Below, one piece after another: positions 1 through 57,660 of a stretch of DNA of 57,660 nt. The first letter of the stretch is position 1, and every line of letters begins with the position of its first letter. Below the pieces are notes generated by a model that was not told where the DNA came from, did not search any database, and worked only from the letters and a program-made list of their open reading frames with translations. The stretch comes from an uncultured bacterium (GTDB taxonomy: Bacteria; Cyanobacteriota; Vampirovibrionia; Gastranaerophilales; Gastranaerophilaceae). The stretch lies in contig CASFGU010000020.1 in assembly GCA_949294395.1 (NCBI GenBank), forward strand, positions 1-57,660, written 5' to 3'. The position numbers and the translations under genes were made by a program.

Positions 1-28
1 AAATCCTTGCTATACTTGCGTTTTCCAT
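1..28 (-). CDS. 5' end of a prepilin-type leader ORF (runs off the left edge)
   Basis: On the minus strand an AAAGGAG Shine-Dalgarno is followed 8 nt later by ATG GAA AAC GCA AGT ATA GCA AGG ATT, cut by the window edge. The same start, with nearly the same first codons, occurs at 26408 and 57428. At 57428 it leads through a poly-G tract to a prepilin-like gene. I infer that another prepilin or leader ORF continues to the left. Only nine codons are visible, so its product is unknown. Confidence 0.4.
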
Positions 29-70
29 CGTTTAATCTCCTTTGCTTTTTCTTTTTTATTACTTTTCTTT

Positions 71-148
71 GGAATATCTATATATGTTTTCGAGACGTTA
101 GCGGGAGCAGAGCGGAAGCGTGTTCGAGAAAACATTTATAGATATTCC
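71..148 (+). repeat. Core-hairpin repeat, copy 1
   Basis: The arms GGAATATCTATA and TATAGATATTCC pair across a conserved core containing GCGGGAGCAGAGCG. The core recurs at 6067-6147 (inverted), 26449-26526, 26746-26804, 49162-49237 and, degenerate, 33554-33602. The arm sequence differs between loci but stays self-complementary. Confidence 0.75.
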
Positions 149-548
149 TCTTCGTGTACTCTTTCTTTTTGAGATCCTGAAACAAGTTCAGGATGACATA
201 TACTTTTTTTATGACACTGCTTTCTGAGCCTGACCTGAATTTAGTTCAGGGATGACATATAACTTTTATTTTGTCATGCTGAATTTAGTTGCCTTCTTTT
301 GCCGAAAACTTGTTTTTCGTGCAAAATGGCTCCCGGTGACAGCATCCCTTTGGCTTTCCGCTGACCTTTTTATTATAAACTATTTTTTTACAATTTTCAA
401 GCTAGTGCCGGCAATCAGTCGCCAAGCCTCCGCCCTCAGCTCGCTCGCGCAAATATTAATTTTTTGTTTATTTTTTAAGGGTTTGTCGAAAACAGTGTTA
501 TAAATAATAGTATAAATAAGCAAATTATTTAAGAAAAGGAGATTATAA

Positions 549-2396
<1,848 letters not shown>

Positions 2397-2413
2397 TCTT
2401 TCATATTCATCAT

Positions 2414-2448
2414 AAAAAAAGCTCCTTATAAAAATAAGGAGCTTTTTT
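2414..2448. terminator. Bidirectional terminator between dnaK and a prepilin gene
   Basis: The stem AAGCTCCTTAT/ATAAGGAGCTT with an AAAA loop is flanked by A and T runs, so it can stop the convergent dnaK and prepilin transcripts. Confidence 0.85.
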
Positions 2449-2452
2449 ATTG

Positions 2453-3208
2453 CTAACATTTTTTCTTGCCGTTCCATGAAAGGTCTTTGCACTTCAGATA
2501 ATCCATATTTTCATTCATTATTACCCATGCCGTGCAGCCAGCACCTTTTGTAGAACAGCCTGAAAAAGGCCACATCGTTTCGTGTTCTGTTCCTGCGGGC
2601 ATAATATTTTTGTCTGTCAGATAAAACAGGAAAAAATCTCTACCAAATGTATTCGGAGCTTTTGGCCCATTTATATCAATGTAAATAATAGCATAAGTTT
2701 CGCTTAACACTCCCGGCCCTCTGTTGACGACAGCACTACCTCCGTTAGCAATAACCATGACAGAGCTCCCGTCCAGCATTAAAGAGGATGACGTTTGGGC
2801 TGATGAACCCACTATAGTTAAAGCGCGACTACCGTCTATAAAATAATAAGCAGCACCCAGCCCGCAGGCACTCTGGTCTTTTGCATTATCACAGTTTTCA
2901 ACATTTTTTACATTTTCAAAAAGTCTATCTCTGATAAGAATAGAATTTACTGCAGTATAACTTTCCTCATCCTCATCGGGATTTCCGGCATCACGGCCGG
3001 TAATACCCCATTCAGAAGGCGAACCGTACTTCTGCGTTGCAGATAAGTAACTCTGGGAAAGAATACTATAAAATTTCTTTAGTTTGGTAACAGTTTCCTT
3101 TTCTTTATATTTATTTACAACCGTTGGCAGTGTCATGGCTGCCACAACACCTATTATACCGAGAGTTATCAAAACTTCTGCAAGCGTAAATGCTTTTTTA
3201 AAATCCAT
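2453..3208 (-). CDS. Type IV prepilin-like protein A
   Basis: Class III signal peptide MDFKKA followed by FTLAEVLITLGIIGVVAAM, the hydrophobic N-terminal helix of type IV pilins and type II pseudopilins with Glu5 present; Ala replaces the usual Gly at the cleavage site. The periplasmic or surface domain is about 220 residues, contains several Cys, and ends with a family motif DINGPKAPNTFGRDFF before a Cys-rich tail. The start at 3208 is chosen because AAAGGGA lies just upstream and the prepilin motif begins there; an open frame continues to 3412 but has no support. The gene is divergent from an XRE regulator. The exact role (pilus, competence or secretion) cannot be told. Confidence 0.85.
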   Translation of the reverse strand: MDFKKAFTLAEVLITLGIIGVVAAMTLPTVVNKYKEKETVTKLKKFYSILSQSYLSATQKYGSPSEWGITGRDAGNPDEDEESYTAVNSILIRDRLFENVKNVENCDNAKDQSACGLGAAYYFIDGSRALTIVGSSAQTSSSLMLDGSSVMVIANGGSAVVNRGPGVLSETYAIIYIDINGPKAPNTFGRDFFLFYLTDKNIMPAGTEHETMWPFSGCSTKGAGCTAWVIMNENMDYLKCKDLSWNGKKKC

Positions 3209-3244
3209 TTTATTCCCTTTCAATATCAATATGTTATTACCTAA

Positions 3245-3297
3245 TATCAATATATTGATACTATTGTCATTATATTCACTTACTTGAATATTGTCAA
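3245..3297 (-). promoter_or_regulatory. Promoter of prepilin A with palindromic operator
   Basis: On the minus strand TTGACA (3297-3292) and TATAAT (3274-3269) are separated by 17 bp. The perfect 16-bp palindrome TATCAATATATTGATA lies at 3245-3260, immediately downstream of the -10 and covering the expected transcript start. A partial copy (AATATCAATAT) lies at 3222-3232. This suits repression by the divergent XRE protein. Confidence 0.7.
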
Positions 3298-3308
3298 GAT
3301 TATATAAT
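3280..3308 (+). promoter_or_regulatory. Promoter of the XRE regulator, predicted leaderless
   Basis: TTACTT (3280-3285), 17-bp spacer, TATAAT (3303-3308). The ATG begins 6 nt after the -10 box, leaving no room for a ribosome binding site. Confidence 0.5.
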
Positions 3309-3314
3309 TTTTGA

Positions 3315-3542
3315 ATGAAAAATGATATTAAGCACAAATTAGGACGGAATATAAAAATTGAGAGAATCCGCAAGGACATAACGCAGGAAGAATTTGCGGA
3401 AATAATTGACATGAGCCTGAGTTATGTTAGCAAACTTGAGCAGGGTTTGACCTCTCCGACAGCAATTGCACTTTTTAAGATGTCAAAAGCGCTGAAAATT
3501 CCCATGGAAAAATTCTTTGACGGGATGGATGGTGAGATTTAA
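3315..3542 (+). CDS. XRE-family transcriptional regulator
   Basis: A 75-residue protein that is almost entirely one lambda-repressor-like helix-turn-helix domain: ITQEEFAEIIDMSLSYVSKL followed by an EQG turn, and a C-terminal KFFDGMDGEI. It has no sensor domain. It is transcribed divergently from prepilin A across a region with a 16-bp palindrome, so it is probably that gene's dedicated regulator and perhaps its own (inference). The same arrangement with unrelated XRE proteins recurs at 44.7 kb and 50.2 kb. Confidence 0.88.
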   Translation: MKNDIKHKLGRNIKIERIRKDITQEEFAEIIDMSLSYVSKLEQGLTSPTAIALFKMSKALKIPMEKFFDGMDGEI

Positions 3543-3646
3543 AGACCTGTAGAATAGTATTTATTTTTAAAGCTGCTTTCTGCTGAAGATATTGCTTCTT
3601 TCGCTTTTAGTATTGCATTCTTAATTATTGAGTTTTTACTTTGCAC
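3539..3646 (-). CDS. Candidate small protein, 35 aa, GTG start
   Basis: A GTG codon at 3646 is preceded by AAAGGAG at a 9-nt spacing. It opens a frame of 35 codons, basic and Ser/Lys-rich, starting MQSKNSIIKNAILKAKEAIS. It ends convergent with and overlapping the stop of the XRE gene. No family is recognised. The Shine-Dalgarno is the main support, so the call is tentative. Confidence 0.3.
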   Translation of the reverse strand: MQSKNSIIKNAILKAKEAISSAESSFKNKYYSTGL

Positions 3647-3718
3647 CGTAAAAAACTCCTTTATTAACAACCTGATTATAGAAAACAGGATTTTTTTTCA
3701 AGTTCCTTAATTTTCAAT

Positions 3719-4018
3719 TCAAAGAACAATATAGTTCTTTTTTATTTCTTCCTGAAAAGTCCGGGAGAGTTTATCAAATTCATTTATATCAACAAGGAAC
3801 GGGATATTGCTTTCGGTTAAAAGTTCTTTGAGAGCAGCTAAATTTGCCGTCTTTGAATTAAAACTTTTTACAGTCAAATCCAGATCACTGCCGTCATGGG
3901 CATCGCCGTTCACCCTGCTTCCGTATGCCCAGATTTCGGCATCAGGACAGTAACTGTCAAAAATATCCGTCAGCATTTTGAGGTGTTCCGGTTTTATAAA
4001 AAGTTTATTCATGTTCAA
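3719..4018 (-). CDS. MNT-type minimal nucleotidyltransferase
   Basis: The 99-residue protein carries the nucleotidyltransferase signature GSRVNGDAHDGSDLDL, that is GS followed by the metal-binding DxD pair. It is the second gene of a two-gene unit and overlaps the upstream HEPN gene by 14 nt. In HEPN/MNT toxin-antitoxin systems this protein modifies or neutralises the HEPN RNase; that role is inferred from the family and the pairing. Confidence 0.85.
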   Translation of the reverse strand: MNMNKLFIKPEHLKMLTDIFDSYCPDAEIWAYGSRVNGDAHDGSDLDLTVKSFNSKTANLAALKELLTESNIPFLVDINEFDKLSRTFQEEIKKNYIVL

Positions 4019-4415
4019 TAACTTCTTTCAAGCGGCCGACATCTTTAAGAAAATCCTCTATCAAAGCAAGAGTTTCTTCTGCAAACGCCCTGCCGTAATC
4101 ATGCGCTGTATTATTACGGTTATCTCTGTATTTAAACCATCTTTCAGCTTCTTCTTCCGTAATTAGGGAATGTTTTGCGGCATGCCGGAAAATATCTTTA
4201 AATGTAAGAGTATCAACAGCTTTTTTTGATGCAAAATACGGAATTAATTTCTTCTTTAATAATTTTCCGCTTTGCTCCAGCGTCATCTCAAAACTTTTCA
4301 CGAGTGAATTCCTGTACATCTCGTAATCAATTGAGCCTTCTTCGGCGGCTTGTAAGCAGTCATAAGACCTTTTTAAAGTTTCGATACATTTTTCAAGATA
4401 TTCGGTACTCAGCAT
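4005..4415 (-). CDS. HEPN-domain protein (HI0074 / nucleotidyltransferase substrate-binding type)
   Basis: A 136-residue all-helical protein of the HI0074 family, which pairs with MNT proteins. The motif RDNRNNTAHDYG holds the Arg and His expected of the HEPN RNase active site (RX4-6H). GAGGG lies about 6 nt before the ATG. Its 3' end overlaps the MNT gene, so the two are translated together. It is probably the toxin of a HEPN/MNT module; a housekeeping pair is also possible. Confidence 0.85.
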   Translation of the reverse strand: MLSTEYLEKCIETLKRSYDCLQAAEEGSIDYEMYRNSLVKSFEMTLEQSGKLLKKKLIPYFASKKAVDTLTFKDIFRHAAKHSLITEEEAERWFKYRDNRNNTAHDYGRAFAEETLALIEDFLKDVGRLKEVIEHE

Positions 4416-4452
4416 AATTTACCCTCACTCTAACAAAAAAGGTTGAAGTAAC

Positions 4453-5916
4453 CTATATCTTTGCAAGCTGCAGATAGTAATCGTTTGCACGCTCGAATTT
4501 GTGAGCAGCATTGAATAATCTGCTTTCCTGCAATTGTGGCGCAAGGATTTGCAGACCAATTGGCATACCGTCACGGTCAAATCCGGCAGGAACGCTCATC
4601 CCCGGAATTCCCGCAAGGTTTGCGGAAATTGTCGCAATATCTGTTAAATACATCTGCAAAGGATCTGAAGATTTTGCACCCAGATCAAACGCGGTATTCG
4701 GGCAGGTAGGCGAAATCAGGATGTCAACCTTTTTAAACGCTTCTCTGAAATCTTCTGTTACCAGCGCTCTCATCTGCTGGGCTTTTTTATAGTAAGCGTC
4801 ATAGTAGCCTGAGGACAATGCGTAAGTTCCGAGCATTATACGACGTTTAACTTCAGGGCCGAAGCCTTCCGCTCTGGTTTTTGTGTACATTTCCATAAGG
4901 TTTTTGGAATCAGGGTGTCTGTAGCCGTATCTTACACCGTCAAATCTTGCAAGGTTTGAAGAACATTCAGCGGTTGCAAGTATATAGTAAATTCCGATTG
5001 AATATTTTAACTTAGGCAAAGAAACTTCAACAATTTCAGCGCCAAGTTTTTTGTAAGCTTCAATAGCTTTTTCCATAGCCTTTTGAACGTCTTCTGAAAG
5101 ACCTTCCGACATAAGTTCTTTAATAACACCGACTTTTAAGCCTTTAATATCATCATTCAAGTGTGCTGCATAGTGTTCAACAGGCAGATTTAAAGAAGTG
5201 CTGTCTTTCGGGTCATGACCGGAGATAACTTCAAGCAGGTTAGCCGCATCTTCAACTGTTCTTGCAAACGGGCCTATCTGGTCAAGAGAGGACGCAAACG
5301 CAATCAAGCCATAGCGGGAAACTCTTCCGTAGGTAGGTTTCATGCCGACAATTCCGCAGAAAGAAGCCGGAAGTCTAATTGAACCACCGGTATCAGAACC
5401 GAGCGCAAGTGTAGCTTCGCAGGAGGAAACAGACGCTGCTGAACCGCCTGAGGAGCCGCCCGGAACTTTATTCAAATTCCAAGGGTTATGAACTTTTTTG
5501 AAAGCAGAATTCTCGTTAGAAGAACCCATCGCAAATTCGTCCAAATTTGCTTTCCCTACAATAGGAACGAGGTTGCCGAGGAGTTTTTCGGTAACTGTTG
5601 CATTAAAAGGCGATACAAAGTTTTCTAAAATCTTGCTTGAAGCAGTAGTTTTTGAACCTTTAAGATTCATATTATCTTTTAAAGCAAGAGGAATCCCAGC
5701 AAGAAGCGGCAATTCTTCCCCTCTTGCGATTTTCTCATCAACTTTTTTTGCTGTTTCAAGCGCGGTTTCTTTTGTGAGAGAATTAAACGCCCCGAGTTTT
5801 CCATCGAGTTCCGTAATTCTTTCAAAAGCCGCATTAGTCAATTCAACAGCGGAAACTTCTTTATTCTTCAAGGCTTTGCTTTGTTCGGCAGCCGATTTTT
5901 TCAAAAGCTCGTTCAT
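4453..5916 (-). CDS. gatA: Asp-tRNA(Asn)/Glu-tRNA(Gln) amidotransferase subunit A
   Basis: GatA releases ammonia from glutamine for transamidation of mischarged Glu-tRNA(Gln) or Asp-tRNA(Asn) in the GatCAB complex. The 487 residues match the family length. The amidase Ser-cisSer-Lys triad is visible as Lys80 (LALKDN), Ser155 in GGSSGGSAAS and Ser179 in SDTGGSIRLPAS. AAGGAG lies 6 nt before the ATG. gatB and gatC are not in the window. Confidence 0.96.
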   Translation of the reverse strand: MNELLKKSAAEQSKALKNKEVSAVELTNAAFERITELDGKLGAFNSLTKETALETAKKVDEKIARGEELPLLAGIPLALKDNMNLKGSKTTASSKILENFVSPFNATVTEKLLGNLVPIVGKANLDEFAMGSSNENSAFKKVHNPWNLNKVPGGSSGGSAASVSSCEATLALGSDTGGSIRLPASFCGIVGMKPTYGRVSRYGLIAFASSLDQIGPFARTVEDAANLLEVISGHDPKDSTSLNLPVEHYAAHLNDDIKGLKVGVIKELMSEGLSEDVQKAMEKAIEAYKKLGAEIVEVSLPKLKYSIGIYYILATAECSSNLARFDGVRYGYRHPDSKNLMEMYTKTRAEGFGPEVKRRIMLGTYALSSGYYDAYYKKAQQMRALVTEDFREAFKKVDILISPTCPNTAFDLGAKSSDPLQMYLTDIATISANLAGIPGMSVPAGFDRDGMPIGLQILAPQLQESRLFNAAHKFERANDYYLQLAKI

Positions 5917-6480
5917 AGTATCTCCTTAGCTAGTCATTCCTTAATCCCCGCAGCGGGGCTTCTGCAAAAATTTTAGAATAAACATGGGAAATTAGCAAGA
6001 AAATGTTAAAAAGACGATAAGAAAAGTAAGTCGGATTTACCAATTCGACGCAGCTTTGATTCTTATCAGGAACAGTTGTATTAATTTTCTCAACACGCTC
6101 CTGCTCTGCTCCCGCTATCGTTTCGAAAACAAATACAACTATTCCTGTGTTTAGTTCCTCCATTTACCCTCTGGTTTGGAATGACATATCAAAAGATGAA
6201 CCATTCAACTATTCAACCGTTCACCCCTTCAACTTCACGACCGTTCCCTTCACTCCTCACTCCTTCACTTTTCTGTCGCTCTTATCGTCTTAACGTCTTT
6301 CCTGTCGGATTAGTAAATCCGACCTACTCTCAAAACAAAGAGATTCTGAACAGTGGCAACTCATGCGAGCCTCAACGATTAATGTTTCAGAATGACATAT
6401 CAAAAGATGAACCATTCAACCATTCAACCGTTCACCCCTTCAACTTTTCAACATTTCAACTTTGTCGAACCCTTCACCCT
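5917..6480. repeat. Repeat-filled intergenic region
   Basis: No credible gene. It holds a TCGGATTTACCAATTCGAC repeat near 6031, an inverted core hairpin (6067-6147), and two copies, about 211 bp apart (6178-6265 and 6389-6488), of a unit that starts GACATATCAAAAGATGAACC and continues with TTCAACC-type words and CCTTCACTTTT. Between them lies an inverted GTCGGATT...AATCCGAC pair. Similar words recur near 20.2, 48.6, 50.1 and 51.2 kb. Confidence 0.7.
6067..6147 (-). repeat. Core-hairpin repeat, copy 2 (inverted)
   Basis: The conserved core lies in reverse orientation (GCTCCTGCTCTGCTCCCGC). The arms CAGGAA-CAGTTGTA and TACAACT-TTCCTG pair but share no sequence with the arms of the other copies. 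Confidence 0.7.
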
Positions 6481-7137
6481 TCACTTTTTTATAGACCTGC
6501 TTATTTGCGAATGAATTTTATTTGCGCGGGAAAGGTATTCAGTTAATTTTTTGTAATTCTGTGCGGTTTCTCCATAAGGAGATTTCAGCCGCATTAATTC
6601 ATCAACGTTCTGATTAATATTGCGCAGTGCCTCCAGCGAATCACTCATTGCAACCAGCGAACCAAACTTTTTCGAAACTTTCGCAAGAATATGTCTGCGT
6701 ACAAATCTTTTAAAAATAGCAAACGGAGATGACTTTCTGGCAGAATTAATGTTTATAACATTAGATTTTTGAGGCGCAATCTGTCTTGCCGCAAGTTCAC
6801 GGTTAAGCTCCTTTAATTCTTTTTCAATTCTCTGCTTTTTCACGCCGAATGTCAGCATATCCTGCTGATTATGAGCGCGCTCGGCTATCTGTATTTTATT
6901 TTTCAAATCCGCAAGCGTCTGTTCATGATTTTTTATGCGGTATTCAAGACTTAAGGTTTCATCCACGCCGGCTTTCAAATCAGCGCTGGCTTCAAGCAAC
7001 CCTGAATCATACCCGTTAAGCCTGTGAAGCGGGGTAACCGGAATAGAAGGCGCCGCATTTTTCGGCGTCAAAAACCAGTGGGTTTGCGAACCAGAAAACT
7101 TTTCAAATATATCTCCGCTGTCTTTGTTTGCACTCAT
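6481..7137 (-). CDS. Hypothetical coiled-coil protein
   Basis: 218 residues, not recognised. Residues about 55-120 are Leu/Lys/Glu-rich with heptad character and probably form a coiled coil. A basic stretch follows (KRFVRRHILAKVSKKFG), then a helical C terminus rich in Asn, Ser and Lys. No signal peptide or membrane segment. The stop codon lies within the CCCTTCACTTTT repeat word, so the repeat may have set the C terminus. Confidence 0.6.
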   Translation of the reverse strand: MSANKDSGDIFEKFSGSQTHWFLTPKNAAPSIPVTPLHRLNGYDSGLLEASADLKAGVDETLSLEYRIKNHEQTLADLKNKIQIAERAHNQQDMLTFGVKKQRIEKELKELNRELAARQIAPQKSNVININSARKSSPFAIFKRFVRRHILAKVSKKFGSLVAMSDSLEALRNINQNVDELMRLKSPYGETAQNYKKLTEYLSRANKIHSQISRSIKK

Positions 7138-7292
7138 ATGATTATTTTAAAATAAAAACAAAAATTTTTTTACCGCTAAAAAATGTAAAATTTTATAAAT
7201 ATTCATAATCAAATGGTTAATACATCCTCTAAAAAGCGCAAATTACTCTAAAAATATGATAAAAAAACTGAATTTTATTATAAAATTTACTT

Positions 7293-7616
7293 ATGTATGA
7301 GTATGAATCTGAAATAGACGATAGAGAATTAAAAAAAGTCGGGCTGGAATTGATGTTCATGACACCGGAAAAATGCTCGGGCGACAAAGGGATTACAGCG
7401 GTAGAACTTGCCAAGCTCGTTGAGCTTCCGCTCGAAACTGTCAAAAAAAAATTACAAATACTCAAAGATGAAGGGATTGTCCGTGTAATAGGAATTAACC
7501 CGAAATACTGGAAGTTTGACAACTATCAGTTTATGAGAATGGATGAGGACAATGAAGTCTACAAACTTCTGTGCTGCTTTGACGACATTGATTTTGACCG
7601 GTATTTCCAGTATTAA
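7293..7616 (+). CDS. Small winged-helix-like protein
   Basis: 107 residues. The segment ITAVELAKLVELPLETVKKK followed by LQILKDEGIVRVI resembles a helix-turn-helix plus wing, as in ArsR/MarR-type folds. The C terminus is aromatic and acidic. TATAAA lies 8 nt before the ATG and no Shine-Dalgarno is visible. The next gene, bioY, is convergent. It could be a transcriptional regulator; the target is unknown. Confidence 0.6.
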   Translation: MYEYESEIDDRELKKVGLELMFMTPEKCSGDKGITAVELAKLVELPLETVKKKLQILKDEGIVRVIGINPKYWKFDNYQFMRMDEDNEVYKLLCCFDDIDFDRYFQY

Positions 7617-7644
7617 AAACTTCCCTCTAAACGCGCACAAATCA

Positions 7645-8316
7645 TTACAGGTAAAGCCAGAGAATTATTCTTGCATACTTTGCAACCAGTACAGCAAGAT
7701 AGCTGAACACAAAATCATAAAGTATTTTTAGCCCGCTCTGCGAAACTATCCAGTCAAATATAAAACTGAGCCCCATGTGTTTAAGAAAAGCCAGCAAAAT
7801 CATATACAAAATTCCAGTGGCATGAATAATTAAAACTCCTGCCAGAACAGCTTTTGCCGTATTTTTATAGGAATATCCGCGCTTAAGGATAGTACCGGCA
7901 GCAAAAGCCGCTGGCAAATACCCTATAATATACCCGAAACCAAATTCAAAAATATATCTCCAGCCGCCTCCCAGTGCAAAGACTGGCATAAAAAACAAAC
8001 CGGTTATTATATAAAGCAGTATGCTTGCAATCCCGAGCCGTCTGCCAAGAAGCCCTGTTATGAAGAGGATTGCCGGCACCTGCGGAATATACTTGTATGT
8101 GAAAATAAAATCTTTTATAGTAAGCGCCTCACCTGTAAAAAGTTTCGACGGAATAATAAAATGTGTAACATCAAGCTGCAAAAATGTTGCGATTACAATT
8201 AGAAAAGAACAAAAAATAAGCAGGACAAGACTACCTACCCCGAGTCTTACTCCCTTTCTTTTTTTAGGCTTTACTGTTCTTACACGTAATCTTTTTATCT
8301 GTGCTTCTTCTGTCAT
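7645..8316 (-). CDS. bioY: BioY-family biotin transporter S component
   Basis: A 223-residue polytopic membrane protein with about six hydrophobic segments after a basic N-terminal tail. The block LLGRRLGIASILLYIITGLF followed by a Gly-rich GGGWRYIF and GYIIGYLPAAF matches the BioY core. BioY is the substrate-binding subunit of an ECF biotin importer or works alone. No EcfA/EcfT genes are adjacent. It overlaps the upstream rimI-like gene by 4 nt (ATGA), so they form one operon. Confidence 0.75.
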   Translation of the reverse strand: MTEEAQIKRLRVRTVKPKKRKGVRLGVGSLVLLIFCSFLIVIATFLQLDVTHFIIPSKLFTGEALTIKDFIFTYKYIPQVPAILFITGLLGRRLGIASILLYIITGLFFMPVFALGGGWRYIFEFGFGYIIGYLPAAFAAGTILKRGYSYKNTAKAVLAGVLIIHATGILYMILLAFLKHMGLSFIFDWIVSQSGLKILYDFVFSYLAVLVAKYARIILWLYL

Positions 8317-8846
8317 AAGATATTAACAGTTCCTTTTAAGTGCTCTGCGTTCTTCTCAAACTGCACCTTAAATTTATCGTAAAATATATTTTCTGTCCAC
8401 ATTATTAAGGCATCTTCATTATTGTTCTGATAATAACCTTTTCTTGTTCCGAGAGATTTAAACCCGTATTTTTCATAAAGATTTATAGCAGGTGTATTGC
8501 TCACTCTGACCTCGAGTGTAATATATTTAACCCCGTTTGCCATACAATCTTTTATTATAGCGTACAAAAGCGCTTCACCGATATGGCGTCTGCGAAAATC
8601 CGGATGAACTGCAACATTTGTAATATGCGCCTCTTCAAGAATCTGCCAGCTTCCTGCATAACCTGCGAGCGTTCCGTTTTCATCAAAAGCAGAATAATAC
8701 CGCGCAAGTTCATTTGAAAGTTCATTGAAGAAAGACTCCTTTGACCAGTGATGTTCCCCGTAGGCTTTTTCCTCTATTGCACAGACCGCATCAATATCTG
8801 TCTGCTTCATTCTCTCTATTTTTACGGTAAAATTTTCACTGCTCAT
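8313..8846 (-). CDS. rimI: GNAT acetyltransferase, RimI-like
   Basis: 177 residues with a GNAT core. The acetyl-CoA loop is the variant RRRHIGEAL; TNVAVHPDFR precedes it and NTPAINLYEKYGFKSLGTRK is the RimI-type C-terminal block. RimI acetylates the N-terminal Ala of ribosomal protein S18; other N-terminal acetylation targets are possible. A TTGCAT/TAAAAT promoter (16-bp spacer) ends 6 nt before the ATG, predicting a leaderless mRNA. It overlaps bioY by 4 nt. Confidence 0.8.
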   Translation of the reverse strand: MSSENFTVKIERMKQTDIDAVCAIEEKAYGEHHWSKESFFNELSNELARYYSAFDENGTLAGYAGSWQILEEAHITNVAVHPDFRRRHIGEALLYAIIKDCMANGVKYITLEVRVSNTPAINLYEKYGFKSLGTRKGYYQNNNEDALIMWTENIFYDKFKVQFEKNAEHLKGTVNIL

Positions 8847-9010
8847 AAAACGATTTTAACACGACAAATCTTTTATGCAATTCAGAATATAAATAACTTT
8901 TCCTGTTCTTCCGAAATTTTGTTTTTTATATTAAAAATTTGTAACAAATTGATATAAGCCTCATCAAGTGTTAAACTCAATTTAGAGAGAATTTATAATA
9001 AGGATTTGTT

Positions 9011-9883
9011 ATGAGAAATATTATTGTATATACAAGCAAAAAGTCATCCGATTTAGCCGATGTTCTGGCACAGATTGACGAAACAAATGTCAGAATAGAA
9101 GATGCAGAAAAGTTAAAAGATTACGAAATGCTTAACCCTGCACTTCTTGTGATAGAAGATGTTCCAAACATTAAGGATGTCTTGATGGTTACAAAATTCA
9201 AAGCACCCGTATTGTTCATTGGTGAACCGTTCAAAGGCACAACAGTGAGAGCGGTCACTTATGACTTAATAAAAACACCGGTTGATAACGAGGAACTCTT
9301 AATCAGGGCAAAATCACTTTTAAAAGTCAGAGAACTCAGAGAAAAACTCTTACAGGTTTCAACAACCGACGAACTTACAGGGCTTCACAACAGAAAATAT
9401 CTTCACGAACGTCTTGAACAGGAAATATCAAGGGCAAAACGTTACGGTACAAAGCTTTCTTGCCTTTTGTTTGACTTAGACTTTTTCAAAGTTGTAAATG
9501 ATATTTACGGCTACGACTGGGGAGATGTACTTCTGCGCTCCATTGCCGACAAGTTGAAACAGCTTATCAGAAAAGAGGATATTCTCACACGCTATGGCGA
9601 CGAGGAATTCCTTTTAATCCTGCCGAACACATCGGAAGAAAATGCGTTTCTGTTTGCAGAACGTTTCAGACGCGACATTGAAAAGATGGAATTTATTCCG
9701 GCAGGAGAAGAAGAAAGACATCCTATTACAATTTCGGGCGGAATTTCAACCTACCCTTGCCTTGAAAATATGGATGAAGATGTTAATACAATTATCCGCT
9801 ACGCAGAACACGCATTATACAATGCGAAAAAACGCGGCAAAAATAAAATCGTACAGTTCTCCCAGATAAATCTCGGAGAATAA
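9011..9883 (+). CDS. GGDEF-domain protein with N-terminal pseudo-receiver
   Basis: 290 residues. Residues 1-115 look like a response-regulator receiver (beta-3 PALLVIED and the Lys in DLIKTPVD) but lack the N-terminal acidic pair. Residues about 118-285 form a GGDEF domain: DELTGLHNRKYL, FDLDFFKVVND, and an RxxD inhibitory site (RKED) five residues before the active-site loop. The loop reads GDEEF instead of GG(D/E)EF, so the second Gly is Asp. Diguanylate cyclase activity is therefore uncertain; it could be active, inactive or a c-di-GMP sensor through the RxxD site. Confidence 0.85.
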   Translation: MRNIIVYTSKKSSDLADVLAQIDETNVRIEDAEKLKDYEMLNPALLVIEDVPNIKDVLMVTKFKAPVLFIGEPFKGTTVRAVTYDLIKTPVDNEELLIRAKSLLKVRELREKLLQVSTTDELTGLHNRKYLHERLEQEISRAKRYGTKLSCLLFDLDFFKVVNDIYGYDWGDVLLRSIADKLKQLIRKEDILTRYGDEEFLLILPNTSEENAFLFAERFRRDIEKMEFIPAGEEERHPITISGGISTYPCLENMDEDVNTIIRYAEHALYNAKKRGKNKIVQFSQINLGE

Positions 9884-9896
9884 AAAAGACTACATA

Positions 9897-9985
9897 GCAG
9901 GCAAATGAAGCCTGCACTTCCTTTCTGAACACTTACATAGTGTAAAAATCTGGTTATTTCAGGCGGTGTCACAACTGCCTTTTTT
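9897..9985 (+). terminator. Two hairpins after the GGDEF gene, the second a terminator
   Basis: GCAGGC/GCCTGC forms a stem at 9897-9915. AGGCGGT-GTCAC-AACTGCCT followed by TTTTTT at 9961-9985 looks like an intrinsic terminator. Confidence 0.6.
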
Positions 9986-10067
9986 ATTGCGCTAAAAATG
10001 TGCCGGCTTTTGAAAGGCAGCGTCCTGCTTCCGGATTATCCCGCAGAATTTTATTACACCGGAAAAA

Positions 10068-11834
10068 CTATGACAGAGCTCTAATCATCTCGTGTGCTTC
10101 TTCACATTCAGGGAAAACGTCAACGACTTTGTCAAGAGTTTTAAGAGCTTCATCTTTCTCTCCGAGTTTCTCCTGACATTTTGCAATATTTAAAAGCAGG
10201 TTAAGATTGTTCGGGCTTTTTTCGTAAAGCTTCTGAAAAATATTTTTTGCCTGTTCAAAATTACCGAGGTCAAAATAACAGAGAGCAAGAAGATTTTTTG
10301 TGTCATTGTTGTCCTCAAGCTCAAGGGATTTAACAAGAAACATTTTTGCATCCTCGTAATCTTTCATAAGATACCTTATGTTCCCTGCAATAAACAGCAG
10401 AAATCCGCTCTGAACAGATTTTTCAATAGCTTTTGTAATCTGAATTTTGGCAACCTCAAGATCGCCCATAAGCATTTTATTCAGCGCAGAAAATGCCAGT
10501 ACCTCGCCGTCCTCAGGCTTCATGCCGAGTGCAAGCGCATAATACCGGTCTGCTTCCTTAAAGTCAGTTGTGGCATGCAGATAATTGGCATATTCAAACA
10601 CCACGCCGAAGTCATCCGGCGCAATTTTAAGTGCCTGTTCAAACTCGTCTTTTGCATAATCAAAAAGCCTTTTACTCAAATATATTGCCCCTAAATCTTT
10701 ATGGGCAGACGCACATTCGGGTTTCAGCGCAATAACTTTTTTCAAAATCTTTTCCGCCCTGTCAATATCACGCGTCATAAGGCAGATGTGAGCAAATTCC
10801 TTATAAATATCAAATGAAACATTGCCCATCAAAATCATTTTTTCATAAATTTCTTTCGCCTTCAAAGGCTGGTTAATCTTCATAAACAAACCAGCAAGCT
10901 TCTGCGACATTGCGGCAGATTTCGGGTTCAGCATAACAAGATTAATCATAATACCTATGGCAAGTCTGTATTCACCCTTCATCTCATAACAGCAGGCAAG
11001 ATTATACTTAAAATTCTGTTTTTCAGGAAAATGAGTTACGAGAATATTGTAGTGCTTAATTGCATTATCCCAGTCCTCAATTTTTGTTTCGGAAAGTGCA
11101 AGAGCTATAAGATAACTGTCAGAAGGCTCTATTTCATAAGCTTTTATAAAATATTCACATGCCTTTTTATGCTCGCCCTTCATCTGGAGAATTGAGGCAA
11201 CATTATAGTATGTAATTGAGTTAGAAGGATCGAGTTCGCTTGCTTTTACAAAGCTTTCGTATGCCTTATCCAGATTTCCGATAGTAATATAGGAAGTGCC
11301 GAGATTGTTATAAAGCTGGGAGTGATCCGGTTTAAGTTCAATAGCCTTTTCAAGATATTCAAGACTTTCTTCAAACTTTTTCATCGACATATAAGCTGTA
11401 CCGATTATGTAATAGATTGTGTAATCGTCCGTACAGTATTCAAGTGCTTTTTTACCGTATTCAACAGCTTCCTCCGGTTCTTCGGTTTTCACGCAGAGAA
11501 CAGCAAGACATTTATAAGCTTCAACATAGCTGTCCCTGAGTTTTATAACCTCAAGGTAGGCTGATTTTGCATGAAGTAAATCTTCAAGATTATCATAACA
11601 TGTTGCAAGATAAAACCAGCTGAGTGCATCATCCGCCTTGTATTTTACAACAGTTTCAAAGTTGCTCTGCGCTTCTTTATATTTTTCGAGATTGATATTG
11701 CACAGCCCGAGAAGCTTAAGGGCTTCTATGTGTTTTTCATCGTCAGCCGCAAACTTTTCAAGTTCGGCTTTTGCTTCCTCAAACTTTTTTTCAGATACCA
11801 GATTTGTTATTTCTTCTAAACTCATATTCTCCAT
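10068..11834 (-). CDS. Tetratricopeptide repeat protein
   Basis: 588 residues made almost entirely of about 15 TPR units of 34 residues, for example ALSWFYLATCYDNLEDLLHA and AHKDLGAIYLSKRLFDYAKD. No signal peptide and no enzymatic domain, so it is probably a cytoplasmic scaffold for protein-protein contacts. TATAAT (11846-11841) ends 6 nt before the ATG, predicting a leaderless mRNA. The partners are unknown. Confidence 0.92.
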   Translation of the reverse strand: MENMSLEEITNLVSEKKFEEAKAELEKFAADDEKHIEALKLLGLCNINLEKYKEAQSNFETVVKYKADDALSWFYLATCYDNLEDLLHAKSAYLEVIKLRDSYVEAYKCLAVLCVKTEEPEEAVEYGKKALEYCTDDYTIYYIIGTAYMSMKKFEESLEYLEKAIELKPDHSQLYNNLGTSYITIGNLDKAYESFVKASELDPSNSITYYNVASILQMKGEHKKACEYFIKAYEIEPSDSYLIALALSETKIEDWDNAIKHYNILVTHFPEKQNFKYNLACCYEMKGEYRLAIGIMINLVMLNPKSAAMSQKLAGLFMKINQPLKAKEIYEKMILMGNVSFDIYKEFAHICLMTRDIDRAEKILKKVIALKPECASAHKDLGAIYLSKRLFDYAKDEFEQALKIAPDDFGVVFEYANYLHATTDFKEADRYYALALGMKPEDGEVLAFSALNKMLMGDLEVAKIQITKAIEKSVQSGFLLFIAGNIRYLMKDYEDAKMFLVKSLELEDNNDTKNLLALCYFDLGNFEQAKNIFQKLYEKSPNNLNLLLNIAKCQEKLGEKDEALKTLDKVVDVFPECEEAHEMIRALS

Positions 11835-11877
11835 AACTTAATTATAGCTTAAAAATAAATATTCAAAATACAAACGC

Positions 11878-11907
11878 TGGACAAATACTCAATTTGTATG
11901 ATATAAT
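11878..11907 (+). promoter_or_regulatory. Sigma-70-type promoter for the 208-aa gene
   Basis: TGGACA (11878-11883), 18-bp spacer, TATAAT (11902-11907). The transcript would start about 60 nt before the ATG at 11978, which has its own GAAAGGA Shine-Dalgarno. Confidence 0.65.
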
Positions 11908-11977
11908 AAAAGTGCGCCTTATTCATTTTTTTCTAAATATTGTTCCTTAAATTAAAAAAAACGAAAGGAACAATTTT

Positions 11978-12604
11978 ATGGCAAAAAAAAGCTCTTATAC
12001 TAACGGTAATTTTTCGATAAACGGTCAGACTAAAGCCTCTACTTACAAAAAAGGGGACACCGTTTATACAAACTACAATATGTCTGATGCGGAGAAAAAG
12101 ATTTTTGATTACGCACAGAATTCTTTTTTAGAATCGCTTCCGCAGATTAATGTCTTTTCAGACGATACAAAAGCACAGTTAAGAAACCAGATGAATGCTT
12201 ACAAAAATCAGGGGATAGAAAATATCGAAAGTATTTACACTCCTATGATAAATAATCTTAAAAATGACGTAGCATCGAGGTTCGGCAACTATGACAACTC
12301 AACCTTCCTCAACGGACTGAAAGACATAGAAAACAGCAGAAGCGATGCAATCAGTTCTTTTGCACAGGATATGATACTTAAACAGAACGATTTAATCAAC
12401 GATGAACTCTCTCGCAGATACAATTATCTTGATTTTCTGAACGGTATCCAGAACCAGACATATTCAAACGCGCTGAATTTCGGCTCTGCATCTGCTGCAA
12501 ACGCCTCGGCAAGTTCTTCATCAGGCTCGGGCACACTCGGTAGTTTCAGTAATTTTGCAAACATTGCATCAAATGCAATCTCGCTTTTAAAATATCTTAA
12601 ATAA
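11978..12604 (+). CDS. Hypothetical protein with Ser/Ala/Gly-rich tail
   Basis: 208 residues, unrecognised. The N terminus is polar. The middle (about 35-160) is helical and Asn/Asp/Gln-rich, with LKNDVASRFGNYDNSTFLNG followed by a second helix. The C terminus has a low-complexity ASAANASASSSSGSGT segment and a final hydrophobic helix. This composition recalls phage or virion internal proteins, but no phage genes are adjacent, so that is only a suggestion. A promoter, ribosome binding site and terminator frame it as a single-gene unit. Confidence 0.65.
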   Translation: MAKKSSYTNGNFSINGQTKASTYKKGDTVYTNYNMSDAEKKIFDYAQNSFLESLPQINVFSDDTKAQLRNQMNAYKNQGIENIESIYTPMINNLKNDVASRFGNYDNSTFLNGLKDIENSRSDAISSFAQDMILKQNDLINDELSRRYNYLDFLNGIQNQTYSNALNFGSASAANASASSSSGSGTLGSFSNFANIASNAISLLKYLK

Positions 12605-12616
12605 AAAACTGTTTCA

Positions 12617-12650
12617 CCGGAGCGGATTTTATTTTCTGCTCCGGCATTTT
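12617..12650 (+). terminator. Terminator of the 208-aa gene
   Basis: CCGGAGC (12617-12623) pairs with GCTCCGG (12638-12644), followed by a short T-rich run. Confidence 0.65.
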
Positions 12651-12734
12651 ACTCTGCACCTGTTAAACAGACGACGTTTTCAGGCAGCAATTTACTTACA
12701 ATTACGACCCTCTTTTTTTGTGTATAATAAAGTT

Positions 12735-14069
12735 ATGAATATTAATCAGGAATTTGAAACAATAGCTGCGATTGCAACCCCGCTTGGTACAGGAGGGGTT
12801 GGAGTAATCAGGATTTCCGGTGATAAAAGCTTTGAGATTGCAGATAGAATTTTTTCAAAAAAAAATCTTACAGCAGGAAAAATCGCTCACGGCTGGATTG
12901 AAGATAACGGGAAAAAGATTGACGAAGTAATTGTTCTGCCATTCAAAAATCCTAACAGCTATACAGGTGAAGATGTTATTGAAATTCACTGCCACGGCGG
13001 AATTAATGTTGTGAGAAACATTCTTGATTTAATTTTGAAAAACGGAGCAAGGCTCGCAGAACGCGGAGAATTTACCAAACGGGCTTTTTTAAATAAAAAA
13101 CTTGACCTTTCTCAGGCGGAAGCAGTGGCGGATTTAATCCATGCAAAAACACAGAACTTTGCAATCCAGTCCGCCAAAAACCTCTCGGGCGTTCTGGGAG
13201 AAAAAATTAAAGAAATAAAAAAACAAATTTTTGAAGTTCTTTCAAGAATAATCGCAGGAATCGATTTTCCGGAAGATGTTGCGGAGCCGGAATATTCTTA
13301 CCTAATCGAAAATTTTGAAAAATCGCTCGCAGAAATTGACAAAATTCTTTCATTTGCAAAATCCTCCGATATTCTGAGGCAGGGCGCGAAAATTGCGATT
13401 GTCGGAAAACCTAATGCCGGCAAATCATCCCTTTTCAATACTCTTTTGAACGTTGAACGCGCAATAGTAACTGATATTGCCGGTACGACAAGAGATGTTT
13501 TGAAAGAAAATCTTGACTGGGATGTTGCAATTACGCTCATTGACACTGCCGGAATTAGAGAAAGCAAAGATGTCGGCAAGGTCGAAGAAATCGGGATTGA
13601 ATATTCCAAACAATCGGCAGACGAGGCAGACCTTGTGCTTTTTCTTTATGATGCAAGCTGCGGAATGGACGATGAGGACAGGGTTATACTGAATTTAATA
13701 AAAGATAAAAAACATTTAATAATTGCAAACAAATGCGACCTTATCGAGAAAATGCCGGAGGATGTAATTTGCATTTCCGCCGTAACCGGTGATGGTATTG
13801 AGGATTTGAAAGCAAAAATAAAAGATATTGTCTGCAGTTTTTCTGCGGAAGATACCGAATTTATCACAAACAAACGGCAGCAGGAATGTCTTAGGAAATG
13901 CCGTGAAAGTCTTATTCAGGCGCTTGAGGCTGCAAATAATCACGAATTGCAGGATTTGATTTCTATAGATTTAAAATCAGCACTTCTTTTCCTTGACGAA
14001 ATCACAGGGGAAGTCATTACGGATGAGATTTTAGAGAATATATTTTCACATTTTTGCATAGGCAAATAA
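12735..14069 (+). CDS. mnmE: tRNA modification GTPase MnmE (TrmE)
   Basis: MnmE with MnmG installs carboxymethylaminomethyl on U34 of tRNAs, using GTP and formyl-tetrahydrofolate. The 444 residues show the N-terminal TrmE domain (PLGTGGVGVIRISG), the P-loop GKPNAGKSS, the switch region DIAGTTRD, the G3 DTAG and G4 NKCD motifs, and the C-terminal HFCIGK with its conserved Cys. The ATG at 12735 is preferred over a GTG at 12720, because TATAAT (12723-12728) overlaps the latter and ends 6 nt before the ATG. The mRNA is therefore probably leaderless. Confidence 0.96.
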   Translation: MNINQEFETIAAIATPLGTGGVGVIRISGDKSFEIADRIFSKKNLTAGKIAHGWIEDNGKKIDEVIVLPFKNPNSYTGEDVIEIHCHGGINVVRNILDLILKNGARLAERGEFTKRAFLNKKLDLSQAEAVADLIHAKTQNFAIQSAKNLSGVLGEKIKEIKKQIFEVLSRIIAGIDFPEDVAEPEYSYLIENFEKSLAEIDKILSFAKSSDILRQGAKIAIVGKPNAGKSSLFNTLLNVERAIVTDIAGTTRDVLKENLDWDVAITLIDTAGIRESKDVGKVEEIGIEYSKQSADEADLVLFLYDASCGMDDEDRVILNLIKDKKHLIIANKCDLIEKMPEDVICISAVTGDGIEDLKAKIKDIVCSFSAEDTEFITNKRQQECLRKCRESLIQALEAANNHELQDLISIDLKSALLFLDEITGEVITDEILENIFSHFCIGK

Positions 14070-14092
14070 AAACGGCTTTCGGGGGAAAGCCG
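14070..14092 (-). terminator. Hairpin between mnmE and the convergent gshA-like gene
   Basis: CGGCTTTC/GAAAGCCG with a short loop. A T-run follows on the minus strand, so it probably ends the gshA-like transcript. Confidence 0.55.
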
Positions 14093-14188
14093 CAAAAAAA
14101 GTTAAGTATGCAAAAACTCAATTTATTACGGGAAATAAATCCCGCACAAATATTATAACTTATAACATATAATTTGGCAAGCACTAAT

Positions 14189-15517
14189 TTAACATGAAGC
14201 CAGATATTTTATAAATTTCTTAATATCTCTGTTCCAGATGCCGTTCCAGTTGCGGATTAAGACATCTGCCGGAGTTATTCCCTGCAGTGTAAATTCCTTA
14301 ATATAATCGAGATATTTTTCCTCGCCGGCATCCTGTTCAATCAGAGATTTTTCAGAAATATAAAGTATTTCTTTTGCAATATCTTTTGCGGCATGCCTGC
14401 AAATCTTTGCATCAAGCGCGCTTTTCGGAACATTATACCTGAGTTCTGAAAAGTCATGGTAACTGTACGGTTTCAAAAGTTCTTCAATCTCATCCATGGC
14501 AGTTTTGTTGTACAGAATGCCTTTATAAAGCGCAAGAATTGCATAAGGAGTTTTTCTGCCGCCGCAGTCATGGTTTCTTATTTCAATAAAGTTTCTGAGG
14601 CGCACATCAGGGAAGCACAGATTTGCCTGCAGAAGATAATCTTCAAGCTCGGGCTCAAAGCCATCCCTGCCGCTCAACATAAACTCTTTAAAATTAATCT
14701 TTCCGTTAAAATTGACAGGCGCACCGTTACGGTTAATGAATATCACCGGAGTTTCCATAACGTAGTTTATGTATTCATCAAAGGAGAAATCCTCCTGTAA
14801 TTTACCCGCAAATCCGCATCTTTCGTTGTCGGTATTGAGCCAGCTTAAAGCTCTAAAGGACTTATAGCCTGTATCAACTCCGCCTCTAACCGGAGAATTC
14901 GCAAACATTGCAGTCACAAACGGAGAAAGCTTGTTTGCAATTTTAAACTTACGCATGGCATCTTCTTCGCTCTCAAAATCAAAGCAGACCTGAATACCGG
15001 CAGTTTCGCGCATCATAACATCTGACAGAATGCCCCAGAGATACTTTGCCATAATAGCATAACGTCTTTTAGGGATAAGATTAATCATCTTGTGCGTACT
15101 CAACGGAGAAACCCCGTACCCGAGAAGCACAATTCCGGATTCGTCAAGAACAGGCGCCATCTGCTTATCGAGTTCTGCAATATTTTTTTCAAGCTGTTCA
15201 ATCCTGAACTGAGGCTCTACACTGAGTTCTACCTGACATCCCGGCTCAAGCGTAATCGTGTCATGCCCCTGCTTAAGCCCTATAATATTATAATCATCCG
15301 TTATGTAATCCCAGTTTTCTGCTCTGGCAAACCCTCTTAAAAACGAACAAACCCCGAATTCTCCATGATAATCAACAGCTTTACCGGTCACCATTGAAAC
15401 CGGCAGTCTTTCATACTCAATGCCGCTCTTATGTAAATTTTTGTCCTTACAGCCGGATGTATACAAATCTAAAATGTCCTGATATTCAAGCCTTTGTTTT
15501 GTTTGAAGATTGCTCAA
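14189..15517 (-). CDS. gshA: Glutamate-cysteine ligase (plant/alphaproteobacterial GCS2 type)
   Basis: This enzyme joins glutamate and cysteine to gamma-glutamylcysteine, the first step to glutathione. About 442 residues with IEYERLPVS, DYHGEFGV, TLEPGCQVELS, RETAGIQVCFDF and FIEIRNHDCGG, the blocks that bind ATP, metal and glutamate in this family. The frame opens at a TTG at 15538, but AAGGGAGG lies just upstream of a second TTG at 15517, which is preferred. A TATAAT box (15546-15541) fits a short leader. No gshB is adjacent. Confidence 0.85.
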   Translation of the reverse strand: MSNLQTKQRLEYQDILDLYTSGCKDKNLHKSGIEYERLPVSMVTGKAVDYHGEFGVCSFLRGFARAENWDYITDDYNIIGLKQGHDTITLEPGCQVELSVEPQFRIEQLEKNIAELDKQMAPVLDESGIVLLGYGVSPLSTHKMINLIPKRRYAIMAKYLWGILSDVMMRETAGIQVCFDFESEEDAMRKFKIANKLSPFVTAMFANSPVRGGVDTGYKSFRALSWLNTDNERCGFAGKLQEDFSFDEYINYVMETPVIFINRNGAPVNFNGKINFKEFMLSGRDGFEPELEDYLLQANLCFPDVRLRNFIEIRNHDCGGRKTPYAILALYKGILYNKTAMDEIEELLKPYSYHDFSELRYNVPKSALDAKICRHAAKDIAKEILYISEKSLIEQDAGEEKYLDYIKEFTLQGITPADVLIRNWNGIWNRDIKKFIKYLASC

Positions 15518-15613
15518 GTCAGCCTCCCTTGTTTTCAATTATATAACACTATAAAAAATATCAAAGAAAACATTACGAAACATTTACCTGTCTGTGGTAT
15601 TATAATAGGTAAG

Positions 15614-16453
15614 ATGAACTACTTCGACAGAGCAAAATACTTCCGTACAAAAAAGCGCCTTGGTCAGAACTTTCTGATTAACGGGGAAGTCATAGCAAAC
15701 ATTCTTGATTATGCGGAAATTAAACCCGATGATACCGTGGTGGAAATCGGGCCGGGTGTGGGGTTTGTCACGGAACAGCTTGTGAAGCGTGCAAAGGAAG
15801 TTATTGCAATAGAACTTGATGAGGAAGCGGTCAGGGAACTCAAAAAACTCAATGCCCCGAATCTGAGGATAATACATCAGGATATTTTAAAAACTGATAT
15901 TTCTGCGCTCACAGAGGGCAAGTTCAAGGTTATTGCCAATATTCCTTATTATATCACAAGCCCTATTATTGCTCATCTTCTCGGGGAAGTTGACGACACA
16001 GACAACAAAAACCGCAGCAAGATTACTGAAATTGTCCTTATGGTTCAGGAGGAAGTCGCTCATAGAATGTGTGCTACCGAAAAATCTCCATCAAAGCAGT
16101 ACGGGCTTTTGACTATTCTTTCGCAATTCTGGGCAGATGTTGAGATTATGGAACTTGTTGGCAGACGGTCATTTTACCCTGCGCCGAAAGTCAATTCGGC
16201 ACTTGTGAGGCTGAGAGTCCGCGAAACGCCGCGACTGGAGCTTTCTGACTACACACATTTTAGAAAAACGGTAAAAGCTGCATTTTCGCAGCGCAGAAAA
16301 AATATTAAAAACTGCCTCCTGAGCGGCGGATTCTCAAAAGAAAATATTCAAAGAGCCTTAGAAAAACTCGGTTTTGATGAAAATACACGCGGAGAAAAGC
16401 TTTCCATAGAGGATTTTGGCAGACTTTCAGAGGAGTTGAAGAATGGAAATTAA
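15614..16453 (+). CDS. rsmA: 16S rRNA dimethyladenosine transferase RsmA/KsgA
   Basis: RsmA dimethylates A1518 and A1519 of 16S rRNA late in small-subunit assembly. 279 residues from the chosen ATG, with KKRLGQNFL, the SAM motif VEIGPGVGFVTEQL, the catalytic NIPYYITSP and FYPAPKVNSALVRL. The frame is open back to 15494 but lacks start signals; TATAAT (15601-15606) lies 7 nt before the ATG, so a leaderless mRNA is likely. It overlaps ispE by 11 nt. Confidence 0.96.
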   Translation: MNYFDRAKYFRTKKRLGQNFLINGEVIANILDYAEIKPDDTVVEIGPGVGFVTEQLVKRAKEVIAIELDEEAVRELKKLNAPNLRIIHQDILKTDISALTEGKFKVIANIPYYITSPIIAHLLGEVDDTDNKNRSKITEIVLMVQEEVAHRMCATEKSPSKQYGLLTILSQFWADVEIMELVGRRSFYPAPKVNSALVRLRVRETPRLELSDYTHFRKTVKAAFSQRRKNIKNCLLSGGFSKENIQRALEKLGFDENTRGEKLSIEDFGRLSEELKNGN

Positions 16454-17228
16454 AGTGCAGTGCCCTGCAAAAATAAACCTTTCGCTGAAAATAATAAATA
16501 AACGCGACGACGGGTTTCATAATATAGAAAGCATTATGCAGACAATAAGCCTGTATGATTATCTGACAATCAATGCAGAACCGGCACAGGTGACAGAAAT
16601 TACGCTTTCCGGAAACAGTCTTGAAATACCTTATAACGAAAAAAATCTTGTTCACAAAGCCGCTGTTCTTTTTATGGAAAAAGCGTTAATCACGCCTCAC
16701 AGAATAAAAATTAATATAGAAAAAAATATTCCTGTTGCAGCCGGTCTGGCAGGCGGAAGCACAGACGCTGCAGGGACTTTTTACGGGCTCAATAAGCTTT
16801 TCAAGGAACCTCTGGACAGAAAAGGGCTTCATGAACTCTGCGCACAACTCGGGTCTGATTTAAATTTCTGCCTTGAGGGCGGCAGACAACTGACTAAAGG
16901 ACGCGGAGAAATTCTTGAATCGCTGGAGTTTGAAGAATTTTCACTATCTCTTATAAAGCCGGAAAGTTTGGGTATAAGCGCAAAAGAGGCCTACACAAAG
17001 TTTGCAGGAAAAGAAAAAACAGACCGCGAAAACTTTGTAAACGACCTTGAATGGGCTGTCCTTGACGATTATCAGGAACTCCAGACAATAAAAGCCCTCT
17101 ATCCAAAATCTGTCATGTCAGGCTCGGGTTCTGCGTATTATCTGCTAAACGATGAATTTGAGCCGATGAAGGGTTACTGGGTGAAAAATAACCTCAAAGC
17201 TGTTCCCTCAGGCGTAAAAATAGTATAA
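16443..17228 (+). CDS. ispE: 4-diphosphocytidyl-2-C-methyl-D-erythritol kinase IspE
   Basis: A GHMP-family kinase that phosphorylates CDP-methylerythritol in the MEP isoprenoid pathway. 261 residues, slightly short for the family. Lys10 in PAKINLSL and Asp108 after the Gly-rich loop PVAAGLAGGSTDAA are the expected catalytic residues. MSGSGSAYY is the third GHMP motif. It is translationally coupled to rsmA, a pairing found in many bacteria. Confidence 0.95.
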   Translation: MEIKVQCPAKINLSLKIINKRDDGFHNIESIMQTISLYDYLTINAEPAQVTEITLSGNSLEIPYNEKNLVHKAAVLFMEKALITPHRIKINIEKNIPVAAGLAGGSTDAAGTFYGLNKLFKEPLDRKGLHELCAQLGSDLNFCLEGGRQLTKGRGEILESLEFEEFSLSLIKPESLGISAKEAYTKFAGKEKTDRENFVNDLEWAVLDDYQELQTIKALYPKSVMSGSGSAYYLLNDEFEPMKGYWVKNNLKAVPSGVKIV

Positions 17229-17231
17229 GGA

Positions 17232-17264
17232 AAAGACCTCCCGTTTTTTCTGAGAGGTCTTTAG
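17232..17264. terminator. Hairpin after ispE
   Basis: AAAAGACCTC pairs with GAGGTCTTT around a T-rich loop. It lies between convergent genes. Confidence 0.6.
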
Positions 17265-17299
17265 ATGACTTAGTTGAAATAAGTTTTATTTTTAGTTGC

Positions 17300-18964
17300 T
17301 TATTTTTTGCCCTGTTGTTTTTTCATCTGCTCTTCAAGTTCTGCCTGCTGTTGTTTATTCAGTTCGTCAACCCTTGCCTGAACAGCTTCTCTGTCAGTGC
17401 TTCCGTTTACTACTTCGTCATACTTGATATACCCTTTGCAATCTGCAACGTAATATTTATCAGCGGATTTTACGACTTTGTTTGTTCTGCCGAGGCTTAA
17501 ACCATTGTTAACAACTTTGTCGGTTCTAACTTTATCTTTGTTTTCCATAATCGGTTTATAGACCTTCTCACCGACCTGTACATCAGGCAGAGTGAACTTA
17601 TCGCCTACTTTCAGGTTTGTATTACGTTTGTAGTTGCTGGCTGCATATACAGCATCTCTGATTTCTTTATATTCAGGAGTGTTGTATTTTACACCGTACA
17701 TATCCATGATGATACCTGAAGGATAGTCTCCATATTTGATTGTATAGCTGTTCGGTTCTTTTCCTTCCTGAGGTTTGACCTGATAGTCGCAGATTTCAAT
17801 AGGATCCGGGTCAGGGCCAGGACCAGGTCCAGGTCCAGGATCCGGATCAACATCGTCATCGTCATCATCATCTATAACTACTTCTTCAATTTCTTTTTTA
17901 GCATGTTCATACGCAGCAATTAATTCTCTTTCATTAACTCTTTTACCGGTTGCCTGACCGTAAGCTTCTTGCAATTTTTCGACTATTTTTTTGTCGCGTT
18001 CTTCAGGTGACATGTTCCCGTAATCAAGAGAGAGAATACTGTCAACAATTTTTCTGTTGGCTTTGCCTTTTATGCCTTGTGTACCATTTTTAACGACTTC
18101 TTCAGGGGACAATCCCTCAAATACATCAGGGTACCCGTTATCTTTAATAATAATAGCAAGAGCTGTTGCTGCAGGAAGGGCTGTAATTGCACCCAGCACT
18201 GCACCCTTTGCGGCAGTACCCGAAGCTGCTACTTTTTCCAGCAATTCAAGCGAACCGTCGCCAATATGTTTGCCTAAAAGGCTATGAGTTAATTGGCCTT
18301 TGAGAACAGCGCCTGTAGTTGCCCCTAAAGCAACTGTGCCGACAAAAGCACCTGTTTTATAAAGCCATGTTAAGTCTTTTTCACGTTCAAAGTTACCGTA
18401 TTTGGCAGCTTTCTTGGCAATACGTTTTGAAACATCATACTGTTTTGCCATCGCTTTTCTTTCATCAAGGTTCTGTTTGTAGTCCAGCCCTGTAAATTCT
18501 CTGATTCTTGCTTTATATTTATCTGATGAGAAAATTTTGTTGCCGTCTTTGTCAAGAACAAATTCACCCTTTTCATCTGTAAGATAAAAATCTTTAGGAT
18601 TTTCTTCAATCATCCTACGGACTTTTCTGTTCTTGATGTATTTTGCTTTTAAGCCTTCAGCCTTCAGTTTATCTTTTTTTGCATTGTATTCGTCTTTGTC
18701 AAAGAAAACAACAGTTTTTTCAACTTTTTCTTCTGCTGCCTCGTTTTTAACCTGATTTTTTGCAGCACGTGTAGCCTGTCTTTTGGTAAGACCAAGACCT
18801 AAATAATCATCAATCAATTCTTCTCTGCGTTCCTTGCGGGCTTTTCTTCCGGCTTTGCCTAGTAAGGTTTGCAATTCATCATCAGCCTTTTTGGCTTCAT
18901 CCTGTTTTTTAGTTTGTTTGACCTGTTGTGCTGCTACTGCATCTACTTTTTCAACTCTAGTCAT
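17300..18964 (-). CDS. Large hypothetical protein with Asp/Pro-Gly linker and divergent LysM-like domain
   Basis: 554 residues from ATG 18964, chosen because AAAGGGGA lies 6 nt upstream; the open frame reaches 19060. Domain order: a highly charged Lys/Glu/Arg N-terminal third; two hydrophobic Ala/Gly-rich segments (about 215-290) that may insert in a membrane; a helical region; a run of seven Asp; a DPGPGPGPGPDPDP linker; a C-terminal block, YTIKYGDYPSGIIMDMYG to LKVGDKFTLPD, reminiscent of LysM; a Gln/Lys-rich end. No Sec signal is visible. A cell-wall-associated role is a guess from the LysM-like segment. Confidence 0.7.
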   Translation of the reverse strand: MTRVEKVDAVAAQQVKQTKKQDEAKKADDELQTLLGKAGRKARKERREELIDDYLGLGLTKRQATRAAKNQVKNEAAEEKVEKTVVFFDKDEYNAKKDKLKAEGLKAKYIKNRKVRRMIEENPKDFYLTDEKGEFVLDKDGNKIFSSDKYKARIREFTGLDYKQNLDERKAMAKQYDVSKRIAKKAAKYGNFEREKDLTWLYKTGAFVGTVALGATTGAVLKGQLTHSLLGKHIGDGSLELLEKVAASGTAAKGAVLGAITALPAATALAIIIKDNGYPDVFEGLSPEEVVKNGTQGIKGKANRKIVDSILSLDYGNMSPEERDKKIVEKLQEAYGQATGKRVNERELIAAYEHAKKEIEEVVIDDDDDDDVDPDPGPGPGPGPDPDPIEICDYQVKPQEGKEPNSYTIKYGDYPSGIIMDMYGVKYNTPEYKEIRDAVYAASNYKRNTNLKVGDKFTLPDVQVGEKVYKPIMENKDKVRTDKVVNNGLSLGRTNKVVKSADKYYVADCKGYIKYDEVVNGSTDREAVQARVDELNKQQQAELEEQMKKQQGKK

Positions 18965-19173
18965 CGACTTCCCCTTTCGATTTTCCTCGTGAAAAGAAAA
19001 TACTTTTTTTAATTTATCCTCTATGAATATATAAAAAATTTGTGTTCCCAAAAATTGCATGTTCTCATGGGTTTCAGAGAGGCTGGCAGGCTAAAATACT
19101 TGTAAATATAGCGTCTTACCCTACATATACCTTTGCAACATTTCTTTACATTTAATAAATATCCGGCAGGCTA

Positions 19174-19203
19174 TTACAACTTTTGACAAAAATATTGTAT
19201 AAT
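19174..19203 (+). promoter_or_regulatory. Promoter of the OppD-type gene, predicted leaderless
   Basis: TTACAA (19174-19179), 18-bp spacer, TATAAT (19198-19203). The ATG at 19211 begins 7 nt later and no Shine-Dalgarno fits between. Confidence 0.55.
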
Positions 19204-19210
19204 TACATCT

Positions 19211-20170
19211 ATGAAAATATTAGAAATAGAAAAGTTAAATCTTGGTTTCAATTGTGAAAACGGGTTCATGCAGGCGCTTTATGATGTATCGCTCACTCTG
19301 AACAGGGGGGAAATGCTGGCACTCGTCGGCGAATCCGGCTGCGGCAAGACGATTTCCGCTATGAGTATTCTGCGGCTGCTTCCCAAAAACGCAGCAATAA
19401 CCTCGGGCGCTATAACATTTGAAAGTCAGGATATTTTACAGCTGAAACCTCGGGATATGCAGCATATCAGGGGTGCAAAAATCGCACTTATCCCGCAGGA
19501 TCCTATGACTTCTCTAAACCCGCTGTACACTGTCGGCGACCAGCTTCTGGAAGTTATAAAGATTCATCAGGGCCTGAAAGGCAAAGAGGCTTTTGAAAAA
19601 GCTGTTGAAGCCTTTGAAAAAGTTCAAATACCATCCGCACGCGAACGATTGAAGGCATATCCGCATGAATTTTCAGGCGGGATGAAACAGAGGGCAATTA
19701 TTGCGATGGCGCTTGCCTGCAATGCAGAAATTCTTATTGCAGACGAGCCGACAACAGCGCTTGATGTAACCATTCAGGCGCAGATTATGGATTTGATTGA
19801 AAAGATTAAAAAGGAACACGATACCGCAATACTTTTAATCACACACGATTTAGCGCTTGTAAGAGAACAGGCGGACAGGATTGCAGTAATGTATGCCGGC
19901 AGAATAGTTGAAAGCGCGCCGGCAGAAGAATTTTTCACACATCCGGCACATCCGTATTCCATCGCGCTGTTAAATTCAATTCCTTCAAACAGAGAAAAAC
20001 AGCTTGAAACAATAACCGGCCAGCCGCCTTCCATCCAGCAGTCTATTGCGGGCTGTAAGTTCCACCCGCGCTGCAGAAACTGTATGGAAATCTGCACCAA
20101 AGAGGTTCCGCCAAACTATCATGCCGGCGAAAACCACTTTTCTGCCTGTTTCCTGTGTGATAAAAAGTGA
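19211..20170 (+). CDS. Oligopeptide/dipeptide ABC transporter ATPase (OppD/DppD type)
   Basis: 319 residues. Walker A GESGCGKTISAMS, Q-loop PQDPMTSLNPLY, ABC signature FSGGMKQRAIIAMAL and Walker B ILIADEPTTALDVT are intact. The C-terminal peptide-transporter extension with clustered Cys (CKFHPRCRNCMEIC) is present; in DppD/OppD this region can bind an iron-sulfur cluster. The permease, binding protein and OppF partner are not nearby, so it is an orphan here, and the substrate is unknown. Confidence 0.92.
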   Translation: MKILEIEKLNLGFNCENGFMQALYDVSLTLNRGEMLALVGESGCGKTISAMSILRLLPKNAAITSGAITFESQDILQLKPRDMQHIRGAKIALIPQDPMTSLNPLYTVGDQLLEVIKIHQGLKGKEAFEKAVEAFEKVQIPSARERLKAYPHEFSGGMKQRAIIAMALACNAEILIADEPTTALDVTIQAQIMDLIEKIKKEHDTAILLITHDLALVREQADRIAVMYAGRIVESAPAEEFFTHPAHPYSIALLNSIPSNREKQLETITGQPPSIQQSIAGCKFHPRCRNCMEICTKEVPPNYHAGENHFSACFLCDKK

Positions 20171-20388
20171 AGGGAACGGCGGCGAAGTTGAACAGGTGAA
20201 AAGTTGAATGGTTGAAAGGATTAAGGGGTGAATGGTTTAACATTAGTAATGTAGTAATGTAGGTCGGATTTACCAATCCACAGGAAAGACGTTAAGACGA
20301 TAAGAACGACAGAAAAGTGAAGGGTGAAGGGTGAAGGGTGAGAGGGCGAATGCACAAGGTATAAAGGGTCACTCGCGTACGCCCCCCC
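20171..20388. repeat. Intergenic repeat block
   Basis: Contains GTTGAA/GGTTGAA words, AGGTCGGATTTACCAATCC (near 20260), an AAGACGATAAGAACGACAG word and a tandem GGTGAAG array (about 20316-20346). The same vocabulary appears at 5.99-6.49 kb, at 48.55 kb in the 5' end of priA, at 50.03-50.17 kb and at 51.23 kb. No gene seen. Confidence 0.65.
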
Positions 20389-20931
20389 TTACAAAACCGC
20401 CGATTTTACGGCAAGCCCGATAAGTATAAGCCCGCCTGCGATTTCCAGATACTTGGAAGGGAATTTCTTAAAGCAGTTACCGCCCCAGAAGCCAGCCAAC
20501 GACATTAAAAATGAAGCAACCCCTATTAAAATTGCAGGCAGCAGCAGTCCGATTCCGCTAAACTTTATGCTGGCACCCGCAACAAGCGCGTCAATACTTG
20601 TTGCTATACCCATCGAAATTAAACATTTCAAGCCGATACAGCAAATTTTTTCCTCTTTTCCCTCAAAAGCCTCAAATATAAACTTTAAACCAAGAATTAA
20701 AAATATCGCAAACGAAATCCACGCAGAATATGCCGCTATATAACGGCTTATGATACCAGCGCCTGTGTACCCGATAACAGGCATAAGCCCCTGAAACAGA
20801 CCCATTGTAAGCGCCAGCGCCATCGAGTTTTTAACCCTGTTCGATGTAAAAACAAGCCCATGCGAAAAAGATACAACACAGCAGTCAATCCCGAGCGCAA
20901 ATGCCAGTAATAAAACTTCAATTAATCCCAA
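20389..20931 (-). CDS. mntP: Manganese efflux pump MntP family
   Basis: 180 residues and six hydrophobic segments; LIEVLLLAFALGIDCCVVS and the paired GIATSIDALVAGASI segments, each with an Asp, match MntP. TTG at 20931 is chosen as start because GAGGTGG lies 6 nt upstream and MntP proteins begin at LIEVLLLA; an open frame to 20976 would add 15 unrelated residues. It overlaps the DUF4127 gene by 14 nt, so the two are coupled. Confidence 0.85.
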   Translation of the reverse strand: MGLIEVLLLAFALGIDCCVVSFSHGLVFTSNRVKNSMALALTMGLFQGLMPVIGYTGAGIISRYIAAYSAWISFAIFLILGLKFIFEAFEGKEEKICCIGLKCLISMGIATSIDALVAGASIKFSGIGLLLPAILIGVASFLMSLAGFWGGNCFKKFPSKYLEIAGGLILIGLAVKSAVL

Positions 20932-22261
20932 CTTCCACCTCAAACAGCCTGTTCCACGGGAATTTATATTCCGCATTCACATTCGTATTTAAAAACTCAC
21001 CAACCATCTTTTCAAACGGCTCCATAAGTTCTGCGAGCCTTCCGGTATCAGGCTGCTCAAGCATCTGTCTTACATTCGCCTGATAAGCCCAGTCATCCAG
21101 AAATCTCACTGCCTCCAGACGTTTAAATGCCTCCGCATCATATCTGGAGGCAAGATAACGAACCTTTGCCGCACAAATAAGGCTTCCGAGAGAATTCGCG
21201 GAAGTGTTCCACGCAGAATAGCCGAAAAAGTTTTCACCCCCGCCAGCCTCAAAAAGAGTTTTCACAAACGCATTATCCGCCCCGTTTGCAAATCTGACAT
21301 CCGCAATCATATAAGGATGTTCCGCAGGAAATTTAAAATTACCCGAAAAAGGCTTTGTAGGACGCTTCATAACAATCTCGCCCTGAACGTCCTCAAAGTT
21401 ATTCACAATAAGAATTATATCCGCCTCATTCACTCCCGAAACCATACAGCCGGCAAGTTCAATCTGACCGTTCACCGATTTTTCTATTGAAACATCCTCG
21501 TAATTTGATATTAAATTTTTAAACTCAGGAGCGGTAAATACAGGCGCAATTCGGACATTTCCGGCTATTGCCCGTGCAAGAAGCGTCAGCGGAATCTCAT
21601 CCGCACCGGTCTTTACAAACCCTCCCGCCTTTTCCAGTGCCTGCGCTTCCTGAACATTGAAACCATATTCCGCGCAATCATCCTTTGAAAAAACCAGAGT
21701 GTCAAAAAGCCCTTCCTTCTGCCATTCAAGATAAATCTTGTTTATCTCAAAGTTTCTTTTGCGGGTATTCATATAATCGTCAAGGATTTCATCGGGAATA
21801 ATATTATTTATACAGCTTTCCGACCCGAGTTTATGCGTCATATAAGAATAGTCAAAAATCTTTTTTCCCCAGCGGCTCCAATATTCCTTCTCCTCTTCGT
21901 TAATGTTGTTGTTTGAAATTCTCATAATACTCGAAAACGCATAAATCTTTGCCTGTTTTGCAACCAATATCTCTTTGAGCCGGAAAATCCTTTCCTTAAT
22001 CTGTTCAAATGTATCCGCAGAACGTCTGGACGGAATAAGCCCGCCGTAAGCCGGTGTATCAAGTGAAATTACAAGCGCATCCAGCTCCGGCAAATTTTCC
22101 AGCCACTCAAAGAGTTTTTCGCAGTCCGCAGACTTTGTCAAATCTCCAAGAAACTCGCGCGGAGGTATATAAAATTCAATATTCCTGTCAAGCTCCGCAA
22201 TCATCTGCGGCAGGCTATAACACACCGGTCTGTTGTCTATCGGTATAAATCCTATTTTCAT
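20918..22261 (-). CDS. DUF4127 family protein
   Basis: 447 residues. The N terminus MKIGFIPIDNRPVCYSLPQM and the SLDTPAYGGLIPSRRS motif identify DUF4127, a family of unknown function with a deacetylase- or phosphodiesterase-like look. No signal peptide or membrane helix. TTGTTT, a 17-bp spacer and TATAAT (22296-22268) end 6 nt before the ATG: predicted leaderless. Downstream mntP overlaps it. Confidence 0.85.
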   Translation of the reverse strand: MKIGFIPIDNRPVCYSLPQMIAELDRNIEFYIPPREFLGDLTKSADCEKLFEWLENLPELDALVISLDTPAYGGLIPSRRSADTFEQIKERIFRLKEILVAKQAKIYAFSSIMRISNNNINEEEKEYWSRWGKKIFDYSYMTHKLGSESCINNIIPDEILDDYMNTRKRNFEINKIYLEWQKEGLFDTLVFSKDDCAEYGFNVQEAQALEKAGGFVKTGADEIPLTLLARAIAGNVRIAPVFTAPEFKNLISNYEDVSIEKSVNGQIELAGCMVSGVNEADIILIVNNFEDVQGEIVMKRPTKPFSGNFKFPAEHPYMIADVRFANGADNAFVKTLFEAGGGENFFGYSAWNTSANSLGSLICAAKVRYLASRYDAEAFKRLEAVRFLDDWAYQANVRQMLEQPDTGRLAELMEPFEKMVGEFLNTNVNAEYKFPWNRLFEVEVGIN

Positions 22262-22288
22262 AAAACAATTATATTATAAGCACCGGAT

Positions 22289-23314
22289 TTAAACAATTCG
22301 TTTTGCCATATCTCCCTGTATAACCGTTTTTATCTCGTTCATTGTCTTTTCAAGAATATAATTCACCGCATCAATAGTATCATAAGCAATATGCGGAGTT
22401 ATGATTACATTTTCAAAATCTGCAAGTTTTTTTACAAACTCAGCCTCCCTCCGGCATTCCATCGAAATATTGCCGAGCTTTTCCTGAAGTTCATCACAAC
22501 GGAAACTTACACTCTCACATGTGAGAACATCCAGAGCTGCACCCTTGAGCTTTCCTGCTTCAAGCGCCCCGCAAAGAGCTTCAACATCCACAATCTCCCC
22601 GCGTGACGTGTTTATAAAATACGACCCGTTTTTAATAATCTGAAATTCTTTTTCTGAAAACATATTTCTGTTTTCACCGGTATATGGCATGTGAAGCGTT
22701 ACTATATCAGATTTTGCAAGCAAACTTTCAAGAGAAGCGTATTTGACACCCAAATTTTCCTCAAGTTCTTTCTTAACCTTAATATCATACGCAAGTATAC
22801 GCATTCCAAAAGCATACGCAATCCGGCAGACAGCAGCTCCTATAGCACCGGTTCCTACAACTCCTATAGCCATTTTTGAAAGATCACGGCCGGTAAAATC
22901 ATCAGTTTCAGTCAGGCATTTTATCTTATTATTAGCCGGTAGAATATTTCTTACAAGCGCCAGAATAAGCCCGAACGTGTACTGTGCAACCGAGGTTTCT
23001 CCGTAATTTACAACATTCAGAACCGTAACATTTTTCTTCTGGCAGGATTTTAAGTCAATATGGTCGTATCCGGTTGAACGCGTTGAAATTATCCTTAAAT
23101 TTTTAAAAGCATTTATAACCGCTTTTGTAACATCGGATGTTATAAATACGCTTATTACATAGGCGCTGTCCTTCTGTTCCTGCGGAATATTATCAAGAAA
23201 TTCTTCAGTCAAAGCTTCCTCATAAAAAATTATATTAAAATCAGGGAATTTGTTATTCGCAAAAAACCCTCTCTCAGTATCTTTAAAATCAAAAACTAAC
23301 ATATTCACGGTCAT
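22289..23314 (-). CDS. D-2-hydroxyacid dehydrogenase (D-lactate dehydrogenase-like)
   Basis: An NAD-dependent oxidoreductase interconverting a 2-oxoacid and a D-2-hydroxyacid, probably pyruvate and D-lactate. 341 residues. Substrate-binding STRSTGYDHID, the Rossmann fold GVVGTGAIGAAVCRIA, the catalytic Arg in NTSRGEIVD and the His in ITPHIAYDT are present. AAGGAG lies 9 nt before the ATG. The precise substrate cannot be fixed from sequence. Confidence 0.9.
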   Translation of the reverse strand: MTVNMLVFDFKDTERGFFANNKFPDFNIIFYEEALTEEFLDNIPQEQKDSAYVISVFITSDVTKAVINAFKNLRIISTRSTGYDHIDLKSCQKKNVTVLNVVNYGETSVAQYTFGLILALVRNILPANNKIKCLTETDDFTGRDLSKMAIGVVGTGAIGAAVCRIAYAFGMRILAYDIKVKKELEENLGVKYASLESLLAKSDIVTLHMPYTGENRNMFSEKEFQIIKNGSYFINTSRGEIVDVEALCGALEAGKLKGAALDVLTCESVSFRCDELQEKLGNISMECRREAEFVKKLADFENVIITPHIAYDTIDAVNYILEKTMNEIKTVIQGDMAKRIV

Positions 23315-23413
23315 CGGTCACTTCTCCTTACACAACATTATTTCCCGCTTAAAAATTAATTCTATTGCACAAAAGTATAATTAAAAAATTCACCCTCCTT
23401 CCCCGTTCGTTGA

Positions 23414-23662
23414 ATGAAAACAGAGAATAATAACGTTATCCTGTATATGAAAGCGAAAAACATCCTCCTGCAGAAAGTGCAGGCAGCGTATGAGCTTCCT
23501 TTCAAAAATTCTTCAGCCCCAAAAGCCGAATCCACCCGGGATATGTACGGGGAAATCCGAAAGCGATACGGTGGTGAACGTGCCGGTCAATGGTTCACTG
23601 TAGATGAGCGGCAGGGCATGAAGATACCGGAAGCCAAACCGGTAATACTTCCGGTTCGATAA
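23414..23662 (+). CDS. Hypothetical 82-aa protein
   Basis: Not recognised. Basic and polar, with RDMYGEIRKRYGGERAGQWF near the middle and a proline-rich end KPVILPVR. No Shine-Dalgarno precedes either ATG (23414 or 23447), so the start is uncertain. A strong terminator directly after its stop supports a real short transcript. Confidence 0.5.
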   Translation: MKTENNNVILYMKAKNILLQKVQAAYELPFKNSSAPKAESTRDMYGEIRKRYGGERAGQWFTVDERQGMKIPEAKPVILPVR

Positions 23663-23694
23663 GGCATGCCGCTCATTTACGGCATGCCTTTTTA
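23662..23694 (+). terminator. Strong intrinsic terminator
   Basis: AGGCATGCCG and CGGCATGCCT form a perfect 10-bp stem with an 8-nt loop, followed by TTTTATT. Confidence 0.9.
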
Positions 23695-23943
23695 TTAAAA
23701 ATTTTAAATCTGTGCAGCAAATCTAAACAACATCCTGAATATTTTACATTTCTTAATAATCTTAAAAATCATGAAATCATGCTCACATCATGGTTTTTCA
23801 TGTTTAAAAAATCCAAAACCATGTCAGAGTGTACAATTTAGCATGATTGACTTTTGAAAACACACAACAGCGCTGGACTTAAGCCTCTTGTTACAAATGT
23901 TAACATAGACATGTTGTGCTATTGAAAATTTCCGCTTATTTTC
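23695..23943. promoter_or_regulatory. Upstream region with a phased CATG array and a palindrome
   Basis: The region upstream of the structured RNA has no gene. CATG occurs at 23770, 23779, 23789 and 23799, about one helical turn apart, most preceded by AT. Two more copies, at 23820 and 23842, follow. CATGGTTTT and AAAACCATG form an inverted pair across 23789-23823. The palindrome ATGTTAACAT lies at 23897-23906, just upstream of the -35 box. It looks like a regulator-binding region; the regulator is unknown. Confidence 0.4.
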
Positions 23944-23949
23944 TATAAT
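23922..23949 (+). promoter_or_regulatory. Promoter of the structured RNA / hpf operon
   Basis: TTGAAA (23922-23927), 16-bp spacer, TATAAT (23944-23949). Transcription would start about where the first stem of the predicted RNA begins (23958). Confidence 0.7.
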
Positions 23950-23957
23950 GTAATTAA

Positions 23958-24048
23958 GGACAGGCGAAAAGCCACAGGGGTGGAGATTATGGCTCCGGCT
24001 GTGATGAAAACTAGCAGTACGGGCGGGTTTTGTCTTATCGTTTTGTCC
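23958..24048 (+). ncRNA. Candidate structured 5' leader RNA (three-stem junction)
   Basis: GGACAGGCGA (23958-23967) pairs with TCGTTTTGTCC (24038-24048) with one bulge and two G-U pairs, closing the element. Inside, CACAG (23973-23977) pairs with CTGTG (23999-24003) and encloses GGAG/CTCC (23982-23985 with 23993-23996). AAAAC (24007-24011) pairs with GTTTT (24027-24031). A promoter sits at the right distance so that the transcript begins with P1. It lies 35 nt before a small Cys-rich gene and hpf. It fits no riboswitch consensus I know. It may be a new riboswitch or protein-binding leader. Confidence 0.5.
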
Positions 24049-24083
24049 GGAATGAGTAGATAGTTGAAATTGGAGATATAAAA

Positions 24084-24305
24084 TTGTTTAGAAGCAGGGA
24101 TATGGGGAGAGCAGTAGCAGTCAGAAGATGGACGCCGACGGCTCTGGAATGTTACAAACGCGGATGCAACTGTGAAGGTTGCTTTTACAAAGATTTTTTC
24201 AGCGGTTCATCACAGAAATGCCAGATGAAGGCATCAGTGCTTGAACTCGTGAGGGTTATCGGAACTCCTAATGTAGAATTGCAACAATTTATTTTAGAGG
24301 ACTGA
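24084..24305 (+). CDS. Small Cys-rich conserved-looking protein
   Basis: 73 residues from a TTG start with GGAG 8 nt upstream. The core CYKRGCNCEGCFYKDF followed by KCQMKASVLELVRVIGTP has five Cys in a C-x5-C-x-C-x2-C...C pattern, suggestive of a metal site. I recall similar small proteins in Firmicutes but know no function. It lies between the candidate leader RNA and hpf, and probably shares a transcript with hpf. Confidence 0.75.
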   Translation: MFRSRDMGRAVAVRRWTPTALECYKRGCNCEGCFYKDFFSGSSQKCQMKASVLELVRVIGTPNVELQQFILED

Positions 24306-24370
24306 TTATCTCTTTAAAAATTCCGGAATATGTGTTATAATATATGGGCACGATATAATAGGAGGTCCAA

Positions 24371-24733
24371 ATGCACATTTACGTAAACGGAAGAAACATC
24401 GAGATTACTGACGCTATTAAAGCCTATGTAAAAGAAAAAATCGGCAAAGTAGCCACTCACTATGACCAGATTCAAGGCATAGAAGTTGTCTTATCAGTTA
24501 TCAAAAATCCGGCAGCTACAGGAAAACATGTTGCAGAAGTATCCTGCAAAATGAACACAGGTGTCGTAAGATGCGAAGAAGCAGCTGAATCTATGTATGC
24601 AAGTATTGACTTGCTTGCCGATAAGCTCGACAGACAGGTGAAAAAGTTCAAAGACAAAGCTCTTGGATCTGACAAATCGTCCATAAGACTTGACAACAAA
24701 GAACAAACAGCAGCCGAAACTGTTGAAGAATAA
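24371..24733 (+). CDS. hpf: Ribosome hibernation promoting factor (HPF/RaiA), short form
   Basis: 120 residues. MHIYVNGRNIEITDAIKAYV and the RCEEAAESMYASIDLLADKL helix match HPF/YfiA, which binds the 30S decoding site and inactivates ribosomes in stationary phase. The C-terminal dimerisation domain of long HPF is absent and replaced by a short acidic tail. AGGAGG lies 5 nt before the ATG. A terminator follows. Confidence 0.93.
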   Translation: MHIYVNGRNIEITDAIKAYVKEKIGKVATHYDQIQGIEVVLSVIKNPAATGKHVAEVSCKMNTGVVRCEEAAESMYASIDLLADKLDRQVKKFKDKALGSDKSSIRLDNKEQTAAETVEE

Positions 24734-24744
24734 GTTATAAAACT

Positions 24745-24778
24745 AAAAAAGACACCGGCAGTGGACGGTGTCTTTTTT
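24745..24778 (+). terminator. Terminator after hpf
   Basis: GACACCG/CGGTGTC stem flanked by an A run and TTTTTT. Confidence 0.9.
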
Positions 24779-24794
24779 AATACAGGGATGAAGA

Positions 24795-25580
24795 ATGATT
24801 AACGGGAAAAAAGTTGCGGTAATAATGCCGGCGTACAATGCGGAAAAAACATTAAAACAAACTTACGATGAAATCTACAGGGATTTTGTGGATGAAGTTA
24901 TTCTTGTGGATGACAATTCTCAGGACAACACCAAAATCGTTTCCAGAGAATTAAACATAAAAACTATTGTACATAAGGAAAACAGAGGTTACGGCGGGAA
25001 CCAGAAATCATGCTACAAAGCTGCCTTAAAATCCGGTGCGGACATTATTGTAATGCTTCATCCGGACTACCAGTACACACCGAAACTAATTCCCGCAATA
25101 GTTTGTATGATGGCTTTTGAGCAGTACGATGCGGTGCTAGCCTCCAGAATGCTCGGAAACTCTGCGCTAAAGGGCGGAATGCCTTTTTACAAATTTGTGG
25201 CAAACAAGTTCCTAACCGCATTTGAAAATATTTTAACCGGCGAAAAGTTGTCAGAATATCATACAGGTTTCCGCGGGTTTACGAGAGAGGTTCTGGAAAC
25301 CTTGCCGCTTGCGGAATGCAATGATGACTTTATCTTTGATAATGAAATGATTGCGCTGTTGTTTTACCACAATTACAAAATCGGAGAGCTTTCCTGCCCG
25401 ACAAAATATTTCAAAGAAGCCTCCTCAATAAACTTTGTACGCTCCTGCAAGTATGGACTCGGGGTTTTGCTTGTAAGCATTCAGTACCGGCTTGCAAAAA
25501 TGGGATTGAAGTCAAAAATATTCAAGCCCGATGCAAGAAAACTTGATTTGACAACCGAACTTGAATATTATTTTCAATAA
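24795..25580 (+). CDS. Family 2 glycosyltransferase (DPM1-like)
   Basis: 261 residues. A GT-A fold with VAVIMPAYNAEKTLKQTY, the nucleotide-sugar DDNSQDNT motif, MLHPDYQY at the DxD position, and YHTGFRGFTREVL plus DDFIFDNEM as the acceptor region. Resembles dolichol/polyprenyl-phosphate sugar transferases; no C-terminal membrane anchor is obvious. The donor and acceptor are unknown. The downstream prepilin gene is convergent and ends directly next to it. Confidence 0.88.
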   Translation: MINGKKVAVIMPAYNAEKTLKQTYDEIYRDFVDEVILVDDNSQDNTKIVSRELNIKTIVHKENRGYGGNQKSCYKAALKSGADIIVMLHPDYQYTPKLIPAIVCMMAFEQYDAVLASRMLGNSALKGGMPFYKFVANKFLTAFENILTGEKLSEYHTGFRGFTREVLETLPLAECNDDFIFDNEMIALLFYHNYKIGELSCPTKYFKEASSINFVRSCKYGLGVLLVSIQYRLAKMGLKSKIFKPDARKLDLTTELEYYFQ

Positions 25581-26207
25581 TTAATAATCCATTTTTCCAT
25601 TCTGCAGTATATATGCGGCTCTGCCCCAGTCCGCCGTCATATTTGCTATTGTTTTTTCGGAACCTCTGGCAATAAAAGCATCTTTTGTTATATAAAAATC
25701 AAAAATATCTCTGCCGACAACATTCGGTTTTTTAATCCCGTTTAAGTCAACACGGATTCTGCCGCAGCCGATAGGCTCTTTTAATTCAGTCGCAGAATCA
25801 CAACTTTCACTCATAAAATAAAACATCATAGATGTACCGCTTGGCAAAATAAGACTTGATGATTGTGATTCTGATGAAGTAACTTTTGAACCGTTTGTGT
25901 AGTACCAGTCTTTTGCCCAGCATTTACCTAATGTTGTACCAACATCACAAACCTTCACTTTTTTCATATATTTTGCAAATAATGCTGTATAATCCGCCTC
26001 TGATTTGCACAATCCCTCAAATGTTCCGCCGTTGTCAGCCTTTATCTTCATATACACCTGTGAAAGCTCTGAATACACTTTTTTAAAAGAAGTTACTAAT
26101 TCCTGATTTTGCGTCTTATTAACAAGCGCCGGCAGCGTCATCGCCGCAACAACACCGATAATCCCAAGGGTAATCAGAACTTCCGCCAGTGTGAATCCTT
26201 TCTTCAT
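25581..26207 (-). CDS. Type IV prepilin-like protein B
   Basis: 208 residues: signal MKKG, then FTLAEVLITLGIIGVVAAM, a C-terminal domain with about six Cys, and the shared DLNGIKKPNVVGRDIFDFYI motif. AAAGGAG lies before the ATG. It has its own TTGAAA/TATAAT promoter (26262-26234). About 150 bp upstream lies an orphan prepilin leader cassette, separated by a hairpin. Unlike four others in the window it has no divergent regulator. Confidence 0.87.
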   Translation of the reverse strand: MKKGFTLAEVLITLGIIGVVAAMTLPALVNKTQNQELVTSFKKVYSELSQVYMKIKADNGGTFEGLCKSEADYTALFAKYMKKVKVCDVGTTLGKCWAKDWYYTNGSKVTSSESQSSSLILPSGTSMMFYFMSESCDSATELKEPIGCGRIRVDLNGIKKPNVVGRDIFDFYITKDAFIARGSEKTIANMTADWGRAAYILQNGKMDY

Positions 26208-26233
26208 TATTGATTTACTCCTTTCTTTATACT

Positions 26234-26262
26234 ATTATATCTTATAACTTGTATTTTTTCAA
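26234..26262 (-). promoter_or_regulatory. Promoter of prepilin B
   Basis: On the minus strand TTGAAA (26262-26257), 17-bp spacer, TATAAT (26239-26234), upstream of AAAGGAG and the ATG at 26207. Confidence 0.75.
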
Positions 26263-26297
26263 TCTATAAATTATTATTTATTACTTTTATATACGAT

Positions 26298-26331
26298 AAA
26301 AAGCAGCCAATTAATATCGACTGCTTTTTAT
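26298..26331. terminator. Hairpin between the orphan leader cassette and prepilin B
   Basis: AAAAAGCAG and CTGCTTTTT pair around a 16-nt loop, with A and T runs. It would stop transcripts from the cassette before prepilin B. Confidence 0.7.
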
Positions 26332-26360
26332 ACTTTAAAAACCTTTGTATGGAGCTTAAA

Positions 26361-26740
26361 CTACTTGCCCCCCCCCCCCCGAAATCCTTGCTATACTTGT
26401 GTTTTCCATTGTTTAGTCTCCTTTACTTTTTATATCTTTACTTTTTCTGGAATATCTATATATGTTTTCGAGACGATAGCGGGAGCAGAGCGAGAGCGTG
26501 TTCGAGAATACATTTATAGATATTCCTCTTGGTGTACTCTTTCTTTTTGTGATCCTGAATCAAGTTCAGAGCCTGCCCTGAATTTACTTCATGGATGACA
26601 ATGTTTTATTTTGTCATGCTGAATTTATTTGCCTTCTTTTGCCGAAAACTTGTTTTCGTGCAAAATGGCTCACGGTGACAGCATCCCTTTGGCTTTCCTA
26701 TGTCTTTTTTTATTATATCAAATCTTCCGTTTCTTTTCAA
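26361..26740 (-). repeat. Prepilin leader cassette, copy 2 (orphan)
   Basis: On the minus strand: TTGAAA/TATAAT with a 17-bp spacer (26740-26712), hairpin repeats including a core hairpin, AAAGGAG, ATG at 26408, MENTSIARI and a run of 13 G (26380-26368). Homology to copy 3 ends at GGAGCTTAAACTACTTG. With 13 G the ATG frame reads GGGG-QVV and stops; no prepilin frame follows. Together with nearby hairpins it explains why 26208-26943 holds no gene. Confidence 0.7.
26449..26526 (+). repeat. Core-hairpin repeat, copy 3
   Basis: The same arms as copy 1 (GGAATATCTATA / TATAGATATTCC) around the GCGGGAGCAGAGCG core, inside leader cassette copy 2. Confidence 0.75.
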
Positions 26741-26745
26741 CCTGT

Positions 26746-26804
26746 AAAAACTTTTCTAGGCGATAGCGGGAGCAGCGCGAGAGCGTGTCCGAAAAAAGTT
26801 TTTT
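26746..26804 (+). repeat. Core-hairpin repeat, copy 4
   Basis: Arms AAAAACTTTTC and GAAAAAAGTTTTT around the conserved core (GCGGGAGCAGCGCGAGAGCG). The arm sequence differs from the other copies and includes a T-run typical of terminators. Confidence 0.7.
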
Positions 26805-26880
26805 ATTTATTTTGAATAATTTCTTTTGCTAACTTTCATATTGTCATTATAAATCTATCCGGTTAAATTTTCAACTTATT

Positions 26881-26915
26881 AAAAAAGACCGCCTTAGAAA
26901 AGCGGTCTTTAAAAA
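26881..26915. terminator. Terminator of the HEAT-repeat gene
   Basis: AAGACCGC/GCGGTCTT stem with flanking A runs, which read as T runs on the minus strand. Confidence 0.85.
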
Positions 26916-26943
26916 AAGAGTTAATCACACAGTTATATATTTT

Positions 26944-27801
26944 TTAGAAAGCTGCGGCAGGTTTCTTCTGGGCAGTAGCACCAGGGATAGACTGCCAGTT
27001 GGCTGCCATAATCTTTTTGAAAGATTTCAACGCAGTATCTTCAAGTTCACCAAGTTCTTCAGCTTCCATAATGAGTTCTCTCAAAGGAAGCAGTGCACGC
27101 TGGTCGCGTAGAACACCAAGAGCGGCGGCGGCACCGGCTCTTACCAGCTCGTTTTCGTTACGGTTTTTCATAACATCAATCAAAGCAGGAACTGCTTTTG
27201 TATCATTCAATTTGCCCAGTGAAGTAACCGCATAAATTCTAACGTTTACCCATTCGTCATACAACATATTAATAACTTTATCAACAGCCTTTTTGTTTCC
27301 GATTTCGCCCAGTGCTCTTGTAGCATCACATCTGACGTTAACTTTTTCGTGGTCTAGTGAAGCGATCAACGCATCAGTTGCAACATCACCTATTTCAATA
27401 AGCGCATCTGTAGCGGTAATACAAACCTGCGGGTTTTCATCATTAAGCGCCTCCACCAGAGGTTCCACAACAATTTCACCGCCCAAACGGCCGAGTGCAC
27501 GTGCAGCACGGACTCGAACATCAACGTTTCTGTCCTCTCTTAAAGATTCAATCAGGTGGGTTGTAGCTTTTGAATCGCCGAGTTCGCCGAGAGCTCTTGC
27601 CGCATAAAGACGAACAGAACCATTTTTGTCATGTTTTAATACATCAATTAATGGTTCAACAGCTTTTGAATCACCCATCTCGCCGAGGATACGGGCAGCG
27701 TTGTATCTGACTTTTTCGGAATTGCTTGTTTTTAAGTCTACTAACAATTCGTCAAATGATTTTTTAACCTGTTTTTTCTTACTGTTCACACTAATTGTCA
27801 T
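26944..27801 (-). CDS. HEAT-repeat protein (PBS-lyase-like repeats)
   Basis: About 285 residues with roughly eight 31-residue HEAT-like units, such as VRLYAARALGELGDSKA and VRIYAVTSLGKLNDTKAVPA. ATG 27801 is chosen because GGAGG lies 8 nt upstream; a GTG at 27819 is in frame. The repeats resemble those of phycobilin lyase subunits of Cyanobacteria, but no phycobilisome genes are present, so a general scaffold or adaptor role is likelier. A probable promoter lies 215 bp upstream. Confidence 0.9.
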   Translation of the reverse strand: MTISVNSKKKQVKKSFDELLVDLKTSNSEKVRYNAARILGEMGDSKAVEPLIDVLKHDKNGSVRLYAARALGELGDSKATTHLIESLREDRNVDVRVRAARALGRLGGEIVVEPLVEALNDENPQVCITATDALIEIGDVATDALIASLDHEKVNVRCDATRALGEIGNKKAVDKVINMLYDEWVNVRIYAVTSLGKLNDTKAVPALIDVMKNRNENELVRAGAAAALGVLRDQRALLPLRELIMEAEELGELEDTALKSFKKIMAANWQSIPGATAQKKPAAAF

Positions 27802-28155
27802 TAAATTTTCCTCCGACACTACAATAAAAATTCTACACTACGTATTTATAAAAAATATTTGTAGAAAATTATTGCCTTTTTTCCTTATATATATTAAACA
27901 TTTGTAACATTTACCAGTTTGTCCTTAAGTGTTTGTCGGTGATGTCTTTTGATTTCCGGTTAGTAAGGGGTTATGTCTTTTTACCGTAAATCTCATTAAG
28001 GGTAACACTCACACTTTATACTAATAATATAACATATTTTTCAAACAATTTCTTAATTCATTTATATTATTTATGCAAATTTGATGGTTGTTTTTTTAAC
28101 ATAAAGTTAAATTCAATTATAAGCACATGTTTTTTGTAACATAACTTTACAAATA
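27802..28155 (-). promoter_or_regulatory. Upstream region of the HEAT-repeat gene with a long 5' UTR
   Basis: No gene seen in 350 bases. On the minus strand TTGAAA (28044-28039), 18-bp spacer and TATAAA (28020-28015) make a promoter, giving a leader of about 200 nt before the HEAT-repeat start. The rest, to the histidine kinase stop, is AT-rich with no clear structure. Confidence 0.45.
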
Positions 28156-29814
28156 TTACTTACTACAGATAGTAATAATAAATTCGCTGCCCCTGCCAAC
28201 CTCACTGTTTACAATAATTTTGCCGTTATGCTTTTCAATTATCTTTGCAGAAATCGCTAAGCCCAGTCCGGTGCCGACTCCTACTCCTTTTGTTGTATAA
28301 CCGGCTGTAAAAATTTTATTAATTTCATCTTGAGAAATTCCTTTTCCGGTGTCTTTTACGCTCACAGTCAAAGTTTCGCCCTGATAACTTGTTGTTATTA
28401 TAATTATTCCTTTACCATCAATTGCTTGACAAGCATTGACAAGAATATTGGTAAACACCTGATTCAGCATATTAGGGTAGCATTTTATCAGGGGGAGTTC
28501 CCCGTAATTTTTTATGATTTCAATTCTGTTTTTTGTTTCGTGACGGATTAAATCCAGCGTCAGATCAAGCTCTTTGTTAATATCTGCCTCCTGAAGCTCC
28601 GCCTCATCAAGCCTTACGAACTTTTTAAGAGAGGTAACAATATTGCTAATACGCTGAATTGCCTCGCTGTCAATTCCATTGATTTCCTGCATTATATCTG
28701 CGATTTCAGCTTCTTTAATCTGCGGAATAAGTTTTGCAAAAAGTCCGTTGTTTGATTTAATTGAGGCAACAGGAGTATTGATTTCATGGGCAACTCCGGC
28801 AACCAGCTGGCCGAGAGATGCCATCTTTTCAGAGTTTATAAGCTGAAGCTGGGTTTCTTTCAGTTCTTTGAGCGCATTTTTAAGCTCTTTAACCGTCTGA
28901 ATATTCTTCTGGTAAAGTTCTGCCCTGATAATCGCACTGCCCAGCTGGAATGAAATAGCTTCAAGAATTTCTACTTCCTCACTCAACTCGCGTTTCTGCC
29001 GGCTGAGCAAAACTATCACCCCGAGCAGCTTTTGCAGGTGATAGACCGGAACCACAACACGCATAACCGGCTGTTTAACAGGCGGGGCATCCAGGTATTC
29101 TTTCAGGCAGTGAACAATTGAAATTTTGTTGGATTGAATTGTGCTAAAAGTTTCACTATCAAAAGAAATAGGGGTTGCCGGCACTGCTTTTTTTGCACCG
29201 TAAATTTCCAAAATTTTAAACGATTTGTTTTCAAATTTTGCAAAGTAAGCTTTGTATGCACCAAACATTATTGAAAGCTCCGATAGCGCGGATTGCAAAA
29301 TTTTTGAAATATCCATGGATTCTCTGATTGTGTTTGTAACCTTGTTAATCAGAGCAATCCTTATCGCCTGCGACTGTGCTTTTTGTTTAATGTTCTGCAA
29401 ATCCTCGTTTTCAGCAGCAAGTTTTTTATACTCGGCAAGAAGCTTTTCGTTCTTTTTTTCCTCTTTAGTAAGTTCAGTTTTCGCGCTCACGTCAGAAAAA
29501 AAGAATATTGAATATTTACCTTTTTTTATAACAGTCAAATCGTAATACAGAATTTTATCCCGGCTGTGCTGGTAAGAAACACACGCAAAAAAGTTCTCCT
29601 TACAATTAAGCGCATGATAGATAGGAGAATAGTTTTCAAGGTTTTCACTGTTCAGCGGGCAGATGTCAAAATTTAATTTATGCGAAAACTTTTTTAAATC
29701 AGAAAATCCCGCAAACCATCTTTTAAAGGTGTAATTCTGATAGACAACCTCATATTTGGAGTTTATAATTATTACAGCATCCCTGAACTGATTGAAAATA
29801 TCAAACTTCTTCAT
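28156..29814 (-). CDS. Sensor histidine kinase (PAS-GAF-HisKA-HATPase), cytoplasmic and orphan
   Basis: 552 residues. Residues 1-100 are PAS-like; a coiled coil follows; about 165-315 form a GAF domain; the phosphoacceptor is in LVAGVAHEINTPVAS; the ATPase has NILVNACQAID (N box), VKDTGKGIS (G1) and GTGLGLAI (G2). No membrane segment, so it senses a cytoplasmic signal. No response regulator is adjacent. TTGCCT/TATAAT (29849-29821) ends 6 nt before the ATG: predicted leaderless. Confidence 0.92.
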   Translation of the reverse strand: MKKFDIFNQFRDAVIIINSKYEVVYQNYTFKRWFAGFSDLKKFSHKLNFDICPLNSENLENYSPIYHALNCKENFFACVSYQHSRDKILYYDLTVIKKGKYSIFFFSDVSAKTELTKEEKKNEKLLAEYKKLAAENEDLQNIKQKAQSQAIRIALINKVTNTIRESMDISKILQSALSELSIMFGAYKAYFAKFENKSFKILEIYGAKKAVPATPISFDSETFSTIQSNKISIVHCLKEYLDAPPVKQPVMRVVVPVYHLQKLLGVIVLLSRQKRELSEEVEILEAISFQLGSAIIRAELYQKNIQTVKELKNALKELKETQLQLINSEKMASLGQLVAGVAHEINTPVASIKSNNGLFAKLIPQIKEAEIADIMQEINGIDSEAIQRISNIVTSLKKFVRLDEAELQEADINKELDLTLDLIRHETKNRIEIIKNYGELPLIKCYPNMLNQVFTNILVNACQAIDGKGIIIITTSYQGETLTVSVKDTGKGISQDEINKIFTAGYTTKGVGVGTGLGLAISAKIIEKHNGKIIVNSEVGRGSEFIITICSK

Positions 29815-29896
29815 AATAATATTATAGTTTGTGCGCGTAGAACAGGCAATTTGTAAAACTTGCTTAACCCGCAGCGCACAATCTAAGCTTCATTAA

Positions 29897-30757
29897 TTAA
29901 AGAACTAAATCAAAACACAAGTTTTCGACAATAGTCTGGATATTCATATTCAGTTTTAATTCCTTTTTTGCCTTTTCAACGGAATTTATATCATGCAAAA
30001 GTTTAATCTTGAGGGGACAGTTTTCAAGATTAGACTTCAAAAGCTCTGTCATATAATTCTGCATCTGATTAAAAACAATTGACGCATCATTTTCTTTTGT
30101 AAGATTTAGTATCCCGTCATTCAGGTCAAGAACCTGATTTCTCTCAAGCGACAGGTAGCCGTCCATTGTTTCCTTAACAAGAGAAAAATCTCTGTCCTCC
30201 TCTTTAAACGAAGGCACAAAAAAGCATTGCGCACGTGAAACTATTGTAGAAATCATATCCGTTTTATCGTTTGTCAGAAAGAAAAAAGTCGTTCCCGCAG
30301 GCGGCTCTTCAAAAGTTTTCAATAATGCGTTTGCCGTAGGTTCCTGAAAATTATTTTCGTTAAGTCCGCAAACATTTCCGTCTTTGTCTTTGTCGCAGAA
30401 AATTAAAACTCTGTGATAATCAGAACTGACAAGCAGATCATTTTTAATCATTCTTGCCTGATCAATTGAGATAACCTGTTTGGAATCATCATTTGCCGGT
30501 TTGTTGTCAACTTTTGAAACAGTCATCACAGCCGGATGAGTGTTTTCTCTAATCCAGCGGCAATTAAGACAGTTGCATTCCGGAGTATGATCTCCCGTAC
30601 AATTCAACATACGCGCAATTTCCAGAGCAAGCGCGTACTGTGCGGGAATATCTGTTCCGTAAAAAAGAATACAGTGCGCAATATTTTTATCCGGATTGTT
30701 AATTCCTGCGGAAAAATATTTCATCAAAAAAGGGTACTGTTTATCTAAAGAAAGCAT
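29897..30757 (-). CDS. holB: DNA polymerase III delta' subunit
   Basis: 286 residues. An AAA+ clamp-loader subunit with the zinc-binding Cys cluster CTGDHTPECNCLNC and the SRAQ motif (SRC-type arginine finger). The P-loop position lacks the catalytic Lys, as expected for delta'. FEEPPAGTTFFFLTN matches the family. It overlaps holA by 17 nt; this adjacency suggests co-expression of two clamp-loader parts. Confidence 0.9.
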   Translation of the reverse strand: MLSLDKQYPFLMKYFSAGINNPDKNIAHCILFYGTDIPAQYALALEIARMLNCTGDHTPECNCLNCRWIRENTHPAVMTVSKVDNKPANDDSKQVISIDQARMIKNDLLVSSDYHRVLIFCDKDKDGNVCGLNENNFQEPTANALLKTFEEPPAGTTFFFLTNDKTDMISTIVSRAQCFFVPSFKEEDRDFSLVKETMDGYLSLERNQVLDLNDGILNLTKENDASIVFNQMQNYMTELLKSNLENCPLKIKLLHDINSVEKAKKELKLNMNIQTIVENLCFDLVL

Positions 30758-31697
30758 TTTCGACCTCCGCTTCCGGATTCTGTGAAAGACCGGCTTTAAT
30801 TTTGTACTCGGCTTCCGTAATATTTTTCTTAAGTTTTACTAAATCTTTTAAATTAGTTTTTTTCAGTTTCTGCAGTGTAAGCTTCACCACATATTCGTGC
30901 TGGCCTGTCAGCCGCGAAAGTTCAAACGGGGAGCAGGAAGAAGATTTTGCCTTTAGAATTATCCATCTTCTCACCATTGTCTGCAGGGTGGAAACTATCT
31001 CCAGACAATACTTTTTGTCCAGAAGTTTTCTGTATTCTTTAAGCGCTTTATCCTTTTCTCCTTCCATCAGGTAATCCGAAAACGCAAACAAATCCTCATT
31101 AGAAACACAAACCTCCCTAACCATCTCCCCTGTGACAAGTCCTTCCGGATATGCCATTAGCTGGAGTTTGTCAAGTTCGGTATCAAGCTGACGGAGATTA
31201 TTTCCTATCTGCGTAATCATTGCAGTAAGAGCCTCCGGCGACATTTTCAGACCTTTTGACTTTGCATCTTTTTTAATCCAATCTTCAAGTTCGGCAGTTT
31301 TATAAGACGGAATTACGGCAAACTCTTTCGCGTTATATTTTGAAAGTGTTTTAAAAAACTTTTTACGGGAATCGAGTTTCTTGCCCTCGTCTCTCGGAAG
31401 CTGTGCCACAAAAACAATATCTAAATTTTCATCATTATTTTCAAGCGCCGCGGCAATTTCTTTTATTTCTTTATCGTCAAAAGTTTTTGAGAAATAATTA
31501 TAGCAGTCTATCACAATAAGCATTTTGCCGAACATCATTGGCTGAGTTCTGAGTATTGAAATCAAATCCGGAAATTTCGGGTTGTCATAGGTTTTGAAAC
31601 TCATTTCAAGAAAATTCTTATCAAGACCTTTTTTGAGTTTGTCTATTTCTTTTTCTATATTAAAATCTTCTTCACCGTAGAAAAAATATACTGCCAT
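30741..31697 (-). CDS. holA: DNA polymerase III delta subunit
   Basis: 318 residues from ATG 31697. AVYFFYGEEDFNIEKEIDKL begins the delta clamp-loader wrench fold and GNNLRQLDTELDKLQLMAY is the conserved HolA helix. It opens the beta clamp together with delta'. The frame extends to 31757, but TATAAT (31709-31704) lies 6 nt before the chosen ATG, giving a leaderless mRNA. It overlaps holB by 17 nt. Confidence 0.9.
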   Translation of the reverse strand: MAVYFFYGEEDFNIEKEIDKLKKGLDKNFLEMSFKTYDNPKFPDLISILRTQPMMFGKMLIVIDCYNYFSKTFDDKEIKEIAAALENNDENLDIVFVAQLPRDEGKKLDSRKKFFKTLSKYNAKEFAVIPSYKTAELEDWIKKDAKSKGLKMSPEALTAMITQIGNNLRQLDTELDKLQLMAYPEGLVTGEMVREVCVSNEDLFAFSDYLMEGEKDKALKEYRKLLDKKYCLEIVSTLQTMVRRWIILKAKSSSCSPFELSRLTGQHEYVVKLTLQKLKKTNLKDLVKLKKNITEAEYKIKAGLSQNPEAEVENAFFR

Positions 31698-31853
31698 AGT
31701 AAAATTATACAACAAACCGGTAATATTGTTACAGGAAGGTAAGAAATAAATAAGCAATAAAAAATGTAAAAATTTCTAAAATATTTCACAGGAGATTTGT
31801 TTGTCATATTATATAAATACAGACTTTAATTTAATAAGAAGGGGAAAAAGAGG

Positions 31854-32807
31854 ATGACAAAAAACAGAATTGGAATTGATGTCGGCGGAACAAACGTAAA
31901 GATTGCCCTTGTCACAAGCGACGGCAAAATTACATATTCAAATTCAGTTCCGACACGTGCGGAAATGGGTTACGAATACACAGTTAATAATATTAAGCAG
32001 GCAATATATGATTTGATGAAAGAAACTAAAACTTCATCAAAAGATATTCAGGGAATAGGTTTTGGATTTCCGGGGCAAGTTGATTACAAAGCTGGAGTTG
32101 TAAGAAATGCACCGAATATTCCGGGCTGGGTTGATGTTCCTATAGCTCAGATGATAGAAAGTGAATTTCATATTCCGACACGCGTTGACAACGATGTAAG
32201 ATGTGCGGCACTCGGGGAATTAAACTTCGGAGCAGGCAAGGGGTGTGAAAACTTAATCTGTATTACAGTCGGCACAGGTATCGGTTCCGGGCTTATTGTG
32301 AACGGAAAACTTGTCCGCGGAGCCTCAAATGCTGCCGGTGAAATCGGTCATATAAAACTCCAGATTCATGACGGCCCTATTTGCGGCTGCGGAGATACCG
32401 GCTGTCTGGAAGCTTTTGCCTCGGGGCCTTCTATTGTTGCAATGGCAGAAGAATATATTAAAGGCGGAAAGTCCACAAAGTTCAGAGAAATGGCAAACGG
32501 CGGAGCAATTACTCCGTATATAGTATGCGAAGCCGCCAAAGCCGGAGATCCGGTTGCGAAAAGAATTTTCACAATTACAGGTGAATACATCGGTATAGGA
32601 ATGGCAAGCGTTGTAAACCTTCTCAATCCTGAAAGAATTATTGTGGGCGGCGGTGTTGCGGATTCAGGCGACCTGCTTCTCGCTCCTCTCAAAGAAACAC
32701 TCAAAAAACGCGCAATGAAGAGTGCGGGCGAAACTGTAGAAGTTGTTCCGGCACAGCTCGGAAACACAGCAGGAGTTATCGGCGCAAGCTTACTTATCGA
32801 AAGTTAA
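31854..32807 (+). CDS. ROK-family sugar kinase (glucokinase-like)
   Basis: 317 residues. IGIDVGGTNVKIAL is the ATP-binding start and CGCGDTGCLEAFASG is the ROK zinc motif; GNGIGSGLI-type phosphate-2 appears as TVGTGIGSGLI. It phosphorylates glucose or another hexose with ATP. The RBS GAAGGGGAAAAAG is close to the ATG. A terminator follows. Substrate specificity is not certain. Confidence 0.9.
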   Translation: MTKNRIGIDVGGTNVKIALVTSDGKITYSNSVPTRAEMGYEYTVNNIKQAIYDLMKETKTSSKDIQGIGFGFPGQVDYKAGVVRNAPNIPGWVDVPIAQMIESEFHIPTRVDNDVRCAALGELNFGAGKGCENLICITVGTGIGSGLIVNGKLVRGASNAAGEIGHIKLQIHDGPICGCGDTGCLEAFASGPSIVAMAEEYIKGGKSTKFREMANGGAITPYIVCEAAKAGDPVAKRIFTITGEYIGIGMASVVNLLNPERIIVGGGVADSGDLLLAPLKETLKKRAMKSAGETVEVVPAQLGNTAGVIGASLLIES

Positions 32808-32834
32808 AAAAAGGAGGCTGATGCCTCCTTTTTT
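32806..32834. terminator. Terminator after the ROK kinase
   Basis: AAAAAGGAGGC-TGAT-GCCTCCTTTTT. It can also serve the convergent gene at 32833. Confidence 0.9.
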
Positions 32835-33345
32835 AATACATATAAATACCTGACTTATGTGTTTCCATCTTTCTGTTAAAAGTTTCATATTCTAAATGCT
32901 GCCTGCCTTTAACGTCATTTATGTCCTCTAGAACGGTTTTAGTTTCTTTTTTTAATTTCCCGTCTTTATCATATTCTTTTTTTATAACAACATCATCATA
33001 ACCGTCACCATCATTATCAATAAAAGTTGAGGAGGAGGCATTTATATCGAATTCAGGGTTAGCCTGAACATGTGAAGTTACTGAATAAATATCTTCTTTT
33101 CCGTCGCCATTAACATCTTTATAAACAATTTCTTTCCTCAAATTGTTATCTTTATCATACTGTTTTTCGATTTTAGAACCGTCGTCGTTAATTTCGGTAA
33201 CAATTTTTTTAGGGCCAAAACCGAAAATCCCGCCATGCTAATTTACTTGGGAAGAAATACTTAAATCAGTCTTTGCTGTTTCTCTTTTTTGAACCCCTGT
33301 ACTGTTAGGCTTTCCTCCAAAATTTTCAATTGATAAAAAACTCAT
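32833..33345 (-). pseudogene. Ca-binding-repeat protein gene interrupted by an in-frame TAG
   Basis: ATG 33345, preceded by AAAGGAG, opens a frame MSFLSIENFGGKPNSTGVQK that reaches TAG at 33240-33238 after 35 codons. The same frame then continues without a stop to 32833. It covers EIVYKDVNGDGKEDIYSV and IDNDGDGYDDVVIKK, two DxNxDGxxD-type calcium-binding loops. A single C-to-T change in CAG (giving VN-Q-HGG) would explain it. Alternatives are a sequencing error, TAG readthrough or restart downstream (ATG at 33141). The start resembles other Gastranaerophilales short proteins. Confidence 0.6.
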
Positions 33346-33435
33346 AATAATCTCCTTTCGTGCTTTTTAAAATCCGCCTGTCAGATACTTTTAATAAAAA
33401 TTTCTGCCCGAAAAGATTGCTATACCGCCACCCCA

Positions 33436-33455
33436 TCCTATCCTATCCTATCCTA
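33436..33455. repeat. Pentanucleotide microsatellite (TCCTA)4
   Basis: Four perfect tandem TCCTA units, about 90 bp upstream of the start of the interrupted Ca-binding gene, in its probable 5' region. Confidence 0.8.
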
Positions 33456-33553
33456 TCTCAGAGTATAATTGAATTTCAGACACTTTTAAATTCAACTTTA
33501 CATTTTGTTACAAAGAGCATCAGGAATTTTTGTCAGGCAAACATGCCGGAACA

Positions 33554-33602
33554 GATGTTTTAAACGACAGCGGGTGCCGATGGGAGCGTGTTAAAAAGAT
33601 TT
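33554..33602 (+). repeat. Core-hairpin repeat, degenerate copy 5
   Basis: Retains AACGACAGCGGG...GGGAGCGTGTT, with short arms GATGTTTT / AAAAAGATT. Shorter and more diverged than the other copies. Its right edge overlaps the end of nagZ. Confidence 0.4.
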
Positions 33603-34550
33603 CAAGTGCATAATTTTTTCGTAAGATTTTTCAATTTTTTCAGAAAGCTCAGTATCAGTTCTGGCTTTTTCTGAAATTTTTTCAATTGCATCAATCACAT
33701 CCGGCGTGGAATTTCTGTGGATAAACATATTTAATCCGGCGCGGATTCCTTTTTCGATTGCTGTTGCAATCCCGAATTGCGAAACACCTTTCATCATCAT
33801 ATCATCGGAAATTATAACTCCGTCAAAACCAAGAGTATCGCGCAAATACGAAAGCGCGGTTTTGCTTAAACTTGCAGGGATTATCTCTTTATCAAAACAT
33901 GTGCAGTGAAGGTGCGCTGCCATAATCAGTTCAATGCCGTCTTTTACTGCTGCGGCAAAAGGTTTTATGTGGGTTCTCTCCATCTCCTCAAGGCTCAGGT
34001 CAATACGGGGAAGCGTCAGGTGGCTGTCCGCATCAGCATCCCCGTGTCCAGGATAATGCTTTGCACATGGTATAATCCCGCTTTCGCGGTAAGTTTCAGT
34101 GACAATTCTCCCTGCCTTAATCACGCTGTCCGCATTATCAGAAAAAGCCCGCTCACCTATAATAGGATTAGAAGAATTTGTGTTCACGTCAAGGCAGGGC
34201 GCAAAATTAAGATTTACCCCGTAACTTTTAAGCTCCAGCGCAATCTCTTTTGTCTGCTCCTTTAAAAATTCCTCACCTTTTTCAAAGGCAAACTTCGCAG
34301 ATAAATATTTTTTGCCGTTATGAATATTTTCGGTTCTCTCAACCCTGCCGCCCTCCTGATCAATAGAGAGAAACGGGGGAACTTTTGCGAAACTTTTTAT
34401 TTCTGATGTCAACTCACGGAATTGTCCGGCTGTTTGAATATCTTTTGTAAAAAATATCACCCCGCCGAGTCCTTCCGTAAGCGCTTTTTTATACCCTCCG
34501 CCCTCAAGCCCGAGGATAAACATTTGATAAAGTTTTTCTCTAATATTCAT
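33591..34550 (-). CDS. nagZ: Beta-N-acetylhexosaminidase NagZ-like (GH3)
   Basis: 319 residues, a single TIM-barrel GH3 domain. SIDQEGGRVER, KHYPGHGDADADSH (catalytic His/Asp loop of NagZ) and the nucleophile Asp in ISDDMMMKGV are present. It removes GlcNAc from muropeptides during cell-wall recycling in the cytoplasm. No signal peptide. A weak GAGAAA precedes the ATG, 30 nt after the upstream gene's stop, so it is probably in that operon. Confidence 0.92.
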   Translation of the reverse strand: MNIREKLYQMFILGLEGGGYKKALTEGLGGVIFFTKDIQTAGQFRELTSEIKSFAKVPPFLSIDQEGGRVERTENIHNGKKYLSAKFAFEKGEEFLKEQTKEIALELKSYGVNLNFAPCLDVNTNSSNPIIGERAFSDNADSVIKAGRIVTETYRESGIIPCAKHYPGHGDADADSHLTLPRIDLSLEEMERTHIKPFAAAVKDGIELIMAAHLHCTCFDKEIIPASLSKTALSYLRDTLGFDGVIISDDMMMKGVSQFGIATAIEKGIRAGLNMFIHRNSTPDVIDAIEKISEKARTDTELSEKIEKSYEKIMHLKSF

Positions 34551-34580
34551 AAAATTTCTCTACCCGTGTGCGCTGTAAGC

Positions 34581-35165
34581 TTATAAAATGTCACAGTACA
34601 GACCGTAAAGTTCTGTAAGTTTTCCGCTTTCGACAACCTCCTCAATTTTTTCAAAAACAGGTTTGGCACTTTCTGCTGTCAGAAGTTTCACAGATGCCGG
34701 AAGCTTTATATCATCTGTAGTTTTTAATTCGGTAAAGCCTTTGTTTTCAGTTAAAAATTCTTTGTATGCTTCAAGAATTTTCAGGTATTTTTCATCAATT
34801 TCGTAATCTTTCCCGAGATAATACTTCACGTCTTTTTTAAACTGTGCAAGGTAAGAGTAGACAAAATCCACTTCGGAAACAGTTTCCGCTTCGTTGTATT
34901 CTCCTCCGCAGCAGAAGTTGCCGAGTACAGGTTTGTTATCCAGAGTCTTAATAGCATCCGCCCATAGAATACATCCCAGATAAAACGCTATATAATCATC
35001 AACAAGCACCTTAATCTTCGGGTAAAACATCTTAAACTGGTTTTTCTTCTGCCCGAAATTTCTAAACCTGCTGAGAGTTCCGTAAACGTATTCAATATTA
35101 GGGATTATTGCTGAAATATGCGCTACAAATCCCGGATCAAACTGTACTCCGTCATCAAAATTCAT
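34581..35165 (-). CDS. Hypothetical protein
   Basis: 194 residues, unrecognised. Acidic and helical, with aromatic-rich segments (VLVDDYIAFYLGCILWADAI) and a GNFCCGGEYNEAE loop. No signal peptide or clear membrane helix. AAGGAG lies before the ATG. It sits 12 nt after the stop of the secreted hydrolase-like gene and 30 nt before nagZ, so the three probably form an operon. Confidence 0.7.
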   Translation of the reverse strand: MNFDDGVQFDPGFVAHISAIIPNIEYVYGTLSRFRNFGQKKNQFKMFYPKIKVLVDDYIAFYLGCILWADAIKTLDNKPVLGNFCCGGEYNEAETVSEVDFVYSYLAQFKKDVKYYLGKDYEIDEKYLKILEAYKEFLTENKGFTELKTTDDIKLPASVKLLTAESAKPVFEKIEEVVESGKLTELYGLYCDIL

Positions 35166-35177
35166 TATCTTATCTCC

Positions 35178-36371
35178 TTATAAATCAGATGTGTATTTGC
35201 GTTTGTTCAATAACTTTTGCTGAAAATCTTTATCGTACAGAAATTTATATCCTGTCACATAAGATTTTGCAACCTCTTTTGAAAAAACTCTGCATGCAGA
35301 CCAGTAAGAGGTATGCGCCAGCAGGAATGTTCTCTTGCTCCATACTGTAGAATTGTCAAAAACAAATCCTTTCGGTTCGTTCAGATTAATTTTCGCCTTA
35401 GCTTCCATATCCTCAAGCGTTAAGTTCTGGGTGGACGGATACCCCATCGGATCTTCCTTAAAGTTTACGGTCAGCAGGAAAAGTCCGTCCTCGATAATAT
35501 TTTTAAGCAAAAATTTGTTATAATAAGTGAGTTCGTAATCTGGATCTGCAAGGTCGGAATAAAAAAGCACCAGCGGACTTGCAAAATTTACAACCCCCAT
35601 AAGAACACCCTGCGGCACACAGGCATTTTCCGTTGCTTCATTTAATTTCAGGTAATTCTTTTTAAAAGTTTCCGGATTATTGTCAACACGCAGATGTCCG
35701 TCAGATGTCACTGCCCCCAGTTGTGCCTTATAAAGCGCAGAGATACAGGTGTTATTCATCGGATTTTCTGCAACAAAAATTTTTATATCTTCACTGACCG
35801 CAACAGCATCAAACAAAGCTTTTACATCAATATACCTTAGTTTGTTAAACAAATATTCATATGTAATAAAACTTCCCGCAGAGTAACCGTAAAGCACAAC
35901 TTTATTCCCTTTAGCAGCTTCTGCCTTTACGGTTTCGTTCAAATCATCCAGAATAGGAAGCATGTGATGGGATTTCTGCACCCAGATAGCATCGTGTAAA
36001 AATCCTGCAATCAAAGACCTGACACCGTAAGCAATCGTAGGACTGAAAGCTTTTGATATATCAAGCTGATGCTCTACAAATTCAAGATCAGTCTTACTCT
36101 TATCCCCCCAGAAAAAAATCACCGGCTTTTCATTAATTGAATACCCGCCGTCCTTCAGAAAAAGGTGATAGGCTTCTTCATTTTTCACAAAGCTTTCCCG
36201 CATTTTAGGATGAAGCTTATTCACACCTTCTTCAAACCAGTTTTTCATTTTTTCATCATTGTTGTTTGAACCGTTGATGTAAATAAAACTAATGTTTCCC
36301 TGTGCAGGAGTAATATTCTGGAGCAGCAAAAATGCCGCAAACATAATTAAAATCTTTTTCATAAAAAACAT
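35178..36371 (-). CDS. Predicted secreted alpha/beta-hydrolase-like protein
   Basis: 397 residues (a second ATG three codons in, at 36362, may be the true start). The N terminus MKKILIMFAAFLLLQNITPA is a Sec signal peptide. GYSAGSFITYEY has the G-x-S-x-G nucleophile elbow of esterases and lipases, and SFIYINGSNN may hold the oxyanion loop. The rest does not match a named family I recognise. Likely periplasmic or exported esterase-type enzyme; the substrate is unknown. Confidence 0.65.
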   Translation of the reverse strand: MFFMKKILIMFAAFLLLQNITPAQGNISFIYINGSNNNDEKMKNWFEEGVNKLHPKMRESFVKNEEAYHLFLKDGGYSINEKPVIFFWGDKSKTDLEFVEHQLDISKAFSPTIAYGVRSLIAGFLHDAIWVQKSHHMLPILDDLNETVKAEAAKGNKVVLYGYSAGSFITYEYLFNKLRYIDVKALFDAVAVSEDIKIFVAENPMNNTCISALYKAQLGAVTSDGHLRVDNNPETFKKNYLKLNEATENACVPQGVLMGVVNFASPLVLFYSDLADPDYELTYYNKFLLKNIIEDGLFLLTVNFKEDPMGYPSTQNLTLEDMEAKAKINLNEPKGFVFDNSTVWSKRTFLLAHTSYWSACRVFSKEVAKSYVTGYKFLYDKDFQQKLLNKRKYTSDL

Positions 36372-36469
36372 TTTACCACATAAAACCTGACGCCGGCAAT
36401 AATTTAACAGAACAAAATACCCGCAGCATTGTTTCGGGGCTGCGGATATTTATATCTTTTTTAAAAAAC

Positions 36470-37108
36470 TTACCTGCCGTTAACGGCTTTGTAAGTAACG
36501 CCTGCAGCCAATCCTGCAAGCAGATTTACAAGAATTGTTACAAGTGCAATCTTCAAACAGCAGATAGTGTGCATAACAATACAGGAAATTGCAACTGCTG
36601 GATTAAATGCAGCAAGACAAATCCCGCCCACAGCAAAAATTCCGGCTGTTACGGTTGAACCTATTGCAAGCCCGTAATAAGAATTTCCCTCGACCTCCCT
36701 TGCTGTAGCTGTCAGAAGAACAACATAGCAGAGCGCAAACGTAAAAAGAAATTCACCCGTAATGAGCGCCGGCATACTAAAAAGCATAGTTGAAGCATCC
36801 GGCACCTCTCCGGCAAGATAATTCACTACAAAAGCCGCAACTATTCCGCCGAGAATCTGCGACAGCGCATAAGGCACCCACTGATAAGCCGGCATTGCTC
36901 CCCTTACAACTGCCGCCAGAGATACCGCAGGATTATAATGTCCGCCGGAGATGAACCCTCCGGCATACACCATAACCATAAGCACCGCCCCGATTGCAGC
37001 CGCCGGAATTACCCCCGGCACCCCTATTCTGGTAACCGCTCCTATTGTAAAAACAAGAAAAAATGTTCCGATAAATTCTACAAGATATTTTCTAAAATTT
37101 TCGTTCAT
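36470..37108 (-). CDS. Aquaporin / glycerol facilitator family (MIP)
   Basis: About 212 residues and six membrane helices with both NPA boxes, GGHYNPAVSLA and AAFNPAVAIS. The FIGTFFLVFTIGAV start is typical. ATG 37108 is chosen because AAGGAG lies 6 nt upstream; ATG 37111 and TTG 37126 are in frame. Short loops suggest a water channel rather than a glycerol facilitator, but I cannot assign selectivity. Confidence 0.92.
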   Translation of the reverse strand: MNENFRKYLVEFIGTFFLVFTIGAVTRIGVPGVIPAAAIGAVLMVMVYAGGFISGGHYNPAVSLAAVVRGAMPAYQWVPYALSQILGGIVAAFVVNYLAGEVPDASTMLFSMPALITGEFLFTFALCYVVLLTATAREVEGNSYYGLAIGSTVTAGIFAVGGICLAAFNPAVAISCIVMHTICCLKIALVTILVNLLAGLAAGVTYKAVNGR

Positions 37109-37242
37109 CATGCTCTCCTTTTGCAAAATGTTCCACTCAGTAAAATCAGAATATTTTATAAATCAAATTTGAACATCCGACAGCAGGGTAATCTGTTTAA
37201 ATTTACACAGGAATGTTTCTGATGAGTCCTGACGGGAATTAT

Positions 37243-37271
37243 TTGCTGCAGGAGAATTTTTCGGATATAAT
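37243..37271 (+). promoter_or_regulatory. Promoter of the YfiH-like gene, predicted leaderless
   Basis: TTGCTG (37243-37248), 17-bp spacer, TATAAT (37266-37271); the ATG at 37278 begins 6 nt later. Confidence 0.6.
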
Positions 37272-37277
37272 AATTCT

Positions 37278-38051
37278 ATGTTTTATTTTGATTACATAAA
37301 CGGGAAAAAAATTTTAAAATCTGATTTTATAAACGGGAGTGCAGAAGCTTTTTTTACAACAAAAGAAACCGTTATTAAAAATAAAGAACCCGAGATGAAC
37401 GGCCTCGTCGAAGAAAATAAAAACTTAATCTGTGATTTTCTGAAAATAAAAAGAGAAAACCTGGTTTCGCCATGCCAGACACACACCTCTCATATTGAAA
37501 TTACGCAGGTCGGAAAATCAGAATATCCTGATACAGACGGACTTATTTTAAATAACACGGAACAGGCTGTATTTTTAAATTTTGCAGACTGTACGCCTGT
37601 TATTTTATACGACAGAAAACAAAACCTCGGCGCGGTAATTCATGCCGGCTGGCGCGGAACAGCAGGAATGATTGCAGCAAAAGCTGTCAAAAAAATGAGG
37701 GAAGATTTTAACACAAATCCGGAAAATATTACGGCTCTGATAGGGCCTGCAATTTCCCTGTGCTGCTATAATGTCGGGAATGAAGTCTTTGAAAAACTTA
37801 AAGAAACCGTATCCGATTTTGAAGGCCTCAGCGAAATACGGAATAACGAAAAATTTGTTGACCTTAAAAATATCAACGCCCGCCAGCTTAATGAGGCAGG
37901 AGTAACCGAAATTGATGTATGCCCTTACTGCACCTCCTGCGATAATGACCTGTTTTTCTCCTACAGAAAAGAAAAAGCAACCTCAAACCGTCACAGCGCA
38001 GTGCTGAAATTGAAAACTCCCGCTCTTGCTGAAAGCAATAATTTATGCTAA
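37278..38051 (+). CDS. YfiH/LACC1-type multicopper polyphenol oxidase-domain protein
   Basis: 257 residues. The metal-binding motifs CQTHTSH, NFADCTPVILYD and HAGWRGT are intact. The family (PF02578) has been linked to purine nucleoside phosphorylase/adenosine deaminase activity and, in E. coli, to correct peptidoglycan composition. It is followed 9 nt later by a Mur-ligase-like gene, which fits the cell-wall connection. Predicted leaderless. Confidence 0.9.
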   Translation: MFYFDYINGKKILKSDFINGSAEAFFTTKETVIKNKEPEMNGLVEENKNLICDFLKIKRENLVSPCQTHTSHIEITQVGKSEYPDTDGLILNNTEQAVFLNFADCTPVILYDRKQNLGAVIHAGWRGTAGMIAAKAVKKMREDFNTNPENITALIGPAISLCCYNVGNEVFEKLKETVSDFEGLSEIRNNEKFVDLKNINARQLNEAGVTEIDVCPYCTSCDNDLFFSYRKEKATSNRHSAVLKLKTPALAESNNLC

Positions 38052-38060
38052 ATTTATTAT

Positions 38061-39452
38061 ATGGAATTCTGGACTGAAGAAAAAATTAAAGAAGCAATAT
38101 GCGATTGCACGCTGCATAATTTTCCGCAAGGATGGACATCAAACGGGTTGAGAATCTGGCATACTGATTTTGTTGATGAGAGCATGGCGCTCGTTCGCGC
38201 CGGTCAGGAAAAACGGGGTATTCTTAAAGATAAACTCGACGGAGTTCTTGACAAAATTTCCGCAATCGTTACAACCGCGCCGGAAGAATTCTCACATTAC
38301 GGCAAACCTGTTGTGGAGCTTGAAGTTGACCCCGGTGATGCAATCTTAATGTTCGCAAAGTATATAAGAAAGTTCTTTAACGGAAAAGTTATAGATATTA
38401 CAGGAAGTTCCGGTAAATCAACCACAACAAAAATGCTCTATGACCTCCTGAAAGACAGAGGCGCCAGCGCAAACCTCTGTCAGGCAAATACTTCATGGGG
38501 AATTTCATGGAACATGTCAAACTTTAATATTGAAGATAACTACTGGGTTATAGAAACCTCACTCGGCGGCGGGATTGCAAGAAATTCAAAAATTACGCAG
38601 CCTGACTATGCAATAATTACAAATGTTGCACCCGTTCACCTGAGAGAAGATCAGCAGCTTTCCGATATTGCACTTGAAAAAAGCAAAGTTTTCACTGCAA
38701 TGGAGGAGGGCGCTTATGCTATACTTTACAACGAAACTGCACACTATGATATTATTGAAAATGCCGCAAAAGCTAAAAAATTAAATATTATAACCTTCGG
38801 CAAAAAAGATGCCGATATAAAAATTAACTGCGGCACTGAAAACTCCTTTGAAATTGAGGGCAAAACCTACAAACTTAACGATACCCCGACACCGGAACAT
38901 ATAATGCTCGATATGGCTGCCGCTCTTGCCGTTGTATATCTTGAGAAACTTGATATTGCAGAAGCGGTAGAAAAACTTACGCACTTCCAGAGCCTTGCCG
39001 GACGCGGAGAAGCTTTCAGCGGTAAAATTTCTCCGGACAAAACTATCCACGTTATTGATGAAGCTTACAACGCAAACCCGCTTTCTATGAAAGCTGCGCT
39101 TGAAGGGTTTAAAAAGATTACCGGCGACGCAAGTTCGGTTCTCATTATCGGCGACATGTCAGAAGGCGGCTCCGATACAAAAAAACAGCACCTTGAACTT
39201 GAAAAAACAATCCGAGAAGTCAACCCTTCCAGAATTCTCCTTTGCGGTCAGGAAGTAAAAGCTCTCTGGAATGTTTTAAAACTGGATTACCCGGGGGCAT
39301 ACTACGAAAAAGTTGAACTTCTTAACAAAGAACTTGCCGGCTGGCTTAAAAACGGCGATAATGTTTTTGTGAAAGCTTCTCACTCAATAGGTTTATACAA
39401 ACTCGTAAACGTACTGAAAGCCTATATGAAAAAATATAATAAAGAGGGATAA
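38061..39452 (+). CDS. Mur ligase family protein (MurF-like)
   Basis: 463 residues. The P-loop is DITGSSGKSTTTKML; VIETSLGG and NVAPVHLRE are the Mur central-domain motifs; DEAYNANPLSMKAAL matches the MurF C-terminal signature. It ligates an amino acid or D-Ala-D-Ala to a UDP-MurNAc-peptide, or a similar carboxylate. The N terminus is unlike typical MurF, so a related capsule or peptide ligase cannot be excluded. In operon with the YfiH-like gene and the next one. Confidence 0.8.
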   Translation: MEFWTEEKIKEAICDCTLHNFPQGWTSNGLRIWHTDFVDESMALVRAGQEKRGILKDKLDGVLDKISAIVTTAPEEFSHYGKPVVELEVDPGDAILMFAKYIRKFFNGKVIDITGSSGKSTTTKMLYDLLKDRGASANLCQANTSWGISWNMSNFNIEDNYWVIETSLGGGIARNSKITQPDYAIITNVAPVHLREDQQLSDIALEKSKVFTAMEEGAYAILYNETAHYDIIENAAKAKKLNIITFGKKDADIKINCGTENSFEIEGKTYKLNDTPTPEHIMLDMAAALAVVYLEKLDIAEAVEKLTHFQSLAGRGEAFSGKISPDKTIHVIDEAYNANPLSMKAALEGFKKITGDASSVLIIGDMSEGGSDTKKQHLELEKTIREVNPSRILLCGQEVKALWNVLKLDYPGAYYEKVELLNKELAGWLKNGDNVFVKASHSIGLYKLVNVLKAYMKKYNKEG

Positions 39453-39454
39453 GT

Positions 39455-39883
39455 ATGAAAAAAGTATTTTTAATAATGTGTTTAATGGCATTTACAGCGC
39501 CTGTTTTTGCAGAAGGCAGCACCCATCTGGAAGCTGTTAAATATATGAACCAGTCGCAGGGATTTTCAGGTTTCAACCGCTCTCTGCCCAAGACAGAAAA
39601 TCTTGAAAAATTTGAACAGCCTACAGAAGTTAAAAAATCCGGAGAAAAACAATACGACTATTACGGCTACGAAATAGAAGAAAAGAGTGATGAGGAACCG
39701 GTAAAAAAAGTTATTAAAACCAGAGATACAAGCAAGGGCACCGTAACTCAAAACACAGATAAATCAGCCCCTATGACTTATGATAACTTCCCGAAATTCT
39801 ACGACAACAATAATATGATGCAAAACAGCATGCAGGGAATAATGCCGGGGATGATGCCGGGTCTCGGTACAGGAATGTACTAA
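39455..39883 (+). CDS. Small exported Met/Gly-rich protein
   Basis: 142 residues, starting 2 nt after the Mur ligase stop. Signal peptide MKKVFLIMCLMAFTAPVFA with cleavage before EGS. The mature part is polar (KKSGEKQYDYYGYEIEEKSD) and ends in a Met/Gly/Pro-rich tail (MPGMMPGLGTGMY). Unrecognised. It may act in the envelope with the Mur ligase. Confidence 0.7.
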   Translation: MKKVFLIMCLMAFTAPVFAEGSTHLEAVKYMNQSQGFSGFNRSLPKTENLEKFEQPTEVKKSGEKQYDYYGYEIEEKSDEEPVKKVIKTRDTSKGTVTQNTDKSAPMTYDNFPKFYDNNNMMQNSMQGIMPGMMPGLGTGMY

Positions 39884-40002
39884 AGAATTTAACAAATCTC
39901 AAATTAGCGCAGGTTTGACACTGCCTGTGTATTTACAGGCTAAGGAGCGGCAGCTTTATGTAAAGAAATGTTGTCATTGTATCTTACCCGAAAAATTTCT
40001 TT

Positions 40003-40281
40003 ATGTTAAAGTTAAATATGATGATGAACACAATTTCCCCGATACAGCAGCCAAAGCAGGCAGTAAATTCCAAAAAGTGGACGCTTCACCGGCATCTTGT
40101 TTGTGACACCGGATACGCAGCGCTCGGATTTGGAACTGTTTGCGGAATTACCGGAATGAAAAAGATAAAGTTCCCGCACAAGATGAAGGTACATAAATTT
40201 TCCGCATACTTAGCAGGAATAACATCCTTCCTGCACTTCGGCTTTGTAAAAGGGCTGGACAGAAAATTGACAGGAAAATAA
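40003..40281 (+). CDS. Small hydrophobic hypothetical protein
   Basis: 92 residues from the first ATG; any of the ATGs at 40003-40026 could start it. Two hydrophobic stretches (GYAALGFGTVCGIT and FSAYLAGITSFLHFGFV) may be membrane helices. No Shine-Dalgarno is seen. An AAAGAAAT/ATTTCTTT inverted repeat lies just upstream. Function unknown. Confidence 0.5.
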   Translation: MLKLNMMMNTISPIQQPKQAVNSKKWTLHRHLVCDTGYAALGFGTVCGITGMKKIKFPHKMKVHKFSAYLAGITSFLHFGFVKGLDRKLTGK

Positions 40282-40435
40282 ATAGCCCACTCCTCTCTCT
40301 TTGTGATACAAAGAGAACCGCTGAACTTTGCAAAGCGTGTGCCCCTGTATGCCTTGTGCTGATGGTAGAGTTACTTAATGAATGCAGTCAATTTAGTAAT
40401 TCCGGAGAGGGTTATTAAAACGAGGAAGAGATTAA

Positions 40436-41992
40436 ATGACCGAAAATATAAATGCACAGGAAGAATGGCACCCGACGATAAACCCGTGGCTGATGGTTAC
40501 ACCGGTAATGCTTGCAATATTCATGTTTGTGCTGGATGAAACAATTTCAAACGTAGCATTAACATACATTGCAGGCTCAATGTCAGTAAGTTTAAACGAA
40601 TCCACCTGGGTTTTAACAAGTTACTTAATAGCAAGCGGTATTGCGATACCTCTTGTTTCCGCAGCGTCCAAACTTTTCGGGCGCAAGAATTATTTTATGA
40701 TATGCACGATAATCTTTACCATATCATCATTTCTCTGTGCTATTTCACATTCTATGATAGAAATTGTGCTTGCGAGGTTTTTGCAGGGCCTCGGAGGCGG
40801 CGGGCTTTTGCCGCTGGGGCAGTCCATAATGCTCGAGAGTTTTCCGAAAAAAGACCGTCCGAAATCAATGGCAATTTTTGGGATTGCAGTAATTTTTGCC
40901 CCTCTTATAGGGCCGGTTCTCGGCGGCTGGATTACGGAAAACTGGTCATGGCCATGGATTTATCTCATAAATGTGCCGCTCGGATTTGTGTGCGTATTTC
41001 TTGCAAAAAATCTCCTGCAGGAACCGCCTTATGCAAAAAAACAGAAGAATGTTCATTTTGATTTTAAAGGAATGGCTTTTTTATCCGGCTGGCTGATTTG
41101 TTTGCAGATTGTACTGGACAAAGGTAATGATGCCGATTGGTTCGGGGCAGCATGGGTATGCTGGTTGACTACATTTTCTGTTATATTTGCAATTCTGTTT
41201 TTTATTTCACAGGCAAAAGGGAAAGAACCTCTTATTGATTTAAGGGTGCTTAAAGATAGAACCTACTTTTTCGGAACACTTGTGCAGGTAATATTGATGG
41301 GCGTATTTTTATCATCTGCAGCATTATTGCCTTCAATGCTGCAGAATCTTCTGGGATACACCGCCTACTTAAGCGGACTTTCAATGGGCTCACGCGGTGT
41401 CGGGAGCTTTATTGGGGTAGCTCTTTATCTTACACTTTCAAAAAAACTCGGCGACCGCCGGATTGTAATGATTGGCTTAACTCTTCTCGGATTTGGAAGT
41501 GTATTTTTCGGAATGATAAACCTGCAGATAAATTTAACTACAATTGCTTTGCCAAACATCTTATACGGCTCCGGCCTCTTTCTGGCACTAACGCCGCTAA
41601 TCCCGCTTTCATTTTCCACAATGAAAAATGACCAGATGACAAACGCGACAGGGCTCCAGAACCTTGTAAAAAACATAGGCGGAGCAATCGGAACTTCACT
41701 CGGAACAACAATGGTATCAAGGTTTGCGCAGGTACACCAGAACATGCTGATTAATCATCTTCACGAAACGAATAATGTTTTTGTTGACCGTGTGAATGCC
41801 CTAAGCAGCACGTTTGCACCGTTGACAGACACATTTACCGCACATTCAATGGCTCAGAGCCAGATTTATTCACAGCTTGTTCAGCAGGCGCATTTATGGG
41901 CGTATATTGATACCTTCCGCTGGTTTGCGTTTGCGACATTTATGCTTATACCTATGCTTGTATTTATCAAAAAGCCGAAAACACTGCAATAG
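40436..41992 (+). CDS. emrB: EmrB/QacA-type MFS drug exporter (DHA2, 14 TM)
   Basis: 518 residues with about 14 hydrophobic segments. MFVLDETISNVAL at helix 1, TWVLTSYLIASGIAIPL, RFLQGLGGGGLLPLGQ (motif C region) and APLIGPVLGGWITENWSW are hallmarks of the EmrB branch. It pumps hydrophobic compounds out using the proton gradient, usually with a membrane-fusion protein EmrA, which is not adjacent here. CGAGGAAGAG precedes the ATG. Confidence 0.92.
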   Translation: MTENINAQEEWHPTINPWLMVTPVMLAIFMFVLDETISNVALTYIAGSMSVSLNESTWVLTSYLIASGIAIPLVSAASKLFGRKNYFMICTIIFTISSFLCAISHSMIEIVLARFLQGLGGGGLLPLGQSIMLESFPKKDRPKSMAIFGIAVIFAPLIGPVLGGWITENWSWPWIYLINVPLGFVCVFLAKNLLQEPPYAKKQKNVHFDFKGMAFLSGWLICLQIVLDKGNDADWFGAAWVCWLTTFSVIFAILFFISQAKGKEPLIDLRVLKDRTYFFGTLVQVILMGVFLSSAALLPSMLQNLLGYTAYLSGLSMGSRGVGSFIGVALYLTLSKKLGDRRIVMIGLTLLGFGSVFFGMINLQINLTTIALPNILYGSGLFLALTPLIPLSFSTMKNDQMTNATGLQNLVKNIGGAIGTSLGTTMVSRFAQVHQNMLINHLHETNNVFVDRVNALSSTFAPLTDTFTAHSMAQSQIYSQLVQQAHLWAYIDTFRWFAFATFMLIPMLVFIKKPKTLQ

Positions 41993-42187
41993 AAGCTCTA
42001 TCCGGAAGCATTCCTTCGTCAGGGAGGTAGTGCAAATCCGCCCGAGGGTTTTCTCTAAAACCTCCTATTTATAAGTATGGAATAAACTCTATTGCGAGTC
42101 TTCAGCCGGAGCAATCCGGACTTTTGGATAGGTGAAGGGTGAGTAGTTCAATAATAAGTCCCATCACAAGAGGTACCGCATCTCTAG

Positions 42188-42352
42188 TTACTGTTTCAAA
42201 TTTTTCAGCGCGTAATCAATACACTGCACGATAAATTCATTGCGGCTAATATCAGTCTGCAAAGAAAGTTCATCAACCTTTTTCAACATATCGACATCCA
42301 GCCGTATGCTTATAACTGTTTTTTCCTGTTTTATAGGTTTAAATTCGTTCAT
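42188..42352 (-). CDS. Ribbon-helix-helix DNA-binding protein
   Basis: 54 residues from ATG 42352 (AGGGA just upstream; a TTG at 42379 is also in frame). TVISIRLDVDMLKKVDELS is the RHH beta-strand and first helix; TDISRNEFIVQCIDYALKNL is the second. CopG/Arc-like dimer that binds DNA. Divergent from prepilin C across a 120-bp region with an 11-bp inverted repeat, so it is probably that gene's regulator. No toxin gene is adjacent, which argues against a simple antitoxin. Confidence 0.8.
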   Translation of the reverse strand: MNEFKPIKQEKTVISIRLDVDMLKKVDELSLQTDISRNEFIVQCIDYALKNLKQ

Positions 42353-42369
42353 AAAATCCCTGTAAGTAA

Positions 42370-42441
42370 TTGTATTCAAATTCAGATTAATAAGATATAT
42401 TCAAAAATACACTACAAAATGTATTTACTTTTTGAATACAA
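42370..42441. promoter_or_regulatory. Candidate operator pair between the RHH gene and prepilin C
   Basis: TTGTATTCAAA (42370-42380) and TTTGAATACAA (42431-42441) are perfect inverted repeats 50 bp apart. A third, partial TTCAAAAATAC lies near 42400. They flank the likely promoter zone. Confidence 0.55.
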
Positions 42442-42471
42442 AATATTATTTTATTAATATAAGGAGGGGTA

Positions 42472-43149
42472 ATGAACAAGAAAGCTTTTACTTTAGCAGA
42501 GGTTTTAATTACGCTTGGTATAATCGGGGTAATCGCGGCAATGACCCTGCCGGCACTGATTAACCGTACACAGGGAAAGGAGCTTGAGGCAGGGCTAAAA
42601 AGAGCTTATTCTCTAATACAAAATGCAATCAACAAAATGAATTACGATGAAGGACAGATTGTTAATGCAGCTAATTACAAAGATACAGGAAATTTTATGG
42701 AAGTTTTCAAAAAATATTTTAAACTATCTAAAGACTGCGGCAGGTCATCCTGTGAATCTCAGGAAAGTTTAGAAAACGCACAATTAGGTTCCATAAACTA
42801 TAAGTCTTATACTAATATACCGGTAGGAACAGGTTTATTGGATGACGGTCAGGCAATCACAATAGACGGAATGTTCTTTATGATTGAAAACAACCCTCAA
42901 TCTGACAAAAACTGGCTTTTTATTTCTGTTGACGTAAACGGTGTACATAAAAAACCTAACCGCTGGGGACACGATTTATTTACTTTTCAGATACTGGACA
43001 ATGGCAGGCTTGTTCCGATGGGGGCACAAGACACTGTATACCGTGATGATATATATTGCTCCCACAGAGAGTACTCAAATATTAACGGCATAGGCTGCAC
43101 CTACAAAGCGCTCACGGAAAAAGATTACTTCAAAAATCTCCCGAAATAA
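42472..43149 (+). CDS. Type IV prepilin-like protein C
   Basis: 225 residues: MNKKA, then FTLAEVLITLGIIGVIAAM, Cys residues in the globular part, the VDVNGVHKKPNRWGHDLF motif and the end TYKALTEKDYFKNLPK. AAGGAGGGG lies 3 nt before the ATG. It is a close paralogue of prepilin D (45158): both have NRTQGKELEAG after the helix, and their last 14-15 codons are nearly identical. Divergent from an RHH regulator. Confidence 0.88.
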   Translation: MNKKAFTLAEVLITLGIIGVIAAMTLPALINRTQGKELEAGLKRAYSLIQNAINKMNYDEGQIVNAANYKDTGNFMEVFKKYFKLSKDCGRSSCESQESLENAQLGSINYKSYTNIPVGTGLLDDGQAITIDGMFFMIENNPQSDKNWLFISVDVNGVHKKPNRWGHDLFTFQILDNGRLVPMGAQDTVYRDDIYCSHREYSNINGIGCTYKALTEKDYFKNLPK

Positions 43150-43161
43150 TGAGAAAAATAA

Positions 43162-43186
43162 GCGGGGCGGCTTTCAGCCGCACCGC
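43162..43186. terminator. GC-rich hairpin between prepilin C and the YwqK-like gene
   Basis: GCGG-GCGGC-TTTCA-GCCGC-CCGC between convergent genes; the T tract is weak. Confidence 0.5.
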
Positions 43187-43191
43187 TATCA

Positions 43192-44583
43192 TTAACCTTT
43201 ATTTTTATTGGCATTCACCCATTTCTGATATATTTCTTTTACTTTTGCAGAGCAATTTTCTATATTATTACCTGCCGTAAAATCAGGTTTGTCATCAGGT
43301 GAAAACATTTGTTTATCATATATTTTTGAAAGGTTTCCGTTATCATCAAAAGTCACTGTATACCATTCATCTATACTTCTGTAATCGTTACAGGACTTTA
43401 TTTCCACTTTTTTAAGCGTTTTGCCATCAGGCGAGTAGTCTTTTATGTAGGCTCTTTCATTAATACCGTAGACCTCTGAATCATGCGGACAGGTATTTGC
43501 AAACCTGATAACTGTCTTTCCGTCCTCAGCATAAGTTTCTGTAATTTTACCTGAAATATAAGTACGGGTTCCAGAATAACCTGTTGAAACTCTCTGTTCT
43601 TCAAGCAGGGTTCCGTTTTCATAGAATTTTTTATATCCATAGCCGCTGGAATTTTTGATATATTTCAGCGCACCGCTTTCGTAAAATTCTTTATTTAAAT
43701 CAAGTTCGCCTTCACCAAACCCTGAGGAATCAAGCATCCTTTCACCTTCTCTTTTAAGTTGTCCGTTCGGATAATATGCGTATTCCTTAGCAATGCGATA
43801 ATACGGACACGAAATTTCTTCAAACCTGATAACTTCAAACAAATTTAAGTCGTCATCAAGCACCTGAATTTTTCCGTAATAAGGAGAATTGGGATTAAGT
43901 TCCATAACCTCGGTAGAATAGCCCGCATCGCTGCGCCATACATTTCTTAAGCGCTTTAATTCATTACCCTGAGCATCATAATCAGCCCTGACGCCGTCAT
44001 TAAAATATCGGGTTATATGACGTAAAGTGCCATCCGGGGAGTAATCTGCTGTTTCCGCAAGCCGGCGGCTCCCCGCAGAAGTTTCCTCGTAAATGTAACG
44101 GGTTTCCCATTGCAAATTGCCGGTTGCATCAAAATTAAACGTTCTGGATAATTCATTATTTTTTGAATTCGGCACATACTCATAAGTTGTTATGGTTTTC
44201 ACGGAATTATCAGGATTTAGTTCAACTTTACGCATAAGTTTTTCTCCGGCATTGCTGTTGTGGAATTCTTCATAACCGTTTACTCTGCCTAATCGATTTG
44301 TAATATTCCTGCGGTTTATGACACTGTCAATTTTATCGACAAAAGCCGCAGCTTTATTTTCTACTGCTGCATTTTTAACAAGCCTATTCACTGTCTGCTC
44401 ATAGCCGGATAAACTTTTGGCTAATTCTAATAAACCTTTCAACAATCCGTTAAAGCTAACGTTTTGACTTGCAGAACGCGCTATATATTCATGGGTTTGC
44501 GAAAAATTTTTGTTCTCACCACTCTTGTTTTTAGTTTTGCTTAAAGTGTTTGAGTAACTCAAACTAACAGGACTGATTCTCAT
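43192..44583 (-). CDS. Protein with YwqK/MORN-like antitoxin repeats
   Basis: 463 residues from ATG 44583 (AAAAGGGG upstream; the open frame goes to 44634). The N terminus MRISPVSLSYSNTL with NVSFNGLL resembles a lineage-specific leader on many Gastranaerophilales proteins. The body is a string of YwqK-type repeats, such as YYPNGQLKREGERM and FYESGALKYI, predicted to form a beta-sheet solenoid. YwqK proteins neutralise YwqJ-type toxins in Bacillus. No toxin is recognised beside it; a role in binding secreted partners is possible. Confidence 0.7.
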   Translation of the reverse strand: MRISPVSLSYSNTLSKTKNKSGENKNFSQTHEYIARSASQNVSFNGLLKGLLELAKSLSGYEQTVNRLVKNAAVENKAAAFVDKIDSVINRRNITNRLGRVNGYEEFHNSNAGEKLMRKVELNPDNSVKTITTYEYVPNSKNNELSRTFNFDATGNLQWETRYIYEETSAGSRRLAETADYSPDGTLRHITRYFNDGVRADYDAQGNELKRLRNVWRSDAGYSTEVMELNPNSPYYGKIQVLDDDLNLFEVIRFEEISCPYYRIAKEYAYYPNGQLKREGERMLDSSGFGEGELDLNKEFYESGALKYIKNSSGYGYKKFYENGTLLEEQRVSTGYSGTRTYISGKITETYAEDGKTVIRFANTCPHDSEVYGINERAYIKDYSPDGKTLKKVEIKSCNDYRSIDEWYTVTFDDNGNLSKIYDKQMFSPDDKPDFTAGNNIENCSAKVKEIYQKWVNANKNKG

Positions 44584-44699
44584 AATGTAATACCCCTTTT
44601 GATTTTTTATTAACCCCGTATATATTTTTTCCAATATTACTACATCAAAGTGCGGCGAGGATAGATTGAAGGATATATTTTACAAATATTAATATACAA

Positions 44700-45020
44700 T
44701 TATTCCATAATAGCAGTAATAATCTTATGAGCCAGCCGGATTTTTTCCCCGGGTGCATTGGAAACAAGACGGGTTATATCCTGAATAAGCTGCTCATCAT
44801 CCGCCACATGTGAAAATTTAAACAATTCTTCCGGCTGAATATTAAATGCCTGAATCATCTTTTCAATATTTTCTTCCTTTGGAAAATGTTTACCTGCAAT
44901 CATTCTGCTGATACTCTGGGGATCAATATTAAGTTGTTCAGCCAGTTCGCACTGTTTCATTTTATGAGATTTTAACAGCTCCTCAAGCCGTCTGCCAAAT
45001 AGTTCCCGTAATCTTGTCAT
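44700..45020 (-). CDS. XRE-family transcriptional regulator
   Basis: 106 residues. Helix-turn-helix MKQCELAEQLNIDPQSISRM followed by IAGKHFPKEENIEKMIQAF, then a helical tail of about 40 residues. Divergent from prepilin D. Its own promoter is TTGATT (45060-45055), 17-bp spacer, TATAAA (45037-45032), and AAAGGAATGAG precedes the ATG. Probably controls prepilin D. Confidence 0.88.
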   Translation of the reverse strand: MTRLRELFGRRLEELLKSHKMKQCELAEQLNIDPQSISRMIAGKHFPKEENIEKMIQAFNIQPEELFKFSHVADDEQLIQDITRLVSNAPGEKIRLAHKIITAIME

Positions 45021-45076
45021 AAACTCATTCCTTTATAAACATACTATTACAAGAAATCAATAAATAAATGGAGCAG

Positions 45077-45119
45077 CATGTTGACTTAGCCACAAAAACA
45101 TGTTATAATGCTACATGTT
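45077..45119 (+). promoter_or_regulatory. Promoter of prepilin D with CATGTT repeats
   Basis: TTGACT (45081-45086), 17-bp spacer, TATAAT (45104-45109). CATGTT occurs at 45077, 45099 and 45114, overlapping the -35, the -10 and the transcript start. ACATGTTATAATGCTACATGT frames the -10 box as two ACATGT palindromes. Likely binding sites for the divergent XRE protein. Confidence 0.65.
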
Positions 45120-45157
45120 AATTAATAAATTAGACATAACACAACATGAGGATAGTT

Positions 45158-45847
45158 ATGAATAAAGGATTTACACTTGCAGAAGTGTTAATAACTCTCG
45201 GTATAATAGGAGTAGTTGCCGCAATGACCCTGCCGGCTCTTGTCAACCGGACACAGGGAAAAGAGCTTGAAGCCGGATTTAAAAAATCTTATTCTGTGCT
45301 TTCTCAGGCGGTACAGCGTATGCAATATGAAGAAGGACTTTCAGGGAATTGGGAAGACGAATTCGGGGCAAATACATTTTTACCGGTGTTAAAAAAATAT
45401 TTGTTAAATTATGTCAAGTGCAACGGGAAAAATTGTGTTGATGCCGATATAACAGTTGATGGAAGTACAGTTAAACGGGTATCAACTTATAAAACGTATA
45501 ATAAATCCCAAAACGTTACGATGGAGTGGTTTGATGAAGGTCAAATGATAATGGCTGACGGAATGTTTCTGATAGTAAATAATTCAGGCAATAAATTAAA
45601 CAACCTTGTTCTTACTGTTGATGTAAACGGGATAGCGAAAAAACCTAATCTCTGGGGGCATGATCTCTTTTCATTTCAGATAAAAGGAGGCAAAGTCCTG
45701 CCGATGGGACATCCTATGACTACTATTGACGATGCAATGTGGGGAAGTATGCCATGCGATATTGCAAACACTGACAGACATAACGGTATAGGATGTGCTT
45801 ACAAAGCGCTCACTGAAAAAGATTACTTCAAAAATCTCCCGAAATAA
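45158..45847 (+). CDS. Type IV prepilin-like protein D
   Basis: 229 residues from ATG 45158, chosen because GAGG lies 7 nt upstream and the signal MNKG is canonical; ATG 45146 is in frame. FTLAEVLITLGIIGVVAAM, NRTQGKELEAG, VDVNGIAKKPNLWGHDLF and the ending AYKALTEKDYFKNLPK match prepilin C closely, so the two are recent duplicates. Divergent from an XRE regulator. Confidence 0.88.
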   Translation: MNKGFTLAEVLITLGIIGVVAAMTLPALVNRTQGKELEAGFKKSYSVLSQAVQRMQYEEGLSGNWEDEFGANTFLPVLKKYLLNYVKCNGKNCVDADITVDGSTVKRVSTYKTYNKSQNVTMEWFDEGQMIMADGMFLIVNNSGNKLNNLVLTVDVNGIAKKPNLWGHDLFSFQIKGGKVLPMGHPMTTIDDAMWGSMPCDIANTDRHNGIGCAYKALTEKDYFKNLPK

Positions 45848-45890
45848 TTAAGTAGAAGGGGCGGTTGAAAGCAGTCCTCCCCTTGAATAC

Positions 45891-48653
45891 CTACAAAATA
45901 TCCATAGGATCTACATCAATCGCAAGCTTTATGTCTTTTGGCATTGTGATTTTATTCAGAAAGCTTGAGATAAAATTATGCCCTTTTTCTTCAAGCTTAT
46001 TTTTGATGATAATCTGGAACCTGTAATACCCGTTAATCCGCTCGATTACGCAAGGGGTCGGGCCGAGGACTTCAAGACGTTCGGAAATCCCGTATTTGTC
46101 AATCATCAGACATAATCTCATTGCAATTTCCTGAGCGGATTTTTCCGCGCGAAAGTTATTCGTCGAACTTATAATAAGTCTTATCATCTGGCTGAACGGC
46201 GGGTAGTCAAATTCTTCACGCGCAGCAATTTCGGTTTTGTAGAACTCCGGATAATTCTGGGATTTAGCACTTTCGAGGGCATAAAAATCAGGGTTATACG
46301 TTTGGAAAAACACGCGCCCTGTGAATTCGCCCCTTCCTGCGCGCCCTGCAACCTGCGTAAGCAATTGGAATCCGCGCTCGGAGGCTCTAAAATCCGGAAG
46401 GTTAAAGCTTGCATCGGCTGAAATTACCCCGACGAGGGTGACGTTCGGGTTATCCAGCCCTTTTGCAATCATCTGGGTACCGACTAAAATATCAATATCG
46501 CCCTTTTGAAACCGCTCCAGAAGCCTTACGTGCTCGCCCTTGCGCACCATAACGTCACTATCAACACGCTCGACATTGTAATCAGGATAAAGTTCTTTTA
46601 CATACTGTTCAATTTTCTGGGTGCCGGTGCCGCTGTTTTTCAGGGCATCCGAACCGCATTCGGGACAGACATCAGGGAAGCGTTCCACTTGATTACAGTA
46701 GTGGCATTTAAGCCGCTGGTCTTTGGCATGCCATATCATAGGAATCGCGCAATTGGGGCATTCAATTACATGTCCGCATGCCTGACACTGCGTAAACGTT
46801 GAAAACCCGCGACGGTTTATAAGTAAAATTACCTGTTGTTTTTTCTCTAAAGTTTCGTTTATAGCGGTCTGCAGGGGTTTTGAAATAACACTTCTATAGG
46901 CGGCTTTTGAATGTTCCTGCATATTAATAACCGAAACCGGTGCAATGGGCGCGTTACGATAGCGGTGTTTCATTTCAAAGAGGTTTCCGGAATTAATTGC
47001 GCGATAGTAAACAGAAATATCAGGAGTCGCAGACCCTAAAAGCAGCGGGCAGTTATGGAATTCTGCAAGTTTTTGCGCAACGACTTTTGCGTCATACCTC
47101 GGCGCAGGGCTTGTCTGCTTATAAGCCCCCTCATGCTCCTCGTCAATTATAATAAGTCCGATATTTTTTAGCGGCGCGAAAACAGCAGACCTTGCGCCTG
47201 CCAGAATTTTTATATCGTCTTTGTAAAGTCTTTGCCAGACGTCATACCTTTCGCCGTCAGAAATACTGCTGTGCCAGATTGCAACGTCTTTTGTTCCGAA
47301 TTTTTTTGCAAGCCTTTTGGTTAGTTGCGACGCAAGTGCGATTTCCGGCGCAAGAAAAAGAACATTTTTCCCTGATTTAATTGTGTCATCAATAAGCTTA
47401 AAATAAACCTCAGTTTTACCGCTTGCGGTCACGCCGTGGAGAAGCATTACAGGCGGAGTTTCATTCTGACCCCTCACCCGGGACTCCGTCCCACCCTCTC
47501 CCGCAAGGGGAGAGGGTTCTAACGCTTTTAATACCACATCCAAAACACTCTCAATATCTTGAAATAAATCATTGTTCCAAAATCGTAATACTTTAAAGCC
47601 TTGTTTTTCAAAATAATTTTGGCGAGCTTTATCTTTTTCTATATTTTTATTTTCATTATGGTGACCGCCATCCAGTTCAATAATCAATTTTTTCTCGTAA
47701 CATACAAAATCTGCAATATAGTTATCTATAGCCTCCTGACGTCTGAACTTATACCCGTTAAGCTGTTTATTTTTCAGATAAAACCACAGTAGATTTTCAG
47801 CATCTGTCATACATTTTCGTAATTCTTTTGAATAGCGAAGAGTTTTTTCGGTATAAAAATGACGGGCTTTTACTCCCTCTCCCCTTGCGGGAGAGGGTTG
47901 GGGTGAGGGGTTATTGTATTCCTCTATCTTCTTCTTTATCCCCTCGTACGCAGAAAGCTGCTCGCCTTCAAGCGCTGCAAGAGGCTCTGTTGTTTCAATT
48001 CTCAAAATATCCAGCGGATTCCTGTAAATTTCCTCTGTCGAAATTTTCAAACATCCTGCAGCTTCAAGTTTTTTAATTGTCTGACGCGTAGTTTTCGCGT
48101 ATTTTTCAAACATTACAACCGGCATCTTCCCGCTTGATTTTAGTTTTTCAAGCACTTCAAGCTGTCGTTTTGTCGCGCCCTCAAAACTTACAAATTCAAC
48201 AGTTTGTTCGGTTTTTGAAACCTTTTCAATAAGCTTTAAAGGTATTGCCGCATTCAAAACCGTTACCAAATCACAGCAGTAATAATTCCCGACCCACTCA
48301 AGAAGTTTTAAATAATCAATTGAAAAAAGCGGGGTTTCATCTAAAATCTTATTGATTTTCTTCGCCTTAATCTCTTCGGGCAGATAATCCGAAAACCCCA
48401 CGCAAAAAGCATTAATAAGCCCCTGCCTTCCAAACGGCACCAGTATAGCCTGCCCGATTTGAATTTTGTCCTTCATCTCATCGGGGATTAAATAACTGAA
48501 AGTCTTTACGCCAAGTCCTTTAATATTTACTAAGGCAAGAGCGTACTTTGGTTTAATGGTGGAATGGTTAATAGGTTGAACGGTTAAATTATTTTGATTA
48601 AATAATAAAGATTGTTTCGTTTTATTATTATTATTTTCAAACCTTTCACCCAT
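45891..48653 (-). CDS. priA: Primosomal helicase PriA with an internal DUF559 nuclease
   Basis: PriA reloads the replisome at stalled forks. 920 residues against about 730 usually. Residues 35-245: DNA-binding and winged-helix domains (LALVNIKGLGVKTFSYLIPD). Helicase: Walker A GVTASGKT (407-414), IIDEEH, eight zinc-binding Cys (CQACGH...CPNC...CHYC...CPEC), and GTQMIAKGLDNPNVTLVGV. Between them, residues about 248-397 are an inserted block holding a DUF559 nuclease. The first 33 residues include LTVQPINHSTIK, encoded by a dispersed intergenic repeat; no better start is visible. 25 nt after the PC4-like gene. Confidence 0.93.
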   Translation of the reverse strand: MGERFENNNNKTKQSLLFNQNNLTVQPINHSTIKPKYALALVNIKGLGVKTFSYLIPDEMKDKIQIGQAILVPFGRQGLINAFCVGFSDYLPEEIKAKKINKILDETPLFSIDYLKLLEWVGNYYCCDLVTVLNAAIPLKLIEKVSKTEQTVEFVSFEGATKRQLEVLEKLKSSGKMPVVMFEKYAKTTRQTIKKLEAAGCLKISTEEIYRNPLDILRIETTEPLAALEGEQLSAYEGIKKKIEEYNNPSPQPSPARGEGVKARHFYTEKTLRYSKELRKCMTDAENLLWFYLKNKQLNGYKFRRQEAIDNYIADFVCYEKKLIIELDGGHHNENKNIEKDKARQNYFEKQGFKVLRFWNNDLFQDIESVLDVVLKALEPSPLAGEGGTESRVRGQNETPPVMLLHGVTASGKTEVYFKLIDDTIKSGKNVLFLAPEIALASQLTKRLAKKFGTKDVAIWHSSISDGERYDVWQRLYKDDIKILAGARSAVFAPLKNIGLIIIDEEHEGAYKQTSPAPRYDAKVVAQKLAEFHNCPLLLGSATPDISVYYRAINSGNLFEMKHRYRNAPIAPVSVINMQEHSKAAYRSVISKPLQTAINETLEKKQQVILLINRRGFSTFTQCQACGHVIECPNCAIPMIWHAKDQRLKCHYCNQVERFPDVCPECGSDALKNSGTGTQKIEQYVKELYPDYNVERVDSDVMVRKGEHVRLLERFQKGDIDILVGTQMIAKGLDNPNVTLVGVISADASFNLPDFRASERGFQLLTQVAGRAGRGEFTGRVFFQTYNPDFYALESAKSQNYPEFYKTEIAAREEFDYPPFSQMIRLIISSTNNFRAEKSAQEIAMRLCLMIDKYGISERLEVLGPTPCVIERINGYYRFQIIIKNKLEEKGHNFISSFLNKITMPKDIKLAIDVDPMDIL
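47469..47911 (-). mobile_element. In-frame DUF559 nuclease insertion bounded by inverted hairpin repeats
   Basis: The block of about 443 bp starts and ends with inverted copies of a repeat (47469-47520 and 47873-47911) containing the hairpin CCCTCTCC...GGAGAGGG and a CCCCTCACCC edge. They are translated as PSPQPSPARGEG and EPSPLAGEGGTESRVRG. Between them lies a complete DUF559 domain with MTDAENLLWFYLKNKQLNGY, KFRRQ, NYIADFVCYEKKLIIELDGG and KVLRFWNNDL. Its PD-(D/E)xK residues (Asp in ADF, Glu in IELDGG) are intact. It interrupts PriA about ten residues before Walker A and keeps the frame. No clear target duplication seen. Confidence 0.8.
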
Positions 48654-48678
48654 TCCACCAGCAACCTTTCAACCGATT

Positions 48679-48912
48679 TTACTCTTCTGCCATGAATTCT
48701 TTTTTAGCTTCTTCAATCGCGTCAGACAAAATATCAAGCTGATCAGGTGCAAAAGTTACGCCCTTCTTTGTCGGAAGCCATGTTGCACCTTCATCTGTTG
48801 TATAATAAATTCTCAAGTTAAAATAACTTCTTCCTTTGTATTCGCTCACTGAAATCTGCAATTGTTCTGTATCGCTTCTTTCGATTGTAGCCAAAATTTT
48901 TGCGTCTGCCAT
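48679..48912 (-). CDS. PC4/p15-like single-stranded DNA-binding protein
   Basis: 77 residues. The fold KILATIERSDTEQLQISVSE, YKGRSYFNLRIYYTTDEGAT and WLPTKKGVTFAPDQLDIL matches the transcriptional coactivator PC4/YdbC family: a four-strand sheet plus C-terminal helix that binds single-stranded DNA. GGAGAG precedes the ATG. It lies 25 nt before priA, so it may assist fork restart or transcription. Confidence 0.75.
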   Translation of the reverse strand: MADAKILATIERSDTEQLQISVSEYKGRSYFNLRIYYTTDEGATWLPTKKGVTFAPDQLDILSDAIEEAKKEFMAEE

Positions 48913-49269
48913 TCTTTCTCTCCTTATAAACTAATTACTAAATAATAATAACACGGAAAATATTTTTTTGATAAAATTACTTTATGCGAATTATATATAA
49001 GTTTATACTAAATAATATCAAATTGTCACCCCTGAAATAAATTCAGGGCAGGCTCTGAACTCGTTTCAGGGTCTCTGTGTTTAGAGATGCTGAAACAAGT
49101 TCAGCATGACAGTTTGCGCATATTTAGTGTAAACTGCGATATAAATCCCTTACTTATCTAAAGATAGGAATTTATGTTTTCGAGGCGATAGCGGGAGCAG
49201 AGCGGGAGCGTGTCCGAGAAAATATAAATTCCTATCTGAAAAAATTCAAAAAAAAAGGAGAGTTTAATT
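48913..49269. repeat. Intergenic region of hairpin repeats upstream of dapB
   Basis: No gene. It holds TGAA/TTCA hairpins of the dispersed family (CCCTGAA-TTCAGGG at 49030-49048; a CTCTGAAC...TTCAGGG arm near 49055; GATGCTGAA-TTCAGCATGAC at 49087-49110) and a core hairpin at 49162-49237. The dapB Shine-Dalgarno AAAAGGAGAG lies at the right end. Confidence 0.7.
49162..49237 (+). repeat. Core-hairpin repeat, copy 6
   Basis: Arms AGATAGGAATTTAT and ATAAATTCCTATCT pair perfectly around the conserved core with GCGGGAGCAGAGCGGGAGCG. The arms share no sequence with copies 2 or 4. Confidence 0.75.
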
Positions 49270-50019
49270 ATGATAAAAATAGCAGTATGCGGCGCATTAG
49301 GAAAAATGGGAAAAGAAGTTGTAAAAACGGTTGAGGAATGTTCCGAAACTGAACTTGTGGCAAAAATTGACATCGCAGGCGATGACACCTATAAATCTAT
49401 AGAAGAAGCGCATAAGTCTGTAAAATTTGACCTGCTGATAGATTTCACCCAGCCGAAATCCATCTTTGAAAACGCAAAATACTGCTTAACCAATGAAATA
49501 AAAATCGTAATCGGCACAACAGGACTATCTGATGAACAGATTGCGGAATTGAGGGAATTATCAGAAAAAAATAACACAGGATGTCTTATTGCACCGAACT
49601 TTTCAACAGGCGCAGTTTTAATGATGATGTTTGCCAAACAGGCTTCCAGATACTTTGACAACGCAGAAATCATAGAACTTCACCACAATCAGAAAAAAGA
49701 TGCACCGTCCGGAACCTCAATTAAAACAGCACTTATGATGTCAGAAGAAAAAGAAACCTTCACAAAAAATAACTGCCCTGAAACAGAAACAATTAAAGGC
49801 GCCAGAGGCGGAATTTCTTATTCGGATATTCATATCCACTCTGTCAGAATGCCGGGGTATATCGCATCACAGGAGGTAATCTTCGGCTCCGCAGGACAAA
49901 TCATGACAATCCGCCACGACACTATGGATAGAAATTGCTATATGCAGGGCGTCATGCTCGCAGTAAAACATGTTTTTGAGAAAAACGACTTCACCTACGG
50001 GCTTGAAAAAATTTTATAA
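49270..50019 (+). CDS. dapB: 4-hydroxy-tetrahydrodipicolinate reductase DapB
   Basis: The NAD(P)H-dependent reductase of lysine/diaminopimelate synthesis. 249 residues. Dinucleotide motif VCGALGKMGKEV, GTTGLSDEQ, the catalytic IELHHNQKKDAPSGTS with His-His and Lys, and GARGGISYSDIHIHSVRMPG are present. AAGGAG lies 8-9 nt before the ATG. asd, from the same pathway, lies 1.3 kb downstream in the same direction, separated by an XRE/prepilin pair. Confidence 0.96.
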   Translation: MIKIAVCGALGKMGKEVVKTVEECSETELVAKIDIAGDDTYKSIEEAHKSVKFDLLIDFTQPKSIFENAKYCLTNEIKIVIGTTGLSDEQIAELRELSEKNNTGCLIAPNFSTGAVLMMMFAKQASRYFDNAEIIELHHNQKKDAPSGTSIKTALMMSEEKETFTKNNCPETETIKGARGGISYSDIHIHSVRMPGYIASQEVIFGSAGQIMTIRHDTMDRNCYMQGVMLAVKHVFEKNDFTYGLEKIL

Positions 50020-50169
50020 GTCTTTTTGGTCGGGCAGATACGCCCGACCTACATCACTTACCCTCACCTTGCCCTCTTCCAAAAGTAGAGAAGATTAGAC
50101 TTACCCACTTTTAAAGTGGGGATTGGGGGGCTCTTCACTTAATTGCACTTATCGTCCTATCGTCTTTAA
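50020..50169. repeat. Repeat block between dapB and the XRE/prepilin pair
   Basis: GTCGGGCAGATACGCCCGAC hairpin, ACTTACCCTCACC words and TTATCGTC/CGTC words of the dispersed vocabulary. CCCACTTTTAAAGTGGG forms a hairpin at about 50104-50120. No gene. Confidence 0.55.
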
Positions 50170-50385
50170 TTAAACCCCTTTAATTAATTCATTTATATCA
50201 ACATCCAGAACCCTTGCTATATCAATAATTTTTAATATAGTAGGGTTTTGTCGTGCTGTTTCAATAAAACTTATTGTAATTCGGGAAGTATCCACAAGTT
50301 CTGCAAGTTCTTCCTGAGAAATCCCTTTTTTCATTCTTGCAAATTTAATATTCAATCCAAGGGTTTTCAAACGCTCATTAGTCAT
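50170..50385 (-). CDS. XRE-family transcriptional regulator
   Basis: 71 residues, a single helix-turn-helix: ARMKKGISQEELAELVDTSR, ITISFIETARQNPTILKIID, DVDINELIKGV, close to the compact Cro/CI-like regulators of YozG type. Divergent from prepilin E, whose start is only 53 bp away; a long dyad fills the gap. Probably represses its neighbour and itself. Confidence 0.88.
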   Translation of the reverse strand: MTNERLKTLGLNIKFARMKKGISQEELAELVDTSRITISFIETARQNPTILKIIDIARVLDVDINELIKGV

Positions 50386-50390
50386 AATTT

Positions 50391-50432
50391 ATATTTTATA
50401 GGGTTGACAATATTTAAACTATAAAATATAAT
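50391..50432 (+). promoter_or_regulatory. Promoter of prepilin E flanked by an 11-bp dyad
   Basis: TTGACA (50404-50409), 17-bp spacer, TATAAT (50427-50432); the ATG at 50439 begins 6 nt later. ATATTTTATAG (50391-50401) and CTATAAAATAT (50419-50429) are perfect inverted repeats, one abutting the -35 and one overlapping the -10. An obvious operator for the divergent XRE protein. Confidence 0.75.
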
Positions 50433-50438
50433 AAAATT

Positions 50439-51161
50439 ATGATTAATATATTTAACAAAAATAAGACATACATAACAAAAAAAGGATTTACTTTATCTGA
50501 AGTCTTAATAACCCTCGGAGTTATCGGAGTTGTAGCGGCTATGACACTGCCGGCATTAACAGCAAAAGTAAACCATATAATAGCAGTCAATAAATTAAAG
50601 AAAATGTATTCAACACTATCTCAGGCAATGATGTTTACAATTGCTAAAAACGGGGAATATTCCGCACTCGGAATTGTTGACGGAAATATTAACAGTATAA
50701 AAAACTGGTATAATTATTACTTAAAACCGCAGTTAAAAATAACAAAAGAGTGTCTTGATACTTCAGGCTGCTGGGCTCAAACGACAAAAACTCTTAATGG
50801 CGGCACTCCTGATTGGCACAGACCGGGTATAGGTATCGGGAATACTATCATACTGGCAACTACGGTTGACGGTTACACCATAGATATTGACGTATATGCC
50901 AGAACAGATAATAAATTCGGCGTAAATATGAAAAATGATTATGTTGCGATTTATGTTGATATAAACGGATTAAAAAAACCAAATGTAATAGGAAAAGATA
51001 TTTTCGCATTTGTTTTTAGTGAAAAAGGATTTATTCCTGCAGGACGGGATTTAAGTGATGACGAAGTTAATTTAAATTGCAGCAGCAACGGTAACGGTTA
51101 TTTCTGTTTCGAAAAAATTATGAGAAATGGTTGGAAAATTCCTGAAGAAAACAGATGGTAG
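50439..51161 (+). CDS. Type IV prepilin-like protein E
   Basis: 240 residues. A longer leader (MINIFNKNKTYITKKG) than the other prepilins, then FTLSEVLITLGVIGVVAAM with Ser in place of Ala. The globular domain has VDINGLKKPNVIGKDIFAF near the end. No Shine-Dalgarno; the -10 box ends 6 nt before the ATG, so the transcript is probably leaderless. Divergent from an XRE regulator; the pair sits between dapB and asd. Confidence 0.87.
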   Translation: MINIFNKNKTYITKKGFTLSEVLITLGVIGVVAAMTLPALTAKVNHIIAVNKLKKMYSTLSQAMMFTIAKNGEYSALGIVDGNINSIKNWYNYYLKPQLKITKECLDTSGCWAQTTKTLNGGTPDWHRPGIGIGNTIILATTVDGYTIDIDVYARTDNKFGVNMKNDYVAIYVDINGLKKPNVIGKDIFAFVFSEKGFIPAGRDLSDDEVNLNCSSNGNGYFCFEKIMRNGWKIPEENRW

Positions 51162-51229
51162 TTAATTTTCTTTACAAAATTATCTCCAAAAATTTTTTTA
51201 CTGATATAATATAAGAACCTACTGCATGA

Positions 51230-51300
51230 TAGACAGCAGGTCGGATTTACTAATCCGGCAAAAAAAGGTAAGCCACGCACAAGCTCGCGAAGGTGGGGAA
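51230..51300. repeat. Dispersed repeat between prepilin E and asd
   Basis: GGTCGGATTTACTAATCCGGC, the same hairpin word as at 6.03, 6.3 and 20.26 kb, followed by an AAGCTCGCGAAGGTGGGG stretch. With the block at 50020-50169 it flanks the XRE/prepilin pair. Confidence 0.55.
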
Positions 51301-51345
51301 GAGAAGTCGTCACCGGATTAGAAAAAGGATTGTTGAGGAGATATA

Positions 51346-52362
51346 ATGAGAAAACCAAACATTGCAATTTTAGGCGCAACAGGGGTTGTTGGAAGAGAAA
51401 TTACAAAAATCGTTGACGAATTAAACATTGATTTCAACGAAATAAAATTCCTATCAAGCGCAAAATCAGCAGGAACAAAATTTGAATTTCAGGGAAAAGA
51501 ATATACAGTTGAAGAAGCAAAACCAGAAAGTTTTGACAATGTAAATATCGTCCTTGCCTCGGCAGGCGGCTCAACATCGCAGAAATTTGCACCGGAAATT
51601 GTTAAACGCGGCGGGGTTCTCATTGATAACTCAAGCGCTTTCAGAATGGAGCCTGACGTTCCGCTTGTAATCGCTTACGTTAACGACGAAGATTTGAGAA
51701 AACATAAAGGTATCATAGCAAACCCGAATTGCTCAACTTCCCAGTTAATGCTTGTCCTCAAACCTTTGCATGAAAAAGCAAAAATCAAAAGATTAATAGT
51801 TTCGACTTATCAGGCGGTTTCAGGCGCAGGGCTTGCTGCGATTAACGAACTTACTGAAAACACTAAAGCAACCCTCGAAGGTAAAGATTTTGAAAACAAA
51901 TGTTTCAAAAAACCGATTTCCTTCAACGTAATCCCGCAAATAGATATATTTTGCGAAAACGGTTATACAAAAGAAGAAATGAAAGTAGTAAACGAAACTA
52001 AAAAAATTCTTCACCTGCCTGAAGATTTACCTATCTCATGTACAGCCGCAAGAGTTCCTGTCTACAACGGGCACTCGGAAGCTGTCGACATTGAGTTTGA
52101 AGAAGAAATTACGCCTGATGAAGTGAGAGAAATCTTAAAAAATTCTTTCGGGATAAAAGTAATTGATAATCCTGACAACTTTGAATATCCGACAACGCGC
52201 GATGCCTCGGGAGTAGACCCTGTTTTTGCCGGCAGAATAAGAAAAAATCTTGCGTTTAAAAACGGGATTTCTCTCTGGTGCGTTGCCGACAACCTCAGAA
52301 TAGGAGCCGCACTGAATACAGTAAGGCTTTGTAAAAAAGTTATAGAGATGGGATTATTCTAA
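51346..52362 (+). CDS. asd: Aspartate-semialdehyde dehydrogenase
   Basis: Reduces aspartyl phosphate to aspartate semialdehyde, feeding lysine/DAP, threonine and methionine. 338 residues. NADP motif GATGVVGREI, the active-site Cys in NPNCSTSQL and ARVPVYNGHSE are present. GAGGAG lies 5-6 nt before the ATG. It probably formed a unit with dapB before the intervening pair arrived (inference). Confidence 0.96.
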   Translation: MRKPNIAILGATGVVGREITKIVDELNIDFNEIKFLSSAKSAGTKFEFQGKEYTVEEAKPESFDNVNIVLASAGGSTSQKFAPEIVKRGGVLIDNSSAFRMEPDVPLVIAYVNDEDLRKHKGIIANPNCSTSQLMLVLKPLHEKAKIKRLIVSTYQAVSGAGLAAINELTENTKATLEGKDFENKCFKKPISFNVIPQIDIFCENGYTKEEMKVVNETKKILHLPEDLPISCTAARVPVYNGHSEAVDIEFEEEITPDEVREILKNSFGIKVIDNPDNFEYPTTRDASGVDPVFAGRIRKNLAFKNGISLWCVADNLRIGAALNTVRLCKKVIEMGLF

Positions 52363-52389
52363 ATCCCGCAGTTATATCTGGAGGAGAAA

Positions 52390-52611
52390 ATGTCAATAAA
52401 AATCAACCCCGTAAAACCCTTTGTTCAAGCAGCAAAAAAACAAGCCCCTAAAATAAATATAGGGAAAAACGGTCTGCCGCTTGAAGCCCCGCTTCCCGAT
52501 TACAGGGAAAAAAGAGCAATTGAAATGCTTAACCCTTCCGCGCCTATGCAGAATGCCCTGAATAAAATCGAAGTAACAACTCAATACATAAAAAATATTA
52601 TTAAAAAATAA
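52390..52611 (+). CDS. Small hypothetical protein (lineage-type N terminus)
   Basis: 73 residues, starting 27 nt after asd with GGAGGAG 4-5 nt upstream. MSIKINPVKPFVQAAKKQAP resembles the short proteins with NP(V/I) starts seen in this lineage. Basic and proline-rich, with a helical C-terminal end. Unrecognised. Confidence 0.65.
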   Translation: MSIKINPVKPFVQAAKKQAPKINIGKNGLPLEAPLPDYREKRAIEMLNPSAPMQNALNKIEVTTQYIKNIIKK

Positions 52612-52680
52612 GCAAAAATATTTAATCACGGGGTTTATAATTTCAGAATTTACCCCTGAAAAACTTAAAGGATGAAAACC

Positions 52681-52812
52681 ATGGAAAAAACTAAAAATTC
52701 AAAAACAGCACTGATGACAAAAGAACCGGAACAAAAAAAAGAAGATAAGAAAGAATATGACATTCCGCGTACAACGATTGAGATGCTTGAACAAACTCTT
52801 CAGATAGCTTAA
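52681..52812 (+). CDS. Candidate small protein, 43 aa
   Basis: AAAGG lies 9 nt before an ATG that opens MEKTKNSKTALMTKEPEQKK, then an acidic/basic stretch and DIPRTTIEMLEQTLQIA. A GGGGT/ACCCC hairpin precedes it (about 52631-52656). No family recognised. Highly charged, probably disordered. Confidence 0.4.
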   Translation: MEKTKNSKTALMTKEPEQKKEDKKEYDIPRTTIEMLEQTLQIA

Positions 52813-52951
52813 AAATGTATGCCATCATACCTGCTTCTGCAGCGGAGGGATGACAACTGCAAAGGCATGATTTGATTTATAATATTTTTCTGCTAAAATT
52901 TATTTATGACAGCAGACTGAGGAATATCTGCAGCCGCTAAGGATTAAGGAT

Positions 52952-53416
52952 ATGTTAATAAAAAGAGATGAGATTAAAAATCTGGTAGACAAAATCCACA
53001 AAGAAGGAAAAACTGTTGTCTGCACAAACGGGTGTTTTGATATTCTGCATGCCGGACACGTCAGATATCTTCAAAAAACAAAATCCTTTGCGGATTACTG
53101 CATTGTTCTTTTAAATTCCGACAAATCCGTCCGCTCAATTAAAGGGCCGTCAAGACCTGTAAACAATGAAAACGACCGCGCTGAAATATTAAGCGCTTTG
53201 AGATATGTGGATTATGTGGTATTATTTGATGAGGACAGTCCGCGGAATCTTTTAGATGACATTAAACCTGATGTTTACACAAAAGGGGCAGACTACAATA
53301 TGGAAACTCTGCCTGAAGCTGACATTATGAAAAAAAACGGTACAAGGGTTGAGTTTATTGAGTTTGTGCAGGGCAAATCAACTACCAATATTATTAATAA
53401 AGTGAATGGTGAGTAG
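52952..53416 (+). CDS. rfaE2: D-glycero-beta-D-manno-heptose 1-phosphate adenylyltransferase
   Basis: 154 residues. CTNGCFDILHAGHVRYL is the nucleotidyltransferase HxGH motif; LNSDKSVRSIKGPSRPVN and VQGKSTTNIINK match RfaE2, the C-terminal half of HldE. It makes ADP-heptose, the precursor of the lipopolysaccharide inner core and a trigger of host ALPK1 sensing. The stop overlaps the next start by one base. No hldA/rfaE1 nearby. Confidence 0.93.
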   Translation: MLIKRDEIKNLVDKIHKEGKTVVCTNGCFDILHAGHVRYLQKTKSFADYCIVLLNSDKSVRSIKGPSRPVNNENDRAEILSALRYVDYVVLFDEDSPRNLLDDIKPDVYTKGADYNMETLPEADIMKKNGTRVEFIEFVQGKSTTNIINKVNGE

Positions 53417-53700
53417 TGAGTGGATATGTTTATATATTATTCAATAAACAAAATGGTACATTGTACGTTGGCGTTACATCAGATTTAGTTAAACGAATAT
53501 TCCAACATAAAAACAAATTTGCAGACGGTTTTACTAAAAAATACAATATTGATAAATTAGGTTATTACGAAATTTATGATAATATTGAAACAGCAATTGA
53601 AAGGGAAAAGAAGTTAAAAGGAGCATCAAGAAAGAAAAAACTTGAACTAATAGAAACAAATAATCCAAACTGGCTGGACTTATATGAAGAAATCCTCTAG
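53416..53700 (+). CDS. GIY-YIG nuclease (small solo type)
   Basis: 94 residues from a GTG that shares its first base with the rfaE2 stop. YVYILFNKQNGTLYVGVTSD is the GIY-YIG pair, LVKRIFQHK holds the catalytic Arg, and ETAIEREKKLKG holds the Glu. It belongs to the small free-standing nucleases often found beside palindromic repeats. The 173-bp tandem repeats begin 54 nt after its stop. No DNA-binding domain, so its target is unknown. Confidence 0.88.
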   Translation: MSGYVYILFNKQNGTLYVGVTSDLVKRIFQHKNKFADGFTKKYNIDKLGYYEIYDNIETAIEREKKLKGASRKKKLELIETNNPNWLDLYEEIL

Positions 53701-54169
53701 TCATTCCGAGGAGAATTTCAAAAGATCGCCTGAGAAAGGAGTGAATACACCCGACGTCATTGCGAGCGTTAGAGAAGCAATCCAGCCTATGAAAATAATC
53801 GTACCATTCTCAATTTAATAATTTCATAAAAGTTGGATTCTTTCGGGCTTGAGCCCTCAGAATGACTCAGTTGTCACTAAAGCAAATCAGGTTTAAAATG
53901 AAACCTATGAGGAATGAAGGCTCCTGTCGTCATTGCGAGCGATAGCGAAGCAATCCAGCCTATGAAAATAATCGTACCATTCTCAATTTAATAATTTCAT
54001 AAAAGCTGGATTCTTTCGGGCTTAAGCCCTCAGAATGACTCAGTTGTCACTAAAGCTGGTCAGGTTTAAAATGAAACCTATGAGGAATGAAGGCATCTGT
54101 CGTCATTGCGAGCGCCAGCGAAGCAATCCAGCCGGTTAAAAATAATAATCAAATACAAGGAGAAAATAT
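53701..54169. repeat. 173-bp tandem repeats with ATTGCGAGC/GCAATCC palindromes
   Basis: No gene in 469 bases. A unit starting CGTCATTGCGAGCG begins at 53755, 53928 and 54101, exactly 173 bp apart; the third copy stops after GCAATCCAGCC. Each start holds an ATTGC...GCAAT palindrome of the kind widespread in bacterial genomes. The units differ at a few bases. The lpxD Shine-Dalgarno AAGGAG lies at the right end. Confidence 0.88.
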
Positions 54170-55258
54170 ATGAAAGCATTTACGGTAGAAGAAATTTCAC
54201 AAATCGTTGACGGTATGTTGACAAAAGCAGCAGATGTTACAATTACACAGATAGCACCTCCGCTTCTGTCCGATGAAAACACTCTTGCCCTTGCACTTGG
54301 CGAGGACGAGATTGCAAACCTCGCAAAATCAAAAGCTAAAGCGGCACTGGTGCCGTTAGGCGTTCAGATTGACGGGTTCACAACAATTGAAGTTGAAAGA
54401 CCGCGTCTTGCAATGATGAAACTGCTTAACCTTTTTTATGTTCCGCCTGTTGTTAATAAGGGAGTTCATCCGACTGCCGTTGTTCACGAAACAGCAAAAC
54501 TAGGCGAAAATGTCCAGATCGGGCCGAATGTTGTGATTTCTCATGATGCCGTAATCGGAGATAATACTAAAATTATGGCAAATTCATATATCGGAGGCGG
54601 CGTCCATATCGGTCAAAACTGCTTCTTCCATCCGTCCGTGAATATCGGCGACAGAGTAACAATCGGAGATGATGTAATCCTCCATCACGGGGTTTCACTG
54701 GGTGCCGACGGTTTCAGCTTTGTGACAGAAAACCCTGACAACATTGAACAGGCAAGGAAAGAAGGCTCAATAAAAGAAGAAAATATAAAACAGGTAATAT
54801 TCAAAATTCCTTCAATCGGGGCTGTCAAAATCGGCAACAACGTTGAAATCGGTGCCAATACAGCAATTGACCGCGGGACAATTGAAGATACCACAATAGG
54901 CGATAATACAAAAATTGATGACCTTGTTATGATAGGCCACAACTGTAAAATAGGTAAAGGCTGCTTAATCGTATCTCAGGTAGGTATTGCAGGAAGCTGT
55001 GTAATAGGTGACAGAGTGGTTATAGCAGGTCAGGCAGGTCTTGCCGATCATATTGAAATCGGTTCGGATTCAATCGTCACCGCAAAAGCCGGCGTTACAA
55101 AATCATTCCCTGAAAAATCTATCATTGTCGGTATTCCGGCTGTTCCGCGCAAAGAATTTATCAAACAGCTCAAAACAATGAAGGACGCTCAGGAAATCTT
55201 TGCAAAATTCAGAAAATACGAACCGATGTTAAAAGTATTTGAGGAAGAACACCAGTAA
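54170..55258 (+). CDS. lpxD: UDP-3-O-acylglucosamine N-acyltransferase LpxD
   Basis: Adds the second acyl chain in lipid A synthesis from acyl-ACP. 362 residues. N-terminal uridine-binding domain, then a left-handed beta-helix of hexapeptide repeats (VQIGPNVVISHDAVIGDNTK and so on), with the catalytic His in MIGHNCKIG, and a C-terminal helical tail. AAGGAG lies 8 nt before the ATG. It overlaps lpxC by one base. Confidence 0.95.
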   Translation: MKAFTVEEISQIVDGMLTKAADVTITQIAPPLLSDENTLALALGEDEIANLAKSKAKAALVPLGVQIDGFTTIEVERPRLAMMKLLNLFYVPPVVNKGVHPTAVVHETAKLGENVQIGPNVVISHDAVIGDNTKIMANSYIGGGVHIGQNCFFHPSVNIGDRVTIGDDVILHHGVSLGADGFSFVTENPDNIEQARKEGSIKEENIKQVIFKIPSIGAVKIGNNVEIGANTAIDRGTIEDTTIGDNTKIDDLVMIGHNCKIGKGCLIVSQVGIAGSCVIGDRVVIAGQAGLADHIEIGSDSIVTAKAGVTKSFPEKSIIVGIPAVPRKEFIKQLKTMKDAQEIFAKFRKYEPMLKVFEEEHQ

Positions 55259-56076
55259 TGACAGTAACCTTAAAAAAAGAAGCCGAAATTTCAGGCAATG
55301 GCTTAATGAAAAATAAACCGTGCACCGTGAAGTTTTTCCCGTCAGATAAAGGAAAAATAAGATACTTTGTGTCCGGAGAAGAATTCAGTGCTGATGTCGA
55401 TAATGTTTTATCAACCGAACACTGCGTAGTGCTCGGGAAAAACAAAGCAAAGTCAATGCTGACAGAACATTTAACTGCAGCACTTGCTTTTTGCGGAATA
55501 GATTCGCTTGATATTTGCATGGATGAAATGGAAGTGCCGGCACTCGACGGAAGTTCTAAAGAATGGGTTGAACTTTTTAAACAAACTGGCATTGCAAAAC
55601 CGCTGTTTTATAAACCGAAACAGTATACCGTATCAGAACCGGTATATTATCTTAACGGCAAGACCAGCTTTGTAATTCTTCCGGATGATGAATTATTTAT
55701 CTCTTATGCCGTGAATTACAATCATCCTGATCTTACAGGACGCTGGGTGAACTATAACCCGAAAAATCCGCAGGAAATTATTGAAGCCAGAACTTTCGGA
55801 TTTTATAAGGATTTGAGAAAGTTTCAGATGCTCGGGTTTGCTCAAGGTGTGAATATAGATAACACCGTAGGATTAAAAGAGGAAGGTTACACTACCCCGT
55901 TGAGAAGCGAGATGGAACCGGTTAAGCATAAAATCCTTGACTTAATCGGAGATTTATACCTTACAGGCGTGAACCCGCTTAATCTGAAATGCCAGATTCT
56001 CGCAAAAGAGGCAGGTCATGCTGTTCATATTAAAGTTGCCAAACAGCTTAAAGAGAAATTAATCGAAATAAAATAA
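55258..56076 (+). CDS. lpxC: UDP-3-O-acyl-N-acetylglucosamine deacetylase LpxC
   Basis: The committed zinc-dependent step of lipid A synthesis. 272 residues, slightly short. Zinc ligands His in MLTEHLTAAL and HKILDLIGD (His and Asp), the AGHAVHIKVA catalytic His and PALDGSS are visible. The N-terminal substrate loop reads SGNGLMKNKPC, where the usual His after GL is Met. Coupled to lpxD, followed by fabZ 11 nt later. Confidence 0.93.
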   Translation: MTVTLKKEAEISGNGLMKNKPCTVKFFPSDKGKIRYFVSGEEFSADVDNVLSTEHCVVLGKNKAKSMLTEHLTAALAFCGIDSLDICMDEMEVPALDGSSKEWVELFKQTGIAKPLFYKPKQYTVSEPVYYLNGKTSFVILPDDELFISYAVNYNHPDLTGRWVNYNPKNPQEIIEARTFGFYKDLRKFQMLGFAQGVNIDNTVGLKEEGYTTPLRSEMEPVKHKILDLIGDLYLTGVNPLNLKCQILAKEAGHAVHIKVAKQLKEKLIEIK

Positions 56077-56087
56077 GGAGAGAATAA

Positions 56088-56540
56088 ATGACAGAAGAAG
56101 TTACACAGGAAGTGTTAAGCTTTGACACTTTAGAGATTATGGAAATGATTCCGCACAGGTTTCCGTTTCTGCTTGTAGACAGAATTACGGAATGCGTTCC
56201 GGGCAAATACGCAAAAGGGTACAAAAATCTAACAATGAACGAACAGTTCTTTCAGGGGCATTTTCCGGGCAACCCTATTATGCCGGGTGTTCTGCAGCTT
56301 GAAGCCATGGCACAGTGCTCTGCACCTGTTTTAATGACAATGCCTGAATTTAAAGGCAAATTGACATTATATGCAGGGGTTGACGGCGTCCGCTTTAAAA
56401 ATATCGTTAGACCGGGTGACAGATTCGATATGGAAATTGAACTTACGAAAGTAAAAGGCCCTGTTTGCAAAGCACATGGTAAAGGTATGGTAGACGGCAA
56501 ACTCTGCGTTGAAGCCGATATGACCTTTGCATTAAAATAA
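56088..56540 (+). CDS. fabZ: 3-hydroxyacyl-ACP dehydratase FabZ
   Basis: Dehydrates 3-hydroxyacyl-ACP in fatty acid synthesis and competes with LpxA/LpxD for substrate, so it usually sits in lpx operons. 150 residues. MIPHRFPFLLVDRI with the catalytic His and GHFPGNPIMPGVLQLEAMAQ with the Glu are intact. AAGGAGAG lies 6 nt before the ATG. Confidence 0.96.
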   Translation: MTEEVTQEVLSFDTLEIMEMIPHRFPFLLVDRITECVPGKYAKGYKNLTMNEQFFQGHFPGNPIMPGVLQLEAMAQCSAPVLMTMPEFKGKLTLYAGVDGVRFKNIVRPGDRFDMEIELTKVKGPVCKAHGKGMVDGKLCVEADMTFALK

Positions 56541-56554
56541 AATTTCTTTTAAAT

Positions 56555-56594
56555 AAAAAACAAGCTCCCGTATTGTACAGGAGCTTGTTTTTTG
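56555..56594. terminator. Bidirectional terminator after fabZ
   Basis: AAAAAACAAGCTCC and GGAGCTTGTTTTTT pair around a 12-nt loop, between fabZ and the convergent prepilin F. Confidence 0.9.
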
Positions 56595-56596
56595 AT

Positions 56597-57349
56597 TTAG
56601 AAATCAAACTTTTCGCCGACGCTGTAATCCGTATAAGACATCTCGCCTCCGGATAAAATACTCTTTAAGGAATCTCCGCCGGTTTTTGACCATTCGTGGA
56701 TTTCTATATCGGATAAAGTTCCGTTAACCCTAAATACATCTCTGCCAAACTGATTTGGAAGTTTAGAACCGTTTATATCAAAATATATCGCAGCACAAAA
56801 GTAGGCAGTATAATCAAAATATAAAGGATTGCCGTCCTCGTCCTTTTTGATATTGCCGTATTCATCCTGCTGAACCTGATGAATACTTTGCTCACAGGAT
56901 GTATACTGCTGTATTGCAAGCAATGTTCCGTCACTTAGTATAATTCTGGCAGCAGGAAGTGACATATCTTTGCCGGCACCATCTTCATCAACCCACAAAC
57001 TGTTATACTTTACTTTGTAGTCATAGAAAGGCGCACATCCCTTCTGATTTTTACTGCGGCATATTTTTGCTCCGTTAAAATATTTCGCAAACTTTTCAGT
57101 AACCTCATTGGAAGATTTTGCTACATCCCATAATCCTGTAGAATCGCCCGGAGAACTATTCTTTGCCTGATAAAGCTGAACGGCCTGTGATATTGCAGAA
57201 TAAGCCTTTTTAGCACGTGTTGCAAGTTCCTTATCTTTATATTTTGTAATAAGCGAGGGTAACGTCATCGCGGCAACAACACCGATAATCCCGAGGGTGA
57301 TGAGGACTTCTGCCAACGTAAAGGCTTTGCCGCTCTCGGCTGCCTGCAA
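56597..57349 (-). CDS. Type IV prepilin-like protein F, probably phase-variable
   Basis: The certain part is 250 residues from a TTG at 57349: LQAAESGKA, then FTLAEVLITLGIIGVVAAM, several Cys and the FDINGSKLPNQFGRDVF motif. That TTG has no good Shine-Dalgarno. Upstream, AAAGGAG and ATG at 57428 read MENAGIARVY into a run of 11 G (57398-57388), then stop at TAG 57383-57381. With 10 or 13 G the frame is open from the ATG through GGGASSLSSLTGTEQG into the prepilin, giving a leader of about 35 residues before FTLAEV. The gene is therefore probably OFF in this sequence. Confidence 0.8.
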   Translation of the reverse strand: MQAAESGKAFTLAEVLITLGIIGVVAAMTLPSLITKYKDKELATRAKKAYSAISQAVQLYQAKNSSPGDSTGLWDVAKSSNEVTEKFAKYFNGAKICRSKNQKGCAPFYDYKVKYNSLWVDEDGAGKDMSLPAARIILSDGTLLAIQQYTSCEQSIHQVQQDEYGNIKKDEDGNPLYFDYTAYFCAAIYFDINGSKLPNQFGRDVFRVNGTLSDIEIHEWSKTGGDSLKSILSGGEMSYTDYSVGEKFDF

Positions 57350-57387
57350 CCCTTGTTCTGTGCCGGTTAAGGAGCTTAAACTACTTG

Positions 57388-57398
57388 CCCCCCCCCCC
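57388..57398. repeat. Homopolymer tract, 11 C (G on the coding strand)
   Basis: Eleven consecutive C on the plus strand lie between the leader ATG and the prepilin frame. The paralogous tract at 26368-26380 has 13. Such tracts change length by slippage during replication. Confidence 0.9.
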
Positions 57399-57619
57399 GT
57401 AAACCCTTGCTATACCTGCGTTTTCCATTGTTTAATCTCCTTTGCTTTTTTTCTTCTTCTTTTTTTTGAGATCCTGAAACAAGTTCAGGATGACAGATAC
57501 TTTTTTATGACACTGCTTTCTGAGCCTGCCCTGAATTTAGTTCAGGGATGACATAATGTTTTATTTTGTCATGCTGAACTTGTTTCAGCATCTCTTTGAC
57601 TTTCCACTGTCTTTTTTTT

Positions 57620-57648
57620 ATTATATCAAATCTTCCGTTTCTTTTCAA
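57620..57648 (-). promoter_or_regulatory. Promoter of leader cassette copy 3
   Basis: TTGAAA (57648-57643), 17-bp spacer, TATAAT (57625-57620) on the minus strand. The same pair with the same spacing occurs at 26740-26712 and 400-372. Confidence 0.75.
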
Positions 57649-57660
57649 CCTGTAAAAACT

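Follow-up and report, generated by a model that had tools for sequence, protein, structure and literature searches.

Out-of-frame poly-G tracts in a shared start module suggest phase variation of a large type IV prepilin family in Gastranaerophilaceae

A large family of type IV prepilin genes in an uncultured member of the Gastranaerophilaceae is probably subject to slipped-strand phase variation at DNA poly-G tracts, with an OFF default that appears to be selected. This gut bacterium, a relative of the cyanobacteria, probably has most of its many pili off at any time, single members being switched on by loss or gain of a G. Here, we describe the anatomy, copy number, frame statistics, conservation, and shuffling of the module that bears these tracts. 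The window that we analyzed is an entire contig (C20; 57,660 nt) of a 2.11-Mb genome assembled in 71 contigs, for which the original prediction was a mobile expression cassette for prepilins at three loci. The decisive element is a poly-G tract directly after MENxSIAR, together with the reading frame behind it.

Results

Three copies of a start module. Inspection of the sequence confirmed that all three predicted minus-strand loci carry a TTGAAA-17-TATAAT promoter, a hairpin-rich leader, AAAGGAG, ATG, and a MEN(A/T)(S/G)IAR start (Table 1). Their middle is a mosaic, as was also proposed: alignment yields common blocks plus insertions, the Shine-Dalgarno sequence (SD) and start region are kept, and the copy 1 promoter has diverged. 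The leaders of the three copies are mosaics of palindromic repeats that fold more stably than dinucleotide shuffles (z = −7.3, −3.4, and −4.2 for copies 3, 2, and 1, respectively); that of copy 3 is predicted to form one long hairpin, leaving SD and ATG free. Comparison of copy 3 and its 3′ region with known RNA families gave only sub-threshold chance matches. The repeated unit is beyond chance, because 8-G runs exceed the shuffle level (10 overlapping matches versus 0.45 expected) and because the 291-nt unit has 92 matches, partial or full, within its own genome. The promoter-leader described earlier is thus the front of a larger unit; what that description omitted is the poly-G tract and the frame behind it. 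This pure tract directly follows MENAGIARVY or MENTSIARIS and is succeeded by CAAGTAGTTTAAGCTCC.

Table 1. Features of the three module copies in the window
Feature	Position	Strand	Basis
Copy 1 promoter TTGAAA-17-TATAAT, diverged spacer	372..400	-	sequence
Copy 1 hairpin-rich 5′ leader	44..364	-	RNA fold z −4.16
Copy 1 SD (AAAGGAG..ATG, 26-43), ATG, MENASIARI start	1..43	-	sequence
Copy 2 promoter TTGAAA-17-TATAAT	26712..26740	-	sequence
Copy 2 hairpin-rich 5′ leader	26425..26704	-	RNA fold z −3.38
Copy 2 SD and ATG	26407..26424	-	sequence
Copy 2 poly-G tract, G13, 29 nt past ATG	26368..26380	-	sequence
Copy 2 truncated SSLSSIQRFLKYKKQS... frame, 33 aa and stop, unfused to pilin	26264..26365	-	
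Terminator-like hairpin and T-run after copy 2 short ORF	26296..26330	-	read by eye
Separate promoter TTGAAA-17-TATAAT of prepilin downstream of copy 2	26234..26262	-	sequence
Prepilin MKKGFTLAEVLITLGIIG..., own start, ORF without poly-G	25581..26207	-	PF07963, 25.7 bits
Copy 3 sigma-70-type promoter TTGAAA-17-TATAAT	57620..57648	-	exact match, spacer 17
Copy 3 5′ leader, palindromic repeats	57444..57612	-	repeat units; RNA fold z −7.26
Copy 3 Shine-Dalgarno AAAGGAG and ATG	57426..57443	-	sequence
Copy 3 ORF in ATG frame, MENAGIARVYGGGGK*	57381..57428	-	sequence
Copy 3 poly-G tract, G11, 30 nt past ATG	57388..57398	-	sequence
Copy 3 open frame SSLSSLTGTEQGLQAAESGK-AFTLAEVLITLGIIG..., leader and prepilin, +1 to ATG	56597..57385	-	262 aa

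In copy 3, the +1 frame reads SSLSSLTGTEQGLQAAESGK-AFTLAEVLITLGIIGVVAAMTL..., a 262-aa leader-plus-prepilin that is out of frame with the ATG; with 10 Gs, ATG and prepilin would form a single frame of 277 codons, stop included. The contig ends ∼28 nt into the copy 1 ORF, so that its tract and downstream gene would lie outside the contig. In copy 2, the SSLSSIQRF frame ends, and the prepilin downstream has its own promoter, SD, and ATG; this promoter and the terminator-like hairpin before it rule out that copy 2 simply serves to express that pilin. Its arrangement, a short unfused SSLSS frame, recurs in five other copies from two genomes (L025, L026, L121, L122, and L124). The contig holds six prepilin-like genes in all, at 2456-3190(−), 25584-26195(−), 42487-43146(+), 45170-45844(+), 50487-51158(+), and 56600-57322(−).

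As for the prediction of an expression cassette for prepilins, its second half is borne out: copies with a readable downstream gene lead to prepilins, with a homopolymer between the start and FTLAEV, and neither unrelated downstream genes nor loss of SD/ATG was found in the class. The expression half is only partly right, because the tract puts most prepilins out of frame with the cassette ATG and because the copy 2 pilin has a promoter of its own.

The product and its assembly machinery. The encoded proteins have the N-terminal methylation/cleavage motif of type IV prepilins, [G/A]-F-T-L-x-E, with a hydrophobic helix behind it (3-55 in copy 3), and FTLxEVLIT is invariant in 20 aligned prepilins. 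The N_methyl motif of copy 3 scores 19.3 bits, just below the PF07963 cut-off of 21.2. AlphaFold models its mature pilin (pLDDT 81.6) as a 53-residue N-terminal helix with a beta-rich head. Sequence matches of copy 3 in the PDB are pilins and pseudopilins with weak E-values, and its top VIA-align rows are type IV pilins, also weak (Z = 4.0 and 3.8); a Foldseek search of the mature pilin against the PDB gave nothing significant. The genome encodes T2SSE-type ATPases (type IV pilus/secretion-type) and a prepilin peptidase (Peptidase_A24).

Copies and leaders within the genome. The genome (G000) has 72 tracts of at least nine Gs and 129 PF07963 prepilin (N_methyl) motifs in 2.1 Mb. GCAAGTAGTTTAAGCTCC occurs 21 times (≤2 mismatches, any tract length). 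All 16 SSLSSL-type copies with a readable tract are out of frame, with either G11 or G12. A second cassette class, M(Q/E)NT(V/T/I)IASKLR(R)-GGG... (for example, MQNTVIASKLR-GGG), also leads to prepilins. The start MLKFNDSNAF is joined to the usual 3′ part in L138 of genome G008 and in L027, a poly-G ORF with the common SSLSS part on contig C40, which carries mutS.

Leaders as long as 139 and 183 codons separate the tract from FTLAEV (L022 and L029). Eleven long leaders from G000 and G008, which were chosen for being fused (several broken copies are also known), have no stop in 1,285 codons of the pilin frame versus 84 and 60 stops in the other two frames. Thus, the frame behind the tract is kept for translation despite its wrong phase in most assemblies. 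Broken leaders were found in 4 of 5 interrupted-tract copies (G008) versus 6 of 26 pure-tract copies (G000 and G008; p = 0.03). Prepilin leaders in the window's genome (L022, L029, L253, L265, and others) span 139 to ∼270 open codons, the longest being cut by contig ends; the palindromic repeats that build them recur elsewhere in the examined loci, on both strands.

Spread in the family. The pattern SD-N(4-14)-ATG-N(24-34)-G9 is present in 49 of 146 family genomes, while the reversed pattern has ∼0 matches; in a sample of 22 genomes from the rest of the order, only one (G053) had such poly-G ORF starts. The tracts are pure G, lie about 24 to 40 nt past the ATG, and, as at slipped-strand contingency loci, set the frame by their length, which ranges from 8 to 15 among paralogs. 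Also as at such loci, the genes concerned encode surface structures, namely prepilins and surface-glycan enzymes. Tracts of at least nine Gs number 51 to 91 in six start-rich genomes (1.6 to 2.1 Mb) and 0 to 9 in four other family genomes. The N-terminal codons vary between genera; the tract position and the downstream prepilins recur. In comparisons between species, one of two ortholog pairs that are >90% identical differs in tract length (92% identity; G11 in L022, G12 in L137). A search of viral contigs for tract variation at the same locus yielded no match.

MutS domain I is encoded in 144 of 146 family genomes and MutL in all six genomes checked, which rules out that tracts are unstable because mismatch repair has been lost. 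Mismatch repair usually dampens homopolymer slippage, and the presence of MutS and MutL therefore speaks against phase variation.

Most copies are out of frame by one G. Across 11 genomes, a tract precedes 113 distinct prepilins, of which 17 share the frame of the ATG (p = 1.4e-5 versus one third, in a test whose copies are non-independent); ON copies are thus far below the one third expected from unbiased drift, a second point against phase variation. In genus g1, 48 of 70 copies have one G too many (frame +1), versus 35.9 expected when lengths are permuted within genomes. Since p = 0.00035 for this permutation, frame is kept better than tract length: g1 copies with an extra tail base are mostly G10, and those without it are mostly G11. 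Most copies in genera g22 and g54 are instead short of one G (12 of 17 copies in G033, 14 of 19 in G164, and 19 of 20 in G225); searches requiring nine Gs miss shorter tracts, and G7 would also be in frame in g54. In G225, 19 of 20 sampled copies are exactly G9, in the same wrong frame; this is uniform for a hypermutable tract and speaks against phase variation as well. The sole in-frame copy of the 20, L303, owes its frame to an additional A 5′ of the tract, which is still G9.

G033 also has two open frames of 775 to 794 aa with the prepilin motif behind a tract, MNIKKYEVRGGG (L259 and L263), of which one is in frame (G11) and the other out (G10). It is possible that these large proteins are pilus-tip proteins.

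The retention of frame rather than length in g1 and the uniformity of G225 would both fit RNA-level recoding, and so would the intact ORFs of out-of-frame copies. The wrong-frame tract would then be designed, and the ribosome or RNA polymerase would slip on poly-G at a set low rate; we consider this unlikely, as we do its corollary that all tract prepilins are made constantly at a low level from unchanged DNA. Such recoding would make Gastranaerophilaceae-type poly-G tracts conserved, deliberate sites, with dozens of prepilins made only via slippage in a direction fixed per genus, which seems doubtful on several grounds. The required shift is +1 in g1 but −1 in g22 and g54, and no single fixed event fits both. 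According to PMC5084427, citing Wagner 1990, G runs slip less than A/T runs in transcription. A programmed frameshift should conserve the frame relation across species; the relation found is constant within a genus and opposite between genera, and in-frame copies coexist with it, being present in most well-sampled genomes. Finally, the poly-G tracts of glycan genes in the window's genome are mostly in frame.

A glycan-gene control. Further poly-G tracts of this genome are found in GT61, GT6, GT17, FkbM methyltransferase, AlgX-like acetyltransferase, PIG-L, and ATP-grasp genes, among others; glycan and surface genes are the usual phase-variable class. Of 14 tracts in glycan/surface genes, 9 are in frame, versus 2 of 18 in prepilins (Fisher p = 0.003); for some internal tracts, we took the frame from the longest upstream open frame. 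The OFF bias is thus a feature of the prepilins in particular.

The same control bears on whether short-read assembly simply miscounts the tracts of genes that are truly in frame. The named relatives are MAGs assembled from metagenomes, many contigs end at tracts, and G tracts are hard to sequence (PMC9187656). However, G11 to G13 tracts of glycan genes from the same assembly are mostly in frame, which makes a systematic miscount of Gs unlikely and rules it out as the sole cause of the wrong frame. A miscount would also need opposite signs, +1 in one genus and −1 in the others, and G9 tracts give the same result. An assembly artefact is therefore very improbable.

G11 to G14 tracts occur in surface-glycan or other surface genes at L330, L334, L342, L343, L352, L353, L361, L362, and L367, and in the GT6 (ABO-like) glycosyltransferase gene the tract follows GALN. 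These genes look like a separate glycan phase-variation set.

Modules are shuffled among prepilins. We defined the 5′ module as the sequence that starts 25 nt ahead of the ATG and ends 45 nt past the tract. Modules are much more alike than pilin heads (median identity of 0.74 to 0.81 at the nucleotide level versus 0.27 to 0.29 at the amino acid level), and the two identities are uncorrelated in three genomes (r = −0.04, −0.03, and 0.13). All 22 pairs in G008 whose modules are ≥90% identical have heads that are <40% identical. The simplest account would be recombination of modules or gene conversion between paralogs. A transposable element would have defined ends, a target-site duplication, or a mobilizing enzyme; we noticed no such ends in the copies that we read. 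The cassette is mobile insofar as it is shuffled independently of the pilin. Transposition is unsupported, and exchange between paralogs suffices to explain the data.

Shuffled modules and pilin heads, the near-universal OFF state, and the abundance of prepilin motifs could also reflect a silent archive, in which most copies serve as recombination donors for one or a few expressed prepilins and the tract merely silences. This is improbable given that the copies retain promoter, SD, and ATG, unlike pilS-type cassettes, which are promoterless, and that ON copies are spread over several genes.

Discussion

We favor phase variation. The spread of the tract geometry, stop-free leaders, length differences, the excess of broken leaders behind interrupted tracts, glycan-gene tracts, pilus machinery, and a parallel in Bifidobacterium breve (below) all argue for it. 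The repeated unit would be the 5′ module that fronts the many paralogs of a phase-variable type IV prepilin family, ordered as a putative sigma-70 promoter, palindromic-repeat leader RNA, SD, ATG, ∼10 codons, poly-G, and an open leader fused to the prepilin. Replication slippage, presumably in the DNA of living cells, would alter the tract by one G. Translation from the ATG would then either continue into the prepilin (ON) or end after a few codons (OFF), depending on tract length; nearly all assembled copies are OFF by one G. Cells with an ON gene are expected to make its product, process it with the prepilin peptidase, and assemble it. The OFF bias appears to reflect selection, such that few of the dozens of pilins are made per cell. 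Paralogs would swap modules by recombination.

Poly-G phase variation is already known, including for pili. Campylobacter jejuni has many G8 to G11 contingency tracts per genome, mostly in surface-glycan genes; the abundance of tracts is similar here, but most of those that we looked at are prepilin starts, and mismatch repair genes are present. A close parallel is B. breve, another gut bacterium, in which pili are OFF at G11 and ON at G10 by loss of one G, with ON enriched in the mouse gut (PMC9187656). In bbr_0113 and bbr_1889, as here, an intragenic G-tract splits a pilus subunit gene, the reference is out of frame (G11), and loss of one G fuses the ORFs (PMC9187656). However, those pili are sortase dependent and involve one or two loci per genome, whereas we find type IV prepilins at tens of loci in another phylum, with the tract at about codon 10 of shuffled modules. 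Simple-sequence contingency loci of Neisseria include poly-G/C in pilus and LOS genes (PMC5084427). They share with our genes the poly-G in surface genes and frame-based ON/OFF switching but belong to different families; here, members of a large prepilin family have their tract in one repeated start module, and the default is OFF. As cited in PMC3733652, Rickettsia palindromic elements sit in ORFs. They resemble our palindromic repeats in lying in frame inside coding sequence, and differ in that ours build, in many paralogs, leaders of 60 to >180 codons that precede the site of prepilin cleavage.

A search of titles and abstracts in the open-access literature found no published account of such switches in Gastranaerophilales, Melainabacteria, or Vampirovibrionia. 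As far as that literature shows, what is new is the occurrence in Gastranaerophilales, the large scale of its use in type IV prepilins, the OFF default that appears to be under selection, the common shuffled start module, and the palindromic-repeat leaders.

If our interpretation is correct, a gut lineage that is common but little studied has, for so small a genome, one of the larger collections of poly-G switches, with most examined switches at type IV prepilin starts and an OFF default maintained by selection. Because the start is out of frame, gene callers likely miss or truncate these pilins, and current annotations probably understate the range of pili in the group. The family would also provide a natural test of why dozens of pilins stay one nucleotide from expression and of how long palindrome-built leaders are tolerated upstream of a prepilin cleavage site.
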